Source of the DNA: Methylacidimicrobium sp. B4
GTDB lineage: Bacteria; Verrucomicrobiota; Verrucomicrobiia; Methylacidiphilales; Methylacidiphilaceae
Direction of reading: 5' to 3'
Length of the DNA: 64,000 bases
Assembly: GCF_017310545.1 (NCBI RefSeq)
Contig: NZ_CP066203.1
Location: 434,001 to 498,000, forward strand
Part shown: positions 1 through 64,000 of the stretch, one piece after another
How the letters are laid out: every line of letters starts with the position of its first letter
How positions within the stretch are numbered: the first letter of the stretch is position 1
The notes under the pieces: generated by a model
What the model was told of the DNA's origin: nothing
Database searches by the model: none
What the model saw: the letters and a program-made list of their open reading frames with translations, nothing else
Program-made: the position numbers and the translations under genes

Positions 1-170
1 TCAATCAGATCCTGGCGATGCACACCGGCCAGCCGCTCGACCGGCTGGAAAAGGACACCGATCGGGATTTCTTCATGTCCGCCGACGAGGCGAAGGAGTA
101 TGGGATCGTGGACGAGGTCGTGAAAACGAAGGTCGTCATCCCGCAGGTGCCGGAGCCAACGATCACGTAG
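1..170 (+). CDS. clpP: ATP-dependent Clp protease proteolytic subunit, C-terminal fragment
   Basis: Partial gene whose 5' end lies before the window. Reading frame 3 gives about 55 residues containing the ClpP C-terminal signature: the segment [20 protein letters not shown], followed by [12 protein letters not shown], and it stops at 168-170. The Asp in DTDRD corresponds to the catalytic-triad Asp of the serine protease. ClpP forms the tetradecameric peptidase chamber that degrades substrates unfolded by ClpX. The clpX start lies 7 bases downstream, so the two form the usual clpP-clpX operon. The catalytic Ser and His are outside the window. Confidence 0.93.
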
Positions 171-177
171 GAGCCCC

Positions 178-1440
<1,263 letters not shown>

Positions 1441-1523
1441 GGGGGGAGAGCCATCCGCCGAGGCGCGGAGCGCAACGTCTCTCCACCCGATTTTCGTTCG
1501 GCCGCGGACACGGAAAAGGTAAG

Positions 1524-2633
1524 ATGGCTGCCAGACAGCGAGTGGTCGTAGGGATGAGCGGAGGAGTCGACTCCTCGGTGGCCGCCTACCTGCTCCAGCA
1601 GCAAGGGTTTGAGGTCATTGGCGTCACCCTCAAGGTCTGGTCCGACTCCTGCCTCTCCCGTTCCCAGGAAAAATGTTGCGGCCCTCAGTCGATCTCCGAT
1701 GCCCGGCTAGTCGCCCATCGGCTGGGAATCCCCCACTTCGTGCTCGACGAAGCGGAGGCCTTCGAAGAGGAAGTCATCGCTCCCTTTGTCCGAGAATATC
1801 GCCAAGGGCGCACTCCCAACCCGTGCGTACTCTGCAACGAGAAGATGAAATTCGGCCGGCTCCCACAAAAGGCTCGAGCATGGGGCGCGGAATATGTCGC
1901 CACTGGCCACTATGCCCGAATCGAGCGCGATGAGAGCGGGGGTGTGCGCCTCAGCAGGGCCAAGGACCAACGAAAGGATCAATCCTATTTCCTCTTCCGG
2001 CTCGAGCCGCGCGCACTCGAACGGATGTTGACCCCGCTCGGAGACTACGAAAAGGAGGAGGTGCGGCAGATCGCGAAGCAAGCGGGACTTTCCGTCTGGG
2101 ATAAAGAAGAGAGTCAGGGAATCTGCTTTGTTCCGGGCAACCAGTACGATGCATTTTTGGCCGAGCGGCCCGGCAAGGGAAAGGACGCCTCGGGCGAGAT
2201 CGTCGATCTGTCCGGCAAGCCGCTCGGCTGCCACCAGGGAATCGAATCGTATACCGTCGGCCAGCGCCGTCGACTCCCCGGAGGACAAGGGAAACCGCTC
2301 TACGTGGTCGATATCGATCCCGGGAAGCAACGAATCGTCGTCGGCCCTTGGGAAGCCCTCCATCAGGCCCACTGCTTCCTGAGCCAGGCGAACTGGCAGC
2401 AGCCGATGCCCCCGAGCCCCCTGCCCGTGACCGTGAAGGTTCGATACAACTACCCGGCGGTTACTGCCCGGCTCACGCTGCTTTCGGATCAGCGGGCGCG
2501 AATCGATTTTGATTCTCCTCAAGCCGGCGTGGCTCCCGGGCAAGCGGCCGTCTGCTATGCAGGCGACCTGTTGTTGGGTGGCGGCTGGATCGAGCGAATC
2601 GCAGAGCGAGACCCGGCGAAGACCATCCCATGA
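1524..2633 (+). CDS. mnmA: tRNA-specific 2-thiouridylase MnmA
   Basis: MnmA (TrmU) transfers sulfur to the wobble uridine U34 of tRNA Lys, Glu and Gln in the cytosol. The 369-residue protein has the N-terminal PP-loop ATP pyrophosphatase motif SGGVDSS (residues 13-19). Both catalytic cysteines are present: one in NPCVLCN near residue 100 and one in the GICFVPG motif near residue 200. The C-terminal beta-barrel region follows. Its stop overlaps the cutA start by four bases (ATGA), so the two are probably translationally coupled. Confidence 0.96.
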   Translation: MAARQRVVVGMSGGVDSSVAAYLLQQQGFEVIGVTLKVWSDSCLSRSQEKCCGPQSISDARLVAHRLGIPHFVLDEAEAFEEEVIAPFVREYRQGRTPNPCVLCNEKMKFGRLPQKARAWGAEYVATGHYARIERDESGGVRLSRAKDQRKDQSYFLFRLEPRALERMLTPLGDYEKEEVRQIAKQAGLSVWDKEESQGICFVPGNQYDAFLAERPGKGKDASGEIVDLSGKPLGCHQGIESYTVGQRRRLPGGQGKPLYVVDIDPGKQRIVVGPWEALHQAHCFLSQANWQQPMPPSPLPVTVKVRYNYPAVTARLTLLSDQRARIDFDSPQAGVAPGQAAVCYAGDLLLGGGWIERIAERDPAKTIP

Positions 2634-2962
2634 AGCCGCTTCTGGTCCTCATCACCGCCTCTTCCTCGGAAGAGGGAGCAGGGCTCGCACGAGCTCTTTT
2701 GGAAGCCCGGCTCGCTTCCTGTGTCAACCTCTTGCCGGGAGTTCGCTCGTTCTACTGGTGGCAGGGCAAGCGCGAAGAAGCCAGCGAGGTCCTTTTGCTG
2801 GTCAAGAGTGCCCACGAGCAGTGGGATGAGCTGCAAGCCGCTGTACGGCGGCATCATAGCTACGAGTGCCCGGAAATCATCGCCCTTGCTCCAGAAAGGG
2901 TCGGAGAGCGCTATCTCTCCTGGTGGAAGGGAGAGCTTTCCCGATCCTCACTCGAAGCGTAA
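2630..2962 (+). CDS. cutA: CutA-type divalent cation tolerance protein
   Basis: Small cytosolic protein of 110 residues with the CutA fold. Family hallmarks seen are the opening VLITASSSEEG, the ASCVNLLPGVRSFYWW segment (residues 30-45) and the HHSYECPEIIAL motif. CutA proteins form stable trimers and are linked to copper and divalent-metal tolerance, although their biochemical role is poorly defined. The start codon overlaps the mnmA stop. The 3' end overlaps the convergent ppx gene by 15 bases. Confidence 0.93.
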   Translation: MKPLLVLITASSSEEGAGLARALLEARLASCVNLLPGVRSFYWWQGKREEASEVLLLVKSAHEQWDELQAAVRRHHSYECPEIIALAPERVGERYLSWWKGELSRSSLEA

Positions 2963-4426
2963 CCGAAATTCCATCGGCTCCAGATACGCCGTCTCCGCTT
3001 CCAGATCGGCCTTCGTGAGCGGATGCTCATCCAACCAGTTCGCCGGGAACCGGAGCTTCCAGCGGCGTTCCCCGGCATCGACCTCAATCGGGGGGAGCGG
3101 GGAATCTTGTCGGCTGCGCTGCAAAACGAACGCGATCCGCAACAGGAGGCTCAACGAAAAGGTGGCGTCCCGGTCCTCTTCCCGGAGCAGGAGCAGTTCG
3201 TCTCCCGGATACTTTCGACGATGGCTTCGCACCAGGAACGCCAGCCGCTGCTGATCCCGCAGCGAGAAGCCCGGCATGTCGATGTGATGCAGAATGTAAG
3301 AGCCGTGCTTATGGTACTGCGTATAGGAGATCAAGAGTCCAATCTCATGGAGATGAGCGGCCCAGGATACGAGGTGGCGATCCTCGTCCGCGAGGCGGCA
3401 GTGCGCGGCTACCTGCTCCAAGAGCTGCAAAGCCTGCCTTTGCACCCGCTGGGCCTGATGCCCATCGATGTGGAACTGCTCCGCCAGATTCTGCACCGTC
3501 TTCTCTCGCGAATCGGCCGCCGAATTCCTGCCGAGCAGGTCATAGATCAGTCCTTCCCGCAGAGCACTATGAGAAATCTCCAGCATCTCGATGCCGAGCG
3601 ACTGGAAGATCGCGGAAAGAATGGCCACCCCTCCGGGAAAGACGAGCCTTCGGTCTTCATCGAGCTCGCGAAACGGCAGCTTTTCCACCCTGCCCGTGTC
3701 CAGGAGCCCCTTCACGATCTTCCTGAGTGCGCCAGCCGTAATGTGATTGGTCGACCAGCCCTCGGCTTGAGCGACACCGAGTACGGCCAGAACCGTTCCG
3801 GAGGAACCGATGGCTTGTTGCCACCCCGCCGACCGGTAGGTCGCCGCGATCGGCTCCAGTTCTCGAAGCGCCTCAAGCTCCGCCCGACGCAGGCGGGAGG
3901 GGGTGATCGTACCGTCGGCGAAGTAGGTGGTGCTCATGCTCACGCAGCCCATGAACAGGCTCTCCATCCGTTCCGGCGTAAGCCCCCTCCCCAGGATGAG
4001 CTCGGTACTTCCCCCTCCGATATCGACCACCAGCCGCAGCCGCCCATCATCGTCGGCGCCATGCGCTACACCTAGGTAGATCAGGCGTGCTTCCTCATGT
4101 CCGGAGATCACGTCGATCGAATGACCCAGTGCCTTCTCGGCCTTTCGAATCCACTCCGCGGTATTGCGCGCCTTCCGCAGAGTATTTGTCCCGGCCACCC
4201 GGACCCGCGATCGAGGAATCGGCTTCAATCGCTGTCCAAACCGCTCCAGGCAGCGCAATGCCCGTTCCATCGCCTCCCGGGACAACGTTCCATCGGCGGC
4301 AAGGCCCGCCGCCAAGCGGACGGGTTCCTTGAGCCGGTCGATCGGTCGAATCTTCCCGTTCTCCTCCTGCACGACCAGCAGGTGGAAGCTATTCGAACCC
4401 AAGTCAGCGGCAGCAGCCAGTGGCAC
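2948..4426 (-). CDS. ppx: Ppx/GppA-family phosphatase (exopolyphosphatase-like)
   Basis: Member of the ASKHA-fold Ppx/GppA family, which hydrolyses terminal phosphates of polyphosphate or of pppGpp. The N-terminal phosphate-binding motif DLGSNSFHLLV (residues 8-18) and the second motif VDIGGGSTEL (near 140) are intact. The 492-residue length includes a C-terminal HD-like domain with HEIGLLISYTQYHKHGSYIL. This matches long exopolyphosphatases better than short GppA forms. The exact substrate cannot be read from sequence. It is convergent with cutA. Confidence 0.9.
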   Translation of the reverse strand: MPLAAAADLGSNSFHLLVVQEENGKIRPIDRLKEPVRLAAGLAADGTLSREAMERALRCLERFGQRLKPIPRSRVRVAGTNTLRKARNTAEWIRKAEKALGHSIDVISGHEEARLIYLGVAHGADDDGRLRLVVDIGGGSTELILGRGLTPERMESLFMGCVSMSTTYFADGTITPSRLRRAELEALRELEPIAATYRSAGWQQAIGSSGTVLAVLGVAQAEGWSTNHITAGALRKIVKGLLDTGRVEKLPFRELDEDRRLVFPGGVAILSAIFQSLGIEMLEISHSALREGLIYDLLGRNSAADSREKTVQNLAEQFHIDGHQAQRVQRQALQLLEQVAAHCRLADEDRHLVSWAAHLHEIGLLISYTQYHKHGSYILHHIDMPGFSLRDQQRLAFLVRSHRRKYPGDELLLLREEDRDATFSLSLLLRIAFVLQRSRQDSPLPPIEVDAGERRWKLRFPANWLDEHPLTKADLEAETAYLEPMEFRLRFE

Positions 4427-4519
4427 AGGACCCCCTTTCCGATTCCCGCTGGTCGACGCGCAGCCAGCGCGCAGCCGCTTCTTCCCTCTCCGCGGCCTTC
4501 GACTCCCGAAGAAGGGAAT

Positions 4520-5608
4520 TCAATTGGGGCGCCCGCAGCTTCCGGAGACCCCGTGCTTTTCGTTGTATCTCTGGTGGTACTCTTCGGCGAAGAAGAACCC
4601 GTCGGCGGGCACAATCTCCGTGACGATCGGGTTGCGAAACCTCCCGCTCTCGCTCAGGCCCCGGCGCGAACGCTCGGCGGCCTTCCGCTGCTCCTCGTCG
4701 TAGACAAAGATTGCCGAGCGATACTGTGAGCCGACATCCGGGCCTTGCTGATTCCGGGTTGTCGGGTCGTGAACGTCCCAAAACTTGCCCAAGAGCTCTT
4801 CGTAGGAAATCTTTCGGGGATCGAAGAGCACGAGCACGGCCTCCGCGTGGCCTGTGCGGCCCGTGCAGACCTCTTCATAAGTCGGGAAGGGAACCGAGCC
4901 TCCGGAGTAGCCGGAGAAAGCCGCCTCCACTCCCTTCTCCTTCTCGAATGCCTGCTCGATCCCCCAGAAGCAGCCGCCGGCGAAGACTGCCCGCTCCAGC
5001 GGCTCTCCCTCTTTGCCTCTCCCTTGGAGGAGACGTTGCGGAAGGAAGACAAGCGCTCCGGAATTAATGCAATAGCGAAGCCCGGTCGGAGGAGGGCCGT
5101 CAGGAAAGACGTGGCCCAAATGAGCCCCACAACGGGCGCAGAGGATCTCTTCGCGAACCATTCCATGACTCCGATCCTCCGCCTGCCGAAGGTTCTGAGG
5201 GGCAAAGGGTGTGAAAAAGCTAGGCCAACCCGTCCCCGAAACATACTTCGCCCTCGAGGAAAAGAGAGGCAAGCCACAGTCGGCGCAGAGGTAAAACCCC
5301 TCTTCCTTGCTGGCATGAAAGCGGCCGCAGAACGCAGGCTCCGTCGCGCCTTCCCGGGTGATTGCATAGGTCGAATCGCCCAGCAGGTAGCGCCACTGCT
5401 CCTTCCTCTTCTGAACATACGCCCCCTTGGTCGGCGCGCTCGGCCGGCCCCACTCGTCCAAGAACACAAACATCCCAGATCCCATCGGACTATCTCCCGG
5501 CATGGCTTCGCATGCCATTCCGCTCCATAGCAAGAAGAGCGCCCCACCCAGAAGCAGAGCCTGGCCGACACCCCGCCCCTTGGCTTTCTTTCGGAGACCC
5601 GCTGCCAT
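4520..5608 (-). CDS. msrBA: Exported MsrB-MsrA fusion, peptide methionine sulfoxide reductase
   Basis: Two-domain repair enzyme that reduces both R- and S-methionine sulfoxide. The chosen start at 5608 gives 362 residues. A hydrophobic N-terminal segment ([18 protein letters not shown]) suggests export or a membrane anchor. The MsrB domain comes first, with zinc-site motifs CADC and [12 protein letters not shown], and the catalytic RYCINSGAL. MsrA follows, with its catalytic GGCFWGIE and SGYSGG. MsrB before MsrA reverses the more common order. A longer reading frame reaching 5908 would run into gap and lacks Msr similarity. It is divergent from gap. Confidence 0.92.
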
Positions 5609-5699
5609 TTTCCTGTTGCATTTTCCTCGATTCTCCCCAAGAAAGGCAACCCCGAACCGGAGCGAGGGCGATTTAGTGGAGCGGTTACGTCTTTTGCCG

Positions 5700-5728
5700 T
5701 TGACGCCAGCGTGTTCGGCTTTTAGGTT
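5700..5728 (+). promoter_or_regulatory. Candidate promoter for gap
   Basis: TTGACG at 5700-5705 and a weak -10-like TAGGTT at 5723-5728 are separated by 17 bases. They lie about 55 bases before the gap start, in the 175-bp divergent gap between msrBA and gap. The -10 matches poorly and promoter rules in this phylum are uncertain. Confidence 0.3.
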
Positions 5729-5783
5729 CGATGACAAACAATCGCGCGAGCGCAGCAATAGAATTTTTGGGAGAGGAAACGCC

Positions 5784-6830
5784 GTGACAAGAATTGCCAT
5801 TAACGGGTTTGGGCGGATCGGGCGGCTCATCTTACGCATCATCGCGGAGCGACAGCTGTTGGGGCAGATCCCGATTGTCGCCGTCAACGACCTGGTTCCG
5901 GCGGACAACCTCGCCTATCTGCTTCGTTACGACAGCAACTATGGTCGATTCTCCCTTCCCATCCAATCCGCAAAATCGAGTCCCGGCCTCGACAAGGACG
6001 ACCTCTTGCGGATCGACGGGCATGAGATTCGCTGCCTGGAAGTCAAGGAAGGGCCGGCAGCGATGCCCTGGGCCGATCTGGGCGTCAGTCTCGTCCTCGA
6101 ATCGACCGGCCTCTTTACGAGCGCCGACAAAGCCCGAGGGCACCTCAAGGCTGGCGCAGAAGCCGTGGTCATCACTGCTCCCGGCAAGGATGCCGACATC
6201 ACGGTGGTTTACGGCGTCAACCACCAGCAGATCGACCGGAGCAAGCACTCGATCATTTCGAATGCGAGCTGCACGACCAATGGTCTGACGCCCATGGTTC
6301 ATGTCCTGCTCAAGGAAGGATTCGGCATCGAGGAAGGCCTCATGACTACGGTGCACAGTGCCACCGCGACCCAGAAGGTCCAGGACGGTCCTTCCCGCAA
6401 GGATTGGCGCGGGGGCCGCTCGGTCGACGGCAACATCATTCCGGCGAGCACGGGCGCGGCCAAGGCAACGGCGCTCGTCTTGCCGGAAGTCAAAGGGAAG
6501 CTTACGGGAATGTCCTTCCGAGTCCCCACCCCGACCGTGTCCGTGGTCGACTTGACCGTGCGGACGACGAAGGCGACGAGCTACGCGGAAATTTGCATGG
6601 CGATGAAGCAAGCGAGCGAGAGCTATCTCGACGGAGTCCTTGGCTACACGGAGGACCCGGTCGTTTCGCGCGACTTTCTCAAGGATTCGCACTCTAGCAT
6701 CTTCGATGCCAGCGCGGGCATTGGCCTCAACCCTCACTTCTTCAAGCTGATCGCTTGGTACGACAACGAGTGGGGCTACGCGAACCGGTGCGTGGACCTC
6801 GTACACTATCTCTTGCAGTCGAAGAAGTAA
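5784..6830 (+). CDS. gap: Glyceraldehyde-3-phosphate dehydrogenase, type I
   Basis: Converts glyceraldehyde-3-phosphate to 1,3-bisphosphoglycerate, or the reverse in the Calvin cycle. The GTG start at 5784 is preceded by GAGAGGAAAC and gives 348 residues, opening with the NAD-binding [10 protein letters not shown]. The catalytic cysteine lies in [10 protein letters not shown] and the C-terminal [11 protein letters not shown] motif is present. Longer in-frame extensions upstream have no family similarity. The order gap-pgk-tpiA-secG suggests an operon for triose metabolism that serves the CBB cycle here, since RuBisCO is encoded nearby. Confidence 0.96.
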
Positions 6831-6898
6831 GCCGCAATCCGGACAACAGAAGGGGACGGAAACAAGAGCGGTTCACCATCAACGGAGGCGAGAACGAT

Positions 6899-8185
6899 AT
6901 GGCAAAGCGGACCATTCTCGATGTAGACGTGCGCGGGAAACGAGTGCTCATGCGAGTCGATTTCAATGTCCCGGTCGAGTACGTCGACGGCGACGCGCGA
7001 ATCACCGACGATACGCGGATACGGGCGAGCCTCCCAACCGTTCAGAACCTCGTAAAGCGGGGCGCTCGTCTCGTTCTGATGAGTCACTTGGGTCGCCCCA
7101 AGGGAAAGGCGGATCCCAAGTTGAGCTTGCGTCCTGTGGCCGATCGCCTGGGCTATTTGCTGCAAAAGCCGGTTTCCTTCTCAAACGACTGCATCGGTTC
7201 CGGAGCGGAAAACTCGGTCAAGGCGCTTCAGGATGGAGCGGTCCTCCTGCTCGAGAACCTCCGTTTTCATCCCGAGGAGGAAAAGAACGACCCAGCTTTC
7301 AGCCGGCAGCTTGCCAGCCTGGGGGAGATCTACGTCAACGATGCGTTCGGAACGGCCCACCGTGCGCACGCCTCGACCGAAGGGGTAGCCCACTTTCTCC
7401 CGGAGCGGGTCATTGGCTTCCTCATGGAGAAGGAGCTCCACTTTCTCGGAGAGGAGTTGGAGAACCCGGCTCGCCCCTTTGTCGTAATCCTGGGCGGAGC
7501 CAAAGTTTCCGACAAGATCCGCGTGATCGACCGGCTCCTCAGCAAGGCCGATGCCCTCATCATCGGGGGAGCGATGGCGTACACGTTTTATCTGGCACAG
7601 GGCAAGGCGGTAGGAAAATCGCTCGTCGAGCCCGATCGGGTGGAGATGGCCCGTCGGGCTCTCGACAAGGCGGCGAGCCGCGGGATCGAGCTGCTGCTGC
7701 CGATCGACAGCTACATCGTCGAGGAGATCGATTTCGAGCACCGTCAAACCTCTCCGGGGCGTTACACGCAGCCCGGGGAGGAGATTCCCGGAGAGTGGCG
7801 AGGAGTTGATATCGGCCCCGCGACGATTGCCGCCATGCGGCGCCTGCTCGCAGGAGCACGGACGATTTTCTGGAACGGCCCGATGGGAGTCTTTGAGATT
7901 CGCGGTTGCGACAAGGGGACCTTTTCCGTTGCGGAGATGGTCGCCGAGAACCGGGATGCCGTGAGCATCGTGGGCGGGGGTGATTCTGTGAAGGCTCTCC
8001 ACCGCTCCGGGCTTTCCGACCGCATCACCTTCATTTCCACGGGCGGCGGAGCGTCGCTCGAGTTTCTGGAAGGAGTACCGTTACCGGGAGTGTCGGTGAT
8101 CCCCGACAAGACCGAGAAGGAAGAAAGCCAGGCGGCCGTCCCATCTTCGAGCGAAGGACCAACCAAGGCGTTTCTTCCGGTGTGA
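6899..8185 (+). CDS. pgk: Phosphoglycerate kinase
   Basis: Transfers phosphate between 1,3-bisphosphoglycerate and ADP in glycolysis, or the reverse in the Calvin cycle. The start at 6899 is chosen because ACGGAGGCGAGAACGAT precedes it and the protein then opens with MAKRTILDVDVRGKRVLMRV. Diagnostic segments include RVDFNVP, LMSHLGRPKG, LLENLRFHPEE, the VILGGAKVSDK hinge, and the nucleotide-binding FWNGPMGVFE and IVGGGDS. The length of 428 residues is slightly above the usual 390-400 because of a C-terminal tail. The stop overlaps tpiA. Confidence 0.97.
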   Translation: MAKRTILDVDVRGKRVLMRVDFNVPVEYVDGDARITDDTRIRASLPTVQNLVKRGARLVLMSHLGRPKGKADPKLSLRPVADRLGYLLQKPVSFSNDCIGSGAENSVKALQDGAVLLLENLRFHPEEEKNDPAFSRQLASLGEIYVNDAFGTAHRAHASTEGVAHFLPERVIGFLMEKELHFLGEELENPARPFVVILGGAKVSDKIRVIDRLLSKADALIIGGAMAYTFYLAQGKAVGKSLVEPDRVEMARRALDKAASRGIELLLPIDSYIVEEIDFEHRQTSPGRYTQPGEEIPGEWRGVDIGPATIAAMRRLLAGARTIFWNGPMGVFEIRGCDKGTFSVAEMVAENRDAVSIVGGGDSVKALHRSGLSDRITFISTGGGASLEFLEGVPLPGVSVIPDKTEKEESQAAVPSSSEGPTKAFLPV

Positions 8186-8946
8186 GGGCGCGTACCAAAA
8201 TCGTCGCCGGCAACTGGAAGATGAACAAGACGGTTGCCGAGGCGGCTTCTCTGGTCGAGAAGCTCCAGAAGCAGCTGGCTTCCTTCTCCGGTTGCGAAGT
8301 GGTTCTCTGCCCTCCTTTCACGGCTCTGGCGAGCGTCGCGAAGCTCCTGAAGTCCACTCCTCAGATCCGGCTTGGGGCGCAGAATCTTCATCCCGCGCCC
8401 AAAGGAGCGTTTACGGGGGAAATTTCGGCCTCGATGCTCCGCGAAGTCGGTTGCCAGTTCGTCATCGTCGGCCACTCCGAACGCCGCCGCTACTTCGGCG
8501 AAACCGACGCCTTCCTCCGCGAGAAGCTCCTTGCCGCCGTTTCAGCGGGCTTGCACCCGATCTTCTGTGTGGGAGAGGATCTTCCAGATCGGGAAGCGGG
8601 CCGGTGGCCAGATCATCTGCGCTCTCAGCTTCAAGGGGTGCTTCATGCGCTGCCCCTCCCAGTTCTTTCGGAAATCGTGCTCGCCTACGAGCCTGTCTGG
8701 GCGATCGGCACTGGACGCAACGCCACCCCGGAGCAGGCGCAGGAAGCTCACGCCTTGCTTCGACAGGAGTTGGAGAGGCTTCATGGGCAGTCCATCGCTT
8801 CTCGACTGACGCTCCAGTATGGGGGAAGCGTCACTCCGCAGAATGCCCGTGAGCTTTTGGCTCAGCCAGACGTAGATGGACTCCTCGTGGGAGGGGCGAG
8901 CTTGGAGGCCGAAAGCTTTACCTCCATTCTCCTTTCCGTAGAATAG
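8182..8946 (+). CDS. tpiA: Triose-phosphate isomerase
   Basis: Interconverts dihydroxyacetone phosphate and glyceraldehyde-3-phosphate. The 254-residue TIM barrel shows the catalytic Lys in AGNWKMNKT (near residue 14), the catalytic His in IVGHSERRR and the catalytic Glu in AYEPVWAIGTG. The phosphate-binding YGGSV and LVGGASL loops are present. The GTG start at 8182 overlaps the pgk TGA stop (GTGA), indicating translational coupling in the gap-pgk-tpiA unit. Confidence 0.97.
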   Translation: MRARTKIVAGNWKMNKTVAEAASLVEKLQKQLASFSGCEVVLCPPFTALASVAKLLKSTPQIRLGAQNLHPAPKGAFTGEISASMLREVGCQFVIVGHSERRRYFGETDAFLREKLLAAVSAGLHPIFCVGEDLPDREAGRWPDHLRSQLQGVLHALPLPVLSEIVLAYEPVWAIGTGRNATPEQAQEAHALLRQELERLHGQSIASRLTLQYGGSVTPQNARELLAQPDVDGLLVGGASLEAESFTSILLSVE

Positions 8947-8953
8947 GGCGGCA

Positions 8954-9295
8954 ATGATACGGATCCTCTTCGATATTCTCGTCGTCGGATATGCGCTGGT
9001 GGCGCTCTTGCTCGTTCTGGTCATCCTCATGCAGCGAAGCAAGCAGGAAGGGTTGGGAGCCACGTTCGGCAGCGGGGTCACCGATGCCCTCTTTGGAGCG
9101 CAAACCTCGAGCATCCTCGTCAAAGGCACATCCTGGCTGGCGGCGGTCTTTTTCAGCTTGGCGGTCATCCTCTCCTTCCTCTCCGGCCGGATCGCCGCCG
9201 ATCACGGAACGATCCAGGAGAAGCTGCACCATCCCACGACCTCTTCCCCTGCGAGCCGAACCTTCCCGGCAACGACGCCGAAGCCAGCGAAATGA
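8954..9295 (+). CDS. secG: Preprotein translocase subunit SecG
   Basis: Inner-membrane accessory subunit of the SecYEG channel, 113 residues. Two transmembrane segments (about residues 5-25 and 55-78) flank the conserved cytosolic loop LMQRSKQEGLGATFGSG. It starts 7 bases after tpiA, and the tpiA-secG order is common in bacteria. The C-terminal tail is Pro/Ser/Thr-rich and not conserved. The IS607-type element begins shortly downstream. Confidence 0.93.
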   Translation: MIRILFDILVVGYALVALLLVLVILMQRSKQEGLGATFGSGVTDALFGAQTSSILVKGTSWLAAVFFSLAVILSFLSGRIAADHGTIQEKLHHPTTSSPASRTFPATTPKPAK

Positions 9296-9366
9296 CCTGG
9301 AGCGATGGGTTGCCAACAGTTGACTAATCAATAGACACAACTCACGTTGCATGGCATTCTTTTCCC

Positions 9367-9927
9367 ATGAAGCTGAGCGTCTGGGCAAGGCGGCAGGGGA
9401 TTGGCTACAAGACGGCTTGGCGGATGGGGAAGGACGGGAAGATGCCGGTGGCGGTCGAGCAGCTGCCGACCGGGACGGCGATCGTGCATGCGGAGGAGAG
9501 GCAGCCCGGCGGAGTTGCCCTCTATGCGCCCGTCTCCAGCGCCGACCGGAAGGCCGATCTGGACAGGCAGCTGGCGCGGCTGACGGAGTGGGCGCTCGCC
9601 AAGCGGTTGCCGATTGTCGATGCGGTCAAGGGGGTTGGCTCCGGGATGAACGGCCATCGCAAGGGGCTCTTGCGGCTCTTGCGCGATCCGAAGGTCGGCG
9701 TCATTCTGGTCGAGCATCGGGACCGGCGGATGCGCTTTGGATTCGAGCATGTGGAGGCGGCCTTGGCTGCGCATGGCAGATCCCTGCTGGTTATCGATCC
9801 CGAGGAGATGACCGACGACATCGTCCGCGATCTGCACGAGGACATCGAGTCGATGTGCGCGAGGCTCTACGGCAAGCGGTCCGCCAGGAACCGGGCGAAA
9901 AAGGCGCTCGAGGCTTTCCATGAGTGA
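9367..9927 (+). CDS. tnpA: IS607-family transposase TnpA (serine recombinase)
   Basis: Protein of 186 residues with the IS607 layout. An N-terminal MerR-like helix-turn-helix (KLSVWARRQGIGYKTAWRM) is followed by a serine-recombinase catalytic domain. The catalytic Ser lies in LYAPVSSADRK near residue 58, and the EHRDRRMRFG motif near 119 is intact. The usual motif is YARVSS; here the arginine is a proline (codon ccc in place of an expected cgc). That arginine is an active-site residue in serine recombinases, so activity is doubtful. The gene overlaps tnpB. Confidence 0.9.
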   Translation: MKLSVWARRQGIGYKTAWRMGKDGKMPVAVEQLPTGTAIVHAEERQPGGVALYAPVSSADRKADLDRQLARLTEWALAKRLPIVDAVKGVGSGMNGHRKGLLRLLRDPKVGVILVEHRDRRMRFGFEHVEAALAAHGRSLLVIDPEEMTDDIVRDLHEDIESMCARLYGKRSARNRAKKALEAFHE

Positions 9928-11548
9928 TCGTCCGGTCTTCACCTACCAGACGCGCTTGAGGCTGGCGGCGGAGCAGGTCGCGGCTCTGGACGCCTATGCG
10001 GATCTCTACGGGCAAGCCGAGCGGGCCCTCTTTGCCAGGATGCGGGTGGGGATTCCGATGGGCGATCTCAAGCGCGAGTTCCTGCGGCGCTTTGGGATCA
10101 CCGCCCGGCAGTTCAACGCGATTCGCGTCGGCCTCGAGGGCAAGATCGCCTCGATCCGGGAGCGGCTTCCGGAGTGGATCGCCGAGGCCGAATCCCGCAT
10201 CCAGAGAGCCGAAAGGGTCATCGGCATCCTCTCGGCGAGGGAGCCAGGCTCGGAGAAGCTTCATCAGAAGAAGCGGCGGCTTGGGAACCTTCGCGCCAGG
10301 CTCGCGGCGCGGATCGCCGACCGGGACTCGGGTCGCGTCCGCCTCTGCTTCGGCTCCCGCCGCCTCTTCCGCAAGCAGTTTGCCCTCGAGGAGAACGGCT
10401 ATGCCAGCCATGCGGAGTGGAAAGAGGATTGGCAGGCGGCGCGGAGCGACCAGTTCTTCGTGATCGGCTCGAAGGACGAGACCGCGGGCAACCAGTCCTG
10501 CCGGGCTTCGATCGAGGACGACGGCAGCCTGACCCTGCGTCTGCGTCTTCCCGATGCGCTGGCCTCGGATGGCAAGCTTCTGGTCATTCCCGGCGTGCGA
10601 TTCGCCTATGGCCAGGAGGAGATCCTTCAGGCGCTTGCCGCGAGCCGGGTTGTCTTCTCGCAAACCAAGACGGGCAAGCCTGTCCGGAAGCGGGAGGGAG
10701 TGGCGGTAAGCTACCGCTTTTTAAGGGATCGGAAGGGCTGGCGGGTCTTCGCGAGCGTCGAGGCCAGGCCGGTTCCCATTGCGACGAGCCGTCTGGCGGG
10801 AGCGGTTGGGATCGACATCAACCACGACCATCTGGCCGTGGCGGAGACGGACCGGTTCGGCAACCTGCGGCGGGCCCTTCGGGTGGATCTCAACCTCTAC
10901 GGCAAGACCGAAGATCAAGCCAAGGCGATCATCGGCGACGCGGCGAGGATGATTGTGGAGATGGCACGGGAGCGTGGTCTTCCCCTGGTCCTTGAGCGGC
11001 TGGATCTCAAGAAAAGGAGGGCTGAGCTTGAGGTGGCGAGTCCATCCGCCGCCAGGAAGATCTCGTCGTTTTGCTACTCCAAGACCATCGCCATGCTCAA
11101 GGCGGCCTGTTTTCGAGCCGGAGTCGAGGGGATCGAAGTCGATCCGGCCTATACTTCCGTGATCGGCGCGGTGAATCACGCGCGTCGTCACGGCATCGGT
11201 TCTCACCAGGGCGCGGCCTATGCCGTGGCCAGGAGAGGCTTGGGCCTCTCCGAGCGTCCGACCGTGCGGGAGGCCATTGCGCCAGCCCGCAATGGCGGCC
11301 ACCTCACCTTTGCCCTACCCGTGAGGAATCGGGCGAAGCATGTGTGGTCGTTCTGGTCGGAGGTTCGGAGGAGGCTCAAAGCGGCGCATGCAGCGCATGC
11401 CCGGTCGGGAGGCTTGCGAGAGCCGCCCGCGCCTTTGCTCCCGGAAACGCGGGCATTGGGCGCAACCTGGGCATTGCCGGCGCAATCCCGGCACGCGAAC
11501 CGTCGGCAGAACTGTTCGGCCGACGTCATCGACGACCTTCCCTGGTAG
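9920..11548 (+). CDS. TnpB-related protein of the IS607/IS605 superfamily
   Basis: A 542-residue protein directly behind the serine recombinase. RuvC-like motifs are visible: the first Asp in AVGIDINHDHLAVAETD (near residue 298) and a Glu in LVLERLDLKKRR (near 360). Between them and the C-terminus there is no CxxC...CxxC zinc ribbon. The usual third acidic motif (DxNAA) is replaced by GSHQGAAYAVARRGLG. This resembles the long TnpB-related accessory family, not canonical RNA-guided TnpB. Whether it cuts DNA cannot be told. The last 45 or so residues are low-complexity. Confidence 0.8.
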   Translation: MSDRPVFTYQTRLRLAAEQVAALDAYADLYGQAERALFARMRVGIPMGDLKREFLRRFGITARQFNAIRVGLEGKIASIRERLPEWIAEAESRIQRAERVIGILSAREPGSEKLHQKKRRLGNLRARLAARIADRDSGRVRLCFGSRRLFRKQFALEENGYASHAEWKEDWQAARSDQFFVIGSKDETAGNQSCRASIEDDGSLTLRLRLPDALASDGKLLVIPGVRFAYGQEEILQALAASRVVFSQTKTGKPVRKREGVAVSYRFLRDRKGWRVFASVEARPVPIATSRLAGAVGIDINHDHLAVAETDRFGNLRRALRVDLNLYGKTEDQAKAIIGDAARMIVEMARERGLPLVLERLDLKKRRAELEVASPSAARKISSFCYSKTIAMLKAACFRAGVEGIEVDPAYTSVIGAVNHARRHGIGSHQGAAYAVARRGLGLSERPTVREAIAPARNGGHLTFALPVRNRAKHVWSFWSEVRRRLKAAHAAHARSGGLREPPAPLLPETRALGATWALPAQSRHANRRQNCSADVIDDLPW

Positions 11549-11552
11549 TGGA

Positions 11553-13181
11553 ATGTTTGTCTATGGTTTTAGGAACGGTTCGCTCAGCCTTCGCACCGTC
11601 GTTTGCGGCATCCTCCTGGTCGCTCTGGCGAATTGCCGCCATTCCCCTCCCTCCGATCGGCTGGTCGTCATTAACGGCCCTGAGCCGGAGAGCCTCGACC
11701 CCCAGGTGATCACGGGGCAGCCCGAGGGGCGCATCTGCAAAGCCCTCTTCGAAGGCCTCACCGCAGAGGACAAGGAGGGAAACGTCGTTCCCGGCATCGC
11801 GCGAGAGTGGTCCGTCTCTCCGGATGGACGGACCTACCGGTTTCTCCTCCGTGAGAGCTGCTGGAGCGACGGGAGCCCACTCACCGCTCAGGATTTCGCT
11901 GCATCCTGGCAGCGTGCTCTCGAGCCCCGGATAGCGGCCAAGTATGCAGATCTGCTCTATTGTATCGAAAACGCCGAAGCCTATAACCGAGGCCGGCTCC
12001 GCGACTTTTCCCAAGTGGGCGTCCGAGCGATCGATTCCCGCACGCTCGAAGTCCATCTGATCGGTCCGACCCCATTCTTTCCCTCGCTCTGCGCTCAATC
12101 CATCTTTTCTCCAGTTCCACTCGCGGTCGTGCGAAGACATGGCGACGATTGGATCAAGCCCGGGAAGCTCATCGGCAACGGCCCCTACCTTCTCGATTCG
12201 TGGCAGATCAATGATCGGATCGTCCTTCGCAAGAACCCTCGATACTGGCGGCAGGAGACCGTTCGCATCCCTTGGATCGAAGCACTGGCCGTAACGCGAG
12301 CATCCGCTGCGTTCAACCTTTTTGCGAGCGGCAAGGCCGATCTCATCCTCGACAAGGGACTCATTCCGACCTTCTTTCTTTCCGAGCTGCGGAAGCAGCC
12401 CTACTTCCATTCCGCCCCGTTCCTGGCCACCTACTTTTATCGGTTCAACGTAACTACGCCCCCCCTGAACGATCCGCGTGTCCGCAAAGCGCTCGCCTTG
12501 TCGGTCGACCGGGAGCGACTGATCCGCACGGTCACTCGTGGCGGAGAGCGTCCGGCCCATTCCTTGACGCCTCCCGGAATTCCCGGATATACGCCGCCGA
12601 CCGGCCTGGGATTCGATCCCGATCGGGCCAGAGCCCTTCTCGCCGAGGCGGGCTTTCCGGGCGGCCGAGGTTTCCCCCCCCTGACCCTGCTTTATAATTC
12701 GAGCGAGCAGAACGAGCAGATCGCCACCGAGATCCAGGCGATTTGGCGGCAGATTCTAGGAATTTCGGTGAGCCTGCGCAATCAGGAGTGGAAGGTCTAT
12801 CTCAATTCCGTACAGTCACTCTCCTACCAGATCGCGCGTTCGAGCTGGGTGGGAGATTACGAAGATCCCTTCACCTTCCTTGGATGCTTCCTGCGCAACA
12901 GCGGGAACAACAATACCGGCTGGTCGAACGACCGGTACGAGAAGCTCCTGACCGAAGCGACGGTGACCGTGGCTCCGAAGGAGCGCCTTGCCCTGCTGCA
13001 CGAAGCCGAGTCCATTCTCGTCAAAGAGGAGCTTCCCATCCTTCCCATCTACTTTTACTCTGGAATCATGCTCTACCACGAAACCCGCCTGGGAGGCATC
13101 AGCGCCAACCTGCTCGACGAGCACCCGTTCCGAGAGATCTACTTTCGCACTCGGTCGGCAGCGGATTCGGCCGACCCCTAA
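11553..13181 (+). CDS. oppA: Peptide ABC transporter substrate-binding lipoprotein, family 5
   Basis: Extracytoplasmic solute-binding protein (SBP_bac_5) that captures oligopeptides for an ABC importer. The start at 11553 gives 542 residues with a hydrophobic signal (VVCGILLVALANC), possibly a lipoprotein signal though the residue before Cys is atypical. Family segments include GPEPESLDPQ, LFEGLTAEDKEG, YRFLLRESCWSDGSPLTAQDF and RKALALSVDRERL. oppB and oppC follow. The start codon lies inside the presumed right end of the IS607-type element, so the N-terminus may be altered by the insertion. Confidence 0.9.
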   Translation: MFVYGFRNGSLSLRTVVCGILLVALANCRHSPPSDRLVVINGPEPESLDPQVITGQPEGRICKALFEGLTAEDKEGNVVPGIAREWSVSPDGRTYRFLLRESCWSDGSPLTAQDFAASWQRALEPRIAAKYADLLYCIENAEAYNRGRLRDFSQVGVRAIDSRTLEVHLIGPTPFFPSLCAQSIFSPVPLAVVRRHGDDWIKPGKLIGNGPYLLDSWQINDRIVLRKNPRYWRQETVRIPWIEALAVTRASAAFNLFASGKADLILDKGLIPTFFLSELRKQPYFHSAPFLATYFYRFNVTTPPLNDPRVRKALALSVDRERLIRTVTRGGERPAHSLTPPGIPGYTPPTGLGFDPDRARALLAEAGFPGGRGFPPLTLLYNSSEQNEQIATEIQAIWRQILGISVSLRNQEWKVYLNSVQSLSYQIARSSWVGDYEDPFTFLGCFLRNSGNNNTGWSNDRYEKLLTEATVTVAPKERLALLHEAESILVKEELPILPIYFYSGIMLYHETRLGGISANLLDEHPFREIYFRTRSAADSADP

Positions 13182-13326
13182 TCCCGCACGCAAACACGAC
13201 GAAGAGGAACTCCTTATTCTCTATCCATCCATGGACCATTCTCTCCGCGGCATCAGGATTACCCCCGGGCACGCAGTGGCCAAGGCGCCCGACGCGGAAA
13301 GAAGACCGTCCGGATGAGAACCCCCA

Positions 13327-14244
13327 ATGCTCGCCTTTCTTCTCCGCCGCTTGACGGGAGCCGTCCCCGTGCTTCTGGGGGTGATCACGATCACCTTCTT
13401 TCTCGTTCGCCTGGCTCCCGGCAGCCCATTTGCCGGGGAACGGGCTATCCCGCCCGCGATCCTGCAGGAGCTGGAAGCCCGCTACAAGCTGAACGGTTCC
13501 CTGTGGGAGCAATATACGAGCTACGTGTCCGACGTCCTCCACGGCGATCTCCGTCTGTCGACCCGATACCGGAATCGCACCGTCAATGAGATTATCGGCC
13601 AGACGCTTCCCGTATCCCTGACGCTCGGGGGTAGTGCATTCGCCCTCGCGCTCGGCTTCGGCATCGCCGCCGGAGTCTGGGCTGCGGTTCGGCACAATCG
13701 GACGGCCGACCGCCTCGTTCAAATCCTCTGCTTGGCCGGAATCTCGATTCCCAGCTTTGTGCTCGCCCCCCTCGCCGTCCTGCTCTTCTCGCTGCACTGG
13801 AGGCTGCTGCCTCCTGGCGGCTGGGGAAGCTTCCGCGAGCTCCTTCTCCCCGCAAGCTGCCTCGCCCTGCCCTATGCTGCGGTCGTGGCGAGGCTCACGC
13901 GCGCCAGCATGCTCGAGATCCTGCCGATGGACTATATCCGCACCGCTCGAGCGAAGGGGCTCCCCGCCGCGACGATCCTCTTCGTCCACGGGCTCAAGCC
14001 CGCCTCCCTTCCGATCGTGGCCTACGCGGCTCCCCTTGCCGCCAACCTCCTGACCGGCTCCCTCGTCATCGAGGAGATCTTCGGCATCCACGGAATGGGC
14101 TCTTTCTTCGTGGAGGGCGTCTTGAGTCGCGACGTTTTTCTGGTCGCCGGGGTGACTCTGGTCTATAGCGCACTTCTGATCGGCTTCAACCTGTTGGCCG
14201 ATCTCACATCGGCATGGCTCGACAAGAGAGTTCAACTATCGTGA
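13327..14244 (+). CDS. oppB: Peptide ABC transporter permease, OppB/DppB type
   Basis: Inner-membrane permease of 305 residues. It opens with the family signature LLRRLTGAVPVLLGVITITFFLVRLAPGSPF and has about six transmembrane segments. The ATPase-contacting EAA loop is seen in DYIRTARAKGLPAATILFVHGLKPA. The C-terminal EEIFGIHGMGSFFVEGVLSRD segment is also conserved. A 145-bp stretch without a gene separates it from oppA. It overlaps oppC by 31 bases, which supports co-translation. Confidence 0.93.
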   Translation: MLAFLLRRLTGAVPVLLGVITITFFLVRLAPGSPFAGERAIPPAILQELEARYKLNGSLWEQYTSYVSDVLHGDLRLSTRYRNRTVNEIIGQTLPVSLTLGGSAFALALGFGIAAGVWAAVRHNRTADRLVQILCLAGISIPSFVLAPLAVLLFSLHWRLLPPGGWGSFRELLLPASCLALPYAAVVARLTRASMLEILPMDYIRTARAKGLPAATILFVHGLKPASLPIVAYAAPLAANLLTGSLVIEEIFGIHGMGSFFVEGVLSRDVFLVAGVTLVYSALLIGFNLLADLTSAWLDKRVQLS

Positions 14245-15134
14245 AGGCCAATGGCCAAAGGCCCAAGGCGAGGCTCGACCGGTGGACCGCCCTTGCGGCC
14301 GCCTCCCTCGCCTTCTTGCTGGTAGTGGCGATCTTCGGACCCCTGCTTTCTCGCTATTCGGCGGCGGAGATCAGCGAAGAGTCCTTGGCGTGCCCGAGCC
14401 TCAACCATTGGATGGGGACCGATATTCATGGGCGTGACCTTTTGACCCGTCTGCTCTGCGGCGCGCGAATCTCCTTCCTGGTCGGCTTCTTCGGCGCGTT
14501 CGTGAGCCTCGTGATCGGCTCAACCTACGGAGCGCTCGCGGGGTACGCGGGAGGAAAGGTCGATCGGCTCCTCATGCAGCTGGTCGATCTTCTCTACTCC
14601 CTCCCCACCCTCATCTTGGTGATCGTCCTGATCGCCTTGCTCGAAGCCCCCCTGAGGAAGGCGTTGATTGGCTGGCAGCTCACGATCCTGCTCCCCTACA
14701 GCCGCATCTTCCTCCTCTTCCTTGGCCTCGGGCTTGTCGAATGGCTCACGATGGCCCGCGTCGTCCGGAGTCGTGTCCTGGTGCTCAAAGCCGCGATCTT
14801 CGTCCAGGCGGCGCAGGTGATCGGAAGGTCACCCTTCGGCATTCTCCGTCACCATATCCTGCCCCACCTCTTGGGAATCGTGGCGGTCTACTTGACCTTG
14901 ACCGTTCCCGCTGTGATCTTGGCCGAGTCGTTCCTGAGCTTCCTCGGCCTGGGAGTCGAGCCCCCCTCCGCAAGCTTGGGGACACTCTTGGCTGATGGAG
15001 CCCAGGCGATCAACCCGATGAAGATGGCCTGGTGGCTTCTGGTCTTCCCCGGCGGAATGCTCGCCTGGACCCTCTGGTCGCTCAACGCTCTCGGAGACAA
15101 GCTGCGAGATCTGCTCGACCCCTCCGGCCGGTAA
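14214..15134 (+). CDS. oppC: Peptide ABC transporter permease, OppC/DppC type
   Basis: Second permease of the peptide importer, 306 residues. The N-terminal OppC segment is followed by the signature HWMGTDIHGRDLLTRLLCGARISF, and the C-terminal AESFLSFLGLGVEPPSASLG motif is intact. No OppD or OppF ATPase gene follows: the next gene is convergent and starts 6 bases away. The importer must therefore use ATPases encoded elsewhere, or be incomplete. Confidence 0.93.
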   Translation: MARQESSTIVKANGQRPKARLDRWTALAAASLAFLLVVAIFGPLLSRYSAAEISEESLACPSLNHWMGTDIHGRDLLTRLLCGARISFLVGFFGAFVSLVIGSTYGALAGYAGGKVDRLLMQLVDLLYSLPTLILVIVLIALLEAPLRKALIGWQLTILLPYSRIFLLFLGLGLVEWLTMARVVRSRVLVLKAAIFVQAAQVIGRSPFGILRHHILPHLLGIVAVYLTLTVPAVILAESFLSFLGLGVEPPSASLGTLLADGAQAINPMKMAWWLLVFPGGMLAWTLWSLNALGDKLRDLLDPSGR

Positions 15135-15140
15135 CGGAAG

Positions 15141-15734
15141 CTACGCATCGGTTGCGTGGGGGAAGCAGCCAAGAGTCAGTGCCGCATCGAGGCGAAGCCT
15201 CGCATGCTGCAAGGCATACCTCACCATGTCCTCGTGATAGACCGGGCGTCCGTCGGGAAAGCAGAGAGCCTCTTCCTCCTCCAACCCCGGCTCCGCCGGT
15301 CGGCCGCTCCTGCAGGGCGCTCCTCTGCCCAAGCGTCCAGGAAGGAGCCACAAGCGCGCTCCATTGCGCTGTCGGCAGCAGAACGTCCGCTCCACCGAGG
15401 CAGGGAGGGAAAGGGCGCCGCCTCGAATCACGACCGGGTCGATCAGGTAGAGCAGAGCCACCCGAATCCCCTCCTCGACGAAGAAGCGGGCGAGACGGAC
15501 CGCGCTCACCCCTCCCCGGCTATAGCCGAAAAGAAAAACGGCTTCGGGTTTCCTCGAGAGCCGGGAAAAGAAGAGCGGAAGGATCCAGCCCACACCGGGA
15601 GGAAAGACGGTGGCGCCTGCCCGCCGGGCCGCCTCGACCAGCAAAAAATTGGCCCACCCGGGCCCGGCGGGACCGACCCCGTGAAAGACGATCCGGCAGA
15701 TCGCTGGCCCGCCTTGGCGGACGCGCATCCTCAC
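15141..15734 (-). CDS. Alpha/beta-hydrolase-like protein of unknown substrate
   Basis: A 197-residue protein with a serine-hydrolase nucleophile elbow GYSRGG (near residue 70) and a following LLYLIDPVV strand that could carry the acid. A His near YALQH could complete a triad. These assignments are by motif only. The GTG start at 15734 overlaps the acnA stop (GTGA); an ATG at 15728 is an alternative. It is the last gene of a minus-strand unit with acnA and converges on oppC. The function is not recognised beyond the fold. Confidence 0.6.
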
Positions 15735-18577
15735 CCGACCTTTCCTTCACGAGCGAGGATTCGCCGCAACACGTAGGGCAGAATGCCGCCGTGTCGGAAA
15801 TAGTCCGCCTCGGCGGGCGTATCGATCCGGCAAAGGATCGGCACCTCTCGGGTCTCCCCACCAGGCCGGCAGATCCTCAGCGAGAGCTCCTGGCCGGATC
15901 CGAGGTCCTGCTCGAAGCCCGGAATCTCGAAGGTCTCGCTTCCGTCGAGCGAGAGATCGGAAAGCCGGACGCCGCCCCCGAAGGTGCAGGGCAACACCCC
16001 CATGCCGACCAGGTTTCCCCGATGGATGCGTTCGAAGCTCTCCGCGACCACGGCCCGCACTCCCAAGAGCGCACTCCCCTTGGCGGCCCAGTCGCGAGAG
16101 CTCCCGGTCCCATACTCCCGTCCGGCCAAGACCAGCAGCGGGACTCCTTCCTGCCGATACTGCATGGCCGCGTCGTAGATCGACATCACGGCACCATCGG
16201 GCAGGTGACGGGTGACTCCGCCTTCCACCCCCGGCACGAGCTGGTTGCGTAACCGGACGTTCGCGAAGGTGCCGCGTACCATTACCCGATCGTTGCCGCG
16301 GCGGCTGCCGTAGCTATTGAACTCTTCACGGCCCACCCCCAGTTCCTTCAAATATCGGCCCGCCGGTCCGTCCGCCTTGATCGCCCCCGCGGGCGAGATG
16401 TGATCGGTCGTCACCGAGTCCCCCAGGACGCAGAGGGCGCGTGCGCTCACGCAAGGTCGGCGAGCGGGTGCCTCCAAGGAAAACCCTTCCAGAAACGGCG
16501 GCTCTTGAATGTAGGTGTTGTTCGCATCCCAGGCATAGATTGCGCCGCCCGGAGCCTCGATCTCCTGCCATTGAGGATTGAGCTCGGCGAAATTGCGGTA
16601 GAGCCGGCCAAATGCGTCCGGATCATTCGCCAAATCGAGCAGATCGCTCACCTCCTCTCCGCTCGGCCAGATGTCGCGCAGGAATACCGGCCGACCGTTC
16701 TCGTCTCGGCCCAGGGGATCTGATTCCGGATCCCAGTCAACGCGCCCCGCCAGAGCAAAGGCGACGACCAGCGGCGGAGACATGAGGAAATTGGCTCGGA
16801 CCGCCGCATGGATCCGCGCCTCGAAATTGCGATTTCCGGAGAGCACCGCCGCAACAATCAAGCGGTGCGAGCCGATCGCCTCCTCAAGCGGCGCGGACAA
16901 AGGTCCGCTGTTGCCGATGCAGGTCGTGCAGCCATAGCCGACCACTTGGAAACCGAGTCGATCCAAGGAATCCTGTAGCCCGGCGCGCGCCAGATAGTCC
17001 GAGACGACGCGGGAGCCGGGCGCCAAGGAAGTCTTCACGTGCGGAGGCACCGTCAATCCGCGCTCGACGGCCTTCTTCGCCAGAAGGCCGGCGGCGAGCA
17101 TGACACTTGGATTGGAGGTATTCGTGCAGCTGGTGATGGCCGCGATGACGACGCTCCCGTGTCCGATCTCTTCCGGGAAACCATTGGATACTACTTCGAT
17201 GGGATCGGGCGTGGGGCGAAGATCCCGCAGCTCACTTTCGCTCGGAGAGCCCGGTTCCGGGCCGTTGGGATCGGGCGGACGGGCCCTTCCGGCAGCCTGT
17301 GGCTGGACGTGGGTTCGAGCCGCGAGATCCTCCGGGCTTTTCCCATACCCCCCCCGATCCACAGGAAGGGTGAGCCACTGCTGAAAGGCTCCCTTCAGAG
17401 ACTTGAGCCCGATGCGATCCTGCGGACGGCGCGGGCCGGCGACGGCCGGCTCCACCTCCTCAAGCGGCAGCTCCACGATCTCGGTGTAGTCGACCTCGCC
17501 CACTTCCTGGGGTATTTGGAGCATCCCTTGGCTCAAGTAGTATCGTTCCACCAGCTCGAGCAGATCCCGCGGACGGCCGCTCCGCCGCAAATAGGCGAGC
17601 GATTCCCGGTCGAACGGAAAATACCCCATCGTGGCTCCGTACTCCGGCGCCATGTTGCTGAGGGTAGCTCGATCCGGCACGCGGAGCGACGAGGCGCCCG
17701 GACCAAAGAACTCCACGATCTTATTGACCACCCCGACCTGGCGGAGCTTCTCGGTGATCCGCAGCACAAGGTCGGTTGCCGTGACTCCGGGAGCCAAGGC
17801 ACCGGTGAGGTGGACACCGACCACATCGGGCGTGAGCAGATAGTAGGGTTCCCCCAGCATCGCCGCCTCGGCCTCGATCCCGCCGACACCCCATCCGACC
17901 ACGCCCAGCCCGTTGATCATGGTCGTGTGCGAATCGGTTCCCAAGACGGTATCGGGGTAGAGCACCCTTCCCTCCCTTCCCTCCTGAACGAAGACCCCCT
18001 TGGCGAGATATTCCAGGTTCACCTGATGACAGATCCCGATCCCGGGCGGGACGATCCGCAGCTTCCGGAAAGCCCCTTCCCCCCACTTCAAGAAGGCATA
18101 CCGGTCCCGGTTCCGCGCAAACTCCCATCCCAGGTTTTTCGCCAGCGCGTCCGACCTTCCGAAGAGATCGACCTGAACGGAGTGATCGATGACCAGGTCG
18201 ACCGGGATCTCCGGCTCCACCCCGCTCACGACTCGGCCGATCCGGGCCAGCGCACTGCGCATCGCCGCCAGATCGACGAGAAGAGGCACACCTGTGAAGT
18301 CCTGCAGGAGAATGCGAGCCACGCGAAGAGGAATTTCCCGCCGCGCCGGATTCTTCGCCTCCCAGCGAGCCAGCGCCTCCACGTCCCTTTCGTCGACCCC
18401 CGCCGTTCCACAAAAGCGCGCAAGCGACTCGAGAAAAATCCGCAAGCTGATCGGAAGCCGGCGAACCGGCCCCAAGCCGGCTTCCTCCAAAGCGGGAAGC
18501 GAAAAGAAGAAAAACTCTCCCGCTCCCGGAACTGCTAAGCTTCGTCTCCACTCTGCGTTTACTAACTTTGCCTTCAT
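15731..18577 (-). CDS. acnA: Aconitate hydratase
   Basis: TCA-cycle enzyme that isomerises citrate to isocitrate through a [4Fe-4S] cluster. The chosen start at 18577 ([13 protein letters not shown]) gives 948 residues. Cluster ligands lie in [13 protein letters not shown] and [12 protein letters not shown]. Substrate-binding segments such as [22 protein letters not shown] and the C-terminal [16 protein letters not shown] are intact. It is longer than typical AcnA (about 890) because of a Pro/Arg-rich insert of roughly 70 residues just before the first cluster cysteine. No clear ribosome-binding site precedes the start. Confidence 0.95.
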
Positions 18578-18732
18578 CGCGGACTTGGCATTCTCAAAAA
18601 AAAGAGTAGGCTCCAAAAAAATCGATGGCAACCGGATTCCTTTGGTTGGGAATAGAGAAGCCGATTGGCACACTTCCCGCTTCCCTACCGAGGGGAAAGC
18701 CGATTCGCAAAGAAACAGGAAGGAGGTATGGG

Positions 18733-18888
18733 ATGCGTTTAACCCAAGATCCGTTCGATTCTTGCCTGAAGTCGAAGACCCTGTTCCGTCTGCCTGGTCA
18801 CAAGCAGGAAAAGATCCTTGCTCGTCGCTACGAGCGTCGAAAGGCCCGGCAGCACCTCCATCGCCGTGGATACCCGGAGGAAAGCTAA
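18733..18888 (+). CDS. Small basic hypothetical protein with a strong ribosome-binding site
   Basis: Short open frame of 51 residues, very rich in Arg, Lys and His, preceded by AGGAAGGAGGTATGGG, an excellent Shine-Dalgarno sequence at good spacing. It opens with [11 protein letters not shown]. The same AGGAAGGAGG box and the same first five residues (MRLTQ) occur at the start of rbcS about 700 bases away on the other strand. The rest is unlike RbcS. It could be a real small gene or a relic of the rbcS initiation region. No known family was recognised. Confidence 0.4.
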
Positions 18889-18952
18889 GCCGCTCTCTTC
18901 CGCTCTCGTCCAGTGATGCCTGCCAGCGCTTCGGGCCGACCGGATGCAGAGA

Positions 18953-18989
18953 AGCTTGAGCGGCGCCTCTGGGAAGCGCCGCTCAAGCT
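18953..18989 (-). terminator. Strong hairpin behind rbcS, probable terminator
   Basis: Perfect 14-bp inverted repeat (AGCTTGAGCGGCGC at 18953-18966 and its complement at 18976-18989) with a 9-base loop. It lies about 30 bases past the rbcS stop. No clear T-run follows on either strand, so it may work as an attenuating or mRNA-stabilising stem instead. It also lies 64 bases past the small plus-strand frame and could serve both directions. Confidence 0.6.
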
Positions 18990-19018
18990 CTCCTAACTCC
19001 TCGCCCGAGCGCTACGGT

Positions 19019-19435
19019 TTAGTACCGCTGGCCGGGAGGCTTCTGGGCGGCGTAGGGGCGGGTGGTGTAGCGGATCTGTCGATCCGCGGCCTCCATCCGG
19101 TCGAGGAAAAAGCCGGGCTCCTCCTTCGGCCGCTGCACCAGAAAGGAGAGCATCGTGCTCTGATACCCCTGCTGCCGGTTGTAGCCGCTAAGCCGGATGT
19201 AGTCCTGAGGACGCGCCTTCCGGCACTCCGCCAGCTCGTGCATCACCCCCGCCGGATCCTTCAGGTCGAACATCGGCAGCCCCCACATCTCCCAGTAGAC
19301 ATTCCGCGGATGCGGATCATCGGTAAACTCGATGCTCACCGCCCATCCGTTGCGCAAGCAGTACTCCACCTGCGCCCGAATCTCCTCCTCGGTCAAATCC
19401 GGCAGATACGAAAACGTCCCTTGCGTCAGTCTCAT
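19019..19435 (-). CDS. rbcS: RuBisCO small subunit (red-type form I)
   Basis: Small subunit of the L8S8 CO2-fixing enzyme. The start at 19435 is chosen for its upstream AGGAAGGAGGCAAGCG and gives 138 residues. The N-terminus [13 protein letters not shown] and the segment [20 protein letters not shown] are typical of the red-type lineage, as is the extended C-terminal region ([19 protein letters not shown]). It lies 16 bases behind rbcL in one operon. A strong hairpin follows. Confidence 0.96.
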
Positions 19436-19451
19436 TCGCTTGCCTCCTTCC

Positions 19452-20975
<1,524 letters not shown>

Positions 20976-21014
20976 TTATACCCCGCCACCATGAATAATA
21001 CTATTTGATTGTTT

Positions 21015-21029
21015 TTATTTAGCTCATAA
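21015..21029. promoter_or_regulatory. Candidate CbbR operator between rbcL and cbbR
   Basis: TTAT-N7-ATAA palindrome with a central AGCT, in the AT-rich 126-bp region between the divergent rbcL and cbbR starts. LysR-type regulators such as CbbR usually bind AT-rich dyads of the T-N11-A kind in such gaps. The spacing differs from the classic consensus, so this is only a candidate. Confidence 0.4.
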
Positions 21030-21038
21030 GTTGAATAA

Positions 21039-22103
21039 ATGGATGTAACCCTGCAGCAACTGCGCGTCTTTGAGGCAATCGCTCATCACCGGAGCTTTAC
21101 CAAGGCGGCAGAGGCCGTTCACTTGACGCAGCCAGCCGTATCGATCGCGATCAAGCGCTTCGAGGAGGCGGTCGGCCTCCCGCTCTTCGAGCGCATCGGC
21201 AAAAAGATCTATCTCACTCGCGCAGGGGAGACCCTGGCGGAGCAGATTCGCGCCATTCGCCGCGAGGTCGATGCTCTGGGAAACCTCGTGCATTCGCTCC
21301 AAGGGGGAGTCCAGGGCGCGCTGCACATCGCGGGAGTCACGACCTGCAAATATTTCATGCCCCATCTGCTGGGAGCCTTCGTCCGCTCCTATCCCGGAGT
21401 CCGTCCGAGCCTGACGGTCACCAACCGGGCGCGAGTGCTCCAACGGCTTGCGGAAAACCAGGACGACCTGGTCGTAATGGGTCAGGTACCCGAAGGTCTC
21501 CCGGTGGAGACCTTTCCCTTTTTGGACAACTCGCTGGTCGTCGTGGGCTGGGCGGGTCACCCACTCGCCGGGAGGCGGAGCATCCCGCTGCGGGAGCTGC
21601 TCCAGGAGCGGTTCTTGAGTCGCGAGCCCGGCTCCGGAACGCGCGCGGCCGTCGATCAGGCCTTTCGACACGAAAGGATGGCCGTCGAGCCCTACATGGA
21701 GCTCGGGAGCAGCGAGGCCATCAAGCAGGCCGTGATCGCTGGCCTGGGCATTTCGGTGCTTTCCGCGCGCAATATCCGTCCCGAGGTGGAGCAGGGACGT
21801 CTTTGCATCCTCGATGTTGCCGGCTTTCCTCTGCAGCGGCACTGGTATGCCGTTCATCCCAGGGGGAAGCATCTCTCCCGTGCCGCGGAAACCTTCCTCG
21901 CCTTTCTCCGCACGGAAGGCGCCGCCATCCTGGAAGACGAGCCAGACGGAGCCGCTTTGACTCCGGCTAAGGGGCAACCGGAGAGGCGTCCGAATGGACG
22001 GAGCGATCCCGACGATAATCGAGGGCGGGAGCCAGCCGCCAATACCGCTGGATCTCGCAGAGCAGATAGAAGAGCTTCACCCGGAGCCAGAGAGACAGGT
22101 TGA
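21039..22103 (+). CDS. cbbR: LysR-family regulator of the RuBisCO operon, CbbR-like
   Basis: LysR-type regulator of 354 residues. The N-terminal winged helix-turn-helix is clear (LQQLRVFEAIAHHRSFTKAA followed by HLTQPAVSIAIKRFEE), and the rest is the periplasmic-binding-like effector domain. Its divergent placement from rbcL is the standard CbbR arrangement; CbbR senses metabolites such as NADPH or RuBP. About 45 extra C-terminal residues are Arg/Pro-rich and not LysR-like. They overlap the 3' end of the convergent flavoprotein gene by 137 bases. No ribosome-binding site is seen before the ATG. Confidence 0.9.
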   Translation: MDVTLQQLRVFEAIAHHRSFTKAAEAVHLTQPAVSIAIKRFEEAVGLPLFERIGKKIYLTRAGETLAEQIRAIRREVDALGNLVHSLQGGVQGALHIAGVTTCKYFMPHLLGAFVRSYPGVRPSLTVTNRARVLQRLAENQDDLVVMGQVPEGLPVETFPFLDNSLVVVGWAGHPLAGRRSIPLRELLQERFLSREPGSGTRAAVDQAFRHERMAVEPYMELGSSEAIKQAVIAGLGISVLSARNIRPEVEQGRLCILDVAGFPLQRHWYAVHPRGKHLSRAAETFLAFLRTEGAAILEDEPDGAALTPAKGQPERRPNGRSDPDDNRGREPAANTAGSRRADRRASPGARETG

Positions 22104-23259
22104 GGTCGTTATTTCCGGCCAGAAGATGAATGACGGCCTTCTTCATGGATCGGGGCGGACGCGGCGTCATGAAGACCTCGAAGGCGCGATCGTCGTAGAA
22201 CATCCGGATCATCTCCTCGAATCGGCGCGCGAGCGCATGGATCCGCCGGGTATATTCGCGTTGCTGCCGAGAGGAGAATCCAGCCGATCCGTCCGGTTGA
22301 CCCAGGATCCTCTCGGCCGCCGCTACCCCGCCCTCCAAGGCGACCGTCACACCCGAGGAAAAGACCGGATCCAGGAACCCGGCCGCATCCCCCGCGACCA
22401 GCCACCGGGCACCCGCCAGATGCTCCAAGCGATAGGTATAGTCCGCCGTGGTTCGGAAGGGAGAGATCGCTTCCGCCTTTTCCATCCGTGACCGCAACTC
22501 TCTGCTCTCCTGCACCGACGCCTCGAAGAGCTCCCGAGGACCGTTCTTCCCACCCTGAAAGGCCGCAAGCGGTCGCACCATGCCCACCGATGTCTTTTCC
22601 TCATCGAGGGGAATCAGCCAGAACCAGCCACCAGCGAGGCGGACCACCGTGATATTTCCCGCAGCCTTGCCCGGGCTGCGCCGTACATTCCGGAAATGGG
22701 CGTAGACCGCCATCTTCTTTGGGATACCCAGGTCGGTTCTGGGCAGGCGCAGGACCTTGCTCAAGAAGGGTTCCCGTCCCGTCGCATCGATGAGCCATCG
22801 CCCTTGGGCCCGTTCGGCCTTCCCGCCAAGCTCATACTCCACCTCGACCCCATCCGGCCCCTCCCGGAAGCTCCGCGCCGAGGCTCCGACCCGAATCGTC
22901 GCTCCCGACTCCCTGGCATGATCGAGGAGAAGCGCGTCAAACTTTGCCCGCTCTACCTGAAAGGTCTTGTCGTAGGGCTCGGCCAGGCTCTCTCCGAACC
23001 AGAAGCGCCGAAAGGCGCTCCCGTCGCTCAAGACAAACTCGGCTCCGGGCTTGATCATGAAACCCGCCTTTTGCACCTTTTCCCAGACCCCGATCTTCAC
23101 GAGCTCCCGATTGCAAAAGGGCAAGAGCGATTCCCCGATATGAAAACGAGGAAAGGTCTCTTTCTCGAGCAGCAGGACCCGCTTTCCGCTCCGGGCCAGG
23201 AGGCTTGCAGCGGCGCATCCCGCCGGACCGCTTCCCACGATAATGACGGAGTCCTTCAT
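21967..23259 (-). CDS. FAD-dependent oxidoreductase, flavin halogenase-like
   Basis: A 430-residue flavoprotein. The N-terminal FAD-binding IIVGSGPAGCAAASLL is followed by FPRFHIGESLLP (residues 36-47), a motif of flavin halogenases and related monooxygenases. GWFWLIPLDE lies at 211-220, comparable to the halogenase WxWxIP motif, and the second FAD motif is LVAGDAAGFLDPVFSSGV. It could be a halogenase, a hydroxylase or a reductase. The start overlaps the upstream acyl carrier protein stop (ATGA), so the substrate may be carrier-bound. The 3' end overlaps cbbR. Confidence 0.82.
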   Translation of the reverse strand: MKDSVIIVGSGPAGCAAASLLARSGKRVLLLEKETFPRFHIGESLLPFCNRELVKIGVWEKVQKAGFMIKPGAEFVLSDGSAFRRFWFGESLAEPYDKTFQVERAKFDALLLDHARESGATIRVGASARSFREGPDGVEVEYELGGKAERAQGRWLIDATGREPFLSKVLRLPRTDLGIPKKMAVYAHFRNVRRSPGKAAGNITVVRLAGGWFWLIPLDEEKTSVGMVRPLAAFQGGKNGPRELFEASVQESRELRSRMEKAEAISPFRTTADYTYRLEHLAGARWLVAGDAAGFLDPVFSSGVTVALEGGVAAAERILGQPDGSAGFSSRQQREYTRRIHALARRFEEMIRMFYDDRAFEVFMTPRPPRSMKKAVIHLLAGNNDLNLSLWLRVKLFYLLCEIQRYWRLAPALDYRRDRSVHSDASPVAP

Positions 23260-23531
23260 CTCTCCTCACCGACCTGCTGTTCCCGGAGCCAGCTTCGCAG
23301 CGTCGTCAAGTTCTCCAACACCTTGCGCGCCATGTCCGGGTCTTGCAGCGTGACGCCATATCTCCGCTCGAGCTCCGCGGTCAACTGTAGGGCATCGATC
23401 GAATCGAGCCCGATGCCGTTCGGACCGAAAAAAGGAGTCTCCTCTCCGATACGTTCGACCGGGATACGAAGCAGGCAACATTCCACCAAAAGAGCGCGTA
23501 GATCGTCGTAGGTTACAGATTGGGCGGCCAT
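23256..23531 (-). CDS. Acyl carrier protein
   Basis: A 91-residue carrier protein. The phosphopantetheine attachment Ser lies in GIGLDSIDALQL (Ser44), in a typical four-helix layout with ELERRYGV after it. A cytosolic pathway would load its substrate here. It is not in the fab gene context but is translationally coupled to the halogenase-like flavoprotein and divergent from a ketosynthase. It is therefore probably a dedicated carrier of the surrounding biosynthetic cluster. A much longer frame reaching 24020 is antisense to the ketosynthase and not used. Confidence 0.88.
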   Translation of the reverse strand: MAAQSVTYDDLRALLVECCLLRIPVERIGEETPFFGPNGIGLDSIDALQLTAELERRYGVTLQDPDMARKVLENLTTLRSWLREQQVGEER

Positions 23532-23706
23532 CCAGAGGTAAGGTCTGGTGTATATAGAAAAAACGCCGTGGCGAAGTCGACTCGAAACTTTTCCTCCCAC
23601 CCGCTCTTTCTCCCGGAAGAACCCACGGTCTCCTTTTCCCGGATCGTCCCTTCGCTCCTCCTCGAGTATGATGCACAGCATGGCCTCGCAGCAGGGAGCA
23701 AGACCC

Positions 23707-24912
23707 ATGGTCACGGTAACCGGAATCGGGATGGTCACGGCCCTCGGCGGGGATGTCGTCTCTTCCTGGGCCCAGATGCTCGAAGGGAAGGACGGCGCCC
23801 GACCGGTCGATCTCTTTTCCACCGAGGGGTGCCGCTGCCGCTCGGCCGCCCAGGCGGCTCTACCACCGCTTCCCTTGCTCTCTCCCGGAGAGCTCCGCAG
23901 GCTCCCTCGCGCCTCGCGGCTAGCGATTCCCGCCGCGCGGGAAGCCCTCGCCCAGGCAGGGCTCCTGGCCGCCGGAGGGCAGGCGAGGCTTCCGCAGATC
24001 CCTCTCTGCCTTGCGACCACCGAAGGAGGGATGGAGCTCGGAGAACGATTCCTCGAGGAACTTCTCGCGGGCCGGAAAGGGCATCTCCAATGGGTGGGCC
24101 GCTACCAGCCCCAGCAGCAGGCCATCGATCTTCAGCGAGCCTTCGGCCTGCGCGGCCGCGTGCTCGTGATCGCCAACTCCTGCTCCAGCGGGGCCGATGC
24201 CATCGGTTCTGCGGCCCAGATGATCTGGTCCGGGGAAGCCGACTGCGTCCTGACAGGAGGGTTTGAGGCTCTTGCGGAAACGGTCTTCGTCGGATTCGAC
24301 TCGCTGCGGATCCTCACGACCGATCGCTGCGCCCCATTCGACCAAGGGCGAACCGGGCTCCTCCTCGGGGAAGGAGCCGCCTTCCTCGTGCTCGAGAGCC
24401 TGGAACACGCATCGGGCCGCCAGGCACGGCCGCTCTGCCAGATCACCGGATATGGCCAAGCGACCGACCGCCATCATCTCACCCAGCCCGCACCCGACGG
24501 GAGCGCGCTCTGCCGAGCCATCGAGTCGGCTCTCGCTCAGGCCGAGGTGGCGCCCGAAGCGATCGGCTACCTGAACGCGCACGGAACCGGCACTTCCTTG
24601 AATGACGAATCGGAGGCCAACGCCTATTCCCGGTTCTTCGGGATCGGCTGGCGAACTCCGCGGATGAGCAGCGTCAAGGCGATGATCGGCCACACGCTGG
24701 GCGCCGCCGGAGCGATCGAAGCGGTCTTTTCCATCCTCGCCCTGCAGACGGGCCGGCTTCCTCCCCAGTGGAACTCCGTCGCTCCCCTTCCTGAGGTCGA
24801 GGAAGCGCTGGTCCGTCCTGGGGAACCCCTCCAGACACTCAACCACGTGATGAGCGCAAACGTCGGGTTCGGCGGCTCCAACGCAGCTTTGGTCTTTTCC
24901 CGACATGATTGA
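23707..24912 (+). CDS. Beta-ketoacyl-ACP synthase, FabF-like
   Basis: Ketosynthase of 401 residues that extends an acyl chain by decarboxylative condensation. The Cys-His-His triad is complete: Cys159 in ANSCSSGADA, His292 in NAHGTGTSLND and His329 in SVKAMIGHTLGAAG. The start at 23707 (MVTVTGIGMVT) has AGGGAG upstream and matches family starts; ATGs at 23668-23680 are alternatives. It overlaps the next ketosynthase-like gene by 8 bases, as in type II polyketide KS-CLF pairs. The 175-bp gap upstream probably holds promoters for both directions. Confidence 0.9.
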   Translation: MVTVTGIGMVTALGGDVVSSWAQMLEGKDGARPVDLFSTEGCRCRSAAQAALPPLPLLSPGELRRLPRASRLAIPAAREALAQAGLLAAGGQARLPQIPLCLATTEGGMELGERFLEELLAGRKGHLQWVGRYQPQQQAIDLQRAFGLRGRVLVIANSCSSGADAIGSAAQMIWSGEADCVLTGGFEALAETVFVGFDSLRILTTDRCAPFDQGRTGLLLGEGAAFLVLESLEHASGRQARPLCQITGYGQATDRHHLTQPAPDGSALCRAIESALAQAEVAPEAIGYLNAHGTGTSLNDESEANAYSRFFGIGWRTPRMSSVKAMIGHTLGAAGAIEAVFSILALQTGRLPPQWNSVAPLPEVEEALVRPGEPLQTLNHVMSANVGFGGSNAALVFSRHD

Positions 24913-25963
24913 TCGCCTCCTTCTCCATGCGAGCGCGGTCGGCGTCGTTTCTCCCGCCGGCTTCGGGGCCGAAAGCCTTACCCAGCCGACCCCGCCCGAG
25001 GAGCGTGCGATGCAACTCGCTTCTTCCCCGTCGCGGAGCTTCCCCTTCTTCGCGGTCGATCGATCCCATCCCCGGTGGCGCGCATGGGCCGAAGAGCCGC
25101 GGCTTCGCCGCTCGGGCGGCCTAGCGCAATTCCTTCTCGAGGCGATCCGGCAGGCGCTGGCGGGAATCGATGAGCCATCCCGCAGACGCATGGGCCTCAT
25201 TGCGGCCTTCAATAACGGGAGCATCGCCCATATCGCGCGCTTCTTTGCTGGCTATCGAACCCAGGGTCGTCGATTCGCCAGCCCCCTCCTCTTTCCCGAA
25301 ACCGTTTACAACGCGGCAACCAGCCACGCGGCGGCCGTACTCGGGCTCGGCGGTCCCAGCTGCTCGATCGTCGGCGATGAATCCGCCTGGGTCGAAGGCC
25401 TCCGCATGGCTAGGGTCTGGATCGAGCTCGGACACGCAGCCACGGTTCTTCTCGCCGCATCCGAAGAGGTCACTCCCGTGACCCTCGACGCCTTCCGGTG
25501 CGCCGGCTGGCTTCGGCGCTCTCGTCCCTTTCGACCCGCCGAGGGTGCCGTCGCGGTCCTTCTGACCGCCCATCCGGAAAGCGCGCTCTTTGCTCTCGAA
25601 GCGGCACCGGAGAGCCTCCCGTATACGAGCCGAAAGGAGCTGCTTCCGGTTGCCGCCCGACTCGCCCGAAAGATGCCGTCCCATCTTCCGGTCTACTCGA
25701 CGGCCCAAGGCTCTTGGCTCGGGGCGCTCGAAAAAGCCCTGCTCGGTTCCCGCCCCGTAGCGGAATCCTACCCATACCTCGGAGAAGCCTTCCCGGTTTC
25801 CGCCGGATGGCAGACGATCCGCGCCGCTACCCTCCTCTCCGAAGCGCGCCCGGAAATCCTGGTTCCGGTTTGGGGTAGCAGCCACCAGCTTTCGTGGCTC
25901 CACCTCCGCTTCGTCCGGCACGGCGCGCTCCCGATCCCGCGGCCGCGTCGACCCGAAGCATGA
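24905..25963 (+). CDS. Ketosynthase-like protein without active-site Cys (chain-length-factor-like)
   Basis: A 352-residue divergent thiolase-fold protein. The segment YNAATSHAAAVLGLGGPSCS (residues 135-154) matches the ketosynthase stretch before the nucleophile. The expected active-site Cys (as in TAC-S/A) is replaced by IVGDESAW, with Asp158 at or near that position. The NAHGTGT motif is not seen. Such proteins act as chain-length factors in heterodimers with an active KS. Its 8-base overlap with the intact ketosynthase supports that role; the C-terminal third is poorly conserved. Confidence 0.75.
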   Translation: MIDRLLLHASAVGVVSPAGFGAESLTQPTPPEERAMQLASSPSRSFPFFAVDRSHPRWRAWAEEPRLRRSGGLAQFLLEAIRQALAGIDEPSRRRMGLIAAFNNGSIAHIARFFAGYRTQGRRFASPLLFPETVYNAATSHAAAVLGLGGPSCSIVGDESAWVEGLRMARVWIELGHAATVLLAASEEVTPVTLDAFRCAGWLRRSRPFRPAEGAVAVLLTAHPESALFALEAAPESLPYTSRKELLPVAARLARKMPSHLPVYSTAQGSWLGALEKALLGSRPVAESYPYLGEAFPVSAGWQTIRAATLLSEARPEILVPVWGSSHQLSWLHLRFVRHGALPIPRPRRPEA

Positions 25964-25985
25964 TCACGGCCGAAAGTGCTCTTCT

Positions 25986-27011
25986 TCACGACGCCATCGC
26001 TCTGCCGCACTCCGAAGAGCGGAGCGAGGAAGAGACGGTGATCCAGCTTTCCCGGCTCGGCTCACAGCCCGCCTCCTCGATCGCTCGCAAGACCCGCTCC
26101 TCCGTCATGATCCAGCGGCCCGGGCGATAGAGAGGGTAATCGTCCCTCCATTCGCTCGGAGTCAGATTGATGGTCGCCAAGTTCGCTCCCGCCCGGAGCG
26201 CCCGCACATACCCGGCCGCGTGGCAGAGGTTCAAGGCGCTCACAGCCGGGATCACCCAGTGGGGCGAGGAGAGCCGGAGGACGGCGACCGCGTTGAGCGT
26301 CCGATCCAGATCCGCGGCCGGCATCCCGAAGAGAGGGGTCCCTTCTCCGGGGATAAACGGGCTCACGCTGCAACCGGCGAGCGGCAGGGAGCAGAGCAGG
26401 TCGAGCGTCTCTGCCGCTCGATCGTGGGTCTCCATCGGCAGTCCTTGGATCCAGCCCGAAGAGACGCTCCAACCCGTTCGCGCAAGATACCGGATCGCCT
26501 CGAGCCGCTGCTCGAGCGTGCCCGGGCACTGCAGCAGCCGATAGTGCGCGGCATCCCCCGTTTCGAGCTTCAGGATATAACCCCGCGCCCCCGCCTGCTT
26601 GAGCTCGTCGTAGCGGCGAAGATCGAAGGTGCCGAGGCAAACGCTGATGCCCAGACGGCCCTCCTTCGCCAGCTCTTCGATCACAGGCAGCACGACCTCC
26701 CGCAGGACGACGGGATCCTCTCCGGCCTGAAAATTGAGATCGGTGACCGACGCCGGCAGACCCTCCCCAATCACCCGCCGAACGGCGTCTCGCGCCAGGC
26801 GGAATCGGCGAAGAGCCCCATTGTCCCGACGCATTCCACAATAGGCGCAATTCTGCCGGCAGAAGTTGCCGACCTCGATCACCCCACGAACAAACACCCG
26901 TCTCCCGAAGACCGCCTTGCGAGTCGATTCCGCCCGATCCCAGAGCGCTCGTTGCGCGTCCGATCGCGCCTCCAGCGCGACTCCTCTCCAACCCGGCTCT
27001 CCCGTTTTCAT
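25986..27011 (-). CDS. Radical SAM enzyme, HydE/BioB-like
   Basis: A 341-residue radical SAM protein. The [4Fe-4S]-binding CxxxCxxC motif is CRQNCAYC (Cys51, Cys55, Cys58), preceded by RGVIEVGNF. SAM-binding features include LNFQAGEDPVV and LKLETGD. The overall layout resembles HydE, PylB and BioB. No hydrogenase or pyrrolysine genes are nearby. The gene converges on the chain-length-factor-like gene inside an acyl-chain cluster, so it may modify the product or make an unusual starter. The specific reaction is unknown. Confidence 0.8.
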   Translation of the reverse strand: MKTGEPGWRGVALEARSDAQRALWDRAESTRKAVFGRRVFVRGVIEVGNFCRQNCAYCGMRRDNGALRRFRLARDAVRRVIGEGLPASVTDLNFQAGEDPVVLREVVLPVIEELAKEGRLGISVCLGTFDLRRYDELKQAGARGYILKLETGDAAHYRLLQCPGTLEQRLEAIRYLARTGWSVSSGWIQGLPMETHDRAAETLDLLCSLPLAGCSVSPFIPGEGTPLFGMPAADLDRTLNAVAVLRLSSPHWVIPAVSALNLCHAAGYVRALRAGANLATINLTPSEWRDDYPLYRPGRWIMTEERVLRAIEEAGCEPSRESWITVSSSLRSSECGRAMAS

Positions 27012-27120
27012 GCCACGCAGGATCAGACGCCGCTTGCTATCGTCCGCGACCCCTTAATACACACACAGGAGTTACAAACTTTTTCTTGATCCAAGGAATT
27101 GGCACCATCAGGCTTCTGCC

Positions 27121-27552
27121 ATGCGATCCAGAGTTGCCGTGGCTTCCCGCTCGCTCGTTCTGATCGGAGCGATCGGCGCAGGCTGGCTCGCAACAGCGGA
27201 ACTCCTTCCGTCTCGTGTCCTGGCCAGCAGCGCCTCCTCCACCGACCCCTCCCCCGAATGGACTACCACGCATTCCGACGAGCCAAGCGCCACTCCTACG
27301 CCAAAAGCGCCAGCCAAGCCCCCGCAGAAGAATGGAACCGCCACCAGCCCCCAGACAAGCCGGAAACGTCCGGCCGCGCAAGCCAAGGGGAGCGGCTCCG
27401 CAGCGACCCAACCCTCCCGTAAAAGCGACCAAGCAGAGAAAGTCGCCAAGCCTGAGCCGATCGGAATTCAACTCGAGAAGCTCTTCCGCGGGATTGGTGC
27501 CGACCTCGAGGAGTTCTTCGTAGGCACGCGCACCGTCGACAAGGATGACTGA
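27121..27552 (+). CDS. Exported low-complexity hypothetical protein
   Basis: A 143-residue protein with an N-terminal signal sequence (LVLIGAIGAGWLATAELL), a Ser/Pro/Thr/Lys-rich middle and a short ordered C-terminus (IGADLEEFFVGTRTVDKDD). No domain was recognised. A degenerate second copy of the C-terminal motif lies about 300 bases downstream. The gene lies between the radical SAM gene (divergent) and a CHAP-like gene. It probably acts outside the cytoplasm; a role in the neighbouring pathway is not shown. Confidence 0.6.
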   Translation: MRSRVAVASRSLVLIGAIGAGWLATAELLPSRVLASSASSTDPSPEWTTTHSDEPSATPTPKAPAKPPQKNGTATSPQTSRKRPAAQAKGSGSAATQPSRKSDQAEKVAKPEPIGIQLEKLFRGIGADLEEFFVGTRTVDKDD

Positions 27553-27569
27553 GCCTTCCTGGCTGCCGA

Positions 27570-27588
27570 TTTTCTCGCCGCGAGAAAA
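27570..27588. terminator. Candidate hairpin behind the exported low-complexity gene
   Basis: TTTTCTCG and CGAGAAAA form a perfect 8-bp stem around a 3-base loop, 18 bases after the stop at 27552. No long T-run follows on the plus strand, so termination is uncertain. Confidence 0.35.
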
Positions 27589-27648
27589 AGCCGGAACTTT
27601 TCGGCTCCACGGTTCTGATTCGATTGGCAAGCCGCAGGCGATCCGCTT

Positions 27649-27900
27649 TTGCCGAAGGAAGCAGACCTGCTAACGCTTAGCACCGCTCCATTCTTGAGCG
27701 GGGCGCTCGCCGCCAAAGCCAAAGTCAGCGGAGCCGCGAAGCAAGCTTCCGTCACGAGTGGCTCACAATCAAAAAAGCCGAACAAGCCTAGATCGTTCAG
27801 GAGCACGGGGGGCAAAGAACTTCCTCGGGGTCGAAGCAGACCTGGAAGCGTTCTTCACGGGACAGCGGAGCGCAGACAAGCCGGATTCTCCACGAGGTGA
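27649..27900 (+). pseudogene. Degenerate tandem copy of the exported low-complexity gene
   Basis: Two overlapping frames together look like the upstream 143-residue protein. Frame 1 gives a Lys/Ser/Ala-rich stretch ending KKPNKPRSF. Frame 2 continues with FLGVEADLEAFFTGQRSADK, which matches GIGADLEEFFVGTRTVDK of the intact neighbour. A frameshift near 27800 separates them, and there is no good start or stop, so the copy is probably dead. This fills most of the gap between 27553 and 27949. Confidence 0.55.
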
Positions 27901-27949
27901 TCCCGTCCTCATCAGAAGATCGGCAGCGCCCCGCTCGGACAGGGGAGTG

Positions 27950-28582
27950 TCAAAAGAGCGATGTCGTCCGCGCGGGCATGGCCGAGCGCGGATTCGGCTT
28001 GACCGATGCCACCCGACTCCCGCGCTGAACCGGCCGGCTTTGGCTCACCGTCCGGACGGGCGTCGCTCGCGGCGCACTCTGGGCCGGCGGCACCGAATAG
28101 GCTACCGGAGCAGGAGAAGCTCGACCAACAAATCGATAGTGCTGGATTCGAGCATACTCCTTGGGCCAGACATTCCAGAGCGAACCGGGTTGACGGAAGT
28201 CGGAGTACCAGTTTCCCCGATAGAACACCTCGATATGGCCGCAGTGGCTCCTCTTTCTCGGAAGAAGGATTCGCACGTCGTAGTTCCTCGGTTGGACCCT
28301 GGCCGAGCTCTTCACATAGCAGCCGGTCTTCAACAGCGGCTCCCCATATTCCTTGGCGTAGTCCCGCCGCTCCAGCTTCTTGCCGGTCAGCTCCTCCACT
28401 GCCACGCGCACCGCCCGCGCGCACATCCCGTGGGAGTGTTTCTGCTTCGGCAGGGCTCGCTCGAACGCCTTGGGATTGGGAGTCGCCGGGACAGTGGAAA
28501 CGGCCCCACCGCGCTGGCCATAGCCCGCTGCAGCCGCCGAAAAGACGATTACGCCACTGAGGAAAATCTTGGAAAAACCCAT
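27950..28582 (-). CDS. Exported CHAP/NlpC-like protein, putative peptidoglycan hydrolase
   Basis: A 210-residue protein with a signal peptide (IFLSGVIVFSAAAAGYGQ). A Cys lies in HGMCARAVRVAVEEL (near residue 52) and a His in HCGHIEVFYRGNWYSDFRQ (near 113). This Cys-then-His layout, with GHIxVF followed by WxSDF, resembles CHAP amidases. The C-terminus is Ser/Pro/Arg-rich. The start at 28582 is chosen because the signal peptide begins there; the longer frame upstream overlaps the ligase. Assignment to CHAP is by pattern only. Confidence 0.6.
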   Translation of the reverse strand: MGFSKIFLSGVIVFSAAAAGYGQRGGAVSTVPATPNPKAFERALPKQKHSHGMCARAVRVAVEELTGKKLERRDYAKEYGEPLLKTGCYVKSSARVQPRNYDVRILLPRKRSHCGHIEVFYRGNWYSDFRQPGSLWNVWPKEYARIQHYRFVGRASPAPVAYSVPPAQSAPRATPVRTVSQSRPVQRGSRVASVKPNPRSAMPARTTSLF

Positions 28583-28768
28583 TGGGTACAGGCTTATGCC
28601 GAAAAGCAGGCTTCTGAGCAAGATTTTTCTCTTTCCTTCGCAGTTAGGCCGCAGATGGCTCTGTTCCTCCAATCGATTGGTCTCGCCCCCATAGGCTGCG
28701 AATGCTAAGGAAGCTTGTGTCCGCGGTCCCGCAGTTTTCAGGATCGAGACGCGACGAAGCGGAATCAG

Positions 28769-30289
28769 GTGAACCGGCAGCCCCACGCTCGATCGGGAGG
28801 GAGAGCCTCCTCCCATTCCTCGCGCTTCCTGGGAAGCGGGGCTCCTGCGGTCCGGATCCCGTTCCCGGACGCAACGGCCTTGTGGAGAGCATGGAAACGC
28901 ACCGCATCTCGATTTGCGGATGAGCCGGCCCTCCTCCCCTTGGAGTCTGAAGCGTGGATCTCCTTTCGCGAGATTCACTCGGCGGCGCAACGCCTTGCGC
29001 GAGACTATCTATCTGGCCTCCGAAACTCCTGGATCGCCTTCTCCTTGCCCGCCGGCCCGGAATGGATCGAGACCTTTCTCGCTTGCCAGGCGGCGGGTGC
29101 GGCGGCGATGCCACTCGACGCCGGGATCCCCTCGGAGCAACTTCCCTCGGCGGCTTGTCGGCTGGGTGCCTCGTTCCTTTGGGCCTCGAACGGCTTGCAG
29201 CGGCTCGTTCCCCGCTGTCGACGTCGCGGGACCCGCCAGACGGCACTCGTCAAGATCACTTCCGGAAGCCGGGGAGAAGCCGCTTCCCTTCCCTTCTCCG
29301 CCGAAGCCATGATCGAGGATGGGCGAAATACCTCCGCCGCCATGGGCACGAGCGAAACGGACCGCGCCCTGGCTCTCCTCCCCTTTGGCCACTCTTATGC
29401 GCTTGGGAGCTTGGTCCTGCCCTTCCTGCTTCGGGGCATGCGCCTCGTCTCGGCCAAGGAGTTTCTGGTGAGCCAGATCCCAGCCTGGATCCGCAAGCAC
29501 GAAATCACCTTCTTCCCCTCGGTCCCCGACATCTGGCGCGCCTTGGGGCAGCTCCCGGGCCCGGTCTCCCTTCCCTCCCTCCGGATCGCCGTTTCCGCCG
29601 GTGCGGTCCTGCCGGCCGAAACGGCGCGGCGCATCCAGGAACGCTTTTCCGTAAAGATCCACAGCCTTTACGGCTCCTCCGAAACCGGGACCATCAGCTA
29701 CGACAGGCCGGGAGACGCCACCCTCGAGGGTCGCTCCGTCGGAACGGCTCTTCCGCGCGTCTGGGTGACGATCACGCGCGCTCGACGAGTCTCCGTTTCC
29801 AGCCGGGCCCTTTACGGCCGGCGCCAGCGCGTCACCCTCCCCGATCTCGCGCAATGGACCGAGATCGGGGAGATTCGCTTGCTCGGTCGAGCTGATCGGA
29901 TCGTGACGATGGGCGGCCGCAACATCCATCCGGCAGAGGTCGAGGCCCTTTTGCGCCAACTCCCCTCGGTAACCGACGCCCATGTCCGCGCCGTGCGCAG
30001 CCGATCCCGGAACTACCTGGTTGCCGCCGTGGAAAGCTCGAAGAGCTCAAGCGAGCTCCTGCGGCTGCTTGCGGCTGTCGCCCCGGAATGGAAGATCCCG
30101 CGCCTCCTCCTCTGCTTTCCCGAGCTTCCGCGCAATGCGCGAGGAAAAGTGGAGGAACAATCGCTCCAGGCGCTCTTCCGGGATGCCTATCGACCGTTCG
30201 CGTCAGCCAAGGCGAGCAAGATTCGACCTCCGGCAACCGGCTCGTCCGATTCCCGGATCGAGACGGAGAACTCCGCCAGCCGGCCGTAA
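28769..30289 (+). CDS. AMP-dependent acyl/aryl-CoA (or ACP) ligase-like protein
   Basis: Adenylate-forming enzyme of about 506 residues. Recognisable motifs are VKITSGSRGEA (the P-loop, normally TSGTTGxPK), SLYGSSETGTIS, the hinge GRADRIVTMGGRNIHPAEVE and the C-terminal NARGKVEE with its catalytic Lys. The P-loop lacks the usual Thr-Gly-x-Pro-Lys. Such ligases activate carboxylic acids for loading onto CoA or ACP, which fits the ketosynthase cluster. The start is uncertain: GTG 28769 is used, and TTG 28715 is possible. The 3' end overlaps the hot-dog gene by 103 bases. Confidence 0.75.
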   Translation: MNRQPHARSGGRASSHSSRFLGSGAPAVRIPFPDATALWRAWKRTASRFADEPALLPLESEAWISFREIHSAAQRLARDYLSGLRNSWIAFSLPAGPEWIETFLACQAAGAAAMPLDAGIPSEQLPSAACRLGASFLWASNGLQRLVPRCRRRGTRQTALVKITSGSRGEAASLPFSAEAMIEDGRNTSAAMGTSETDRALALLPFGHSYALGSLVLPFLLRGMRLVSAKEFLVSQIPAWIRKHEITFFPSVPDIWRALGQLPGPVSLPSLRIAVSAGAVLPAETARRIQERFSVKIHSLYGSSETGTISYDRPGDATLEGRSVGTALPRVWVTITRARRVSVSSRALYGRRQRVTLPDLAQWTEIGEIRLLGRADRIVTMGGRNIHPAEVEALLRQLPSVTDAHVRAVRSRSRNYLVAAVESSKSSSELLRLLAAVAPEWKIPRLLLCFPELPRNARGKVEEQSLQALFRDAYRPFASAKASKIRPPATGSSDSRIETENSASRP

Positions 30290-30612
30290 AGGCGTTCCCG
30301 CTTGACCTCGACGATGAGCGTCTGGCCGGGCAGGGCGGCCCGCTTGAATTGGAATCCAAGGATCTGCGCGAGCAGGAGAGGTTGCGGCTCTCTTAGGCCG
30401 AGAAGCTCCGACCAGAGGCAGCCTGCGGCCTGCGCCCCGCATTCGACCAGAAGGACTCCGGGAAAGAGCGCCCTGCCGGGAAAATGATCGGCAAAGACCG
30501 GCAGGGACGGGTCGAGCACTGTCTTCGCACGGGCGCACGCTCCCTCCCGATCGATCTCGACCTCGTGGATCCAGGTAAATCCGGGGCCATGCGGCAGCTC
30601 CGGCGCGCTCAT
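30187..30612 (-). CDS. FabZ-like hot-dog dehydratase
   Basis: A 141-residue hot-dog protein. FADHFPGRALFPGVLLVECG (residues 40-59) holds the conserved HFPG...PG(V/M)...E core of FabZ/FabA 3-hydroxyacyl-ACP dehydratases, with candidate catalytic His43 and Glu57. It resembles the small ApeI/FabZ-type dehydratases found in polyene clusters. It converges on the AMP-ligase gene. The ATG at 30612 overlaps the stop of the upstream exported gene (ATGA), so they are co-translated. Confidence 0.8.
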   Translation of the reverse strand: MSAPELPHGPGFTWIHEVEIDREGACARAKTVLDPSLPVFADHFPGRALFPGVLLVECGAQAAGCLWSELLGLREPQPLLLAQILGFQFKRAALPGQTLIVEVKRERLYGRLAEFSVSIRESDEPVAGGRILLALADANGR

Positions 30613-31109
30613 GAGGGGTCGTCGAGAGATGAGGTGGGCGAGCCGCTTCGTCCTGCGATCGGCCCGCGGGCCTTCGGGAGGAGCATCCCGCTCGCCGAAC
30701 GAAGAACCAAGACCGTGAAGCGCTCCCCGTGGAGAGTAACGCCGACGTCATCGCCGCGAATCCAGCTGGCGGGAAGATGCCTGGGTGCCAGCACCGCAAT
30801 CGCATCTCCTCCCCGCCGGTGCGCTTCCTGGGCAAGGCGATAGAATGGATGATGAGAAAGCCCTACCGTCTCGAAGGAACGAAGCACTCCCAGGACGCGA
30901 TAGGGCCTTCGCGGCATGCGGGACCAGACCGGCACATCCTTTCCTCCGATCTGGTAGACGGCCAGAATCCGGGCCCCCGCCTCCGGGGCAGGAGGTTCTC
31001 CCCGCCAAGGGACGTAGGAGATATCTCGAGCATGGAGAGCGGCGGCGGAAAGGAGCAGGCAACCTGCCAGGAGATATCCGGCGCCAAGCGACTTTCCAAG
31101 GGTCCTCAT
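30609..31109 (-). CDS. Exported hypothetical protein
   Basis: A 166-residue protein with an N-terminal signal (SLGAGYLLAGCLLLSAAALHA), perhaps lipidated at the Cys. The central segment RRPYRVLGVLRSFETVGLSH followed by RRGGDAIAVL looks like a compact alpha/beta domain. No known family was assigned with confidence. It is the first gene of a two-gene minus-strand unit with the FabZ-like dehydratase, which ties it to the acyl-chain cluster. Confidence 0.6.
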   Translation of the reverse strand: MRTLGKSLGAGYLLAGCLLLSAAALHARDISYVPWRGEPPAPEAGARILAVYQIGGKDVPVWSRMPRRPYRVLGVLRSFETVGLSHHPFYRLAQEAHRRGGDAIAVLAPRHLPASWIRGDDVGVTLHGERFTVLVLRSASGMLLPKARGPIAGRSGSPTSSLDDPS

Positions 31110-31235
31110 CGATGCATGCTCCGTCTTTGTTCCTTCCGGGCTCGCTCGGGTCTCCCGGGCCTCAAGCCCGCACCCGTTTGTGTCTGTTCAGTGGGCAAGC
31201 AACTCACATGCCGGGAAATGCCAATCACTTCTTAC

Positions 31236-31263
31236 TTGTCAATGGGCGGCAGCAAGGTAGCCT
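31236..31263 (+). promoter_or_regulatory. Candidate promoter for the SYLF-domain gene
   Basis: TTGTCA at 31236-31241 and a weak -10-like TAGCCT at 31258-31263 are spaced 16 bases apart, about 45 bases before the start codon. Only the -35 matches well. Confidence 0.28.
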
Positions 31264-31305
31264 GAAGTAGATCGTAACGCCACAACTAATTCGAGGAGAA
31301 TCCCT

Positions 31306-31983
31306 ATGAAGACTCGCCCGTTCTGGTCCGCCTGGTCGCTTCTCTTTTGCGTCGGCTGCCTTCTGACCGCGCCACGAAGCTTCGCTTCCTGGAATCTGCA
31401 GGAGACCGTCGGGGAGGCGGCCGCCGTCATTCATCAATTCAAGCAGGAAGGGAAGATCCCGAAGTCGGTGTTCGAAAAGGCCAAGGGAGTCGCTTTTCTG
31501 CGGATGACCAAGGGCGGGCTCGTCATCAGTGGAGAGTATGGTCATGGGCTTGTCGTCCAGCGCTTGGCCAACGGCGGTTGGTCCGGACCCTCGGCGATCT
31601 CGAGCAGTGCGGTGGGGATCGGCGCCCAGATTGGCGGTAGCGAAACCAACTACGTCTTCATCCTGAATAGCGATCATGCTGTCCGCCGCTTTGCCCACGG
31701 CGGCAAGGTGCACATGACTGGGGAGATGAGCGGCGTCGCGGGCCCCGAGAGCGAGCATGACGTCTTCCTGAAGCCCAAGAGGGCGGTCTATGTCTACCGT
31801 TCCACCGAAGGACTCTTCGGAGGCATCGCCTTCACTGGATCCGATCTGCGAGAGGCGCCCGATACCAACGAGCGGTATTACCATCGCGCGGTTACGGCAA
31901 GCGAGATCCTCTCGGGACAGGTGGCGCCACCCCATCGGGCCCAAACCCTGATCGACGCGCTCAACGCCCCCTATCCCAGATAG
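31306..31983 (+). CDS. Exported SYLF-domain (Ysc84-like) protein
   Basis: A 225-residue protein with a signal peptide (WSLLFCVGCLLTAPRSFA) and a SYLF/DUF500 domain covering most of the mature chain. Conserved segments are FEKAKGVAFLRMTKGG, GEYGHGLVV, ISSSAVGIGAQIGG and AVYVYRSTEGLFGG. SYLF domains bind lipids such as phosphoinositides in eukaryotes; in bacteria their role, probably periplasmic, is unclear. GAGGAGAATCCCT precedes the ATG. It converges on ispF. Confidence 0.88.
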   Translation: MKTRPFWSAWSLLFCVGCLLTAPRSFASWNLQETVGEAAAVIHQFKQEGKIPKSVFEKAKGVAFLRMTKGGLVISGEYGHGLVVQRLANGGWSGPSAISSSAVGIGAQIGGSETNYVFILNSDHAVRRFAHGGKVHMTGEMSGVAGPESEHDVFLKPKRAVYVYRSTEGLFGGIAFTGSDLREAPDTNERYYHRAVTASEILSGQVAPPHRAQTLIDALNAPYPR

Positions 31984-32067
31984 CCAATCCCATGGCCCAA
32001 TCGCGCCGGCTTCCTCTAGGCTGCGGGGTGCGTTGCGGGCGGATGGGATGGGAGCATTCTTGCTGGC

Positions 32068-32544
32068 TTACGTCTTCTCCAGCGAGGCGATGGCCATCGC
32101 GGCCATCCCTTCGCCCCGTCCAGGAAACCCCATTCCCTCGTTGGTCGTCGCTTTGATTCCGATTCGCGCGGGCTCGATGCGCAGGGCCGCTCCGACCGCC
32201 GCGCGCATCGCCTCCCGATAGGGACCAATCTTTGGCGCCTCGGCGATCAGCGACGCATCGAGGTTCTCGATCCTCCATCCCTTTTTCTGGAGGAGCTCCC
32301 GAATCCGCTCCAGGAAAATCAGGCTCGAAGCTCCCTTCCATTGCGGATCCGAGTTGGGAAAGAGATGCCCGATATCGCACTCCCCCGCCGCTCCGAGGAT
32401 CGCGTCCGCGATGGCATGGAGCAGCACATCTCCATCCGAGTGACCAAGCAGCCCCTTCTCCGAAGGAATCTCCACCCCGCCCAAAACGAGCTTCCTTCCC
32501 GCTACCAATCGGTGAGCGTCATAACCGATCCCGACTCGTCCCAT
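32068..32544 (-). CDS. ispF: 2-C-methyl-D-erythritol 2,4-cyclodiphosphate synthase
   Basis: Catalyses the cyclisation step of the non-mevalonate isoprenoid pathway. The start at 32544 (MGRVGIGYDAHRL) gives 158 residues, the standard length. Metal-binding residues lie in YDAHRL (Asp and His) and LGHSDGDVLLHAIADA. The C-terminal TTNEGMGFPGRGEGMAA is conserved. A longer frame upstream is antisense to the neighbouring dehydrogenase and has no family similarity. It is divergent from that dehydrogenase. Confidence 0.95.
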   Translation of the reverse strand: MGRVGIGYDAHRLVAGRKLVLGGVEIPSEKGLLGHSDGDVLLHAIADAILGAAGECDIGHLFPNSDPQWKGASSLIFLERIRELLQKKGWRIENLDASLIAEAPKIGPYREAMRAAVGAALRIEPARIGIKATTNEGMGFPGRGEGMAAMAIASLEKT

Positions 32545-32654
32545 CCCATTCCTTCCGGTTCGCTCCAGTCCTACCCCTTGCGTTCCCTCCCCGACGATTC
32601 TGTCGGGGAGCACGCTCTTTACCGAAGCCTCGGTCCGGTCTATATCGAGAGTCG

Positions 32655-33557
32655 ATGCTTCCGACAAGCTTGGCCGTGGTGGGGACGGGTCTTTTGGGTC
32701 AGGGCGTCGCGCGGCGCTTCCTCGCCCGCGGGCTTCCCGTGGCGGTCTACAACCGGACGCGAGCCAAGGCCGAGGACCTCGCTGCGGCCGGAGCTCGGCT
32801 CTATGCCACCCCGGAAGGCGTGGTCGAAGGCTCGGATCTCCTCTTTCTCTGCCTCTCGGACGCATCGGCCATCCGGCGGACGGCTTTTTCCGAATCCTCT
32901 CGCCCGCACCTGCCGGGGAGAACCCTCTGCCAAATGGGAACCATCGGCCCGGACGAGAGCCGGGAGCTGGCCGCGCTCGCCGCCGGCCTCGGGGCCCGCT
33001 ATCTCGAAGCCCCGGTCCTCGGAAACGGTAAGGACGCGGAGGAAGGGCGAGCACAAGTGATGATCGGAGCCGGCCCCGAAGACTGGGAACGGTGGCGGGA
33101 TCTCCTCGGCCTCTTGGGACGCTGCTTCTGGATCGGGCCCGTCGGCAAGGCAGCGGCGCTCAAGCTCGCCTTGAACCAGCTCATCGCTGCGGAAACGACC
33201 GCTTTCGCCCTCAGCCTGGGATTCATCCGCCGTTCCGGTGTCCCGGTCGAGCCCTTCCTCGAGATCCTCCGCCAGAGCTCCCTCTACTGCCCGACCTTCG
33301 ACAAGAAGCTCGCCCGGATGCGGGAGCGGAACTTTGCCTCGCCCAACTTCTCCGTCCGCCTGCTCCTCAAGGATATCGACCTCTTCCTCGCCGAAGCCAC
33401 TCGTCTCGGGTTACGACCCGACGCCCTGGAAGGAGCGCGGACGATCGTCCGGGATGCGATGGAATCGGGCCGGGCCGCCCTGGACTATTCGGCACTCATC
33501 GACGTGGTCGATCCTCAGCCGAAGAGTGAGCTTGCCAAGGACACGCGGCCGATTTAG
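32655..33557 (+). CDS. NAD(P)-dependent beta-hydroxyacid dehydrogenase (GLYR/HIBADH family)
   Basis: A 300-residue Rossmann enzyme. The cofactor motif is VVGTGLLGQGVARRF (residues 8-22). The substrate-binding motif reads EAPVLGNGKDAEEG, close to glyoxylate/succinic-semialdehyde reductases (EAPV-x-GSKKPAEDG). The catalytic Lys lies in GKAAALKLALNQL. Likely substrates are glyoxylate, succinic semialdehyde or tartronate semialdehyde. The start at 32655 fits the family N-terminus. It lies just before tRNA-Glu. Confidence 0.85.
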   Translation: MLPTSLAVVGTGLLGQGVARRFLARGLPVAVYNRTRAKAEDLAAAGARLYATPEGVVEGSDLLFLCLSDASAIRRTAFSESSRPHLPGRTLCQMGTIGPDESRELAALAAGLGARYLEAPVLGNGKDAEEGRAQVMIGAGPEDWERWRDLLGLLGRCFWIGPVGKAAALKLALNQLIAAETTAFALSLGFIRRSGVPVEPFLEILRQSSLYCPTFDKKLARMRERNFASPNFSVRLLLKDIDLFLAEATRLGLRPDALEGARTIVRDAMESGRAALDYSALIDVVDPQPKSELAKDTRPI

Positions 33558-33580
33558 TTGTCTTGCGGAAAAGTTCTGGC

Positions 33581-33656
33581 GGCCCCATCATCTAGCTGGT
33601 TAGGATACGGCCCTCTCAAGGCCGGTGCACGGGTTCGAATCCCGTTGGGGCTACCA
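33581..33656 (+). tRNA. tRNA-Glu (CUC)
   Basis: Complete cloverleaf of 76 bases with encoded CCA. The acceptor stem GGCCCCA pairs with TGGGGCT (first pair G-U). The anticodon loop is CTCTCAA, giving anticodon CUC. The T-loop is GGTTCGAATCC. The next gene starts 12 bases downstream. Confidence 0.96.
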
Positions 33657-33667
33657 TCTTCGGGCTC

Positions 33668-34126
33668 ATGGGCACGCCGCCGAAACACGCAGACGAATCC
33701 CGCCCTCGGCTACGAGCAGAACTGGAGATCCGGACCGCGCACCGGGACGAGCTTGTCAACGTCACCGCCCGCATCCAGGAGACCGCTCGCCGCTGTGGCT
33801 GGAACGACGGCATCCTCACCGCCTTCGTTCCCCATACGACGGCGGGAATCACGATCCAGGAGGGAGCCGATCCCGATGTCGTCCACGACATCCTGGGCTG
33901 GCTCGACCGGACAGTACCCTGGCAACATTCCGCCTACCGGCATGGCGAAGGGAATACGGCGTCCCACATCAAGGCCTCCCTCGTCGGCTCCTCGATCTGC
34001 TGCTTGCTCGAAGAGGGCAGCCTGCGCCTCGGAACCTGGCAGGCGGTCTTCTTCTGCGAGTTCGACGGGCCCCGGACCCGCACCCTCTGGCTCTCCTTTG
34101 CCCCATCCTCCCCGCCCGAAACCTAG
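33668..34126 (+). CDS. YjbQ/UPF0047 family protein
   Basis: A 152-residue single-domain protein of the UPF0047 fold. Diagnostic motifs are FVPHTTAGITIQEGADPDV (residues 53-71) and HGEGNTASHIKASLVGSS (92-109), followed by LGTWQAVFFCEFDGPR. Family members show weak thiamine-phosphate synthase activity in some bacteria, but the physiological role is unsettled. It starts directly behind tRNA-Glu and converges on the histidine kinase gene. Confidence 0.92.
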   Translation: MGTPPKHADESRPRLRAELEIRTAHRDELVNVTARIQETARRCGWNDGILTAFVPHTTAGITIQEGADPDVVHDILGWLDRTVPWQHSAYRHGEGNTASHIKASLVGSSICCLLEEGSLRLGTWQAVFFCEFDGPRTRTLWLSFAPSSPPET

Positions 34127-34170
34127 CCGCCTCTCCCTCCCTCTCCCCAAGGACGACAGGCTCTTCTTCC

Positions 34171-35865
34171 TCAAGGCGGGGCGAGCGGGAAGAGAAGCGA
34201 AAGGTGGCTTCCTTTCCCGGGCGCCGAATCGACCTCCACCTTTCCCCGGTGATCCTCCATGATCTTCCGCACGATCGCCATCCCGATTCCGGTGCCCTGC
34301 GCCTTGCGGGTGAGGAAGGGGACGAAGAGGTTTTCCACCTCCTCCTGGGTCATTCCGGGCCCGCTGTCCCGGACGCCGAGGGCGAGATAGGCGATCCCGT
34401 CTCGCTCCACCACAGAGGTGTTCAGGCCTAAGACCCCGCCTCTGGGCATCGCCTCCGCCGCGTTCAAGATCAGATTGAGCAGTGCTTGCTCGATCTGCCC
34501 GCGGTCTCCTTGCAGCGGAGGGATCTCCGCCGGAATCTCCTTTTCCACCTGAATCCCTTGCGCGGAAAGCTTGTGGCGGACCAAGAGGAGGATCTCGTCG
34601 AGCATCCGTTCGACCGAAATCGGCTCCACCAGGGGCTGAGCCGAACGCCCCAGGGTGAGGACCTGCTCGGTGATCCGATTCATCTGACACAGCTTCGCCG
34701 CGATCACGGCTACGTCCTTTTGCACCCCCGGATCGTCGGGGAAACGGTCCGCCAGCGTATAGAAAAGCATCTGAATGACCGTGAGGGGATTCCGAATCTC
34801 ATGGGCAACCTCCGTAGCGAGCAGCCCCAAGGCGGAAAGCCGTTCCGACTGCCGCAGCCCTTCCTCGATCTTCATCACCTGCTGGAGGAGCCGCGCCTTT
34901 TGAATGGCGACCGTCGAAAGATCCGCCAGGGTCTGCAGCAGCTCGATCTCGCTATTGGCGAAGCGGTGGCGTTGCGCCATGCAGACGCAGAGCACCCCCA
35001 CGCGTTCCACGAACGAGAGAGGCACGGCCAGGACCGAACGGAGCTCCTGCCCCCCGATCTGGAGCTCTGGACAATGCACATAGGGCTCTTCCGCCAGGTC
35101 CAAGACCAAAAGCGGCTTCCCCTTTTTCACCACGACGGAGAAGACCGATTCGTCCACCGGGATCGCAAACTCCCGCGGGAGGCCAGGGTCATCGCTGAAC
35201 GCAGCCCGCAGGAGCAGGTGCGTCTTGTCTTCGGTGAGCAGAAAGAGAAAGGAGCGGGCTCCACCCATCAAGCGGGCCGCATTGCGCACGACTCCGTCGA
35301 AGAGCGGATTCAAGTCGGGCTGCGAAACGAGCGTCTGCGCGATCTCCACCAGGGTTCCCAGCTGCCGCGCCTTCTGGCGAAATCCTTCGATCTCCCATCC
35401 GATCGCCAGCCACTGGGCCGCCTGCGCCGCCAACTGGGAGAGAGCCTGCTCGTGGGTCCGGGTGAAATGGCCCACCCGATGGCTATCGACATTGAGCACT
35501 CCGATCACCGTCGACCCCACCTCGACGGGGACGGCGAGCTCGGCGCGGATCCGGGGATCGATCGGCACGTAGCGCCACTCCCGCCGGACGTCGGAGATCC
35601 GCATCGGCCTGCCGGTGGTCGCCACCCACCCAGTCACGCCCTCGTCGGCCCGGAGCTTGGTGCGGACGGCTCCCTTCCGAAGGCCGACCGAAGCCTCGAT
35701 GTCGAGAAATCCCGTGCTCGGGTTGAGCAGGACAAAAGAGCCGCTGTCCGCTTCCGTCCGGGTCAAGGCGAGACGGAGGAAGTGACGGATGACTCCTCGA
35801 GGATTGAGAAGGGTTTGGATTTCCTCGGGTCGAGCCCGTTCGATGATCGACCTTGCCTCGCGCAT
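34171..35865 (-). CDS. GAF-GAF sensor histidine kinase
   Basis: Cytosolic two-component kinase of 564 residues with no transmembrane segments. Two GAF domains (about residues 25-175 and 190-330) precede a HisKA domain with VAHEIRNPLTVI. The ATPase domain follows, with NLILNAAEAM, VRDSGPGM and TGIGMAIVRKIMEDHRG. The ATG at 35865 is one base after the glnD stop (TAACATG), so the two are transcribed and probably translated together. No response regulator is adjacent. The pairing hints at nitrogen or redox sensing. Confidence 0.88.
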   Translation of the reverse strand: MREARSIIERARPEEIQTLLNPRGVIRHFLRLALTRTEADSGSFVLLNPSTGFLDIEASVGLRKGAVRTKLRADEGVTGWVATTGRPMRISDVRREWRYVPIDPRIRAELAVPVEVGSTVIGVLNVDSHRVGHFTRTHEQALSQLAAQAAQWLAIGWEIEGFRQKARQLGTLVEIAQTLVSQPDLNPLFDGVVRNAARLMGGARSFLFLLTEDKTHLLLRAAFSDDPGLPREFAIPVDESVFSVVVKKGKPLLVLDLAEEPYVHCPELQIGGQELRSVLAVPLSFVERVGVLCVCMAQRHRFANSEIELLQTLADLSTVAIQKARLLQQVMKIEEGLRQSERLSALGLLATEVAHEIRNPLTVIQMLFYTLADRFPDDPGVQKDVAVIAAKLCQMNRITEQVLTLGRSAQPLVEPISVERMLDEILLLVRHKLSAQGIQVEKEIPAEIPPLQGDRGQIEQALLNLILNAAEAMPRGGVLGLNTSVVERDGIAYLALGVRDSGPGMTQEEVENLFVPFLTRKAQGTGIGMAIVRKIMEDHRGKVEVDSAPGKGSHLSLLFPLAPP

Positions 35866-35866
35866 G

Positions 35867-38638
35867 TTACACGCCCATGGCTTTGCGGAGCCGTCGGGTG
35901 AGCTTTTCGATCTCTTTCTCTTCCTTGATCTTGCCCCCACCGATCTTCCCCAGATAGAAGGTGTCGAGAGCGGCCCCCTTCTCCGTGGCAATCCGGGCGG
36001 AAGCCACGTCGATTCCGCCGGCCGCCAAGGCAGAGGCAATCCGGTAGAGAAGTCCGGGCCGGTCCGGCGTCTCGAGATCAAGAATGGTAAAGAGCTTGCT
36101 GCTCGTCGTGTCAAAATGGATCCGCGTCGGGAACTCCGCCTGCCGGATCCACTCGGGCAGGCGGTCGAGCTGTTTCTCGACCAGGGGAGCAAAGTCGAAC
36201 TCCTCGACCGAAAAGGCCTGCTCCAGAAGCCGGGAAAAGGGGGCGAGGTACCGGTCCGCGTCGGCAACCGAGCCTTCGGGCAGGCAGACCCAGAAGGTGT
36301 CGATCGCAATGCCGTCGCCTCGCGAGTAGACGTCGGCGCTCAAGATCGAGATGCCCAGTGCGGCGAAGCTCCCACAGATTCGCGCAAAGACCCGGGCGCG
36401 ATCCCAGGTCACCACGACCACTTCGGAATAGCCCTGGGCGGATGCATCCGCCCAGTCGACCACCGGGCAGAGCGTCGGTTCCACCGCGACGACCTGCTGG
36501 TAGAGGAACCGGTGGACCACCACCAGATGCCGTCGAATCCTCTCCTCTGGGCAGCGATGAAAATAGCCTGCCGGCAGGTTCTCAAAGTGGGCGTGGATCT
36601 CCTCGGCGGAAACCTCCGAGGAGAGCCGCTCTTTCATCCGCTCCGCAACCTCTGCCTTGGATCGTTTCGGCTCTCCCTCCCGCGAGGAAGAGCGGCCGAA
36701 ATGGCTGCTGGCGGCGTGGTAGAGACGCCAAAGAAGGAGATCCTTCCAGCTCGACCAGGAATCGGTCCCTGCGGTTCCCTCCCCGTCGACGAAAGTGAGC
36801 ACCATGAGGAGATCGAGGCGTTCCTGGGTCTGCACGAGCTGGCAGAACTCCTCGATCGTCTCTTCCTCCTCGAGATCTCGCCGGAGCGCCGTCTCCCACA
36901 TGAGAAGATGGTTGCTGACCAGAAACACGGCCGTCGACAGCTCCCGTGGGGGAAGCCGGAGCCGCTTGGCGACTCGCATCGTATGGGTCGCACTTTCTTC
37001 GGCGTGGTGCCTCCGGTTCATCGCCCGCCCGGTGTCATGGAGGAGGATCGCCAGCGAAAGAAGATAGGGGCGCTCTACATTCTCGAGAAGCGGGCGGTAG
37101 GCGGAAAACGGCGGATCCGGATCGACCCAGATCCGGTCGAGCATCTCCAGGCAGCGCAGGGTGTGTTCGTCCGCCGTGTAGCGATGGTAAAACTCATGCT
37201 GCACCAGGCACGTCAAGGGAGCAAACTCTGGAACGAGTCGACCGAGCAGTCCCAGTTCGTGCATCTGTCGCAGAACTCGGCCCACCCGTCCCTTGCTCGA
37301 AAGGAGCGAGAGCAGCATCTCCCGCACTTCTTTCCTCTGCAGGAGCGGTCCCCGCAGCAGCGGTAACGTCCGGGTGATCTCGATCGCCAGGCCCGGCCCG
37401 ATCCCGACGTCGTGCATCGCGCAGACCGCGAAGGCCCGAACAATCTCCAGGGGATTCTCGCGAAGCCGGCGACGGGAGGGGGATTCGAGATTGCCATCGA
37501 CCAAGGGAAATTCCTCGATCGATCCGCGATCGGGCTCCGTCAGGGCTGGGCGGGGGCGCCTGGACTTTGCGAGGCTGTCGAAAACCAGGTTGGCCAGCTG
37601 GTAGATGACGTGCGCGCGCCGGTAGTAGTCGCGCATGCACTCCTCGATCCGCCGCAACAGGTTCGGCCCCGGATAGCGGAGGCTGCCCGCAACCTTCGCC
37701 TGCAGCCCGAGCGTCAAGAGATCGCTCGCCCGTTTTTCGAGGTAGTGCATCTCCGCTCGCACGCGGAGCAGAAAATCGTAGGCCTCGTCGAGGCGCTTCC
37801 CTTCCTTCGCCTCCAGGCGCCCGCTTTTGACCAAATGATCGGTCGTGCCGATCCCCTCCTGCACGCGAAGGACCCAAAAGAGGTTCTGGTAGTCGCGCAA
37901 GCTGCCGCAGCCATTCTTGACGTGGGGCTCTTGCACGAGCACGGTACCCCCATACTTGGCATGGCGCGTCCTCTGATCCCCCATCCGCCATGCGACGTAC
38001 TCCTCCTCTCTTCCTCGGAGACATCCCTGCTCGAAGAGCGCTTGAAATTCCTTCCAGAGAGATGACGGGCCGGCGATGAGCCGGGCCTCCAAAAGTGCGG
38101 TCTTGGTCAGCAGGTCTTGATTGGCGTAGTCCACGGTCTCTTCGATCTGCCGCGTCGAGTGACCGACCTGGAGGCCGATGTCCCAGAGCGTGTAGAGCAC
38201 CTCCTGCACGATCTCCGCGATACGCTCTTCCTCCTCCCGCGAGCAGGGTCCGGAGAGGAAGAGGATGTCGACATCGCTGTAGGGACAGAGCTCTCCCCTT
38301 CCGAATCCGCCAACGGCGGCGAGCAAGAGAGGAGGCACGTCCTCGGCCGCACGAAAGATCCGTTCCACGGTTGACCCCCAGAGATGTCGCAGCAAGGCCG
38401 TCAGCAGCGCCGCCTGGCGCCGGGCCCTGGTCCTCCCTCCTTCTCCGAGCGAGTGCTCCACGCGCAAGGCGTGAAGCTCCTTCTGGAGGAATTTCCGGTA
38501 GAAGGCGGCTCGATCCGCGATCCTCTTCTCCCCCGACGCAAGCTCTCTCTCCGCCTCGCGGAGCGCCTTCTCGAGCGGCCTCAGGAACGGTGCGGTCGGA
38601 TCCGGCAGAATTTCCTTGTCAGGATTTCCCATGACCAT
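35867..38638 (-). CDS. glnD: PII uridylyltransferase/uridylyl-removing enzyme
   Basis: Bifunctional nitrogen sensor of 923 residues that adds UMP to and removes it from PII proteins. The nucleotidyltransferase motif is GGFGRGELCPYSDVDILFL (near residue 109) and the HD-domain motif is LAILLHDTGRAM. Two C-terminal ACT domains are seen (VVVVTWDRARVFARICGSFA and ILDLETPDRPGLLYRIASAL). The start lies only 13 bases from the divergent pdxJ start, so their promoters must overlap each other's coding regions. The downstream histidine kinase is nearly fused to it. Confidence 0.95.
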   Translation of the reverse strand: MVMGNPDKEILPDPTAPFLRPLEKALREAERELASGEKRIADRAAFYRKFLQKELHALRVEHSLGEGGRTRARRQAALLTALLRHLWGSTVERIFRAAEDVPPLLLAAVGGFGRGELCPYSDVDILFLSGPCSREEEERIAEIVQEVLYTLWDIGLQVGHSTRQIEETVDYANQDLLTKTALLEARLIAGPSSLWKEFQALFEQGCLRGREEEYVAWRMGDQRTRHAKYGGTVLVQEPHVKNGCGSLRDYQNLFWVLRVQEGIGTTDHLVKSGRLEAKEGKRLDEAYDFLLRVRAEMHYLEKRASDLLTLGLQAKVAGSLRYPGPNLLRRIEECMRDYYRRAHVIYQLANLVFDSLAKSRRPRPALTEPDRGSIEEFPLVDGNLESPSRRRLRENPLEIVRAFAVCAMHDVGIGPGLAIEITRTLPLLRGPLLQRKEVREMLLSLLSSKGRVGRVLRQMHELGLLGRLVPEFAPLTCLVQHEFYHRYTADEHTLRCLEMLDRIWVDPDPPFSAYRPLLENVERPYLLSLAILLHDTGRAMNRRHHAEESATHTMRVAKRLRLPPRELSTAVFLVSNHLLMWETALRRDLEEEETIEEFCQLVQTQERLDLLMVLTFVDGEGTAGTDSWSSWKDLLLWRLYHAASSHFGRSSSREGEPKRSKAEVAERMKERLSSEVSAEEIHAHFENLPAGYFHRCPEERIRRHLVVVHRFLYQQVVAVEPTLCPVVDWADASAQGYSEVVVVTWDRARVFARICGSFAALGISILSADVYSRGDGIAIDTFWVCLPEGSVADADRYLAPFSRLLEQAFSVEEFDFAPLVEKQLDRLPEWIRQAEFPTRIHFDTTSSKLFTILDLETPDRPGLLYRIASALAAGGIDVASARIATEKGAALDTFYLGKIGGGKIKEEKEIEKLTRRLRKAMGV

Positions 38639-38651
38639 GCAAAGACTCCCT

Positions 38652-39392
38652 ATGGCGAGCTTGGGCGTAAATATCGATCACGTAGCGACCTTGCGACAAG
38701 CCCGGTATCGGGCAGATCCCTTTTCGGTGCTGGCGGAGCCCGACCCGCTGGAAGCCGCCCGGCTCGCCGAGGATGCGGGAGCGGCCGTCATCACCGCCCA
38801 TCTTCGCGAGGACAAGCGCCACATCCAGCCCGAGGACATCCTTCGCATTCGCCGCGTCATCCGGCGCCTCAACCTGGAAATGGCATTTCTCCCGGAGATG
38901 ATCGCCTTTGCCTGCGAGCTCCGCCCGGATGAGGTCTGCCTCGTACCCGAGCGCCGTGAGGAAGTGACAACCGAAGGGGGCTTGAATCTCCTCGGCGGCG
39001 AGGAACGCTTCGGCCCCGGCATCGCCCGTCTCCGCTCTGCCGGAATTCTTGTCACCGCGTTCATCGACCCCGTCGAGGGGCAGGTCCGGGCGGCACAGGC
39101 GGGGGGAGCCGACTGCGTCGAGCTCCATACCGGCGGCTACGCCAACGCGATCCGGCCGGAAGCGCAGGAACACGAGCTTTCCAAGCAAGCGGCCGCAGCC
39201 GAGCTGGCCCGTTCGCTCGGGCTGGAGGTTCATGCTGGTCATGGCCTCACCTACCGCAACGTTCGCCGCTATGTCGCGCGGATCCCGCATGTACGCACCC
39301 TTAACATTGGCCATTCCATCGTCTCTCGTGCCCTTTGGGTCGGGTGGGAAAGAGCGATCCGGGAGATGGTCGCTCTGGCCGCAGGGGAATGA
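38652..39392 (+). CDS. pdxJ: Pyridoxine 5'-phosphate synthase
   Basis: Final ring-closing enzyme of DXP-dependent vitamin B6 synthesis. The start at 38652 (MASLGVNIDHVATLRQAR) matches the family and gives 246 residues; ATGs at 38616 and 38634 are in frame but overlap the divergent glnD start. Motifs seen are GVNIDHVATLRQARY, ITAHLREDKRHIQ, VTTEGGLNL, ELHTGGYA, VHAGHGLTYRNV and LNIGHSIVSRAL. It converges on the AraC-type regulator. Confidence 0.95.
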   Translation: MASLGVNIDHVATLRQARYRADPFSVLAEPDPLEAARLAEDAGAAVITAHLREDKRHIQPEDILRIRRVIRRLNLEMAFLPEMIAFACELRPDEVCLVPERREEVTTEGGLNLLGGEERFGPGIARLRSAGILVTAFIDPVEGQVRAAQAGGADCVELHTGGYANAIRPEAQEHELSKQAAAAELARSLGLEVHAGHGLTYRNVRRYVARIPHVRTLNIGHSIVSRALWVGWERAIREMVALAAGE

Positions 39393-39401
39393 TCCGCGCC
39401 G

Positions 39402-40331
39402 CTACCGTGCCAGCCGTGCCGGATTGGGATAGACACAAGGGCAACAACCCATCACCTGGCAAAACGCCTTGCTGAAATGGCTCAGGCTCGAATAGCCGAC
39501 GGCCATGCCCGCCTCGGTGACATTATGGTCCCCCGCCCGGAGGAGCTCGGCGGCCTTTTCCACGCGTAGACGGCGGAGATAGGCAGGGAGGGTTTCCCCC
39601 ACTTGATCCGAAAAGATCCGGCTCAGGTAAAACGGGCTGCAGCCCACCTCCCGAGCGAGGGTCTTCAAGCAGAGCGGCTCCGCCAGGTGCGCCCGAAGAT
39701 ATTCCTGCGCTCGCTCGGTCCATCGTCGCGCGTTCCAGTGGCGACGCTGCTCCGCCTTCTTTTCGCCATCCTCGAAGAGAATCGCCCCCGCCAGCTCGAG
39801 CGCCCGGCCCCAAAACCAGAGAGAGAGCGCCCGCCCGGGTACGTCGGGAGCCACCCAGTGGACCCAGGAGTGGCCCCAGTACTCTGGGAGCGGACGTGTC
39901 CCGCCGATCAGGGGAAGCTGGCTCCGCCCGGCCAGCCACTTCCCCACCTCGGCCCGCAGATTGTCCTCCAGGCCTTCGATCTCCTTCGCAAGGCGGGGAC
40001 GCGACCATTCAAAGGTCAAGAATCGGTTCGCCTCGCCGCTCGAGCGGGTCGCCTCCAATCCGTCTCGATACTGAGCGTAATAGCCGAAGAACCCCGGATG
40101 GAAAACCAGGCTCCGATTCCGGGAACGTACCAACCCATGTCCAGCAAAATTAACACAAATTTCCAGGCTGTCCGGGTGGAAGCTCTTCGCCCAGTTCACC
40201 GACTCCTTGGAGGAAAACTCGAGGGCTTCGACGCTCCAGCCGAGGCCGAAGATATCCCCTTCGAGCTGTTTCCACCCACCGACCGCCTCCCAGACACGGG
40301 CTTCCATCGGCTTCTTTGGGATGGCAGACAT
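39402..40331 (-). CDS. AraC-family transcriptional regulator
   Basis: A 309-residue regulator. The C-terminal double helix-turn-helix is clear: LCLKTLAREVGCSPFYLSRI and the second AVGYSSLSHFSKAFCQVMGC. The N-terminal part is a divergent cupin-like or sensor region without recognised ligand residues. The start is uncertain; ATG 40331 is used and 40367 is possible. It lies behind kdpE on the same strand with a 49-base gap, but no functional tie is evident. Confidence 0.85.
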   Translation of the reverse strand: MSAIPKKPMEARVWEAVGGWKQLEGDIFGLGWSVEALEFSSKESVNWAKSFHPDSLEICVNFAGHGLVRSRNRSLVFHPGFFGYYAQYRDGLEATRSSGEANRFLTFEWSRPRLAKEIEGLEDNLRAEVGKWLAGRSQLPLIGGTRPLPEYWGHSWVHWVAPDVPGRALSLWFWGRALELAGAILFEDGEKKAEQRRHWNARRWTERAQEYLRAHLAEPLCLKTLAREVGCSPFYLSRIFSDQVGETLPAYLRRLRVEKAAELLRAGDHNVTEAGMAVGYSSLSHFSKAFCQVMGCCPCVYPNPARLAR

Positions 40332-40380
40332 TCCGGGAAAGCTGCCACCGACCCGACCCGGGAGCAACCCGATTTTCGAT

Positions 40381-41097
40381 CTAGTCGAGCAGCGCGAGGC
40401 GATACCCGACGCCCGACTCGGTCAGGAGAAGGAGCGGGCGAGCGGGATCGGCCTCGATCTTGTCGCGCAGGCGGCCAATGTAGACCCGCAGGTAGTGGAT
40501 CTGCTCGACCGCCTTGGGACCCCAGACCTCTTGAAGAATCTGGCGGTGGGTGAGCACCTTGCCCGCATGACGGACGAAAAGGCGGAGGAGAGCATACTCC
40601 GTTGCGGTCAGATGGAGCTCCTCCCCTTTTGCCCAGACGCGGCGGGCGCTCAGGTCGATCTCCAGGCCGCCACTCGAAAAATGGGGGCTCTCGGCGGGGC
40701 GGAGCGCCCGGCGCAGCATGACCCGGATCCGGGCGAGCAGCTCCTCGACCCCGAACGGCTTGGTCAGATAGTCGTCCGCGCCCGCATCGAGGGCGCTCAC
40801 CTTTTCCCTCTCCTGCCCGAGAGCGGAGAGCACCAGGATCGGGACCTCGCTCCACTCCCGGATGCGCCGGATCACTTCCACGCCGCTGCAATCGGGCAGC
40901 AGAAGATCGAGCACGACCGCTTCCGGTCGGCTTTGCGCGACCGCCAAAACGCCCTCCTGGCCGCTCGCCGCCTCCACGGCCTCGTAGCCGTGGCTTTCCA
41001 GCGCCAGACGGAGCAGGCGCCGGATTTGCGGTTCGTCGTCGATCACGACGAGCCGGGGCGGATGCTCCGGTGAGGTTGCCATTACCGTGGCCATCAT
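40381..41097 (-). CDS. kdpE: OmpR-family response regulator, KdpE-like
   Basis: A 238-residue response regulator. The receiver domain has the acidic pair in VVIDDEPQI, the phospho-acceptor Asp in VVLDLLLPD and the Lys in DYLTKPFG. The C-terminal winged helix shows [20 protein letters not shown] and [12 protein letters not shown], typical of KdpE. Its start overlaps the kdpD stop by four bases. KdpE normally activates kdpFABC for high-affinity potassium uptake, but those genes are not in this window. Confidence 0.93.
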
Positions 41098-43802
41098 GCC
41101 CTGAGAGAGACGGCGGCTTCTGGAACCCTTTCCAAGGGAAGAGAAAGGGAAAAGACCGCCCCCCCTCCCGGCCGATTCGCCGCTTCGATCTTGCCCCCAT
41201 GCGCCTCGACCACTCCTTTTACGATCGAGAGCCCGAGCCCGGTTCCTCCCGGAGGAGCCCCGCTCCCGCGATAGAACTTGTCAAAGAGGTGGCCTCCGCC
41301 ATCCGGTCCCAGCCCCGGCCCCCGATCGGCAACCCGAACCACCATCCACTCCCGATCCGCGTCCGTCTCGACCGTCAGCTCGACGGGAGTGCCAGCGGGG
41401 GTGTGCATGGCGGCATTGAGCAGAAGATTGGTAAGCGCCTGCTGCACCAGGGGGAAGTCGATGCGCACCAGGGGGAGCTCGCTCGGGACGTTGAGCTGGA
41501 GCTCACGCCCTTTCAAATCCTTCTCGGTGTCGCGGAGAGCGGCGTCCACCAGATCTTTCACATCACACCACTCCCTTTTCAGCTTGAAATGGCCAGAGCT
41601 GAGCCGAGCCATATCGAGCAGATTTTCGACGAGCCGGTTCATCCGGTTCGAGGCGGAAGCGATCTCCTCCAGGTAGATTGCCTCGGTTCCCAGCTTTTTC
41701 CGTGACTCTTCTGGAAGGCTCGAGACGGCTGCCGTAATCACGGCCAGAGGGGTGCGCATCTCGTGGGAGATCGAATTGAGCAAGGTCTGACTCAGGCGCT
41801 CGGACTCGGCGGCCAGCCGGGAGTGCTCGGCCACCTCGCAGAGATTCTGTCGATCGACCACGAGCGCAATCTGATTGGCGCAGGCCTGCAGGAGTGTCTT
41901 TTGATCGAAGGTCAGGGTGCTTTCCTCCAGAAGCCGCACCCCGAGCACTCCGACCGCCTTTCCCGAGCTGACGAGCGGCACGTAATGCCCCTGGGAAAGG
42001 GGAAGATTGTCGGTGAAACGCCCCGAGGGCCGCACGTTCTCGAACGCCCACGCGGCGACGGCCACCTCGCGCTCGCTCACTCGAAAGGTGCTTGCCCAGT
42101 GCGGCACCGAGTAGAGGATCTTCTCCATCGGATTGGCCAAAAAGAAGGCGACCTCCGCGTGAAAGGTCCTTCCGATGTGTTGCACGACGCGCGAGACGAT
42201 GTCGTCCATGGTCGTGGCGGAAGAGAGCTCTTGAGTCAGGAGGTAGAGTGCCGTCACCCTCTGCTCGCGCCTCCGCTCTGCCTTCTCCTGCGCGCGATTC
42301 CGGGCGATGAACTGCCCCAAGACCAGGGCGACCACGAGATAGGTGCTCACCATGATCCCGTTCTCGAGCTCGAATACGCCCAGGGTGAAGCGCGGAGAGA
42401 GAAAGAAGAAATCCCAGAGCACCGCGCTCAGGAAGGCGGCAAAGAGAACCGGTCCCCTTCCGACGAAGAGGGCCAGAAAGACGATCGCAAGCAAGTAGAT
42501 CAGGCCGATCGACCGGCTGCCCAGCCAGTGATGGAGGGCGAGATTGAGTAAGCTCAAGCCCGCGACGACAGCGGCCGCGATCCCATAGGAAGAACCCGGA
42601 GATTCCACCCCGTGCCACTGGCGCGGGGCGCGTGCCGGTTTCGCCTCTTCGTCCACTCGCACGATATGCAGATCGATCTCCCCGCTCTCTCGAGCCAGAC
42701 GGTGGAGCAGCGACCGGCTCCGGAACCAGTCGAGAAATCCGCTGCCTCCCGGCTTGCCGAAGACGATCTGGGTCACATTGTGCTGCCGGGCGACGCGAAC
42801 GAGCCCTCGCACGAGGTCGTCGTCGGTCGCCGTGGCGACCTCTCCTCCCAGCCGGCGAACCAGTTCGAGGTGATTGCCCAGGCGGGCTTCCTCCGCAGCG
42901 GAGAGAGGACGCGTCGGCTCGATGTAGGCGGCGACCCAGGGGCTGCCCAAGCTATCGGCCAATCGACGGGTCCACCGGATGAGCGGCTCCGAGAAGGGGC
43001 TCGCGCTCACCGCGACCATCAGCCGATGACCGGTCTTCCATGGTCCCAGGATGTGCATGAGCTGCATGTACTCGTGCACGTCCTTGCCCGCCTTTTCCGC
43101 CGCCAGCCGCAGGACGATCTCCCGCAGGGCCCGCAGGTTCCCCTCCCGGAAAAAGTGGAGTGCTGCGGCCCGGGCCCGGTCGGGAATGTAGACCTTCCCC
43201 TCGGAGAGCCGCTTGAGCAGATCCTCAGCCGAGAGATCGATCACCTCGATCTCGGCCAAATCGACGAACTGATCCGGGACGGTCTCCTGGACGGGCGCTC
43301 CGGTGATCTGCTGGACGGTGTCCGTTCGGCTCTCAATGTGCTGTACGTTGAGGGTCGTGAAGACGTCGATGCCCGCCTCGAGCAGCTCTTCCACATCCTG
43401 ATAGCGCTTCGGATGTCGGCTGCCCGGGGCGTTGCTGTGCGCCAGCTCATCGACGACAGCCAGATGCGGCCGCCGTTCCAGCAAGGCGTCGAGATCCATC
43501 TCCTCGAGCCGGAGCCCTCGGTACTCCACCACGCGCCGGGGAATCTTCGGCAGCCCTTCGACAAGGGCCTCCGTCTCCTTCCGCCCGTGGGTCTCGACGT
43601 ATCCGATCACGACGTCCCGGCCGTTGCTCTGCTCCACCCGAGCGGCCTGGAGCATGGCGAAGGTCTTCCCAACCCCCGGACACATGCCCAGAAAGATCTT
43701 GAGATTTCCTCGGCGCTTCTCCGCCTCCTCCTTCGCAACGACAGCCAGCAGCGAATCAGGATTCGGACGCTCATCTGACTGCGCGGGCATGCTCTTTCCC
43801 AA
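41094..43802 (-). CDS. kdpD: Osmosensitive potassium-channel sensor kinase KdpD
   Basis: Full-length KdpD of 902 residues. The N-terminal KdpD domain has Walker [17 protein letters not shown] (near residue 40) and [21 protein letters not shown] universal-stress-like domain follows, then four transmembrane segments (DUF4118, near 410-510), a GAF domain, and the kinase core with [26 protein letters not shown] and [14 protein letters not shown]. It senses low potassium or high osmolarity. It is coupled to kdpE and divergent from rplY. Confidence 0.95.
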
Positions 43803-43901
43803 AGCCTACCATCCTCCCTCCCCCGCTTCGAGAAAAACGAGGAGGTGGCACTCCGGGGAGGCATTCACGAGCTCGGGATCCAGGGAGCGCAGAAAAGAAA
43901 A

Positions 43902-43930
43902 TTGTCGTGCACGGCTTCTCCCTTTATGCT
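43902..43930 (+). promoter_or_regulatory. Candidate promoter for rplY
   Basis: TTGTCG at 43902-43907 and TATGCT at 43925-43930 are separated by exactly 17 bases, about 37 bases before the rplY start. It is the best sigma70-like match seen in the 164-bp gap between the divergent kdpD and rplY. Confidence 0.45.
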
Positions 43931-43966
43931 AAGCGCTCCATTTTCAACCGAATCGGAGGTTCAGGC

Positions 43967-44623
43967 ATGGCGCGTACAGTATCGCTCAAGGCTCAACAGC
44001 GCTCGGCTGTCGGAAGGCACCGGGTGCGACGGCTGCGGGCGGAAGGAAAGATCCCGGCGGTCCTCTACGGGAGAAAAGGCCACGTGGCGCTGGAAATCAG
44101 CGCCCTGGAGCTCGTCGAGGCCTTTCACGGGAGGGGGACGGAAAAGGTCCTGATCGACCTGCAAGTCGAGGGAGGCGAAGGTTCGCAGCAGAAGCTCGCG
44201 TTCTTGCAAGCCATTCAGGAGCATCCGCTGACCGACCGGATCCTCCATGTCGATCTTCACGAGCTCTCCGCCGAGGAGAAGATCCACACCGAGGTCGAAG
44301 TGCACCCGGTCGGGGATCCGGTCGGCGTCCGGACGGGCGGAGGGCTGCTGCAGGCGCCGATCCGCCATTTGCGCATCAGCTGCCTGCCCCACGATCTTCC
44401 CGAGTCGATCTCGGTCGACGTCGAAGCGCTCGGCGTGGGTGAGACGATCCATGTGGGAGACGTCGCTCCTCCGGCCGGAGTCGAATTCCTCAACCCGAAG
44501 GAACAGGTCCTCTTCACGGTCACCGCTCCGCAAGCCGAAGAGGCTCCGACAGTGCAGGAAGCAAAGGAGCCCGAGCTGGTGCGGGAGCGGAAGGAAGCCG
44601 AGGAAGAGAAGGAAGGATCCTAG
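43967..44623 (+). CDS. rplY: Ribosomal protein bL25 (TL5/CTC type)
   Basis: 5S rRNA-binding ribosomal protein of 218 residues. The start at 43967 is preceded by CGGAGGTTCAGGC. The N-terminal L25 domain shows GRHRVRRLRAEGKIPAVLYG, and the TL5 beta domain follows with LHVDLHELSAEEKIHTEVEV and SCLPHDLPESISVDVEALG. The C-terminal tail is very acidic (Glu/Ala-rich). The downstream pth gene follows, as in many bacteria. Confidence 0.95.
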   Translation: MARTVSLKAQQRSAVGRHRVRRLRAEGKIPAVLYGRKGHVALEISALELVEAFHGRGTEKVLIDLQVEGGEGSQQKLAFLQAIQEHPLTDRILHVDLHELSAEEKIHTEVEVHPVGDPVGVRTGGGLLQAPIRHLRISCLPHDLPESISVDVEALGVGETIHVGDVAPPAGVEFLNPKEQVLFTVTAPQAEEAPTVQEAKEPELVRERKEAEEEKEGS

Positions 44624-44720
44624 GCGCTGTCCCGCCCCGCGGGAGAGGAGCCGAGCGGGCCCCGAGCCCGAGCCGTTGCGCCCTCGTCCTTGCCGCGAGC
44701 CGAACCGAGAACACGAGACG

Positions 44721-45275
44721 GTGTTTTCTCTGATTTTCGGATTGGGCAACCCTGGACCGGAGTATGTCGGCACACGGCACAACGTCGGCCTCATGGTGCT
44801 CGAGGCGATCGCCCGACGCTGGAAGCTTTCCTGGCGTCCCGAACGCTGGGGACCGGCCTTCGTCGCCCATGGCAAGCGGGAGCTTTTGATCTCTCCCCTC
44901 CGGTATATGAACGAAAGTGGGGTAGTCGTGCGTAACTTCCTACAAAGGCTAGGGAAGAAGCCCGAGGAGATCTTCGTGGTCGTTGACGACATCACCCTCC
45001 CGCTCGGCAAGCTACGCCTGCGCCCCGGCGGCTCATCCGGCGGGCATCGTGGCCTGCTCTCGGTGGCGTCTTCCCTCGGGACAGAGGGCTTCGGGAGGCT
45101 ACGTTGCGGCATCGGCCCCCTGCCCCCCGGCATCGACCTGGCGGATTTTGTGCTCGCCCGCTTCCGGGACGAGGAGCTCTCCGGGCTCGAAGCGATGGTC
45201 GAGCAGGCCGTTGATGCATTTGAGTGTTGTCAGGAGTACGGCATTGAGGTAGCGATGAGCCGGTTCAACGCGTAA
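44721..45275 (+). CDS. pth: Peptidyl-tRNA hydrolase
   Basis: Releases peptidyl groups from tRNAs that drop off ribosomes. The GTG start at 44721 gives 184 residues with FGLGNPGPEYVGTRHNVGLM at the N-terminus, including the catalytic His in TRHNVG. Further conserved parts are SPLRYMNESGVVV, VVVDDITLPLGKLRLRPGGS and SSGGHRGLLS. A much longer frame upstream lies out of frame inside rplY and is rejected. The order rplY-pth-rpsF-ssb-rplI is preserved. Confidence 0.94.
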   Translation: MFSLIFGLGNPGPEYVGTRHNVGLMVLEAIARRWKLSWRPERWGPAFVAHGKRELLISPLRYMNESGVVVRNFLQRLGKKPEEIFVVVDDITLPLGKLRLRPGGSSGGHRGLLSVASSLGTEGFGRLRCGIGPLPPGIDLADFVLARFRDEELSGLEAMVEQAVDAFECCQEYGIEVAMSRFNA

Positions 45276-45315
45276 CCCACCACAACGTCTTCGAAGAAAG
45301 GCGATCGGAACGATC

Positions 45316-45633
45316 ATGAAAGCGATTTACGACGGATTGTATATCTTGAATGTGCAAGGGAAGGACGAAAACGTGAAGGAAGCGATCGAAGCCCTCGAAT
45401 CAACGCTTCGTTCCGAGGAAGGCGAGCTGCTTGGCTGCCAGAAGATGGACCGGCGGCGCTTCGAGCGCGTCGCCCAGCGGATCGAGTCCGGCTATTACGT
45501 CAACCTGATCTTCTCGCTCGAGCCGAGCCGCATCGACGCCCTTGCCGAGGCACAAAAGAGTCACCCCTTCCTGCTTCGTCAATTCTACCTTCGGAGGAAG
45601 CAGGCTCCCGAGACAGCCGCTTCGGCGGCCTAG
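45316..45633 (+). CDS. rpsF: Ribosomal protein bS6
   Basis: Small-subunit protein of 105 residues. It opens with YDGLYILNVQGKDE, and has the central RRRFERVAQRIESGYYVNLIF segment and the C-terminal region FYLRRK. It lies 40 bases after pth and 14 before ssb. In many bacteria rpsR (bS18, the partner of S6) follows, but no rpsR is found between ssb and rplI here. Confidence 0.93.
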   Translation: MKAIYDGLYILNVQGKDENVKEAIEALESTLRSEEGELLGCQKMDRRRFERVAQRIESGYYVNLIFSLEPSRIDALAEAQKSHPFLLRQFYLRRKQAPETAASAA

Positions 45634-45647
45634 AGAGAGGACCTCCC

Positions 45648-46091
45648 ATGGCCGACCTCAATCGCGTCTTTCTGATCGGGAATCTGACCCGGGATCCAGA
45701 GGTGCGCTACACCCCCAAGGGTACCGCCGTCGGAGATCTATCCCTGGCGGTCAACACAGCGATTCGTGGCCAGGATGGACAGGTAAAGGAGGAGACCTGC
45801 TTCGTCGACGTCGTCGCCTGGGGACGCCAGGCGGAGACGGCCAAGGAGTACCTGCAGCGTGGCTCGCCAGTCTTCGTCGAGGGCCGGCTCCAGTTCGACC
45901 AGTGGGAAACCAAGGAAGGGGAGAAGCGAAACCGCATCCGGGTCCGCGCCGAGCGGGTTCAATTTCTCGGACGCGGCAAGTCCACCGGGAACCACCCTTC
46001 CGGAGAAGAGCCGGGACGTCCCCGCGAGGCGGGAGAAGCAGCCCGGCCATCCGAAGAGAGCGCTGGCGAACCGGACGACGTCCCTTTTTGA
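45648..46091 (+). CDS. ssb: Single-stranded DNA-binding protein
   Basis: OB-fold protein of 147 residues that coats single-stranded DNA. It begins ADLNRVFLIGNLTRDPEVRY and shows the oligomerisation and DNA-binding region FVDVVAWGRQAETAKEYLQRG. The Gly/Pro/Glu-rich tail ends in PDDVPF, the acidic tip that recruits partner proteins. It sits in the rpsF-ssb-rplI ribosomal cluster. Confidence 0.95.
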   Translation: MADLNRVFLIGNLTRDPEVRYTPKGTAVGDLSLAVNTAIRGQDGQVKEETCFVDVVAWGRQAETAKEYLQRGSPVFVEGRLQFDQWETKEGEKRNRIRVRAERVQFLGRGKSTGNHPSGEEPGRPREAGEAARPSEESAGEPDDVPF

Positions 46092-46143
46092 GCCTGGGCG
46101 GCACGCGTTCCAATTTCAGAAACCAACCAAGGGAGAAAGAGCA

Positions 46144-46722
46144 ATGCTGGTAGAAGTGCTTCTGCACACGAGAATCAACGGCCTGGGAGCGGAAGGCGAC
46201 CTGGTCAAGGTCAAAAGCGGTTATGCGCGCAATTTTTTGCTGCCCAAGCATATGGCAACCATCGCGACCATGGCGACCAAGCACCACATTGAGCTCTTGC
46301 GCAAGCGGCGGGCCGAGAGAGAAGCGGCCGAGTTCCAGGCGGCTCAGGAGCTGGCATCCCGCCTGCAAAAGCTCAAGCTGCTCTTTACCCTGGCCTCAGG
46401 CACGGAGGAGCAAGAGAAGGTCTTCGGTGCGGTCACCGCTCAGAATGTCGCCGATCGCCTAAAGGAAGAGGGGATCGAAATTGACCGGAAAAAGATCCGC
46501 ATGGAGCGCCCGCTGAAGGAGTTGCGGGTCTACAACCTTTCGGTCGATCTCCATCCGGATGTCACCGCGCAGCTCCATGTGGAGCTAGTGCCTCCGACGG
46601 ACAAAGCCAAGGGAAAGGAGACGAAGACCAAGGCCGAGACGCGCAAGAAGCCGGCGACGAAGAAGACCAAGTCTTCGCCCGCTTCGGAGGAGGAAGAGCG
46701 CGCTTCCTCCGCCTCTGAGTAA
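46144..46722 (+). CDS. rplI: Ribosomal protein bL9 with Lys-rich C-terminal extension
   Basis: Large-subunit protein of 192 residues. The N-terminal domain VEVLLHTRINGLGAEGDLVK and GYARNFLLPKHMA is typical. The usual length is near 150; the extra tail (about residues 152-192) alternates Lys/Thr with a final Glu/Ser stretch. The start at 46144 follows GAGAAAGAGCA. The ATG-initiated product opens MLVEVLLHT; a longer frame from 45859 overlaps ssb and is not used. Confidence 0.94.
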   Translation: MLVEVLLHTRINGLGAEGDLVKVKSGYARNFLLPKHMATIATMATKHHIELLRKRRAEREAAEFQAAQELASRLQKLKLLFTLASGTEEQEKVFGAVTAQNVADRLKEEGIEIDRKKIRMERPLKELRVYNLSVDLHPDVTAQLHVELVPPTDKAKGKETKTKAETRKKPATKKTKSSPASEEEERASSASE

Positions 46723-46785
46723 GAGGCGCGTCCTGGGCACGAGGGGACCGGGAGGAGAGTTCGTCCGACCAAGCCACACCCGCGC

Positions 46786-49554
46786 GTGAAGCGAGCAATC
46801 CGGTTCCCGCCCTGGTGGCCGCTCGGTCGGTCCTCCTTCCTGACGTCCTTCCTCCTGACCCTCGCCTTCTGGCTGGGGGGACAGGAAGCCCATCCCCAAA
46901 CCAGCGCATCGGAGGGCGGCGAGGCAAGCCCTTCGACCTCTCAAGACGGTCCGGCGATGGGGAGCCAGCCGCTCCTTCCTCTGGAAACCGCTCCCAAGGG
47001 ATCTCCGGCTCTCCTTGACCAGCCACCGGCACCCGCCGCTGCCGTGCCGAGCCAGACGCAGCCAGCGGCCCCCGCGCCCGCAGAAACGCAGCCGGTGGAA
47101 CCCGTCGTGCCCACCGCTCCCCGGCTCGCTCCGCCTCCTCTTCCCTCCGAAGAACCCTCCCCACCGGTTGCCCAGCCGGTCGCACCCTCCGAAGAGCAGC
47201 CACCGGCACCCGCTGCTCCTGCGCCAAGGCAGCGGACGAAGAAGGTCATCGCCCCGCCGAGCGCATCCGGAGCGCAGGCATCCGGGCCGCCCGTGAAGGA
47301 GATCGAGGTCGTCTACGTGGGGCCGAAGTCGGTCAACCGGAGCATGATCCTCTCCAACATGCATACCACGGTCGGCCAGCCGTATGTCGCCACCACGGTC
47401 GAGGAAGATGTGCGCAACCTCTACGCCACCGGCCTCTTCACCAACTTGCGGATCACGAGCGAGCCCTTGGGAGACGGGGTCAAGGTCCTCGTGGTTGTCC
47501 AGCCCAAGCCGCTCATCAAGGAGATCGTGATCAAGGGTTCTGCCGGAATCAAGACCGAGACGATCCGGCACCAGATGAAAGCCAAGGTCGGCGACCCCTT
47601 GAGTGAGTTCCAGATTTCGGCCGACGCGGAAAAGATCAAGGAATACTACCAGAACCACGGCTACGGCGATGCGCAGGTCAACTACAAGATCGACGTGAAC
47701 GAGGAGTTCGGGCGTGCCGTGGTCACCATGCTGATCGCGGAAGGGGAGAAGCGCTTCATCACCCTGATGAACTTCGTCGGCAACAATAGCTTTCCCGCGA
47801 AGGAGCTGCAGAAGCAGTTCAAGACCAAGAAAAAGAACTTGCTCTCCTTCTTCAACAAGTCGGGTCTCCTCAAGGAGGAGCAGTTCCAGGAGGATCTGCG
47901 GAAGCTCAAGGAGTTCTACCAGAACCACGGCTACATCGACATGAGCATCCGCGACGTCAAGATCGAGCATCCCACCAAGGACCAGACGACCATCACGATC
48001 GCGATCCACGAAGGGGTCCAATATCACGTGGGCACGATCCAGCTTTCGGGCAACCAGATCTATTCCAACGGCGACATCCTCTCGTCGATCAAGATGGCCG
48101 AAGGCTCGATCTTTTCCCCGAAGGGACTCGACGACGACATCAAGGACCTGCGCGACTATTATGGCCAGCGGGGCTACATCGACGCCGAGATCCGGCCCGA
48201 GCGGCTGCCCAACGTGGAAAGCGGCAAGATCGACCTGCTCTTCAAGATCGCCGAGGGGAGCCAGGCCTATGTAGACAAGATCGTCATCCAGGGCAATACG
48301 GTCACCAAGGACAAGGTGATCCGGCGCGAGCTCGCCGTCCAGCCAGGGGACGTCTACAACAGCGTCCAGGTCGATGCGAGCCGCAAGCGGCTCGAAAACC
48401 TGGGCTATTTCGAGAAGGTCGAGATCAACCCTCAGGACACCAACGTTCCCAACCGGAAGAACATGGTGATCACCCTCCAGGAAAAGCATACCGGCAACCT
48501 GAGCTTCGGGCTTGGCTACAGCACGATCGAAAGCCTCATGGGATTCGTCGAGCTCAACCAGGGCAACTTCGACATCGCCAATCCGCCTTCCTTCACTGGA
48601 GCAGGGCAGAAGTTCCGCGTCCGCGCCCAGCTGGGCATCTTCATGGAGACCTTCCTCATGTCGTTTACCGAGCCCTGGTTCATGGACAAGCCGATCGCCG
48701 TCGGCGGCGACCTTTTCTTCAACCAGTACAGCTACATGCAGTTCTACCAGGGCTTCAACATGACCAACATGGGCTTCGACCTGCGCGCGGCCAAGCGGCT
48801 CAACCAATGGGTCACCCTCTCGACCCGCTACGATCTGACCGACTACACCCTCTGGGGCATGCTGCCGCAGATTGCGCAGGTTCCCGTCTATGCGCAAAAC
48901 AATGGTTCGCGCAGCCAGAGCGACGTCTCGATCGACTTGATCTATGATAGCCGGGACAGCGTGACCATTACCCGCCACGGCACGATGATCGACTTCAACG
49001 TCCTGGGCGCCGGAGGGCCGCTCCTTGGGCAAACCGACATCTACAAGGCGCAGATCAACATCTCCCACTACGAGAGCCTCCCCTTCGACGTCATCTTCTG
49101 GTCCCACCTCAACGCGGGAATGGTGCAGCAGTACGGCAGCAGCACCTTCGTCCCACTCTACGACAGCTACTTCCTGGGCGGCCCCCGGAGCCTCCGGGGC
49201 TTCGACTATGCGCTCGTCGGCCCGAACTATCTCCCGTACGACTTCCCGATCGGCGGCCAGACGATGGCCTTCACCAACCTCGAGCTTACGATTCCCCTGG
49301 TCGACCGCGTGCGCCTGGCGACCTTTACCGACATCGGCTTCAACGCGGGTTCGCTGATCGGCCCCAACCCGACACCGAACGTCCCCGGCATCATCGCCGG
49401 GGAAGGAATCAACGTCGTCGCTGATGCAGGCTTGGGTCTCCGCCTCTACCTGCCGATCGGTCCCCTGCGCCTCGACTACGCGATTCCCTACATTTACACA
49501 TCCTGGCTCAACCAGACCGGACGATTTTACTTTGACGTCGGTTACTCGTTTTAA
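46786..49554 (+). CDS. bamA: Outer-membrane assembly factor BamA (Omp85) with Pro-rich N-terminal region
   Basis: Central subunit that inserts beta-barrel proteins into the outer membrane. GTG start, signal segment near residues 15-35, then a Pro/Ala/Glu-rich stretch (about 40-165) before five POTRA domains. Repeats such as YYQNHGYGDAQVNY, FYQNHGYIDMSI and YYGQRGYIDAEI mark POTRAs 2-4. The C-terminal barrel shows SYFLGGPRSLRGFDY (conserved xRGF loop) and ends in a Phe (GYSF). The length, 922, exceeds the usual 750-810 mostly because of the Pro-rich segment. ompH and lpxD follow. Confidence 0.95.
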   Translation: MKRAIRFPPWWPLGRSSFLTSFLLTLAFWLGGQEAHPQTSASEGGEASPSTSQDGPAMGSQPLLPLETAPKGSPALLDQPPAPAAAVPSQTQPAAPAPAETQPVEPVVPTAPRLAPPPLPSEEPSPPVAQPVAPSEEQPPAPAAPAPRQRTKKVIAPPSASGAQASGPPVKEIEVVYVGPKSVNRSMILSNMHTTVGQPYVATTVEEDVRNLYATGLFTNLRITSEPLGDGVKVLVVVQPKPLIKEIVIKGSAGIKTETIRHQMKAKVGDPLSEFQISADAEKIKEYYQNHGYGDAQVNYKIDVNEEFGRAVVTMLIAEGEKRFITLMNFVGNNSFPAKELQKQFKTKKKNLLSFFNKSGLLKEEQFQEDLRKLKEFYQNHGYIDMSIRDVKIEHPTKDQTTITIAIHEGVQYHVGTIQLSGNQIYSNGDILSSIKMAEGSIFSPKGLDDDIKDLRDYYGQRGYIDAEIRPERLPNVESGKIDLLFKIAEGSQAYVDKIVIQGNTVTKDKVIRRELAVQPGDVYNSVQVDASRKRLENLGYFEKVEINPQDTNVPNRKNMVITLQEKHTGNLSFGLGYSTIESLMGFVELNQGNFDIANPPSFTGAGQKFRVRAQLGIFMETFLMSFTEPWFMDKPIAVGGDLFFNQYSYMQFYQGFNMTNMGFDLRAAKRLNQWVTLSTRYDLTDYTLWGMLPQIAQVPVYAQNNGSRSQSDVSIDLIYDSRDSVTITRHGTMIDFNVLGAGGPLLGQTDIYKAQINISHYESLPFDVIFWSHLNAGMVQQYGSSTFVPLYDSYFLGGPRSLRGFDYALVGPNYLPYDFPIGGQTMAFTNLELTIPLVDRVRLATFTDIGFNAGSLIGPNPTPNVPGIIAGEGINVVADAGLGLRLYLPIGPLRLDYAIPYIYTSWLNQTGRFYFDVGYSF

Positions 49555-49573
49555 CTACTTTGCAGGACGCAAC

Positions 49574-50170
49574 ATGAAACCAGGATTGCTCTTCTTATCG
49601 GCTCTGCTTCTTTCCGCATCGCTTGCCGGTGCGCAACAACTCAAGATTGCTACCTTCGACTTCCAAAAAGCCTTTAGCGAATACTACAAGACGAAGGACG
49701 CGGAGGCGGAGCTCCAAGCCCGCGTAGCCACGTTCAAGAAGGAAGACCAAGAGCGGACCAACGACTACCGGAAGATTGCCGAAGAGGCCCAGAAGCTCCA
49801 GGACGGCGCCCAGGACAAGACCCTTTCCGAGGCGGCACGCCAGGAGAGGCTGAAGGCCTTCCAGGCCAAGGTGCAGGAGGTGCAAAACCTGCAGCGGGCG
49901 ATTCAGGAGTTTCGCACCACCCGCGGCCGCGAGCTCGAAGAGCGTTCGCAGCGCATCCGGCAGGGGCTCATCGACGAAATTACCAAGATCGTCGTCGATG
50001 TCGGAGCCAAGGACAAGTATACCCTGGTGATCGACAAGACCGGCCGGAGCCTCAATGGCACTCCGGTACTCCTCTATTCCCAGGATCTTCCTGACATCAC
50101 CGAGGAGGTCGTTCGGGCGATCAACGCGACCAAGGGGGCGGCCCCCAAGGCGGCCTCCGCCCATCCATGA
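49574..50170 (+). CDS. ompH: Periplasmic OmpH/Skp-like chaperone
   Basis: A 198-residue exported protein with a signal peptide (LLFLSALLLSASLAGA). The OmpH domain begins LKIATFDFQKAFSEYYKTKDAEA and continues as a long coiled coil, ending in a beta part with YTLVIDKTGRS. Skp-like proteins hold unfolded outer-membrane proteins for BamA, which is encoded just upstream; lpxD follows. This bamA-ompH-lpxD order is common in diderms. Confidence 0.92.
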   Translation: MKPGLLFLSALLLSASLAGAQQLKIATFDFQKAFSEYYKTKDAEAELQARVATFKKEDQERTNDYRKIAEEAQKLQDGAQDKTLSEAARQERLKAFQAKVQEVQNLQRAIQEFRTTRGRELEERSQRIRQGLIDEITKIVVDVGAKDKYTLVIDKTGRSLNGTPVLLYSQDLPDITEEVVRAINATKGAAPKAASAHP

Positions 50171-50182
50171 CCGAGGCTCGGA

Positions 50183-51244
50183 GTGGCATCTTTCCTGCTG
50201 GGAGAATTGGCCGACCTGGTTGACGGCGAAGTCCACGGGGAAAGAAAGACGGCCATCCGGGGAGTCGCCTCCCTGGAGTCGGCGGAAGAGGGCGAGATCT
50301 CCTTCTACGCAAACCCCAGGTACGAGAAGGCGGCACGCCAGACCAAGGCATCGGCGCTCCTGGTGAAGCGGGATCTTTCCGGAGACTTCCCGTGCGCCTT
50401 GGTTCGCGTCGAGTCACCCTCCCTGGCCTTTTCCAAGGTGGTCGCGCTCTTCGCTCCCCCTCCGATTCCGTATCCGCCGGGCGTCCATCCGACGGCGGTG
50501 GTCGCACCTGAAGCCTGGCTCGGGCCGGGGGTCCACGTCGGCCCCCAAGCCGTCCTCGAAGCCGGTGTGCATGCGGGTGCGGGCACCATCATCGGCGCCG
50601 GTTGCTTTATCGGTGCCGAGACCGTCCTGGGAGAGCAGTGCTTCCTCCACCCCCGCGTCGTCGTCCGCGAGCGGTGCAGGATTGGCAAGCGCGTGATCCT
50701 CCATTGTGGTGCCGTGATCGGCTCCGACGGCTTTGGCTACGAATTTTCCGGCGGCCGCCATCGGAAGATTCCGCAGATCGGAACGGTTCAGCTCGACGAC
50801 GACGTCGAGGTCGGGGCGAATGCCACGATTGACCGGGGACGCTTCGGCAAGACCTGGATCCAGGAAGGCTGCAAGATCGACAATCTCGTCCAGGTCGCCC
50901 ATAACGTCGTCCTGGGACCTCACTGCCTGATTGTTGCCCAGACGGGCATTTCCGGCAGCACGACCCTCGGATCGCGCGTCACGCTCGCCGGCCAAGTCGG
51001 CCTCGCGGGCCATCTCCATATCGGCGACGGTGCGGTCATCACCGCCCAATCGGGCATCACCAAGGACGTGCCCCCCGGAGCGGTTCTCTCGGGCCGCCAT
51101 GGGCGGCCTGCGAACGACGCCCTCCGGCTGGAAGCCCTCTATCTCCGACTCCCCGAAATCTGGCATCGGCTCCGGGAGCTGGAAAAGCGGATCGGGACAG
51201 GAGCCGACGGCTTCGAACCTCTCTCCCATTCAGGCCGCCCATGA
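50183..51244 (+). CDS. lpxD: UDP-3-O-acylglucosamine N-acyltransferase
   Basis: Third enzyme of lipid A synthesis, adding an N-linked acyl chain, so the cell makes lipopolysaccharide. The 353-residue protein starts at GTG 50183. The N-terminal domain shows SAEEGEISFYANPRY and the hexapeptide-repeat left-handed helix occupies most of the rest. The catalytic His is in VQVAHNVVLG, and SDGFGYEFSGG and KIPQIGTVQLDDDVEVGAN are family markers. The stop overlaps hom by four bases. Confidence 0.95.
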   Translation: MASFLLGELADLVDGEVHGERKTAIRGVASLESAEEGEISFYANPRYEKAARQTKASALLVKRDLSGDFPCALVRVESPSLAFSKVVALFAPPPIPYPPGVHPTAVVAPEAWLGPGVHVGPQAVLEAGVHAGAGTIIGAGCFIGAETVLGEQCFLHPRVVVRERCRIGKRVILHCGAVIGSDGFGYEFSGGRHRKIPQIGTVQLDDDVEVGANATIDRGRFGKTWIQEGCKIDNLVQVAHNVVLGPHCLIVAQTGISGSTTLGSRVTLAGQVGLAGHLHIGDGAVITAQSGITKDVPPGAVLSGRHGRPANDALRLEALYLRLPEIWHRLRELEKRIGTGADGFEPLSHSGRP

Positions 51245-52560
51245 ATGCGCTGCGGATCGGCCTGGTCGGACTGGGGACAGTCGGAACCAGCGTCTGGAAA
51301 AATCTTCGCTCTCAGGAAGAGCTCCTCTTCCGGCGCTGCGGGAAAGCGCTCCGCATCGAAAAGGTAGCGGAGAAGGACCGCGAACGGGCTCGAACAGCCG
51401 GCGTTCCCGATTCCCAGTGGACCAGCGACTGGCGGGATCTGGCGCTCGACCCTTCCTTGGACGTCGTGGTCGAGCTCATCGGGGGGACCGGGATCGCCGC
51501 CGAAGTCATCCGGGAAAGCCTCTCCCACGGAAAGGATGTGGTCACCGCAAACAAGGCACTCCTGGCGGAACGGGGAAAGGAGCTCACCACCCTCGCCGCC
51601 GAACGGGGCAGGCGCCTTCTCTTCGAGGCGAGCGTCGCTGGCGGCATCCCTCTGCTCTTGGCACTGAGGGAGGGATTGATCGCCAATGAGATCCTTTCCC
51701 TTCACGGCATCATCAACGGGACCTGCAATTACCTCCTTTCCGCCATGGCCTCCCGCGGTCTTCCGTACCGGGAAGCGCTTCGGGAGGCGAAGGAGCTCGG
51801 CTACGCGGAAGCCGACGAGAGCCTCGACGTCGCCGGTCATGACACCGCCCACAAAGCGGTCCTGCTCTCGGCTCTTGCCTACGGCTTCTGGCCGCGGCTC
51901 GAAGAGGTTCATACCGAAGGGATCCAGCACATCGACCCGCTCGACCTCCATTTTGCTCAGGAGCTCGGATACAGCCTGAAGCTCCTTGCGATCCTCCGCA
52001 GTCACGCGACGAGCGGCGAGATCGAGGTGCGCGTTCATCCGACCCTCCTCCGAAAAGGCCACCTCCTGAGCTCGGTGAGCGGCGTCTTCAACGCGGTTGC
52101 CGTCTGGGGAGACGTGGTCGGCGAAACCCTCTTCTACGGCCGCGGAGCGGGCGGGGACCCCACGTCGAGCGCTGTCCTGAGTGATCTTGCATCCCTCGCC
52201 TCGGGGGAGGCCACCGTCCGGGAGGTTGCCGCTTCCTCGGTCTGGCAGGCTGCACTCTCGCTGCGACCGATGGCGCGGATCTTTTCCCGTTACTACGTTC
52301 GCTTTCTTGTGGAAGATCGGCCTGGCGTCCTGGCTGAGATCGCTCGCGTCTTCGCCGCGGAGAAGATCAGCATCTCCTCGGTCATCCAGCCCGAAGGGCA
52401 TCGAGGAGAAACCGTCCCGCTCATCGTCCTGCTCCATCGCTCCCGGGAAGCCGACGTGCAGCGGGCCTGCCGGATCATCGAAACCCTTCCCACCGTGAAA
52501 GAGCCGGCGATTCTCCTGCGCGTGGAAGATCTCGACCCGGAAGAGGAACAAGCCTCATGA
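51241..52560 (+). CDS. hom: Homoserine dehydrogenase with ACT domain
   Basis: Reduces aspartate semialdehyde to homoserine, the branch point to threonine and methionine. The 439-residue protein opens RIGLVGLGTVGTSVWKNL (NAD(P)-binding). It has TANKALLAERGKEL, FEASVAGGIPLL, INGTCNYLLSAMA and the catalytic region AKELGYAEADESLDVAGHDTAHK. The C-terminal ACT domain (RPGVLAEIARVFAAEKISI) suggests feedback inhibition by threonine. It is coupled to lpxD and thrC by ATGA overlaps. Confidence 0.95.
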   Translation: MNALRIGLVGLGTVGTSVWKNLRSQEELLFRRCGKALRIEKVAEKDRERARTAGVPDSQWTSDWRDLALDPSLDVVVELIGGTGIAAEVIRESLSHGKDVVTANKALLAERGKELTTLAAERGRRLLFEASVAGGIPLLLALREGLIANEILSLHGIINGTCNYLLSAMASRGLPYREALREAKELGYAEADESLDVAGHDTAHKAVLLSALAYGFWPRLEEVHTEGIQHIDPLDLHFAQELGYSLKLLAILRSHATSGEIEVRVHPTLLRKGHLLSSVSGVFNAVAVWGDVVGETLFYGRGAGGDPTSSAVLSDLASLASGEATVREVAASSVWQAALSLRPMARIFSRYYVRFLVEDRPGVLAEIARVFAAEKISISSVIQPEGHRGETVPLIVLLHRSREADVQRACRIIETLPTVKEPAILLRVEDLDPEEEQAS

Positions 52561-53621
52561 GGCCATGGGCGGGTGTGATCGCAGCGTATCGGGATCGCCT
52601 TGCGCTCCCGGAGGGAACCCCCGATTGTACCCTCCTGGAGGGCAATACCCCGCTCGTCCCTTCCGTGGCGCTGCAGAGGAGCCTGCCGGGAAACCTCGCC
52701 ATCTTCTTCAAGTACGAAGGCCTCAACCCGACCGGCTCGTTCAAGGACCGCGGCATGGTCGTGGCGTTCGCCCGGGCCCTGGCGCGGAAGGCTCGCGTCT
52801 GCCTCTGTGCCAGCACCGGCAACACGGCGGCGTCGGCGGCCGCCTATGCGGCCCGCTCCGGTCTCCGCTGCATCGTCCTCCTTCCCGAGGGGAGCATCGC
52901 CCGTGGGAAGCTCGCACAGGCCGCGATGCACGGAGCCACGATCGTTTCGATTTCCGGCCCCTTCGACAATGCGATGCGGATGGCGCAGGAGCTCGTGCGG
53001 CAGCGGCCTGAGATCGAGCTCGTCAACTCAGTCAACCCCTTCCGGATCGAAGGCCAGAAGACGGCCGCCTTCGAAATCTCCGACACCCTGGGTGACGCTC
53101 CCGACTTCCACTTCCTGCCCGTCGGCAACGCGGGCAACATCACGGCCTACTGGAAGGGCTACCGGGAGTACGCGGATGCGGGGAGAATTGCACGGTTGCC
53201 GCGGATGGTCGGCTTTCAGGCGGCGGGAGCGGCTCCGATCGTGGAGGGACGAGTCATCCCCGATCCGCAGACCGTCGCTTCGGCGATCCGCATTGGCAAC
53301 CCTGCGAGCTGGAAGGGAGCCCTCGCCGCGGCAAGCGACTCGGGCGGATGGTTCGGCTCGGTCACCGACGACGAGATCCTCGATGCCTATCAATTCCTCG
53401 CCCGGGAGGAGGGCCTCTTCGTCGAACCCGCTTCCGCGGCGGGAGTGGCGGGACTTCGCAAGGTGGCCGCGCAGGGGCGCATCCCCCCCGGGAGCCACAT
53501 CGTCATCACCTTGACCGGCCACGGACTCAAGGATCCGGACATGGCCGCGCGTGTCGCCGCTCCCAAGCCGATCTCGATCGGACCGACGCTCGCCGAGCTT
53601 GTGCACGCGATCGAGGGATGA
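52557..53621 (+). CDS. thrC: Threonine synthase
   Basis: PLP enzyme that converts O-phosphohomoserine to threonine. The 354-residue protein shows LLEGNTPLVPS and the PLP-Lys motif NPTGSFKDRGM (near residue 60). The phosphate cup PVGNAGNITAYW and ASTGNTAASAAAYAARSG are also present. It follows hom with a four-base overlap, forming the hom-thrC threonine branch. It belongs to the short, bacterial-type family. Confidence 0.95.
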   Translation: MRPWAGVIAAYRDRLALPEGTPDCTLLEGNTPLVPSVALQRSLPGNLAIFFKYEGLNPTGSFKDRGMVVAFARALARKARVCLCASTGNTAASAAAYAARSGLRCIVLLPEGSIARGKLAQAAMHGATIVSISGPFDNAMRMAQELVRQRPEIELVNSVNPFRIEGQKTAAFEISDTLGDAPDFHFLPVGNAGNITAYWKGYREYADAGRIARLPRMVGFQAAGAAPIVEGRVIPDPQTVASAIRIGNPASWKGALAAASDSGGWFGSVTDDEILDAYQFLAREEGLFVEPASAAGVAGLRKVAAQGRIPPGSHIVITLTGHGLKDPDMAARVAAPKPISIGPTLAELVHAIEG

Positions 53622-53688
53622 GGCATTCTCGTCTCATTCCCTTCTTTGACAAGGGGTGGGACGAGCGAGTAGAGTAGCCCACTCGACC

Positions 53689-55062
53689 ATGACCCTCACC
53701 GAACAACTTCTCGCCCGAGCCAGCGGAAAAAGGACGGTTTCTCCTGGAGACAACATCTGGGTGAGCGTCGACCTGCTCCTTACCCATGACATCTGTGGCC
53801 CGGGAACCATCGGCGTCTTTCGGCGGGAATTCGGCAAATCGGCTCGGGTCTGGGACCCGCGCAAGGTCGTCATCATCCCCGATCATTACATCTTCACTTC
53901 CGATTCCCAGTCGAACCGCAACGTCGACCTCCTGCGCGAATTCGCCCGCGAGCAGCAGCTGCCCTACTTCTACGACGTGATCGATGACGCGACCGGGCAC
54001 TGGCAGTTCGACCCCTCTCGAGGCCCTCTGGCCCGCCAGTACGGCGATCGCTACGGAGGCGTCTGCCATGCCGCCGCTCCCGAGCGCGGCCACGTCCGGC
54101 CGGGGGAGATCTTCCTGGGCACCGACAGCCACACCTGCACCGCCGGGGCCTTCAACCTTTTTGCCACCGGCATCGGGAACACTGATGCCGGCTTCGTCCT
54201 GGGTACGGGGAAACTGCTCCTCAAGGTCCCCCCCACCCTGCGCTTCCGCCTGGAAGGCGCGCTTCCCAAGGGAGTCATGGCGAAGGACGTGATTCTTGAG
54301 ATCATCGGGCGGATGGGATTCGATGGGGCGACTTACTGCGCCATGGAGTTCGACGGCCCCGGGGTCGCCAGCCTTTCGATCGAGGACCGGATGACCATCG
54401 CGAACATGGCGATCGAGGCGGGGGGCAAGAACGGCATCTTTCCCGCCGACGAGAAGACCCTCGATTTCGTGCGGCAAAGCTGCACACGCAACGGCACCTA
54501 TCCGACATTCGCACCGGTGGAACCCGATCCGGGAGCACGTGTTCTCTCCGAGCAGACCATCGATCTTTCTACCCTTGAGCCGACCGTCGCCCAACCGCCC
54601 AACCCCGGCAACCGGGAGCTCGCGGAGCGTCTCTCCTCGGTGCGGATCGACCGCGCCTACCTCGGCTCCTGCACGGGCGGAAAGCTCTCCGACTTTCTCG
54701 CCTTTGCACAGATCCTCGAGGGCAGGCAGGTGGCGGTGGAGACCTTCGCCGTCCCCGCCACGCCGAATGTCGCGGCCGCGCTCCACCAGCAACAGATCGG
54801 TGGGAAGAGCGTCTGGGAGATCCTGAGCTCCGCCGGCGTCCGCCTCACCGAGAACGCCTCGTGCGCCGCCTGCCTGGGCGGACCCATGGACACCTTCGGG
54901 CGGCTCGACCGGCCGATGGTCTGCATTTCGGCGACCAACCGGAACTTTCCGGGACGGATGGGCCACAAGGAATCCAAGGTCTACCTGGCTTCCCCCTACA
55001 CCGTCGCCGCCTCCGCGCTGACCGGACGAATCACCGATCCACGGGAATACCTGCCTTCGTGA
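53689..55062 (+). CDS. leuC: 3-isopropylmalate dehydratase large subunit
   Basis: Aconitase-superfamily enzyme of leucine synthesis, 457 residues. The start at 53689 gives the typical opening TLTEQLLARASGKRTVSPGD. [4Fe-4S] ligands lie in LGSCTGGKLSD and ENASCAACLGGP; GTDSHTCTAGAFNLFATGIG is the substrate loop. The sequence fits the LeuC/homoaconitase-type branch. No leuD small subunit gene follows. A lipoprotein gene overlaps the stop by four bases. Confidence 0.92.
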   Translation: MTLTEQLLARASGKRTVSPGDNIWVSVDLLLTHDICGPGTIGVFRREFGKSARVWDPRKVVIIPDHYIFTSDSQSNRNVDLLREFAREQQLPYFYDVIDDATGHWQFDPSRGPLARQYGDRYGGVCHAAAPERGHVRPGEIFLGTDSHTCTAGAFNLFATGIGNTDAGFVLGTGKLLLKVPPTLRFRLEGALPKGVMAKDVILEIIGRMGFDGATYCAMEFDGPGVASLSIEDRMTIANMAIEAGGKNGIFPADEKTLDFVRQSCTRNGTYPTFAPVEPDPGARVLSEQTIDLSTLEPTVAQPPNPGNRELAERLSSVRIDRAYLGSCTGGKLSDFLAFAQILEGRQVAVETFAVPATPNVAAALHQQQIGGKSVWEILSSAGVRLTENASCAACLGGPMDTFGRLDRPMVCISATNRNFPGRMGHKESKVYLASPYTVAASALTGRITDPREYLPS

Positions 55063-55418
55063 ACCTTTCCTTCGCTCGCTTTCTACCGCGCGCTTTCGCC
55101 TTTTTCGCCTTTGGTAGCTTGGCCTGCGCCCTCCTCCTGAGCCTTTCGGGATGCGCAACGGTCATCGGGGGCTACGACCTCGTCACCCGGAACGACGCCC
55201 CGCTCTATTACCAGGGCCCAGGTCAGGAAGTGCCCGACACCTACCTCGATAAGGGAACCCGGGTAAAGATCCTTCAATCGGCGGGCGCCTATGCTCGCGT
55301 CGAAACGACCCGGGGAGTCCGCGGCTTTATCCGTCTCTCCGACCTGGAAAAGGGGCCGGAGCAAGCCGGAACGGGGGCCTACGGCGGTGCCTCGATGGGC
55401 AGCGGCGGAATGTATTGA
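55059..55418 (+). CDS. Small lipoprotein with an SH3-like domain
   Basis: A 119-residue lipoprotein. The signal ends in a textbook lipobox (LLSLSGCA). The mature part, LYYQGPGQEVPDTYLDKGTR to TTRGVRGFIRLSDLEK, reads like a bacterial SH3 domain that may bind cell-wall components. The tail is Gly/Ser-rich. The GTG start at 55059 overlaps the leuC stop (GTGA). No function is known. Confidence 0.75.
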   Translation: MNLSFARFLPRAFAFFAFGSLACALLLSLSGCATVIGGYDLVTRNDAPLYYQGPGQEVPDTYLDKGTRVKILQSAGAYARVETTRGVRGFIRLSDLEKGPEQAGTGAYGGASMGSGGMY

Positions 55419-55489
55419 CGAGCTCCGACCCCTCTCAAAATCTCCTTGCCATGGGTCGATCGCCGCAGTTCTCTCGTTTGTTCCCCTGA

Positions 55490-55580
55490 GGACAGGTGCC
55501 AGAGCGGTTGATTGGGCACGCCTGGAAAGCGTGTGGCCGTCAAAAACGGCCCGAGGGTTCGAATCCCTCCCTGTCCGCCA
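55490..55580 (+). tRNA. tRNA-Ser (GGA)
   Basis: A 91-base class II tRNA with a long variable arm and encoded CCA. The acceptor GGACAGG pairs with CCTGTCC, the anticodon stem CACGC/GCGTG encloses CTGGAAA (anticodon GGA), and the T-loop is GGTTCGAATCC. The 3' end directly borders the remnant of a large serine recombinase, so it may be a past integration site. Confidence 0.96.
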
Positions 55581-55599
55581 CTTCAGTCCCTGAGTGGGC

Positions 55600-55795
55600 A
55601 CTACGTTTACCCCGCTTTTCGCCACGAGCGTCGGGAGCAGCGCCTGCACGGTGTCGAAGGTCTCGCGGTCGATGATCGGCGGGCCCGGAACCGTGACGAT
55701 CTCGCTGACCGGCTTCAACTTTTTGGCCTTGGATCGCTTGTTGAACTCGTGCTCGCCCATATAGGTGCGGCGCGTCAGGATGCGGTGAACCTGAC
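55600..55795 (-). pseudogene. Large serine recombinase, 3' fragment (separated from 57232-57928)
   Basis: Minus-strand fragment reading VHRILTRRTYMGEHEFNKRS, then KPVSEIVTVPGPPIIDRETF and DTVQALLPTLVAKSG, which matches the start of the recombinase domain of site-specific serine recombinases. It runs into tRNA-Ser with no stop of its own family. The zinc ribbon and C-terminal part are missing. It is the continuation of the N-terminal half found beyond the inserted TnpB element. Confidence 0.75.
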
Positions 55796-57231
55796 CGGGT
55801 GTGCGACAAGCCCCGTCCTTCCGGGCGGGGAAGGATAGCGCGGTCGTCCTTGGCTTTGGCTGGGTGTCTGTTGCTGGATGGACTCGTCACTGGACATTCC
55901 ACGGAGACCAGGGAACGTTTGCATCCATCATGATACACCCGTATGATTGAGCGCATGCGGCGGCTGCAAGCCTTCAGGTTTCAACTGCGGCCAGACGGCC
56001 AGCAAGAGCGGCAAATGCGCCGCTTCGCTGGCTCGTGTCGGGTTGTGTTCAACGAGGCGTTGAACTTGCAGATGGCGCGTTACGATGCCGGAGAGAAGAG
56101 GCTCGGTTACGCCGGGCTGTGCAAGGAGCTTACGAAATGGCGTAACGGCGATCCCATGCCTTCCGGGCGTGTCGCGCCTTGGCTGGCCGATGCGCCCGTT
56201 CATCCCTTGCCACAGGCGCTCAAGGACTTGGAGCGGGCCTACAGTAACTTTTTTGCCAAGCGGGCCGACTTCCCGCGCTTCAAGAGGAAGGGCCAGTCGG
56301 ATCGCTTCCGTTACCCCGACCCGAAGCAGATCAAGCTCGACCAGGCGAATGGCCGCCTGTTCCTGCCCAAGCTCGGCTGGCTGCGCTATCGCCTCAGCCG
56401 GGACGTGTTGGGAGAAGTGAGGAGCGTCACCGTCAGCCAGTCCTGCGGCAAGTGGCACGCGAGCATCCTGGCCGAGCGCGAAGTCGAGCAACCCATCCCG
56501 AAGGGCGGCGCGGTCGGCATCGACATGGGCGTGGCGCGGTTCGCCACGCTTTCGGATGGCACGTTCTATGCGCCGCTCAACAGCTTCAAGCGGCATGAAA
56601 CCGCCCTGCGCAAGGCGCAGCAGGCCATGAGCCGCAAGGTCAAGTTCAGCAACAACTGGAAGAAGGCCAAGGCCCGAATCCAGAAGATTCATTCCCGCAT
56701 CGGCAATGCCCGCCGCGACTCCCTGCACAAAGTCACGACCACGATCAGCAAAAACCACGCGATGGCGTGCATTGAGGAGTTGCAGGTGCGGAACATGTCC
56801 CAGTCGGCTTCGGGCACGGCGGATGCACCGGGAAGAAACGTTCGGGCCAAGTCTGGACTGAACAAGTCCATCCTCGACCAAGGCTGGTTCGAGTTCCGGC
56901 GGCAGCTGGAGTACAAGATGGAGTGGAGAGGCGGCCGCCTTCTGGTCGTGCCGCCGCGGAACACGAGCCGGGCTTGTCCGTGTTGCGGCCATGGGTCGGC
57001 GGACAACCGTCGGACGCAAGCCCGGTTCGAGTGCGTGGAGTGCGGTTTTGAGGAAAACGCCGATTTGGTCGGCGCGATCCATGTTTTAAGGGCGGGACAC
57101 GCCCGGATCGCCTGTGAAGTGAGCGGCATCGAGCCGCCAGCAGCAGGAACCCACCGAAGCGGCTCATTCCGGTTTAAGCCCGGATTGAGCGCCGTAGGAA
57201 TCTCCGGAATTTAGGCCGGGGAGGATGTCAA
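55796..57231 (+). mobile_element. TnpB-only IS605-type element (IS1341-like)
   Basis: Boundaries are deduced from the target gene. Joining the base before 55796 to 57232 gives a continuous recombinase frame reading RWGIGQVHRILTRRTYMGEH. The left end carries a hairpin (CCCCGTCC-TTCC-GGGCGGGG at about 55811-55830). The right end has a smaller stem around TCCGGAATTTAGGCCGGGGA and closes in GGATGTCAA, typical of such elements. No Y1 transposase gene is present, so mobility would need one elsewhere. No target duplication is seen, as expected for this family. Confidence 0.85.
55943..57214 (+). CDS. tnpB: RNA-guided nuclease-type TnpB (IS605 OrfB family)
   Basis: A 423-residue TnpB. The RuvC Asp is in AVGIDMGVARFATLS (near residue 193), the Glu in ACIEELQVRNMS, and the zinc ribbon is CPCC followed by CVEC. 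The last motif ENADLVGAIHVLRAG has the third Asp; the usual Asn of the DxNAAxN-like motif is His. The N-terminal segment RRLQAFRFQLRPDGQQERQM is typical. All catalytic residues seem present, so it may be active. The 3' end and right end probably encode its guide RNA. It interrupts a serine recombinase. Confidence 0.93.
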   Translation: MIERMRRLQAFRFQLRPDGQQERQMRRFAGSCRVVFNEALNLQMARYDAGEKRLGYAGLCKELTKWRNGDPMPSGRVAPWLADAPVHPLPQALKDLERAYSNFFAKRADFPRFKRKGQSDRFRYPDPKQIKLDQANGRLFLPKLGWLRYRLSRDVLGEVRSVTVSQSCGKWHASILAEREVEQPIPKGGAVGIDMGVARFATLSDGTFYAPLNSFKRHETALRKAQQAMSRKVKFSNNWKKAKARIQKIHSRIGNARRDSLHKVTTTISKNHAMACIEELQVRNMSQSASGTADAPGRNVRAKSGLNKSILDQGWFEFRRQLEYKMEWRGGRLLVVPPRNTSRACPCCGHGSADNRRTQARFECVECGFEENADLVGAIHVLRAGHARIACEVSGIEPPAAGTHRSGSFRFKPGLSAVGISGI

Positions 57232-57928
57232 CGATGCCCCAGCGCCCGCCGTCACGGGTGAAGATGCGGCGGCTGTTGAGGTAGCCGACGATGTTCTTCA
57301 CGCCCATCTGGCCAAGCGCGTCATCGCCTTCCAGCGCGAGGCGATCGATCAGCCGCACGGTGCCGCCGTGCAACAGGTCGATCTCCAGCTTCTTCTTGGT
57401 CTTGGCCCCGCGCTGCTCGGCCGCGACGGCGCGATAGCCGATGGGGGGAAGCGAGCCGTTCCGGAAGCCTTGCCGGGCGTTTTCCTTCAAGGCCCGCATG
57501 ACGTGCTTGGCGTTCTCCTTCGACTGATATTCATCGAAGAGCGCCATGATCTGCCGCATCATGACGTGCATGGGGTCGTCGCCCATCTCCTGAGTAATGG
57601 AGACGAGCTTGACGCCAATCTTCGCCAGCTTGCGGACGTAGAACTCCAGTTCGAAATGGTCGCGAAAAAAGTGTGAGAAGCTGTGGACCACCACCACGTC
57701 GAACGGCGCGGGCTTGGATGTGCCCGCCTCGATCATGCGTTGGAACTCGGGTCTGCGGTCGTTCGTGGCCGATGCGCCCGGCTCCACATAGGTCTCAACG
57801 CGTTGATAGCCGCGCGAGGCGCAATAGGCTTCGCCCGGGCGCTTCTGGTCGGGGATCGACACGTCATGCTCGGCCTGCCGCGCCGTCGAGACGCGCAGAT
57901 AGAGGGCGGCGCGTAGCGGCACGGTCAT
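57232..57928 (-). pseudogene. Large serine recombinase, 5' half, interrupted
   Basis: The N-terminal resolvase catalytic domain reads ALYLRVSTARQAEHDVSIPD with the catalytic Ser near residue 14. Further motifs are HSFSHFFRDHFELEFYVRKL and the link MQIMALFDEYQSKENAKHV-like stretch, then NARQGFRNGSLPPIGYRA. Homology breaks at WGIVD, where the TnpB element starts. The frame then runs on inside the element and stops at 57164. The 3' fragment lies at 55600-55795. The gene is dead unless the element is removed, and even then lacks its C-terminus. Related recombinases are frequent in Alphaproteobacteria. Confidence 0.85.
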
Positions 57929-57989
57929 GGGCGATCTCTCCTTCTCGAATCATGGCCCCGGCCCGCACCATCGGGCCGCATGGTCCCGC

Positions 57990-58298
57990 TCAGGCAGCCT
58001 TCTTCACGGGGCGCGCGCGCTCGACCCTTGCGCGCTCCTTGGGTGTGTTCATCACCTCCCAAAGATCGTTGCGTCGCTGCACGTTGAGCCAGAAGTCGGG
58101 GCTATTGCCGAACACACGGGCCAGGATCAGCGCCGTCGCGGCCGTCACGTTCCTGCGGTTGCTGCACAATTCGTTGACGTGTTTGCGCTGGACGCCCATC
58201 GCCTCGGCGAGCGCTCCCTGCGTCAGCCCCATCGGCTCCATGAACTCTTCAGTCAGTATCTCGCCGACGCTCGCCGGCTTGCGCTTGGTGGTCAGCAT
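57990..58298 (-). CDS. higA: HigA-type antitoxin
   Basis: XRE-family antitoxin of 102 residues from ATG 58298 (ATG 58316 is in frame). Helix-turn-helix: PMGLTQGALAEAMGVQRKHV followed by RRNVTAATALILARVFG, then PDFWLNVQRRNDLWE, typical of HigA/VapI antitoxins. It follows the higB toxin, the usual toxin-first order for hig. It would neutralise HigB and repress the operon at the upstream palindrome. Confidence 0.93.
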   Translation of the reverse strand: MLTTKRKPASVGEILTEEFMEPMGLTQGALAEAMGVQRKHVNELCSNRRNVTAATALILARVFGNSPDFWLNVQRRNDLWEVMNTPKERARVERARPVKKAA

Positions 58299-58312
58299 GA
58301 TTTGCCTCGCTC

Positions 58313-58609
58313 TCATCGGTAGCTGTGATCGTCCAGATAGATGCCGTCGGCCTCGCCGCGTTCACCATCCGAGCGAAAGACCAGCCGGTATTGCTTGCTG
58401 ACGCGGATCGAGTGGAGGCCTGCCAGATTGCCTTTCAGCTTCTCGAAATGGTTGCTGGGCGGCACACGCAAGTCGTGATCGGTCGTGGCGTCGTCGATCA
58501 TCTGGAGCTTGCGGAACAACCTGGCTTCCAGGTCGGATGGGATGTTGCGGGATTGGGCGTCGTCCACGAAGAAGGCCCGCAACCATTCATCCCGAAAGCC
58601 AACGATCAA
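58313..58609 (-). CDS. higB: HigB-type RelE-superfamily toxin
   Basis: Ribosome-dependent mRNA endonuclease toxin of 98 residues. It starts at TTG 58609 after AGAGAGGCGGG. The core motifs ARLFRKLQMIDDA, PPSNHFEKLKGN and SIRVSKQYRLVFR match HigB; the C-terminal DDHSYR is also typical. It overlaps or abuts higA. The pair probably arrived with mobile DNA, since it lies among element remnants. Confidence 0.93.
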   Translation of the reverse strand: MIVGFRDEWLRAFFVDDAQSRNIPSDLEARLFRKLQMIDDATTDHDLRVPPSNHFEKLKGNLAGLHSIRVSKQYRLVFRSDGERGEADGIYLDDHSYR

Positions 58610-58623
58610 CCCGCCTCTCTACT

Positions 58624-58660
58624 TATGAGTATATGTACCGCACTATAACTCATATTGCAA
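58624..58660 (-). promoter_or_regulatory. higBA promoter and HigA operator candidate
   Basis: An AT-rich inverted repeat (TATGAGT at 58624-58630 and ACTCATA at 58648-58654) lies 15 bases before the higB start. On the minus strand, a TTGCAA at 58660-58655 and TACATA at 58637-58632 are 17 bases apart and overlap the palindrome. This is the layout of an autoregulated toxin-antitoxin promoter. Confidence 0.5.
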
Positions 58661-58733
58661 TCCCGGGGCGGTTCACCGTGATCGATCTTGCCTCTTCGCT
58701 GTTTCCAGTGGGCACGGCCGAAAGATCCGCGCC

Positions 58734-59200
58734 GCAACGTTCCGGCCTTGAGGAACGCGGCAATTCTCAGGTGGCGGAAGCTCCGACAGCCTCTGGCCAT
58801 CCTTTGGGCAAGCTGGATCCGCCGGTGGGTCGCTTCGCGGGTTCCGTTGGTGATCTGATTCGGAAGAAGGGAGAGGATTCCTCGAGGTCTTCCTGCATCG
58901 TTTTAGGGAATCTTGGAAGGGAGCAAGCCGCCTGAGGTGGACCCACCGGAGCCACCAGCGAAGCTCGTGGGGATCCTCGTGACCTCGCTCCCCGCTTCTT
59001 GCCGGTAGCCCTTTTCCCCGTAATGCCCCACGACGCGCCAGAGCCGGGGATCCTGCTCCTCGAGCCTCTCGGCCATTGCGGAAACCGATATCTCCCGGGA
59101 AAGCATCCCAATGACCGCCTCCCTCGGGAGGGTAACCCCCCCCGCTCTCGCGCCAGGGAAGCTCCACCGGCCGAACCCCGTGCCCCAAACAGGCTTCTTG
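58734..59200 (-). pseudogene. ISL3-family transposase remnants
   Basis: Pieces of an ISL3 transposase in different frames. GHGVRPVELPW (about 59185-59155) is the N-terminal zinc-finger region. AVIGMLSREISVSAMAERLE with DPRLWRVVGHY (about 59115-59018) is the central part. QITNGTREATHRRIQLAQRM with ARGCRSFRHLRIAAFLKAG (about 58865-58735) is the C-terminal part. Frameshifts and an internal deletion remove most of the DDE domain. The remnant sits behind the truncated MazF-like gene. The longer frames here are patchwork and not real genes. Confidence 0.7.
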
Positions 59201-59214
59201 CCATCCCCCAACCT

Positions 59215-59319
59215 CGATTCTGTCCCATCGAATGGGCCGTCCTGCACGATGACCACAGGGAGCGGCTTGCCCGCATCATCCTTGTCGCCGGAAACGGTAC
59301 AGACCTCTCCCCGCCTCAT
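59215..59319 (-). pseudogene. Truncated MazF/PemK-type toxin
   Basis: Only about 35 N-terminal residues remain: MRRGEVCTVSGDKDDAGKPL followed by PVVIVQDGPFDGTES, the conserved start of PemK/MazF toxins. After that the frame enters ISL3 sequence. The start overlaps the stop of the upstream antitoxin gene (ATGA), the normal mazEF layout. The toxin is therefore probably inactive. Confidence 0.75.
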
Positions 59320-59540
59320 TCATCGTCCTCGTCAGACGCTGCGTCGATGAACGCCTGGTCCTCGGCCGCATGGGCGCCCGCCGCCACGGCAGGCGACTGC
59401 CGGTGCGCCTCCACCCGGAAGGACGATGCCCGCACGTCCGGCACCCAAACCTGGATCGGCCGCCGTCCCTGAGCGCGCAGCCGGTTGCGATGCTCACGAA
59501 GCTTCACCCGGGGGGGCTTCTCCCCTCTCTCCTGCTTCAT
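59316..59540 (-). CDS. MazE-type antitoxin (DUF3018), now without its toxin
   Basis: A 74-residue antitoxin from ATG 59540. Conserved features are VKLREHRNRLRAQGRRPIQV, WVPDVRASSFRVEAHRQS and the acidic end AAEDQAFIDAASDEDDE, all typical of the DUF3018 antitoxins paired with PemK/MazF toxins. The downstream toxin is truncated by ISL3 sequence, so this is an orphan antitoxin. A longer frame from 59660 adds nothing family-like. Confidence 0.85.
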   Translation of the reverse strand: MKQERGEKPPRVKLREHRNRLRAQGRRPIQVWVPDVRASSFRVEAHRQSPAVAAGAHAAEDQAFIDAASDEDDE

Positions 59541-59710
59541 GACCGGATCCTCCCAATGGCGCTCCCGCAACCTATCGCATCCGAGTCGAGCGTTGACGTT
59601 GCGTTGCCGGCCAAAGGCACCAAAAAGCCCAAACTCCTCTCTGGCATTCGAAGCGCGCACGGGGTAAACTTTTTTGCTGTATGGAAAATGCGGGTCCGCG
59701 GGGAGACGGC

Positions 59711-60220
59711 ATGGTTCGGTACTACTGGCGGCGGAGAATCACGGCCGACCTGATCGATGCCTTCGGTGCCTACTTCGTGGCCCTCGTGCTCTTTCAGCTC
59801 GAAGGCTTCGCTGCGACCTTCTACCTCTCCCACCATCATGAGGCGATCGCTACCTTCCGGGCGATCGGCATGCCGGCGGCCTTTATCCTCGGCCCCTGGG
59901 CCTATTTCGCTCTCTTGGAGCGGAGCTCGCATGGCGCCACGCAGGGAAAGACCTGGCTCAACCTTCGCGTCTATACCGCCGAGGGAGAACCGGTGACCTT
60001 GGTGCGTGCCACCCTCCGCCACCTCTGCCGGATCGCAGGGGCAATCCTGACGCTCTGGCCGCTCTTTCTTTCGGGAGCCAAGCTTCCGTCGCTCCTTCAC
60101 TGGGGTCTTTTGCTGCTGAGCATCCCGTCAGCCCTTTGGATCTACTACCGGTTCGTCGATCGCCTCTCCGGGACTCACGTCGTCCCTAGCGAATACCCTC
60201 CCCCACCGTCGCAAGGGTAA
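59711..60220 (+). CDS. RDD-family membrane protein
   Basis: A 169-residue inner-membrane protein with about three or four transmembrane segments. The RDD signature is relaxed here: RRITADLIDAFGAYFVALVL at the N-terminus and the conserved GATQGKTWLNLRVYTAEGEP loop in the middle. The start at 59711 is chosen for GGGGAGACGGC upstream; ATG 59681 is in frame but lacks such a site. RDD proteins are poorly understood and some act in sodium or proton transport. The 170-bp gap before it shows no other gene. Confidence 0.82.
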   Translation: MVRYYWRRRITADLIDAFGAYFVALVLFQLEGFAATFYLSHHHEAIATFRAIGMPAAFILGPWAYFALLERSSHGATQGKTWLNLRVYTAEGEPVTLVRATLRHLCRIAGAILTLWPLFLSGAKLPSLLHWGLLLLSIPSALWIYYRFVDRLSGTHVVPSEYPPPPSQG

Positions 60221-60272
60221 TCGGGGAAGGGGAAAGGAGATCGGAAAGCCGCGTGGCCGGTCGCGGTTCTGC

Positions 60273-60695
60273 TTATCCCGGCTTCACGACGACAAGGATC
60301 GCAATCGCGAGCACCGACAGGGCAATCAGCCCGGGCAACCAGCGCACGAACCCGGCAATCCGCGCCTCGGGATGGGACGACGCGCGGCGAAGCATCCCGG
60401 CCTGCATCCCATGCAGGCCCGAGAGGACAATCACGAAGACGAGCTTGGCCGAAAGCCACCCCGTCCGAAAGCTTCCGCTGAGGACGCCCAGCACGATCCC
60501 GAGCACCCAGGTCAGGATCAGTGCGGGCAGGACCACCCGACCGTCCCACGAGCGGATCGAGGCGACCAGCGCGCGGGAAGAGGAATCCAGGCCCGTCCGT
60601 GCTGCGGCAGCGAGCACGATCGACTGCGTGAAGAGGCCGCCGACCCAGACGAGGACCGACGCAACGTGCAGGGCCTTGAGCCAGAGGTAGGTCAA
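60273..60695 (-). CDS. HemJ/CopD-like four-helix membrane protein
   Basis: A 140-residue protein with four transmembrane segments. The opening YLWLKALHVASVLVWVGGLF carries a membrane His and resembles HemJ/CopD-type proteins, which bind haem or copper. SWDGRVVLPALILTWVLG and LSAKLVFVIVLSGLHGMQAG complete the pattern. HemJ oxidises protoporphyrinogen, but this short form is not clearly that enzyme. The TTG start at 60695 overlaps the upstream gene's stop. Confidence 0.65.
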   Translation of the reverse strand: MTYLWLKALHVASVLVWVGGLFTQSIVLAAAARTGLDSSSRALVASIRSWDGRVVLPALILTWVLGIVLGVLSGSFRTGWLSAKLVFVIVLSGLHGMQAGMLRRASSHPEARIAGFVRWLPGLIALSVLAIAILVVVKPG

Positions 60696-61024
60696 CGGCC
60701 CTCCCCCCTCGGTTCGCTGACGGTCACGACCAGCTCCTTCTGCTTGAGCAGAGGAGCGTTGAGAAAGACGCCGAAGGGGATGAAGGCCCCGATGAAGATG
60801 CGCACAAGCTCACCGCGAGACCAGCCTCCAGCGGAAGCAGCCGCAATCAGGCTCCAGAGAAAGAAGAGGAAAAAGAGGCCATGAACCGAGCCGACAACCC
60901 GGACGGCCATTGGATGGCCGAAAAGGTGCTTGGCGGGAACGGCCACGAAGAGGAGCAAAAGCAAGGTGAAGCCCTCGAGCAGCGAGGCGAGGCGCAGCCT
61001 CCGGATGAGCGTGCGATCAGGCAT
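60692..61024 (-). CDS. DUF3817 small membrane protein
   Basis: A 110-residue membrane protein with three transmembrane segments. LRLASLLEGFTLLLLLFVAV, PAKHLFGHPMAVRVVGSVHG and LFFLFFLW match DUF3817 proteins (YdzA-like). The function is unknown. The ATG at 61024 is used; a longer frame from 61150 adds no family similarity. It is co-transcribed with the HemJ-like gene by a four-base overlap. Confidence 0.75.
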   Translation of the reverse strand: MPDRTLIRRLRLASLLEGFTLLLLLFVAVPAKHLFGHPMAVRVVGSVHGLFFLFFLWSLIAAASAGGWSRGELVRIFIGAFIPFGVFLNAPLLKQKELVVTVSEPRGEGR

Positions 61025-61162
61025 GGCAACTCCTTCCCAAGCGTGTTCCCTTCTTTCCGGGTGCGGTTGATCAGTCAGCCCGCAAGCCCGCCGCGCACTA
61101 GATAAACCACGATCCCGGGCGACCGCCAGCCAAATAGTCTTCCCAGCCATTTGCTCCGGAGC

Positions 61163-62350
61163 TCACCCCTCCTCCTCGAACTCCCCGGGCTTGGCAATCT
61201 CGCGCTCGCCCTCCTTTCCCCCGGGGCCGACCCGCGGGAAGAGCCGGCTCGCCCCGATCACCGGGATCAGGGTGCTCAGGAGAATGGAGATCGTCACCTC
61301 CGAGTAGAGCCTCCTCCCCAAGATGCCGTTTGCCACGCCGTAGTGAGCGGCGATAAGGCCAAAGGTGAGCCCGCCGCTGGTCAGCAAGGAGCCGAAACAA
61401 GCCTCCTGCCGCGAGAACCGGAATGCCAGGAGCGTTGGCCAGACCGCGGTCATCTTGCTCAGGATTTTCACGCCGAAGAGCAGGCCGATGGGGAGCGCGC
61501 CGTAGAGAAGCGCATGGAGCGAAATGTGGAAGCCCGCCTTCATGAAAAAAAAAGGCGTGAGCAGCCCATACGCAAGCGAGCGCATCCGATAGACCAGTTG
61601 CCGATCGATGGCAAAGGATTTCGCGACGAGGACGCCGGCGATGTAGGCGGGCAGCACGGGCTCGGTCTGCGCGACCGAAGCGAGCGCTCCGAGAAGGGCG
61701 AGCATAAAGAAGAGGAACTTGATTTCCGGTTCGCTGACCGGACTTTGCCGCAGCCAGCGGAGCAGGGGTCCGAGCGAAAGCGGCAGCGCCAGAAGCAGGA
61801 GAAGAGCGACGAGGAGCAGAAGCAGCGAATGGGTCGACCAGTGCGTGAAGAAGAGGCCCAGGGCCAAGACCGAAGCAAAGTCGGTTACGAAGCAGCTCGT
61901 CAGGAGCAGCTGACCGAAGCGGCTCGACTCCATCCCCTTTTCGACCACGGTCGTATAGACGATCGCGACCGATGTGGTCGCCAGGGCGATCCCGGCGATG
62001 ATCGACTGCGCGGAGCTCCAGCCGAGAACGGAGTGCGCCAGCAGATAGATGAGGCCGAAGGGCAAGAGAAAGGAGAGGAAGCCGATGATGAGGCTGGAGG
62101 CCGCGTGGTGCCGGAACGAGCGGGGGTCGATCTCCGTCCCGGCAAGAAAGGCGAGCGTCACGCTTCCCATCCTCGCCAGAAAGACCATCCACTCGGTCGG
62201 TTGCTCCATTCCGAGGAAATGGCTCAGCCCGATTCCGACCAGAACCTCCATCAACGCAACCGAGACCCGAAGCTGGAGCGCGAGTACGGCTGCAAGAAAG
62301 GCCGCTCCCATCCAGATCGCAAGGAAGACCCAGGGGTTGTCGAGTGGCAT
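61163..62350 (-). CDS. CPA2-type monovalent cation/proton antiporter
   Basis: A 395-residue inner-membrane antiporter with about 12-13 transmembrane segments. RVSVALMEVLVGIGLSHFLG, FLAGTEIDPRSFRHH and the ion-binding region TSCFVTDFASVLALGLFF (with the TD pair) are family features. LPAYIAGVLVAKSF and GLLTPFFFMKAGFHISL follow. The C-terminus is short and lacks a TrkA-N domain. It probably exchanges Na+ or K+ for protons, which suits an acid-tolerant cell. Confidence 0.88.
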   Translation of the reverse strand: MPLDNPWVFLAIWMGAAFLAAVLALQLRVSVALMEVLVGIGLSHFLGMEQPTEWMVFLARMGSVTLAFLAGTEIDPRSFRHHAASSLIIGFLSFLLPFGLIYLLAHSVLGWSSAQSIIAGIALATTSVAIVYTTVVEKGMESSRFGQLLLTSCFVTDFASVLALGLFFTHWSTHSLLLLLVALLLLLALPLSLGPLLRWLRQSPVSEPEIKFLFFMLALLGALASVAQTEPVLPAYIAGVLVAKSFAIDRQLVYRMRSLAYGLLTPFFFMKAGFHISLHALLYGALPIGLLFGVKILSKMTAVWPTLLAFRFSRQEACFGSLLTSGGLTFGLIAAHYGVANGILGRRLYSEVTISILLSTLIPVIGASRLFPRVGPGGKEGEREIAKPGEFEEEG

Positions 62351-62484
62351 GCGGTCCTTTGCTGACCTTGCGGGAACCTTCGAATCGAAGAGGAGGTCGG
62401 CTTGCGGGTAGTGCTCAGGTTACGCAAATGTTTTATGAAGACATAGAGAAATCGCCTTTTTGAGGAGGCAGAAGCGGGCGAGCG

Positions 62485-62517
62485 GGCTCGATCGACCTTT
62501 TGGTCTTTTCCCGAGCC
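62485..62517. other. Compound stem-loop upstream of the L,D-transpeptidase gene
   Basis: GGCTCG (62485-62490) pairs with CGAGCC (62512-62517), enclosing a small GACC-TTTT-GGTC hairpin. It lies in the 203-bp gap between the divergent antiporter and transpeptidase genes, which otherwise shows no gene. Its role, for example as a leader structure, is unknown. Confidence 0.3.
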
Positions 62518-62553
62518 GCCGAATCCGATAGAAGAGTTCGACTCATCGCGACG

Positions 62554-63366
62554 ATGCGTATTTTTGGGCGTGGTTGGCTCGTTTTCGGTCTTGCCCTGTC
62601 GCTGCCGGCTCTCGCGCTCTTCCTCCCCGGTCCTTCCGCCTGGGCTCGGAAGACCCACTCGCGTTCCCGGAGCGCCGCCGCCCACCATCGGCTCCATCCG
62701 TCCGCTGCTCCCGAGCGGATCGTCAAGGTCTCTCTGGAAAATCGGGTCGTCTACGTGATGGAAGGCAACCGTCCGCTCCTGGTCGCCCCGACCTGCTCGG
62801 GCAAGCCCGGATATGCCACGCCCACGGGCCAATTTCGTGTCAGGGGCAAGGCCACGCGGCGCCGCTCGGGCAAGTATGGATTCTGGGTCAAGGAGAACCA
62901 GGCGGTCGAAGGGACAAAAGCCGGGGGACCTCCCGACAAGAACCCCGGGTGGAAGTATGTCGGCTACCCGATGCCCTTCTGGGTGGGGTTCCTGCCCGGC
63001 TACGGCTTTCACGAAGGATTCCTCTGGTCCTCTCCCGGAACACACGGCTGCCTCCACCTGACCGGCAGAGACGCCGAGCGCTTCTACGAGTTGATCGGCA
63101 GGGGGACGCGCATTTGCATTGCAAAGAGCCAGCCGGAGGATCAGACCCTCGGGAAAGGGCTTCGCCATCCCCAGGATGAAAAGGCGGCCGACCCTCCTTC
63201 GTCTTTCTTCCTCTCGGACAAGAGCTTCACCACTCCTTGGGAAGATCTCCTCAAGCCGGCCAACGGACTCGGAGCAGAGGAGCCGGACGCTACGACTCGT
63301 AAGGGGCAAGGACCGGATAAGAACCCAGGGACCGGCACCGGCTCGCCCGCCCCTCGGCCTTCCTGA
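62554..63366 (+). CDS. Exported YkuD-type L,D-transpeptidase-like protein
   Basis: A 270-residue exported protein. The start at 62554 gives a signal segment (WLVFGLALSLPALALFLPG). The YkuD domain spans about residues 55-190: VSLENRVVYVMEGNRPLLVA, TPTGQFRV, FHEGFLWSSPGTHGCLHLTG. The catalytic Cys is in THGCLH; the residue usually Arg (HGCxR) is His. Such enzymes make 3-3 crosslinks in peptidoglycan or attach proteins to it. The C-terminal third is disordered and overlaps the convergent pheA by 77 bases. Confidence 0.85.
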   Translation: MRIFGRGWLVFGLALSLPALALFLPGPSAWARKTHSRSRSAAAHHRLHPSAAPERIVKVSLENRVVYVMEGNRPLLVAPTCSGKPGYATPTGQFRVRGKATRRRSGKYGFWVKENQAVEGTKAGGPPDKNPGWKYVGYPMPFWVGFLPGYGFHEGFLWSSPGTHGCLHLTGRDAERFYELIGRGTRICIAKSQPEDQTLGKGLRHPQDEKAADPPSSFFLSDKSFTTPWEDLLKPANGLGAEEPDATTRKGQGPDKNPGTGTGSPAPRPS

Positions 63367-64000
63367 GCGCCCTCTCCATCGGACCTTCTTGGTCGCTGCC
63401 CTCCAAGCTGGCGAAGAAGACGTAGGTGTTCGGCTGCCCCGGCACGGGTCGGGAAACGATCCGCTTCAGGTTGATCCCTTCGGCGCGAAACGCTTCCAGG
63501 AACGAACAGAGGCTTCCCGGCTCCTGTGGCAGGGAGAAAACGAGGCTCGTCTCTCGGCCCCCGGGAGCGGGCTTGCTCCTGCCCAAGAGGACAAACTGGG
63601 TCAGATTGACGATCCCTTCTTCCACCGGGTAGTGGAGCACGGCAAGCCCGGCTGCCGCTGCCGCCTCGCGCGTGGCCAGCGCGGCAGCTCCGGGCGTCTT
63701 CGCCGAAAGGCGGGCGGCCTCGGAGGTGCTTCCGGCAACCCGCAGCTCGGCCCGAGGAAACCGGCGTTCGATCCAATGTCGGCAATGACCCAGGGGCGCC
63801 CAGTGCGAATAGACGATGCGGGGCTGCTCCCCGGAACGTCCGATCAGGGCCAGCCGGACGTGGAGAGAGAGCTCTTCCTGAATGAAGAGCGGCTGGGCTT
63901 CGTCCAGAAGGAGATCGACTGTCTCCAGGATCATCCCGCCCGAGGAGTTTTCGATCGGGACGAGGCCCAGATGATCTTCCTCCGCCTGCGCGAAGGCGAC
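63290..64000 (-). CDS. pheA: Prephenate dehydratase, 3' part (partial at window end)
   Basis: Phenylalanine biosynthesis enzyme. The 5' end lies beyond 64000. The visible 236 residues include GLVPIENSSGG near the window edge and SLHVRLALIGRSG. The catalytic region is followed by the C-terminal ACT domain with ETSLVFSLPQEPGSLCSFL and INLKRIVSRPVPGQPNTYVF (equivalent of the ESRP Phe-binding motif). A chorismate mutase domain, if any, would be upstream. Nothing unusual is seen. Confidence 0.93.
   Translation of the reverse strand, partial: VAFAQAEEDHLGLVPIENSSGGMILETVDLLLDEAQPLFIQEELSLHVRLALIGRSGEQPRIVYSHWAPLGHCRHWIERRFPRAELRVAGSTSEAARLSAKTPGAAALATREAAAAAGLAVLHYPVEEGIVNLTQFVLLGRSKPAPGGRETSLVFSLPQEPGSLCSFLEAFRAEGINLKRIVSRPVPGQPNTYVFFASLEGSDQEGPMERALRKAEGRASRCRSLGSYPVLAPYES

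Follow-up and report, generated by a model that had tools for sequence, protein, structure and literature searches.

A HydE-like radical SAM gene (Table 1) in Methylacidimicrobium sp. B4, lying within the 64,000-nucleotide stretch of chromosome analysed here and referred to as the window, encodes a 341-aa protein that scores below the membership level of HydE, BioB and PylB, and the evidence leans towards a dedicated pathway enzyme rather than a hydrogenase maturase. Genes of its clade hardly ever occur in genomes without a type II FAS/PKS-like gene set, and in most cases they are linked to it. The chances are about even that the clade represents a functionally new HydE-type radical SAM class, so far only in this phylum, with a reaction that would be new to the HydE/PylB/BioB group (a carbon-skeleton or starter-forming step, or the formation of a ring or bond on a polyene chain) and would lead to a polyene-type envelope lipid or pigment.

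The clade and its separation from HydE

As judged from its sequence and a predicted structure, the 341-aa product is a radical SAM protein with a HydE fold and a single invariant three-Cys [4Fe-4S] motif. The Radical_SAM domain PF04055 is matched at 61.9 bits (cut-off 29.5), and the CxxxCxxC motif reported in the first-pass annotation is found as C51-x3-C55-x2-C58, unchanged across all 46 clade sequences. Radical SAM chemistry is established for the superfamily from such a motif and fold. As genes encoding proteins 52-92% identical to it occur in dozens of other genomes, the reading frame is no chance ORF.

Three lines of comparison agree with the HydE/PylB/BioB grouping proposed by the first-pass annotation. 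Among the NCBIfam models, HydE (TIGR03956) ranks first with 187.2 bits, followed by PylB (TIGR03910) with 109, BioB (TIGR00433) with 67 and HydG with 38, and the protein lies under all four curated cut-offs (254.6, 348.2, 225 and 312, respectively). A phmmer search of the PDB retrieved Thermotoga maritima HydE at E=5e-45, PylB at 1e-22 and BioB at 9e-8. An AlphaFold model built from 22 clade members (pLDDT 89, pTM 0.90) matches HydE with a Z-score of 42.4 and an rmsd of 2.0 Å over 329 aligned residues (31% identity), ahead of PylB (PDB 3t7v; Z 35.2, 25% identity), BioB (Z about 32) and ThiH/HydG (Z about 30.6). By sequence and predicted structure, HydE is the closest characterised relative.

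Relatives were sought in 387 genomes of the phylum and 384 of the class, and other HydE-like proteins are at most 38% identical to the clade protein. In a tree of 65 sequences, from which BioB and ThiH were left out because these outgroups had given long branches, a branch with 100/100 support sets the 46 clade members apart from the rest, and another branch does so for 14 HydE sequences, none of which groups with the clade. The clade is therefore monophyletic and separate from HydE at the level of sequence, and the tight clustering with characterised BioB or HydE that the first-pass annotation had named as contrary to its reading did not occur. Residues D91, P109, W181, S184, I188, G213, V216, S217, G222, V257, Y268 and L278 are shared by all, or almost all, members of the clade and are rare in HydE; K148, S215, S258 and T280 never vary within the clade, and only a minority of HydE proteins have them. 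Most HydE proteins carry T, R, Y, G, M, G, T, R and M at the positions of clade D91, K148, W181, S184, G213, S217, V257, Y268 and T280, respectively. Many of the clade-specific residues lie near predicted barrel strand ends in the model, which suggests a different pocket.

The clade gene was identified in 48 of the 384 class genomes, about one in eight, and a scan of genome contigs with the 341-aa protein gave matches from Verrucomicrobiota only. A plasmid search for relatives returned only HydE or unnamed radical SAM matches of less than 34% identity. A HydE-like protein on a Bradyrhizobium plasmid (NZ_CP094524.1:168721-169515; 31% identical) is named 'radical SAM protein' and carries no HydE annotation. 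A second HydE-like group, about 33% identical and with an ICxQGCxYCNMG-type motif, was observed at loci L118, L120, L121, L132 and, less surely, L117, in genomes without PF02906.

Gene neighbourhood and linkage to KS/CLF genes

The acyl-carrier cluster described by the first-pass annotation is evident in the window, where genes for an acyl carrier protein (ACP), a ketosynthase (KS), a CLF-like subunit, an AMP ligase, a FabZ-like dehydratase and a flavoenzyme all lie within about 5 kb of the radical SAM gene. The latter is convergent with the CLF-like gene, the two not being in one operon.

Table 1. Features of the radical SAM gene and its neighbourhood (window positions)
Feature	Coordinates	Strand	Remarks
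FAD-dependent halogenase/oxidoreductase-like enzyme	21967..23259	(-)	Trp_halogenase PF04820; PDB halogenases E to 7e-58
Acyl carrier protein (ACP), 91 aa	23256..23531	(-)	ATG 23531 start; longer listed ORF overlaps KS
Ketosynthase (KS), FabF-like, 414 aa	23668..24912	(+)	
CLF-like second KS subunit	24905..25963	(+)	GDE replaces catalytic Cys
HydE-like radical SAM gene, KS/CLF-associated clade	25986..27011	(-)	ATG start, 341 aa
CxxxCxxC [4Fe-4S]/SAM motif, C51-x3-C55-x2-C58	26838..26861	(-)	Invariant in 46/46 clade sequences
143-aa protein, no family assigned	27121..27552	(+)	Kept beside radical SAM gene throughout genus
ORF, no family assigned	27950..28990	(-)	C-terminal part genus-conserved; start uncertain
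AMP-binding acyl-CoA/acyl-ACP ligase-like protein	28715..30289	(+)	Start uncertain
FabZ/FabA-like 3-hydroxyacyl-ACP dehydratase	30187..30612	(-)	
166-aa protein, no family assigned	30609..31109	(-)	Directly upstream of dehydratase; genus-conserved

Two genus-conserved proteins, the 143-aa protein and the product of the ORF whose N-terminal end overlaps the AMP ligase ORF, lie between the radical SAM gene and the AMP ligase, and a partial second copy of the former is present in L001 and L042. Beyond the flavoenzyme, RuBisCO large and small subunit genes and a divergent LysR regulator (19019-22103) adjoin the cluster; in a genome of the same genus (G265, locus L042) the LysR gene has aconitase as its neighbour, and RuBisCO genes do not intervene. 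Acyltransferase (LPAT), glycosyltransferase and deacetylase genes like those of relatives' polyene-type clusters occur elsewhere in the B4 genome (L172:9484-12728, about 2.304 Mb), a long way from the window cluster, so B4 may hold the pathway at more than one locus.

Co-occurrence of the clade with KS/CLF genes, which the first-pass annotation had suggested as a check, is strongly positive. Neighbourhoods of up to 20 kb were examined around 50 clade loci and 18 other HydE-like loci, and a KS and/or CLF gene lies within 10 kb at 35 of the former and none of the latter (p=8e-8, by a Fisher test that ignores shared ancestry). A CLF profile search found CLF in 120 of the 384 class genomes: 46 of the 48 that carry the clade gene and 74 of the 336 that do not (odds ratio 81, p=3e-24, likewise ignoring shared ancestry). 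In one of the two exceptions (G448) a KS gene adjoins the clade gene at a contig start, and in the other (G453) the radical SAM gene has an in-frame stop. The 15 clade loci with no KS or CLF within 10 kb include many contig ends and some that are truly unlinked. The radical SAM gene ends 7-28 bp before KS in L095, L099 and L102, an operon-like spacing, and its orientation varies among clusters.

The radical SAM gene is an option within the pathway, as many KS/CLF clusters do without it and it is missing from 74 of the 120 CLF genomes. In G265 an insertion of roughly 180 bp (L042:9661-9840), which has terminal inverted repeats and resembles a small mobile element, breaks the gene in two, and the remaining cluster genes look intact; the insertion repeat is absent from the window. 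KS and the CLF-like subunit are fused into a protein of about 750 aa at L083:1216-3468 and L085:1279-3534. B12-binding radical SAM genes, many of them paired in tandem, adjoin KS/CLF at L139, L142, L143, L145, L149, L100 and L008, either alone or with a HydE-like gene. Mutual exclusion of the two radical SAM types is unsupported: five CLF-positive genomes have both (G397, G416, G439, G476, G519), seven have the B12-binding type only (at least 47% identity), and B12-binding genes are linked to 2 of 27 clusters with the clade gene versus 5 of 20 without it (p=0.12).

Polyene-type clusters and the proposed role

The window cluster has KS, CLF-like KS, ACP, acyl-ACP synthetase and dehydratase genes in common with aryl polyene clusters such as the E. 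coli APE cluster (PMC8253772), that is, the full KS, CLF, ACP, ligase and dehydratase set. The clusters of relatives hold further aryl polyene-like genes for ketoreductase, UbiE-type methyltransferase, acyltransferases (LPAT), glycosyltransferase, LolA and an MMPL/RND exporter, with MMPL and LolA serving export, and so cover most of the PMC8253772 list. The ketoreductase, MMPL and LolA genes occur in the clusters of distant relatives, and none was seen in the window cluster. Relative to aryl polyene clusters, the window cluster has two additions, a HydE-like radical SAM gene and one of the flavin halogenase-like type. The UbiE-type methyltransferase is present in 7 of 27 clusters with the clade gene versus none of 20 without it (p=0.015). 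Comparison of KS and the CLF-like subunit with solved structures had no diagnostic value for aryl polyene identity, FabF being nearest to both in the PDB.

The 4-hydroxybenzoate/cinnamate source genes of aryl polyene clusters were not found here. UbiC, Lyase_aromatic and Rv2949c-like genes are absent from the B4 genome, where other aryl-starter sources are possible, and among the clade genomes UbiC occurs in 0 of 46, aromatic ammonia-lyase in 2 and Rv2949c-like in 3; no MIO-type lyase motif was found in any cluster. As such aryl-starter enzymes are scarce, the starter would need another source. KS/CLF genomes that have no clade gene lack the same enzymes to the same degree, so this lack is no specific pointer to the gene, and the idea that it replaces chorismate lyase or ammonia-lyase does not help to explain where it is present or absent. 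Given the near absence of these enzymes from both genome sets, the product is possibly something other than a standard aryl polyene.

The FASII clusters for ladderanes in anammox bacteria (PMC2649909) likewise contain radical SAM genes, divergent FabF paralogues without the catalytic Cys, ACP and methyltransferase genes. They differ in that a HydE-type radical SAM is not mentioned in PMC2649909, and their phytoene-desaturase-type gene was not noticed in the window cluster. A literature search that reached few subscription journals found no description of a polyene cluster with a HydE-like enzyme.

It is plausible, with a probability of roughly 0.55, that the clade protein is a starter or head-group enzyme dedicated to the KS/CLF pathway and acts on a small carboxylate or amino-acid-sized substrate. 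The enzyme would cleave SAM to a 5'-deoxyadenosyl radical, which would abstract hydrogen from, or add to, such a molecule within the closed barrel. The product would form or modify the starter or head group, which the AMP ligase would load onto ACP, and KS/CLF would then elongate it into a polyene-type chain destined for export to the outer membrane. The substrates of HydE, PylB, BioB, ThiH and NosL are small and soluble and react inside a closed barrel, and for this reason starter or head-group formation is favoured over chain tailoring. By analogy, the precedent of this closed-barrel group slightly favours a small free substrate over a carrier-bound chain; small soluble substrates have been described for ThiH and NosL (PMC9046217).

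The foremost alternative, possible but clearly less probable, is a tailoring enzyme that abstracts hydrogen from an ACP-bound or finished polyene or acyl chain, with C-C or C-S chemistry or desaturation as the outcome; the first-pass annotation had put forward C-H or C-S chemistry on a carrier-bound chain. The KS/CLF linkage data also fit it, and B12-binding radical SAM genes hold the same place beside KS, occasionally adjoining the clade gene. However, the model predicts this closed barrel for the clade protein too, and to our knowledge no member of the HydE/PylB/BioB/ThiH group acts on a carrier-bound chain. Action on ACP-bound chains is put forward for the radical SAM genes of the anammox FASII/ladderane clusters, as a proposal only (PMC2649909, PMC9821293). 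The optional presence of the clade gene among KS/CLF clusters and its variable orientation would also suit an enzyme that supplies a cofactor or prosthetic group to a neighbour such as the flavoenzyme, or modifies a metabolite outside the pathway, and is co-localised for co-expression only; this is improbable, as the near-perfect dependence on CLF at the genome level exceeds what co-expression would require.

Hydrogenase and biotin genes, and what the clade means

The common ground between the clade protein and HydE (PDB 3iiz, 5few) comprises the closed (beta/alpha)8 radical SAM fold, the CxxxCxxC motif and the SAM-site positions Q95, G97-E98, E150 and R169, whereas the clade protein differs in its score of 187 against the 254.6-bit cut-off, its genome without [FeFe]-hydrogenase and its KS/CLF linkage. 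The neighbourhood without hydrogenase genes noted by the first-pass annotation extends to the whole B4 genome, in which a search for the [FeFe]-hydrogenase catalytic domain PF02906 found none. The domain was detected in 0 of the 48 clade genomes, B4 included, versus 13 of the 17 genomes with other HydE-like proteins. A scan of ten B4 radical SAM proteins found no HydG, and the one that resembled HydG scored as ThiH; the radical SAM proteins of this 2.37-Mb genome include true BioB, ThiH, LipA, MqnC, MqnE, HpnH and PqqE. The HydE strand-end residues R159, M224, T268 and M291, which we take to line its pocket, are replaced by K148, G213, V257 and T280 in the clade. A divergent HydE still engaged in metallocofactor assembly (for an Fe-S, hydrogenase-type or other metal site) and located near KS/CLF by chance or for regulation would agree with HydE being the closest characterised relative, but is very improbable given that PF02906 is missing from all 48 clade genomes and HydG from the ten B4 proteins scanned, and given the repeated KS/CLF linkage and the distinct clade-specific residues.

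That biotin genes are lacking nearby, as the first-pass annotation observed, also holds: the true bioB (347 bits, above the cut-off) lies just beyond the window at a chromosome position of about 424.5 kb, which puts it roughly 35 kb from the radical SAM gene, and its product retains C122, C155 and C215 at the auxiliary-cluster positions. A second biotin synthase or a PylB-type methylornithine synthase would share the structural group with the clade protein but can practically be dismissed, as the scores are far under both cut-offs, the auxiliary [2Fe-2S] Cys ligands of BioB are N93, S123 and S184 in the 341-aa protein, and a true BioB exists elsewhere in the genome. Pyrrolysine genes were not seen in the neighbourhood.

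HydE-like genes are easily named hydrogenase maturases, and here a well supported clade occurs without [FeFe]-hydrogenase and accompanies KS/CLF; where genes of this clade have been named by similarity, they are probably misannotated, and probably systematically so. From the sequence evidence, the clade enzyme probably carries out a radical reaction in the making of a polyene-type lipid or pigment. As a delimited and testable family, the clade offers access to a new radical SAM reaction; it also suggests that methanotrophs and other bacteria of the phylum make a polyene-type product yet to be characterised.
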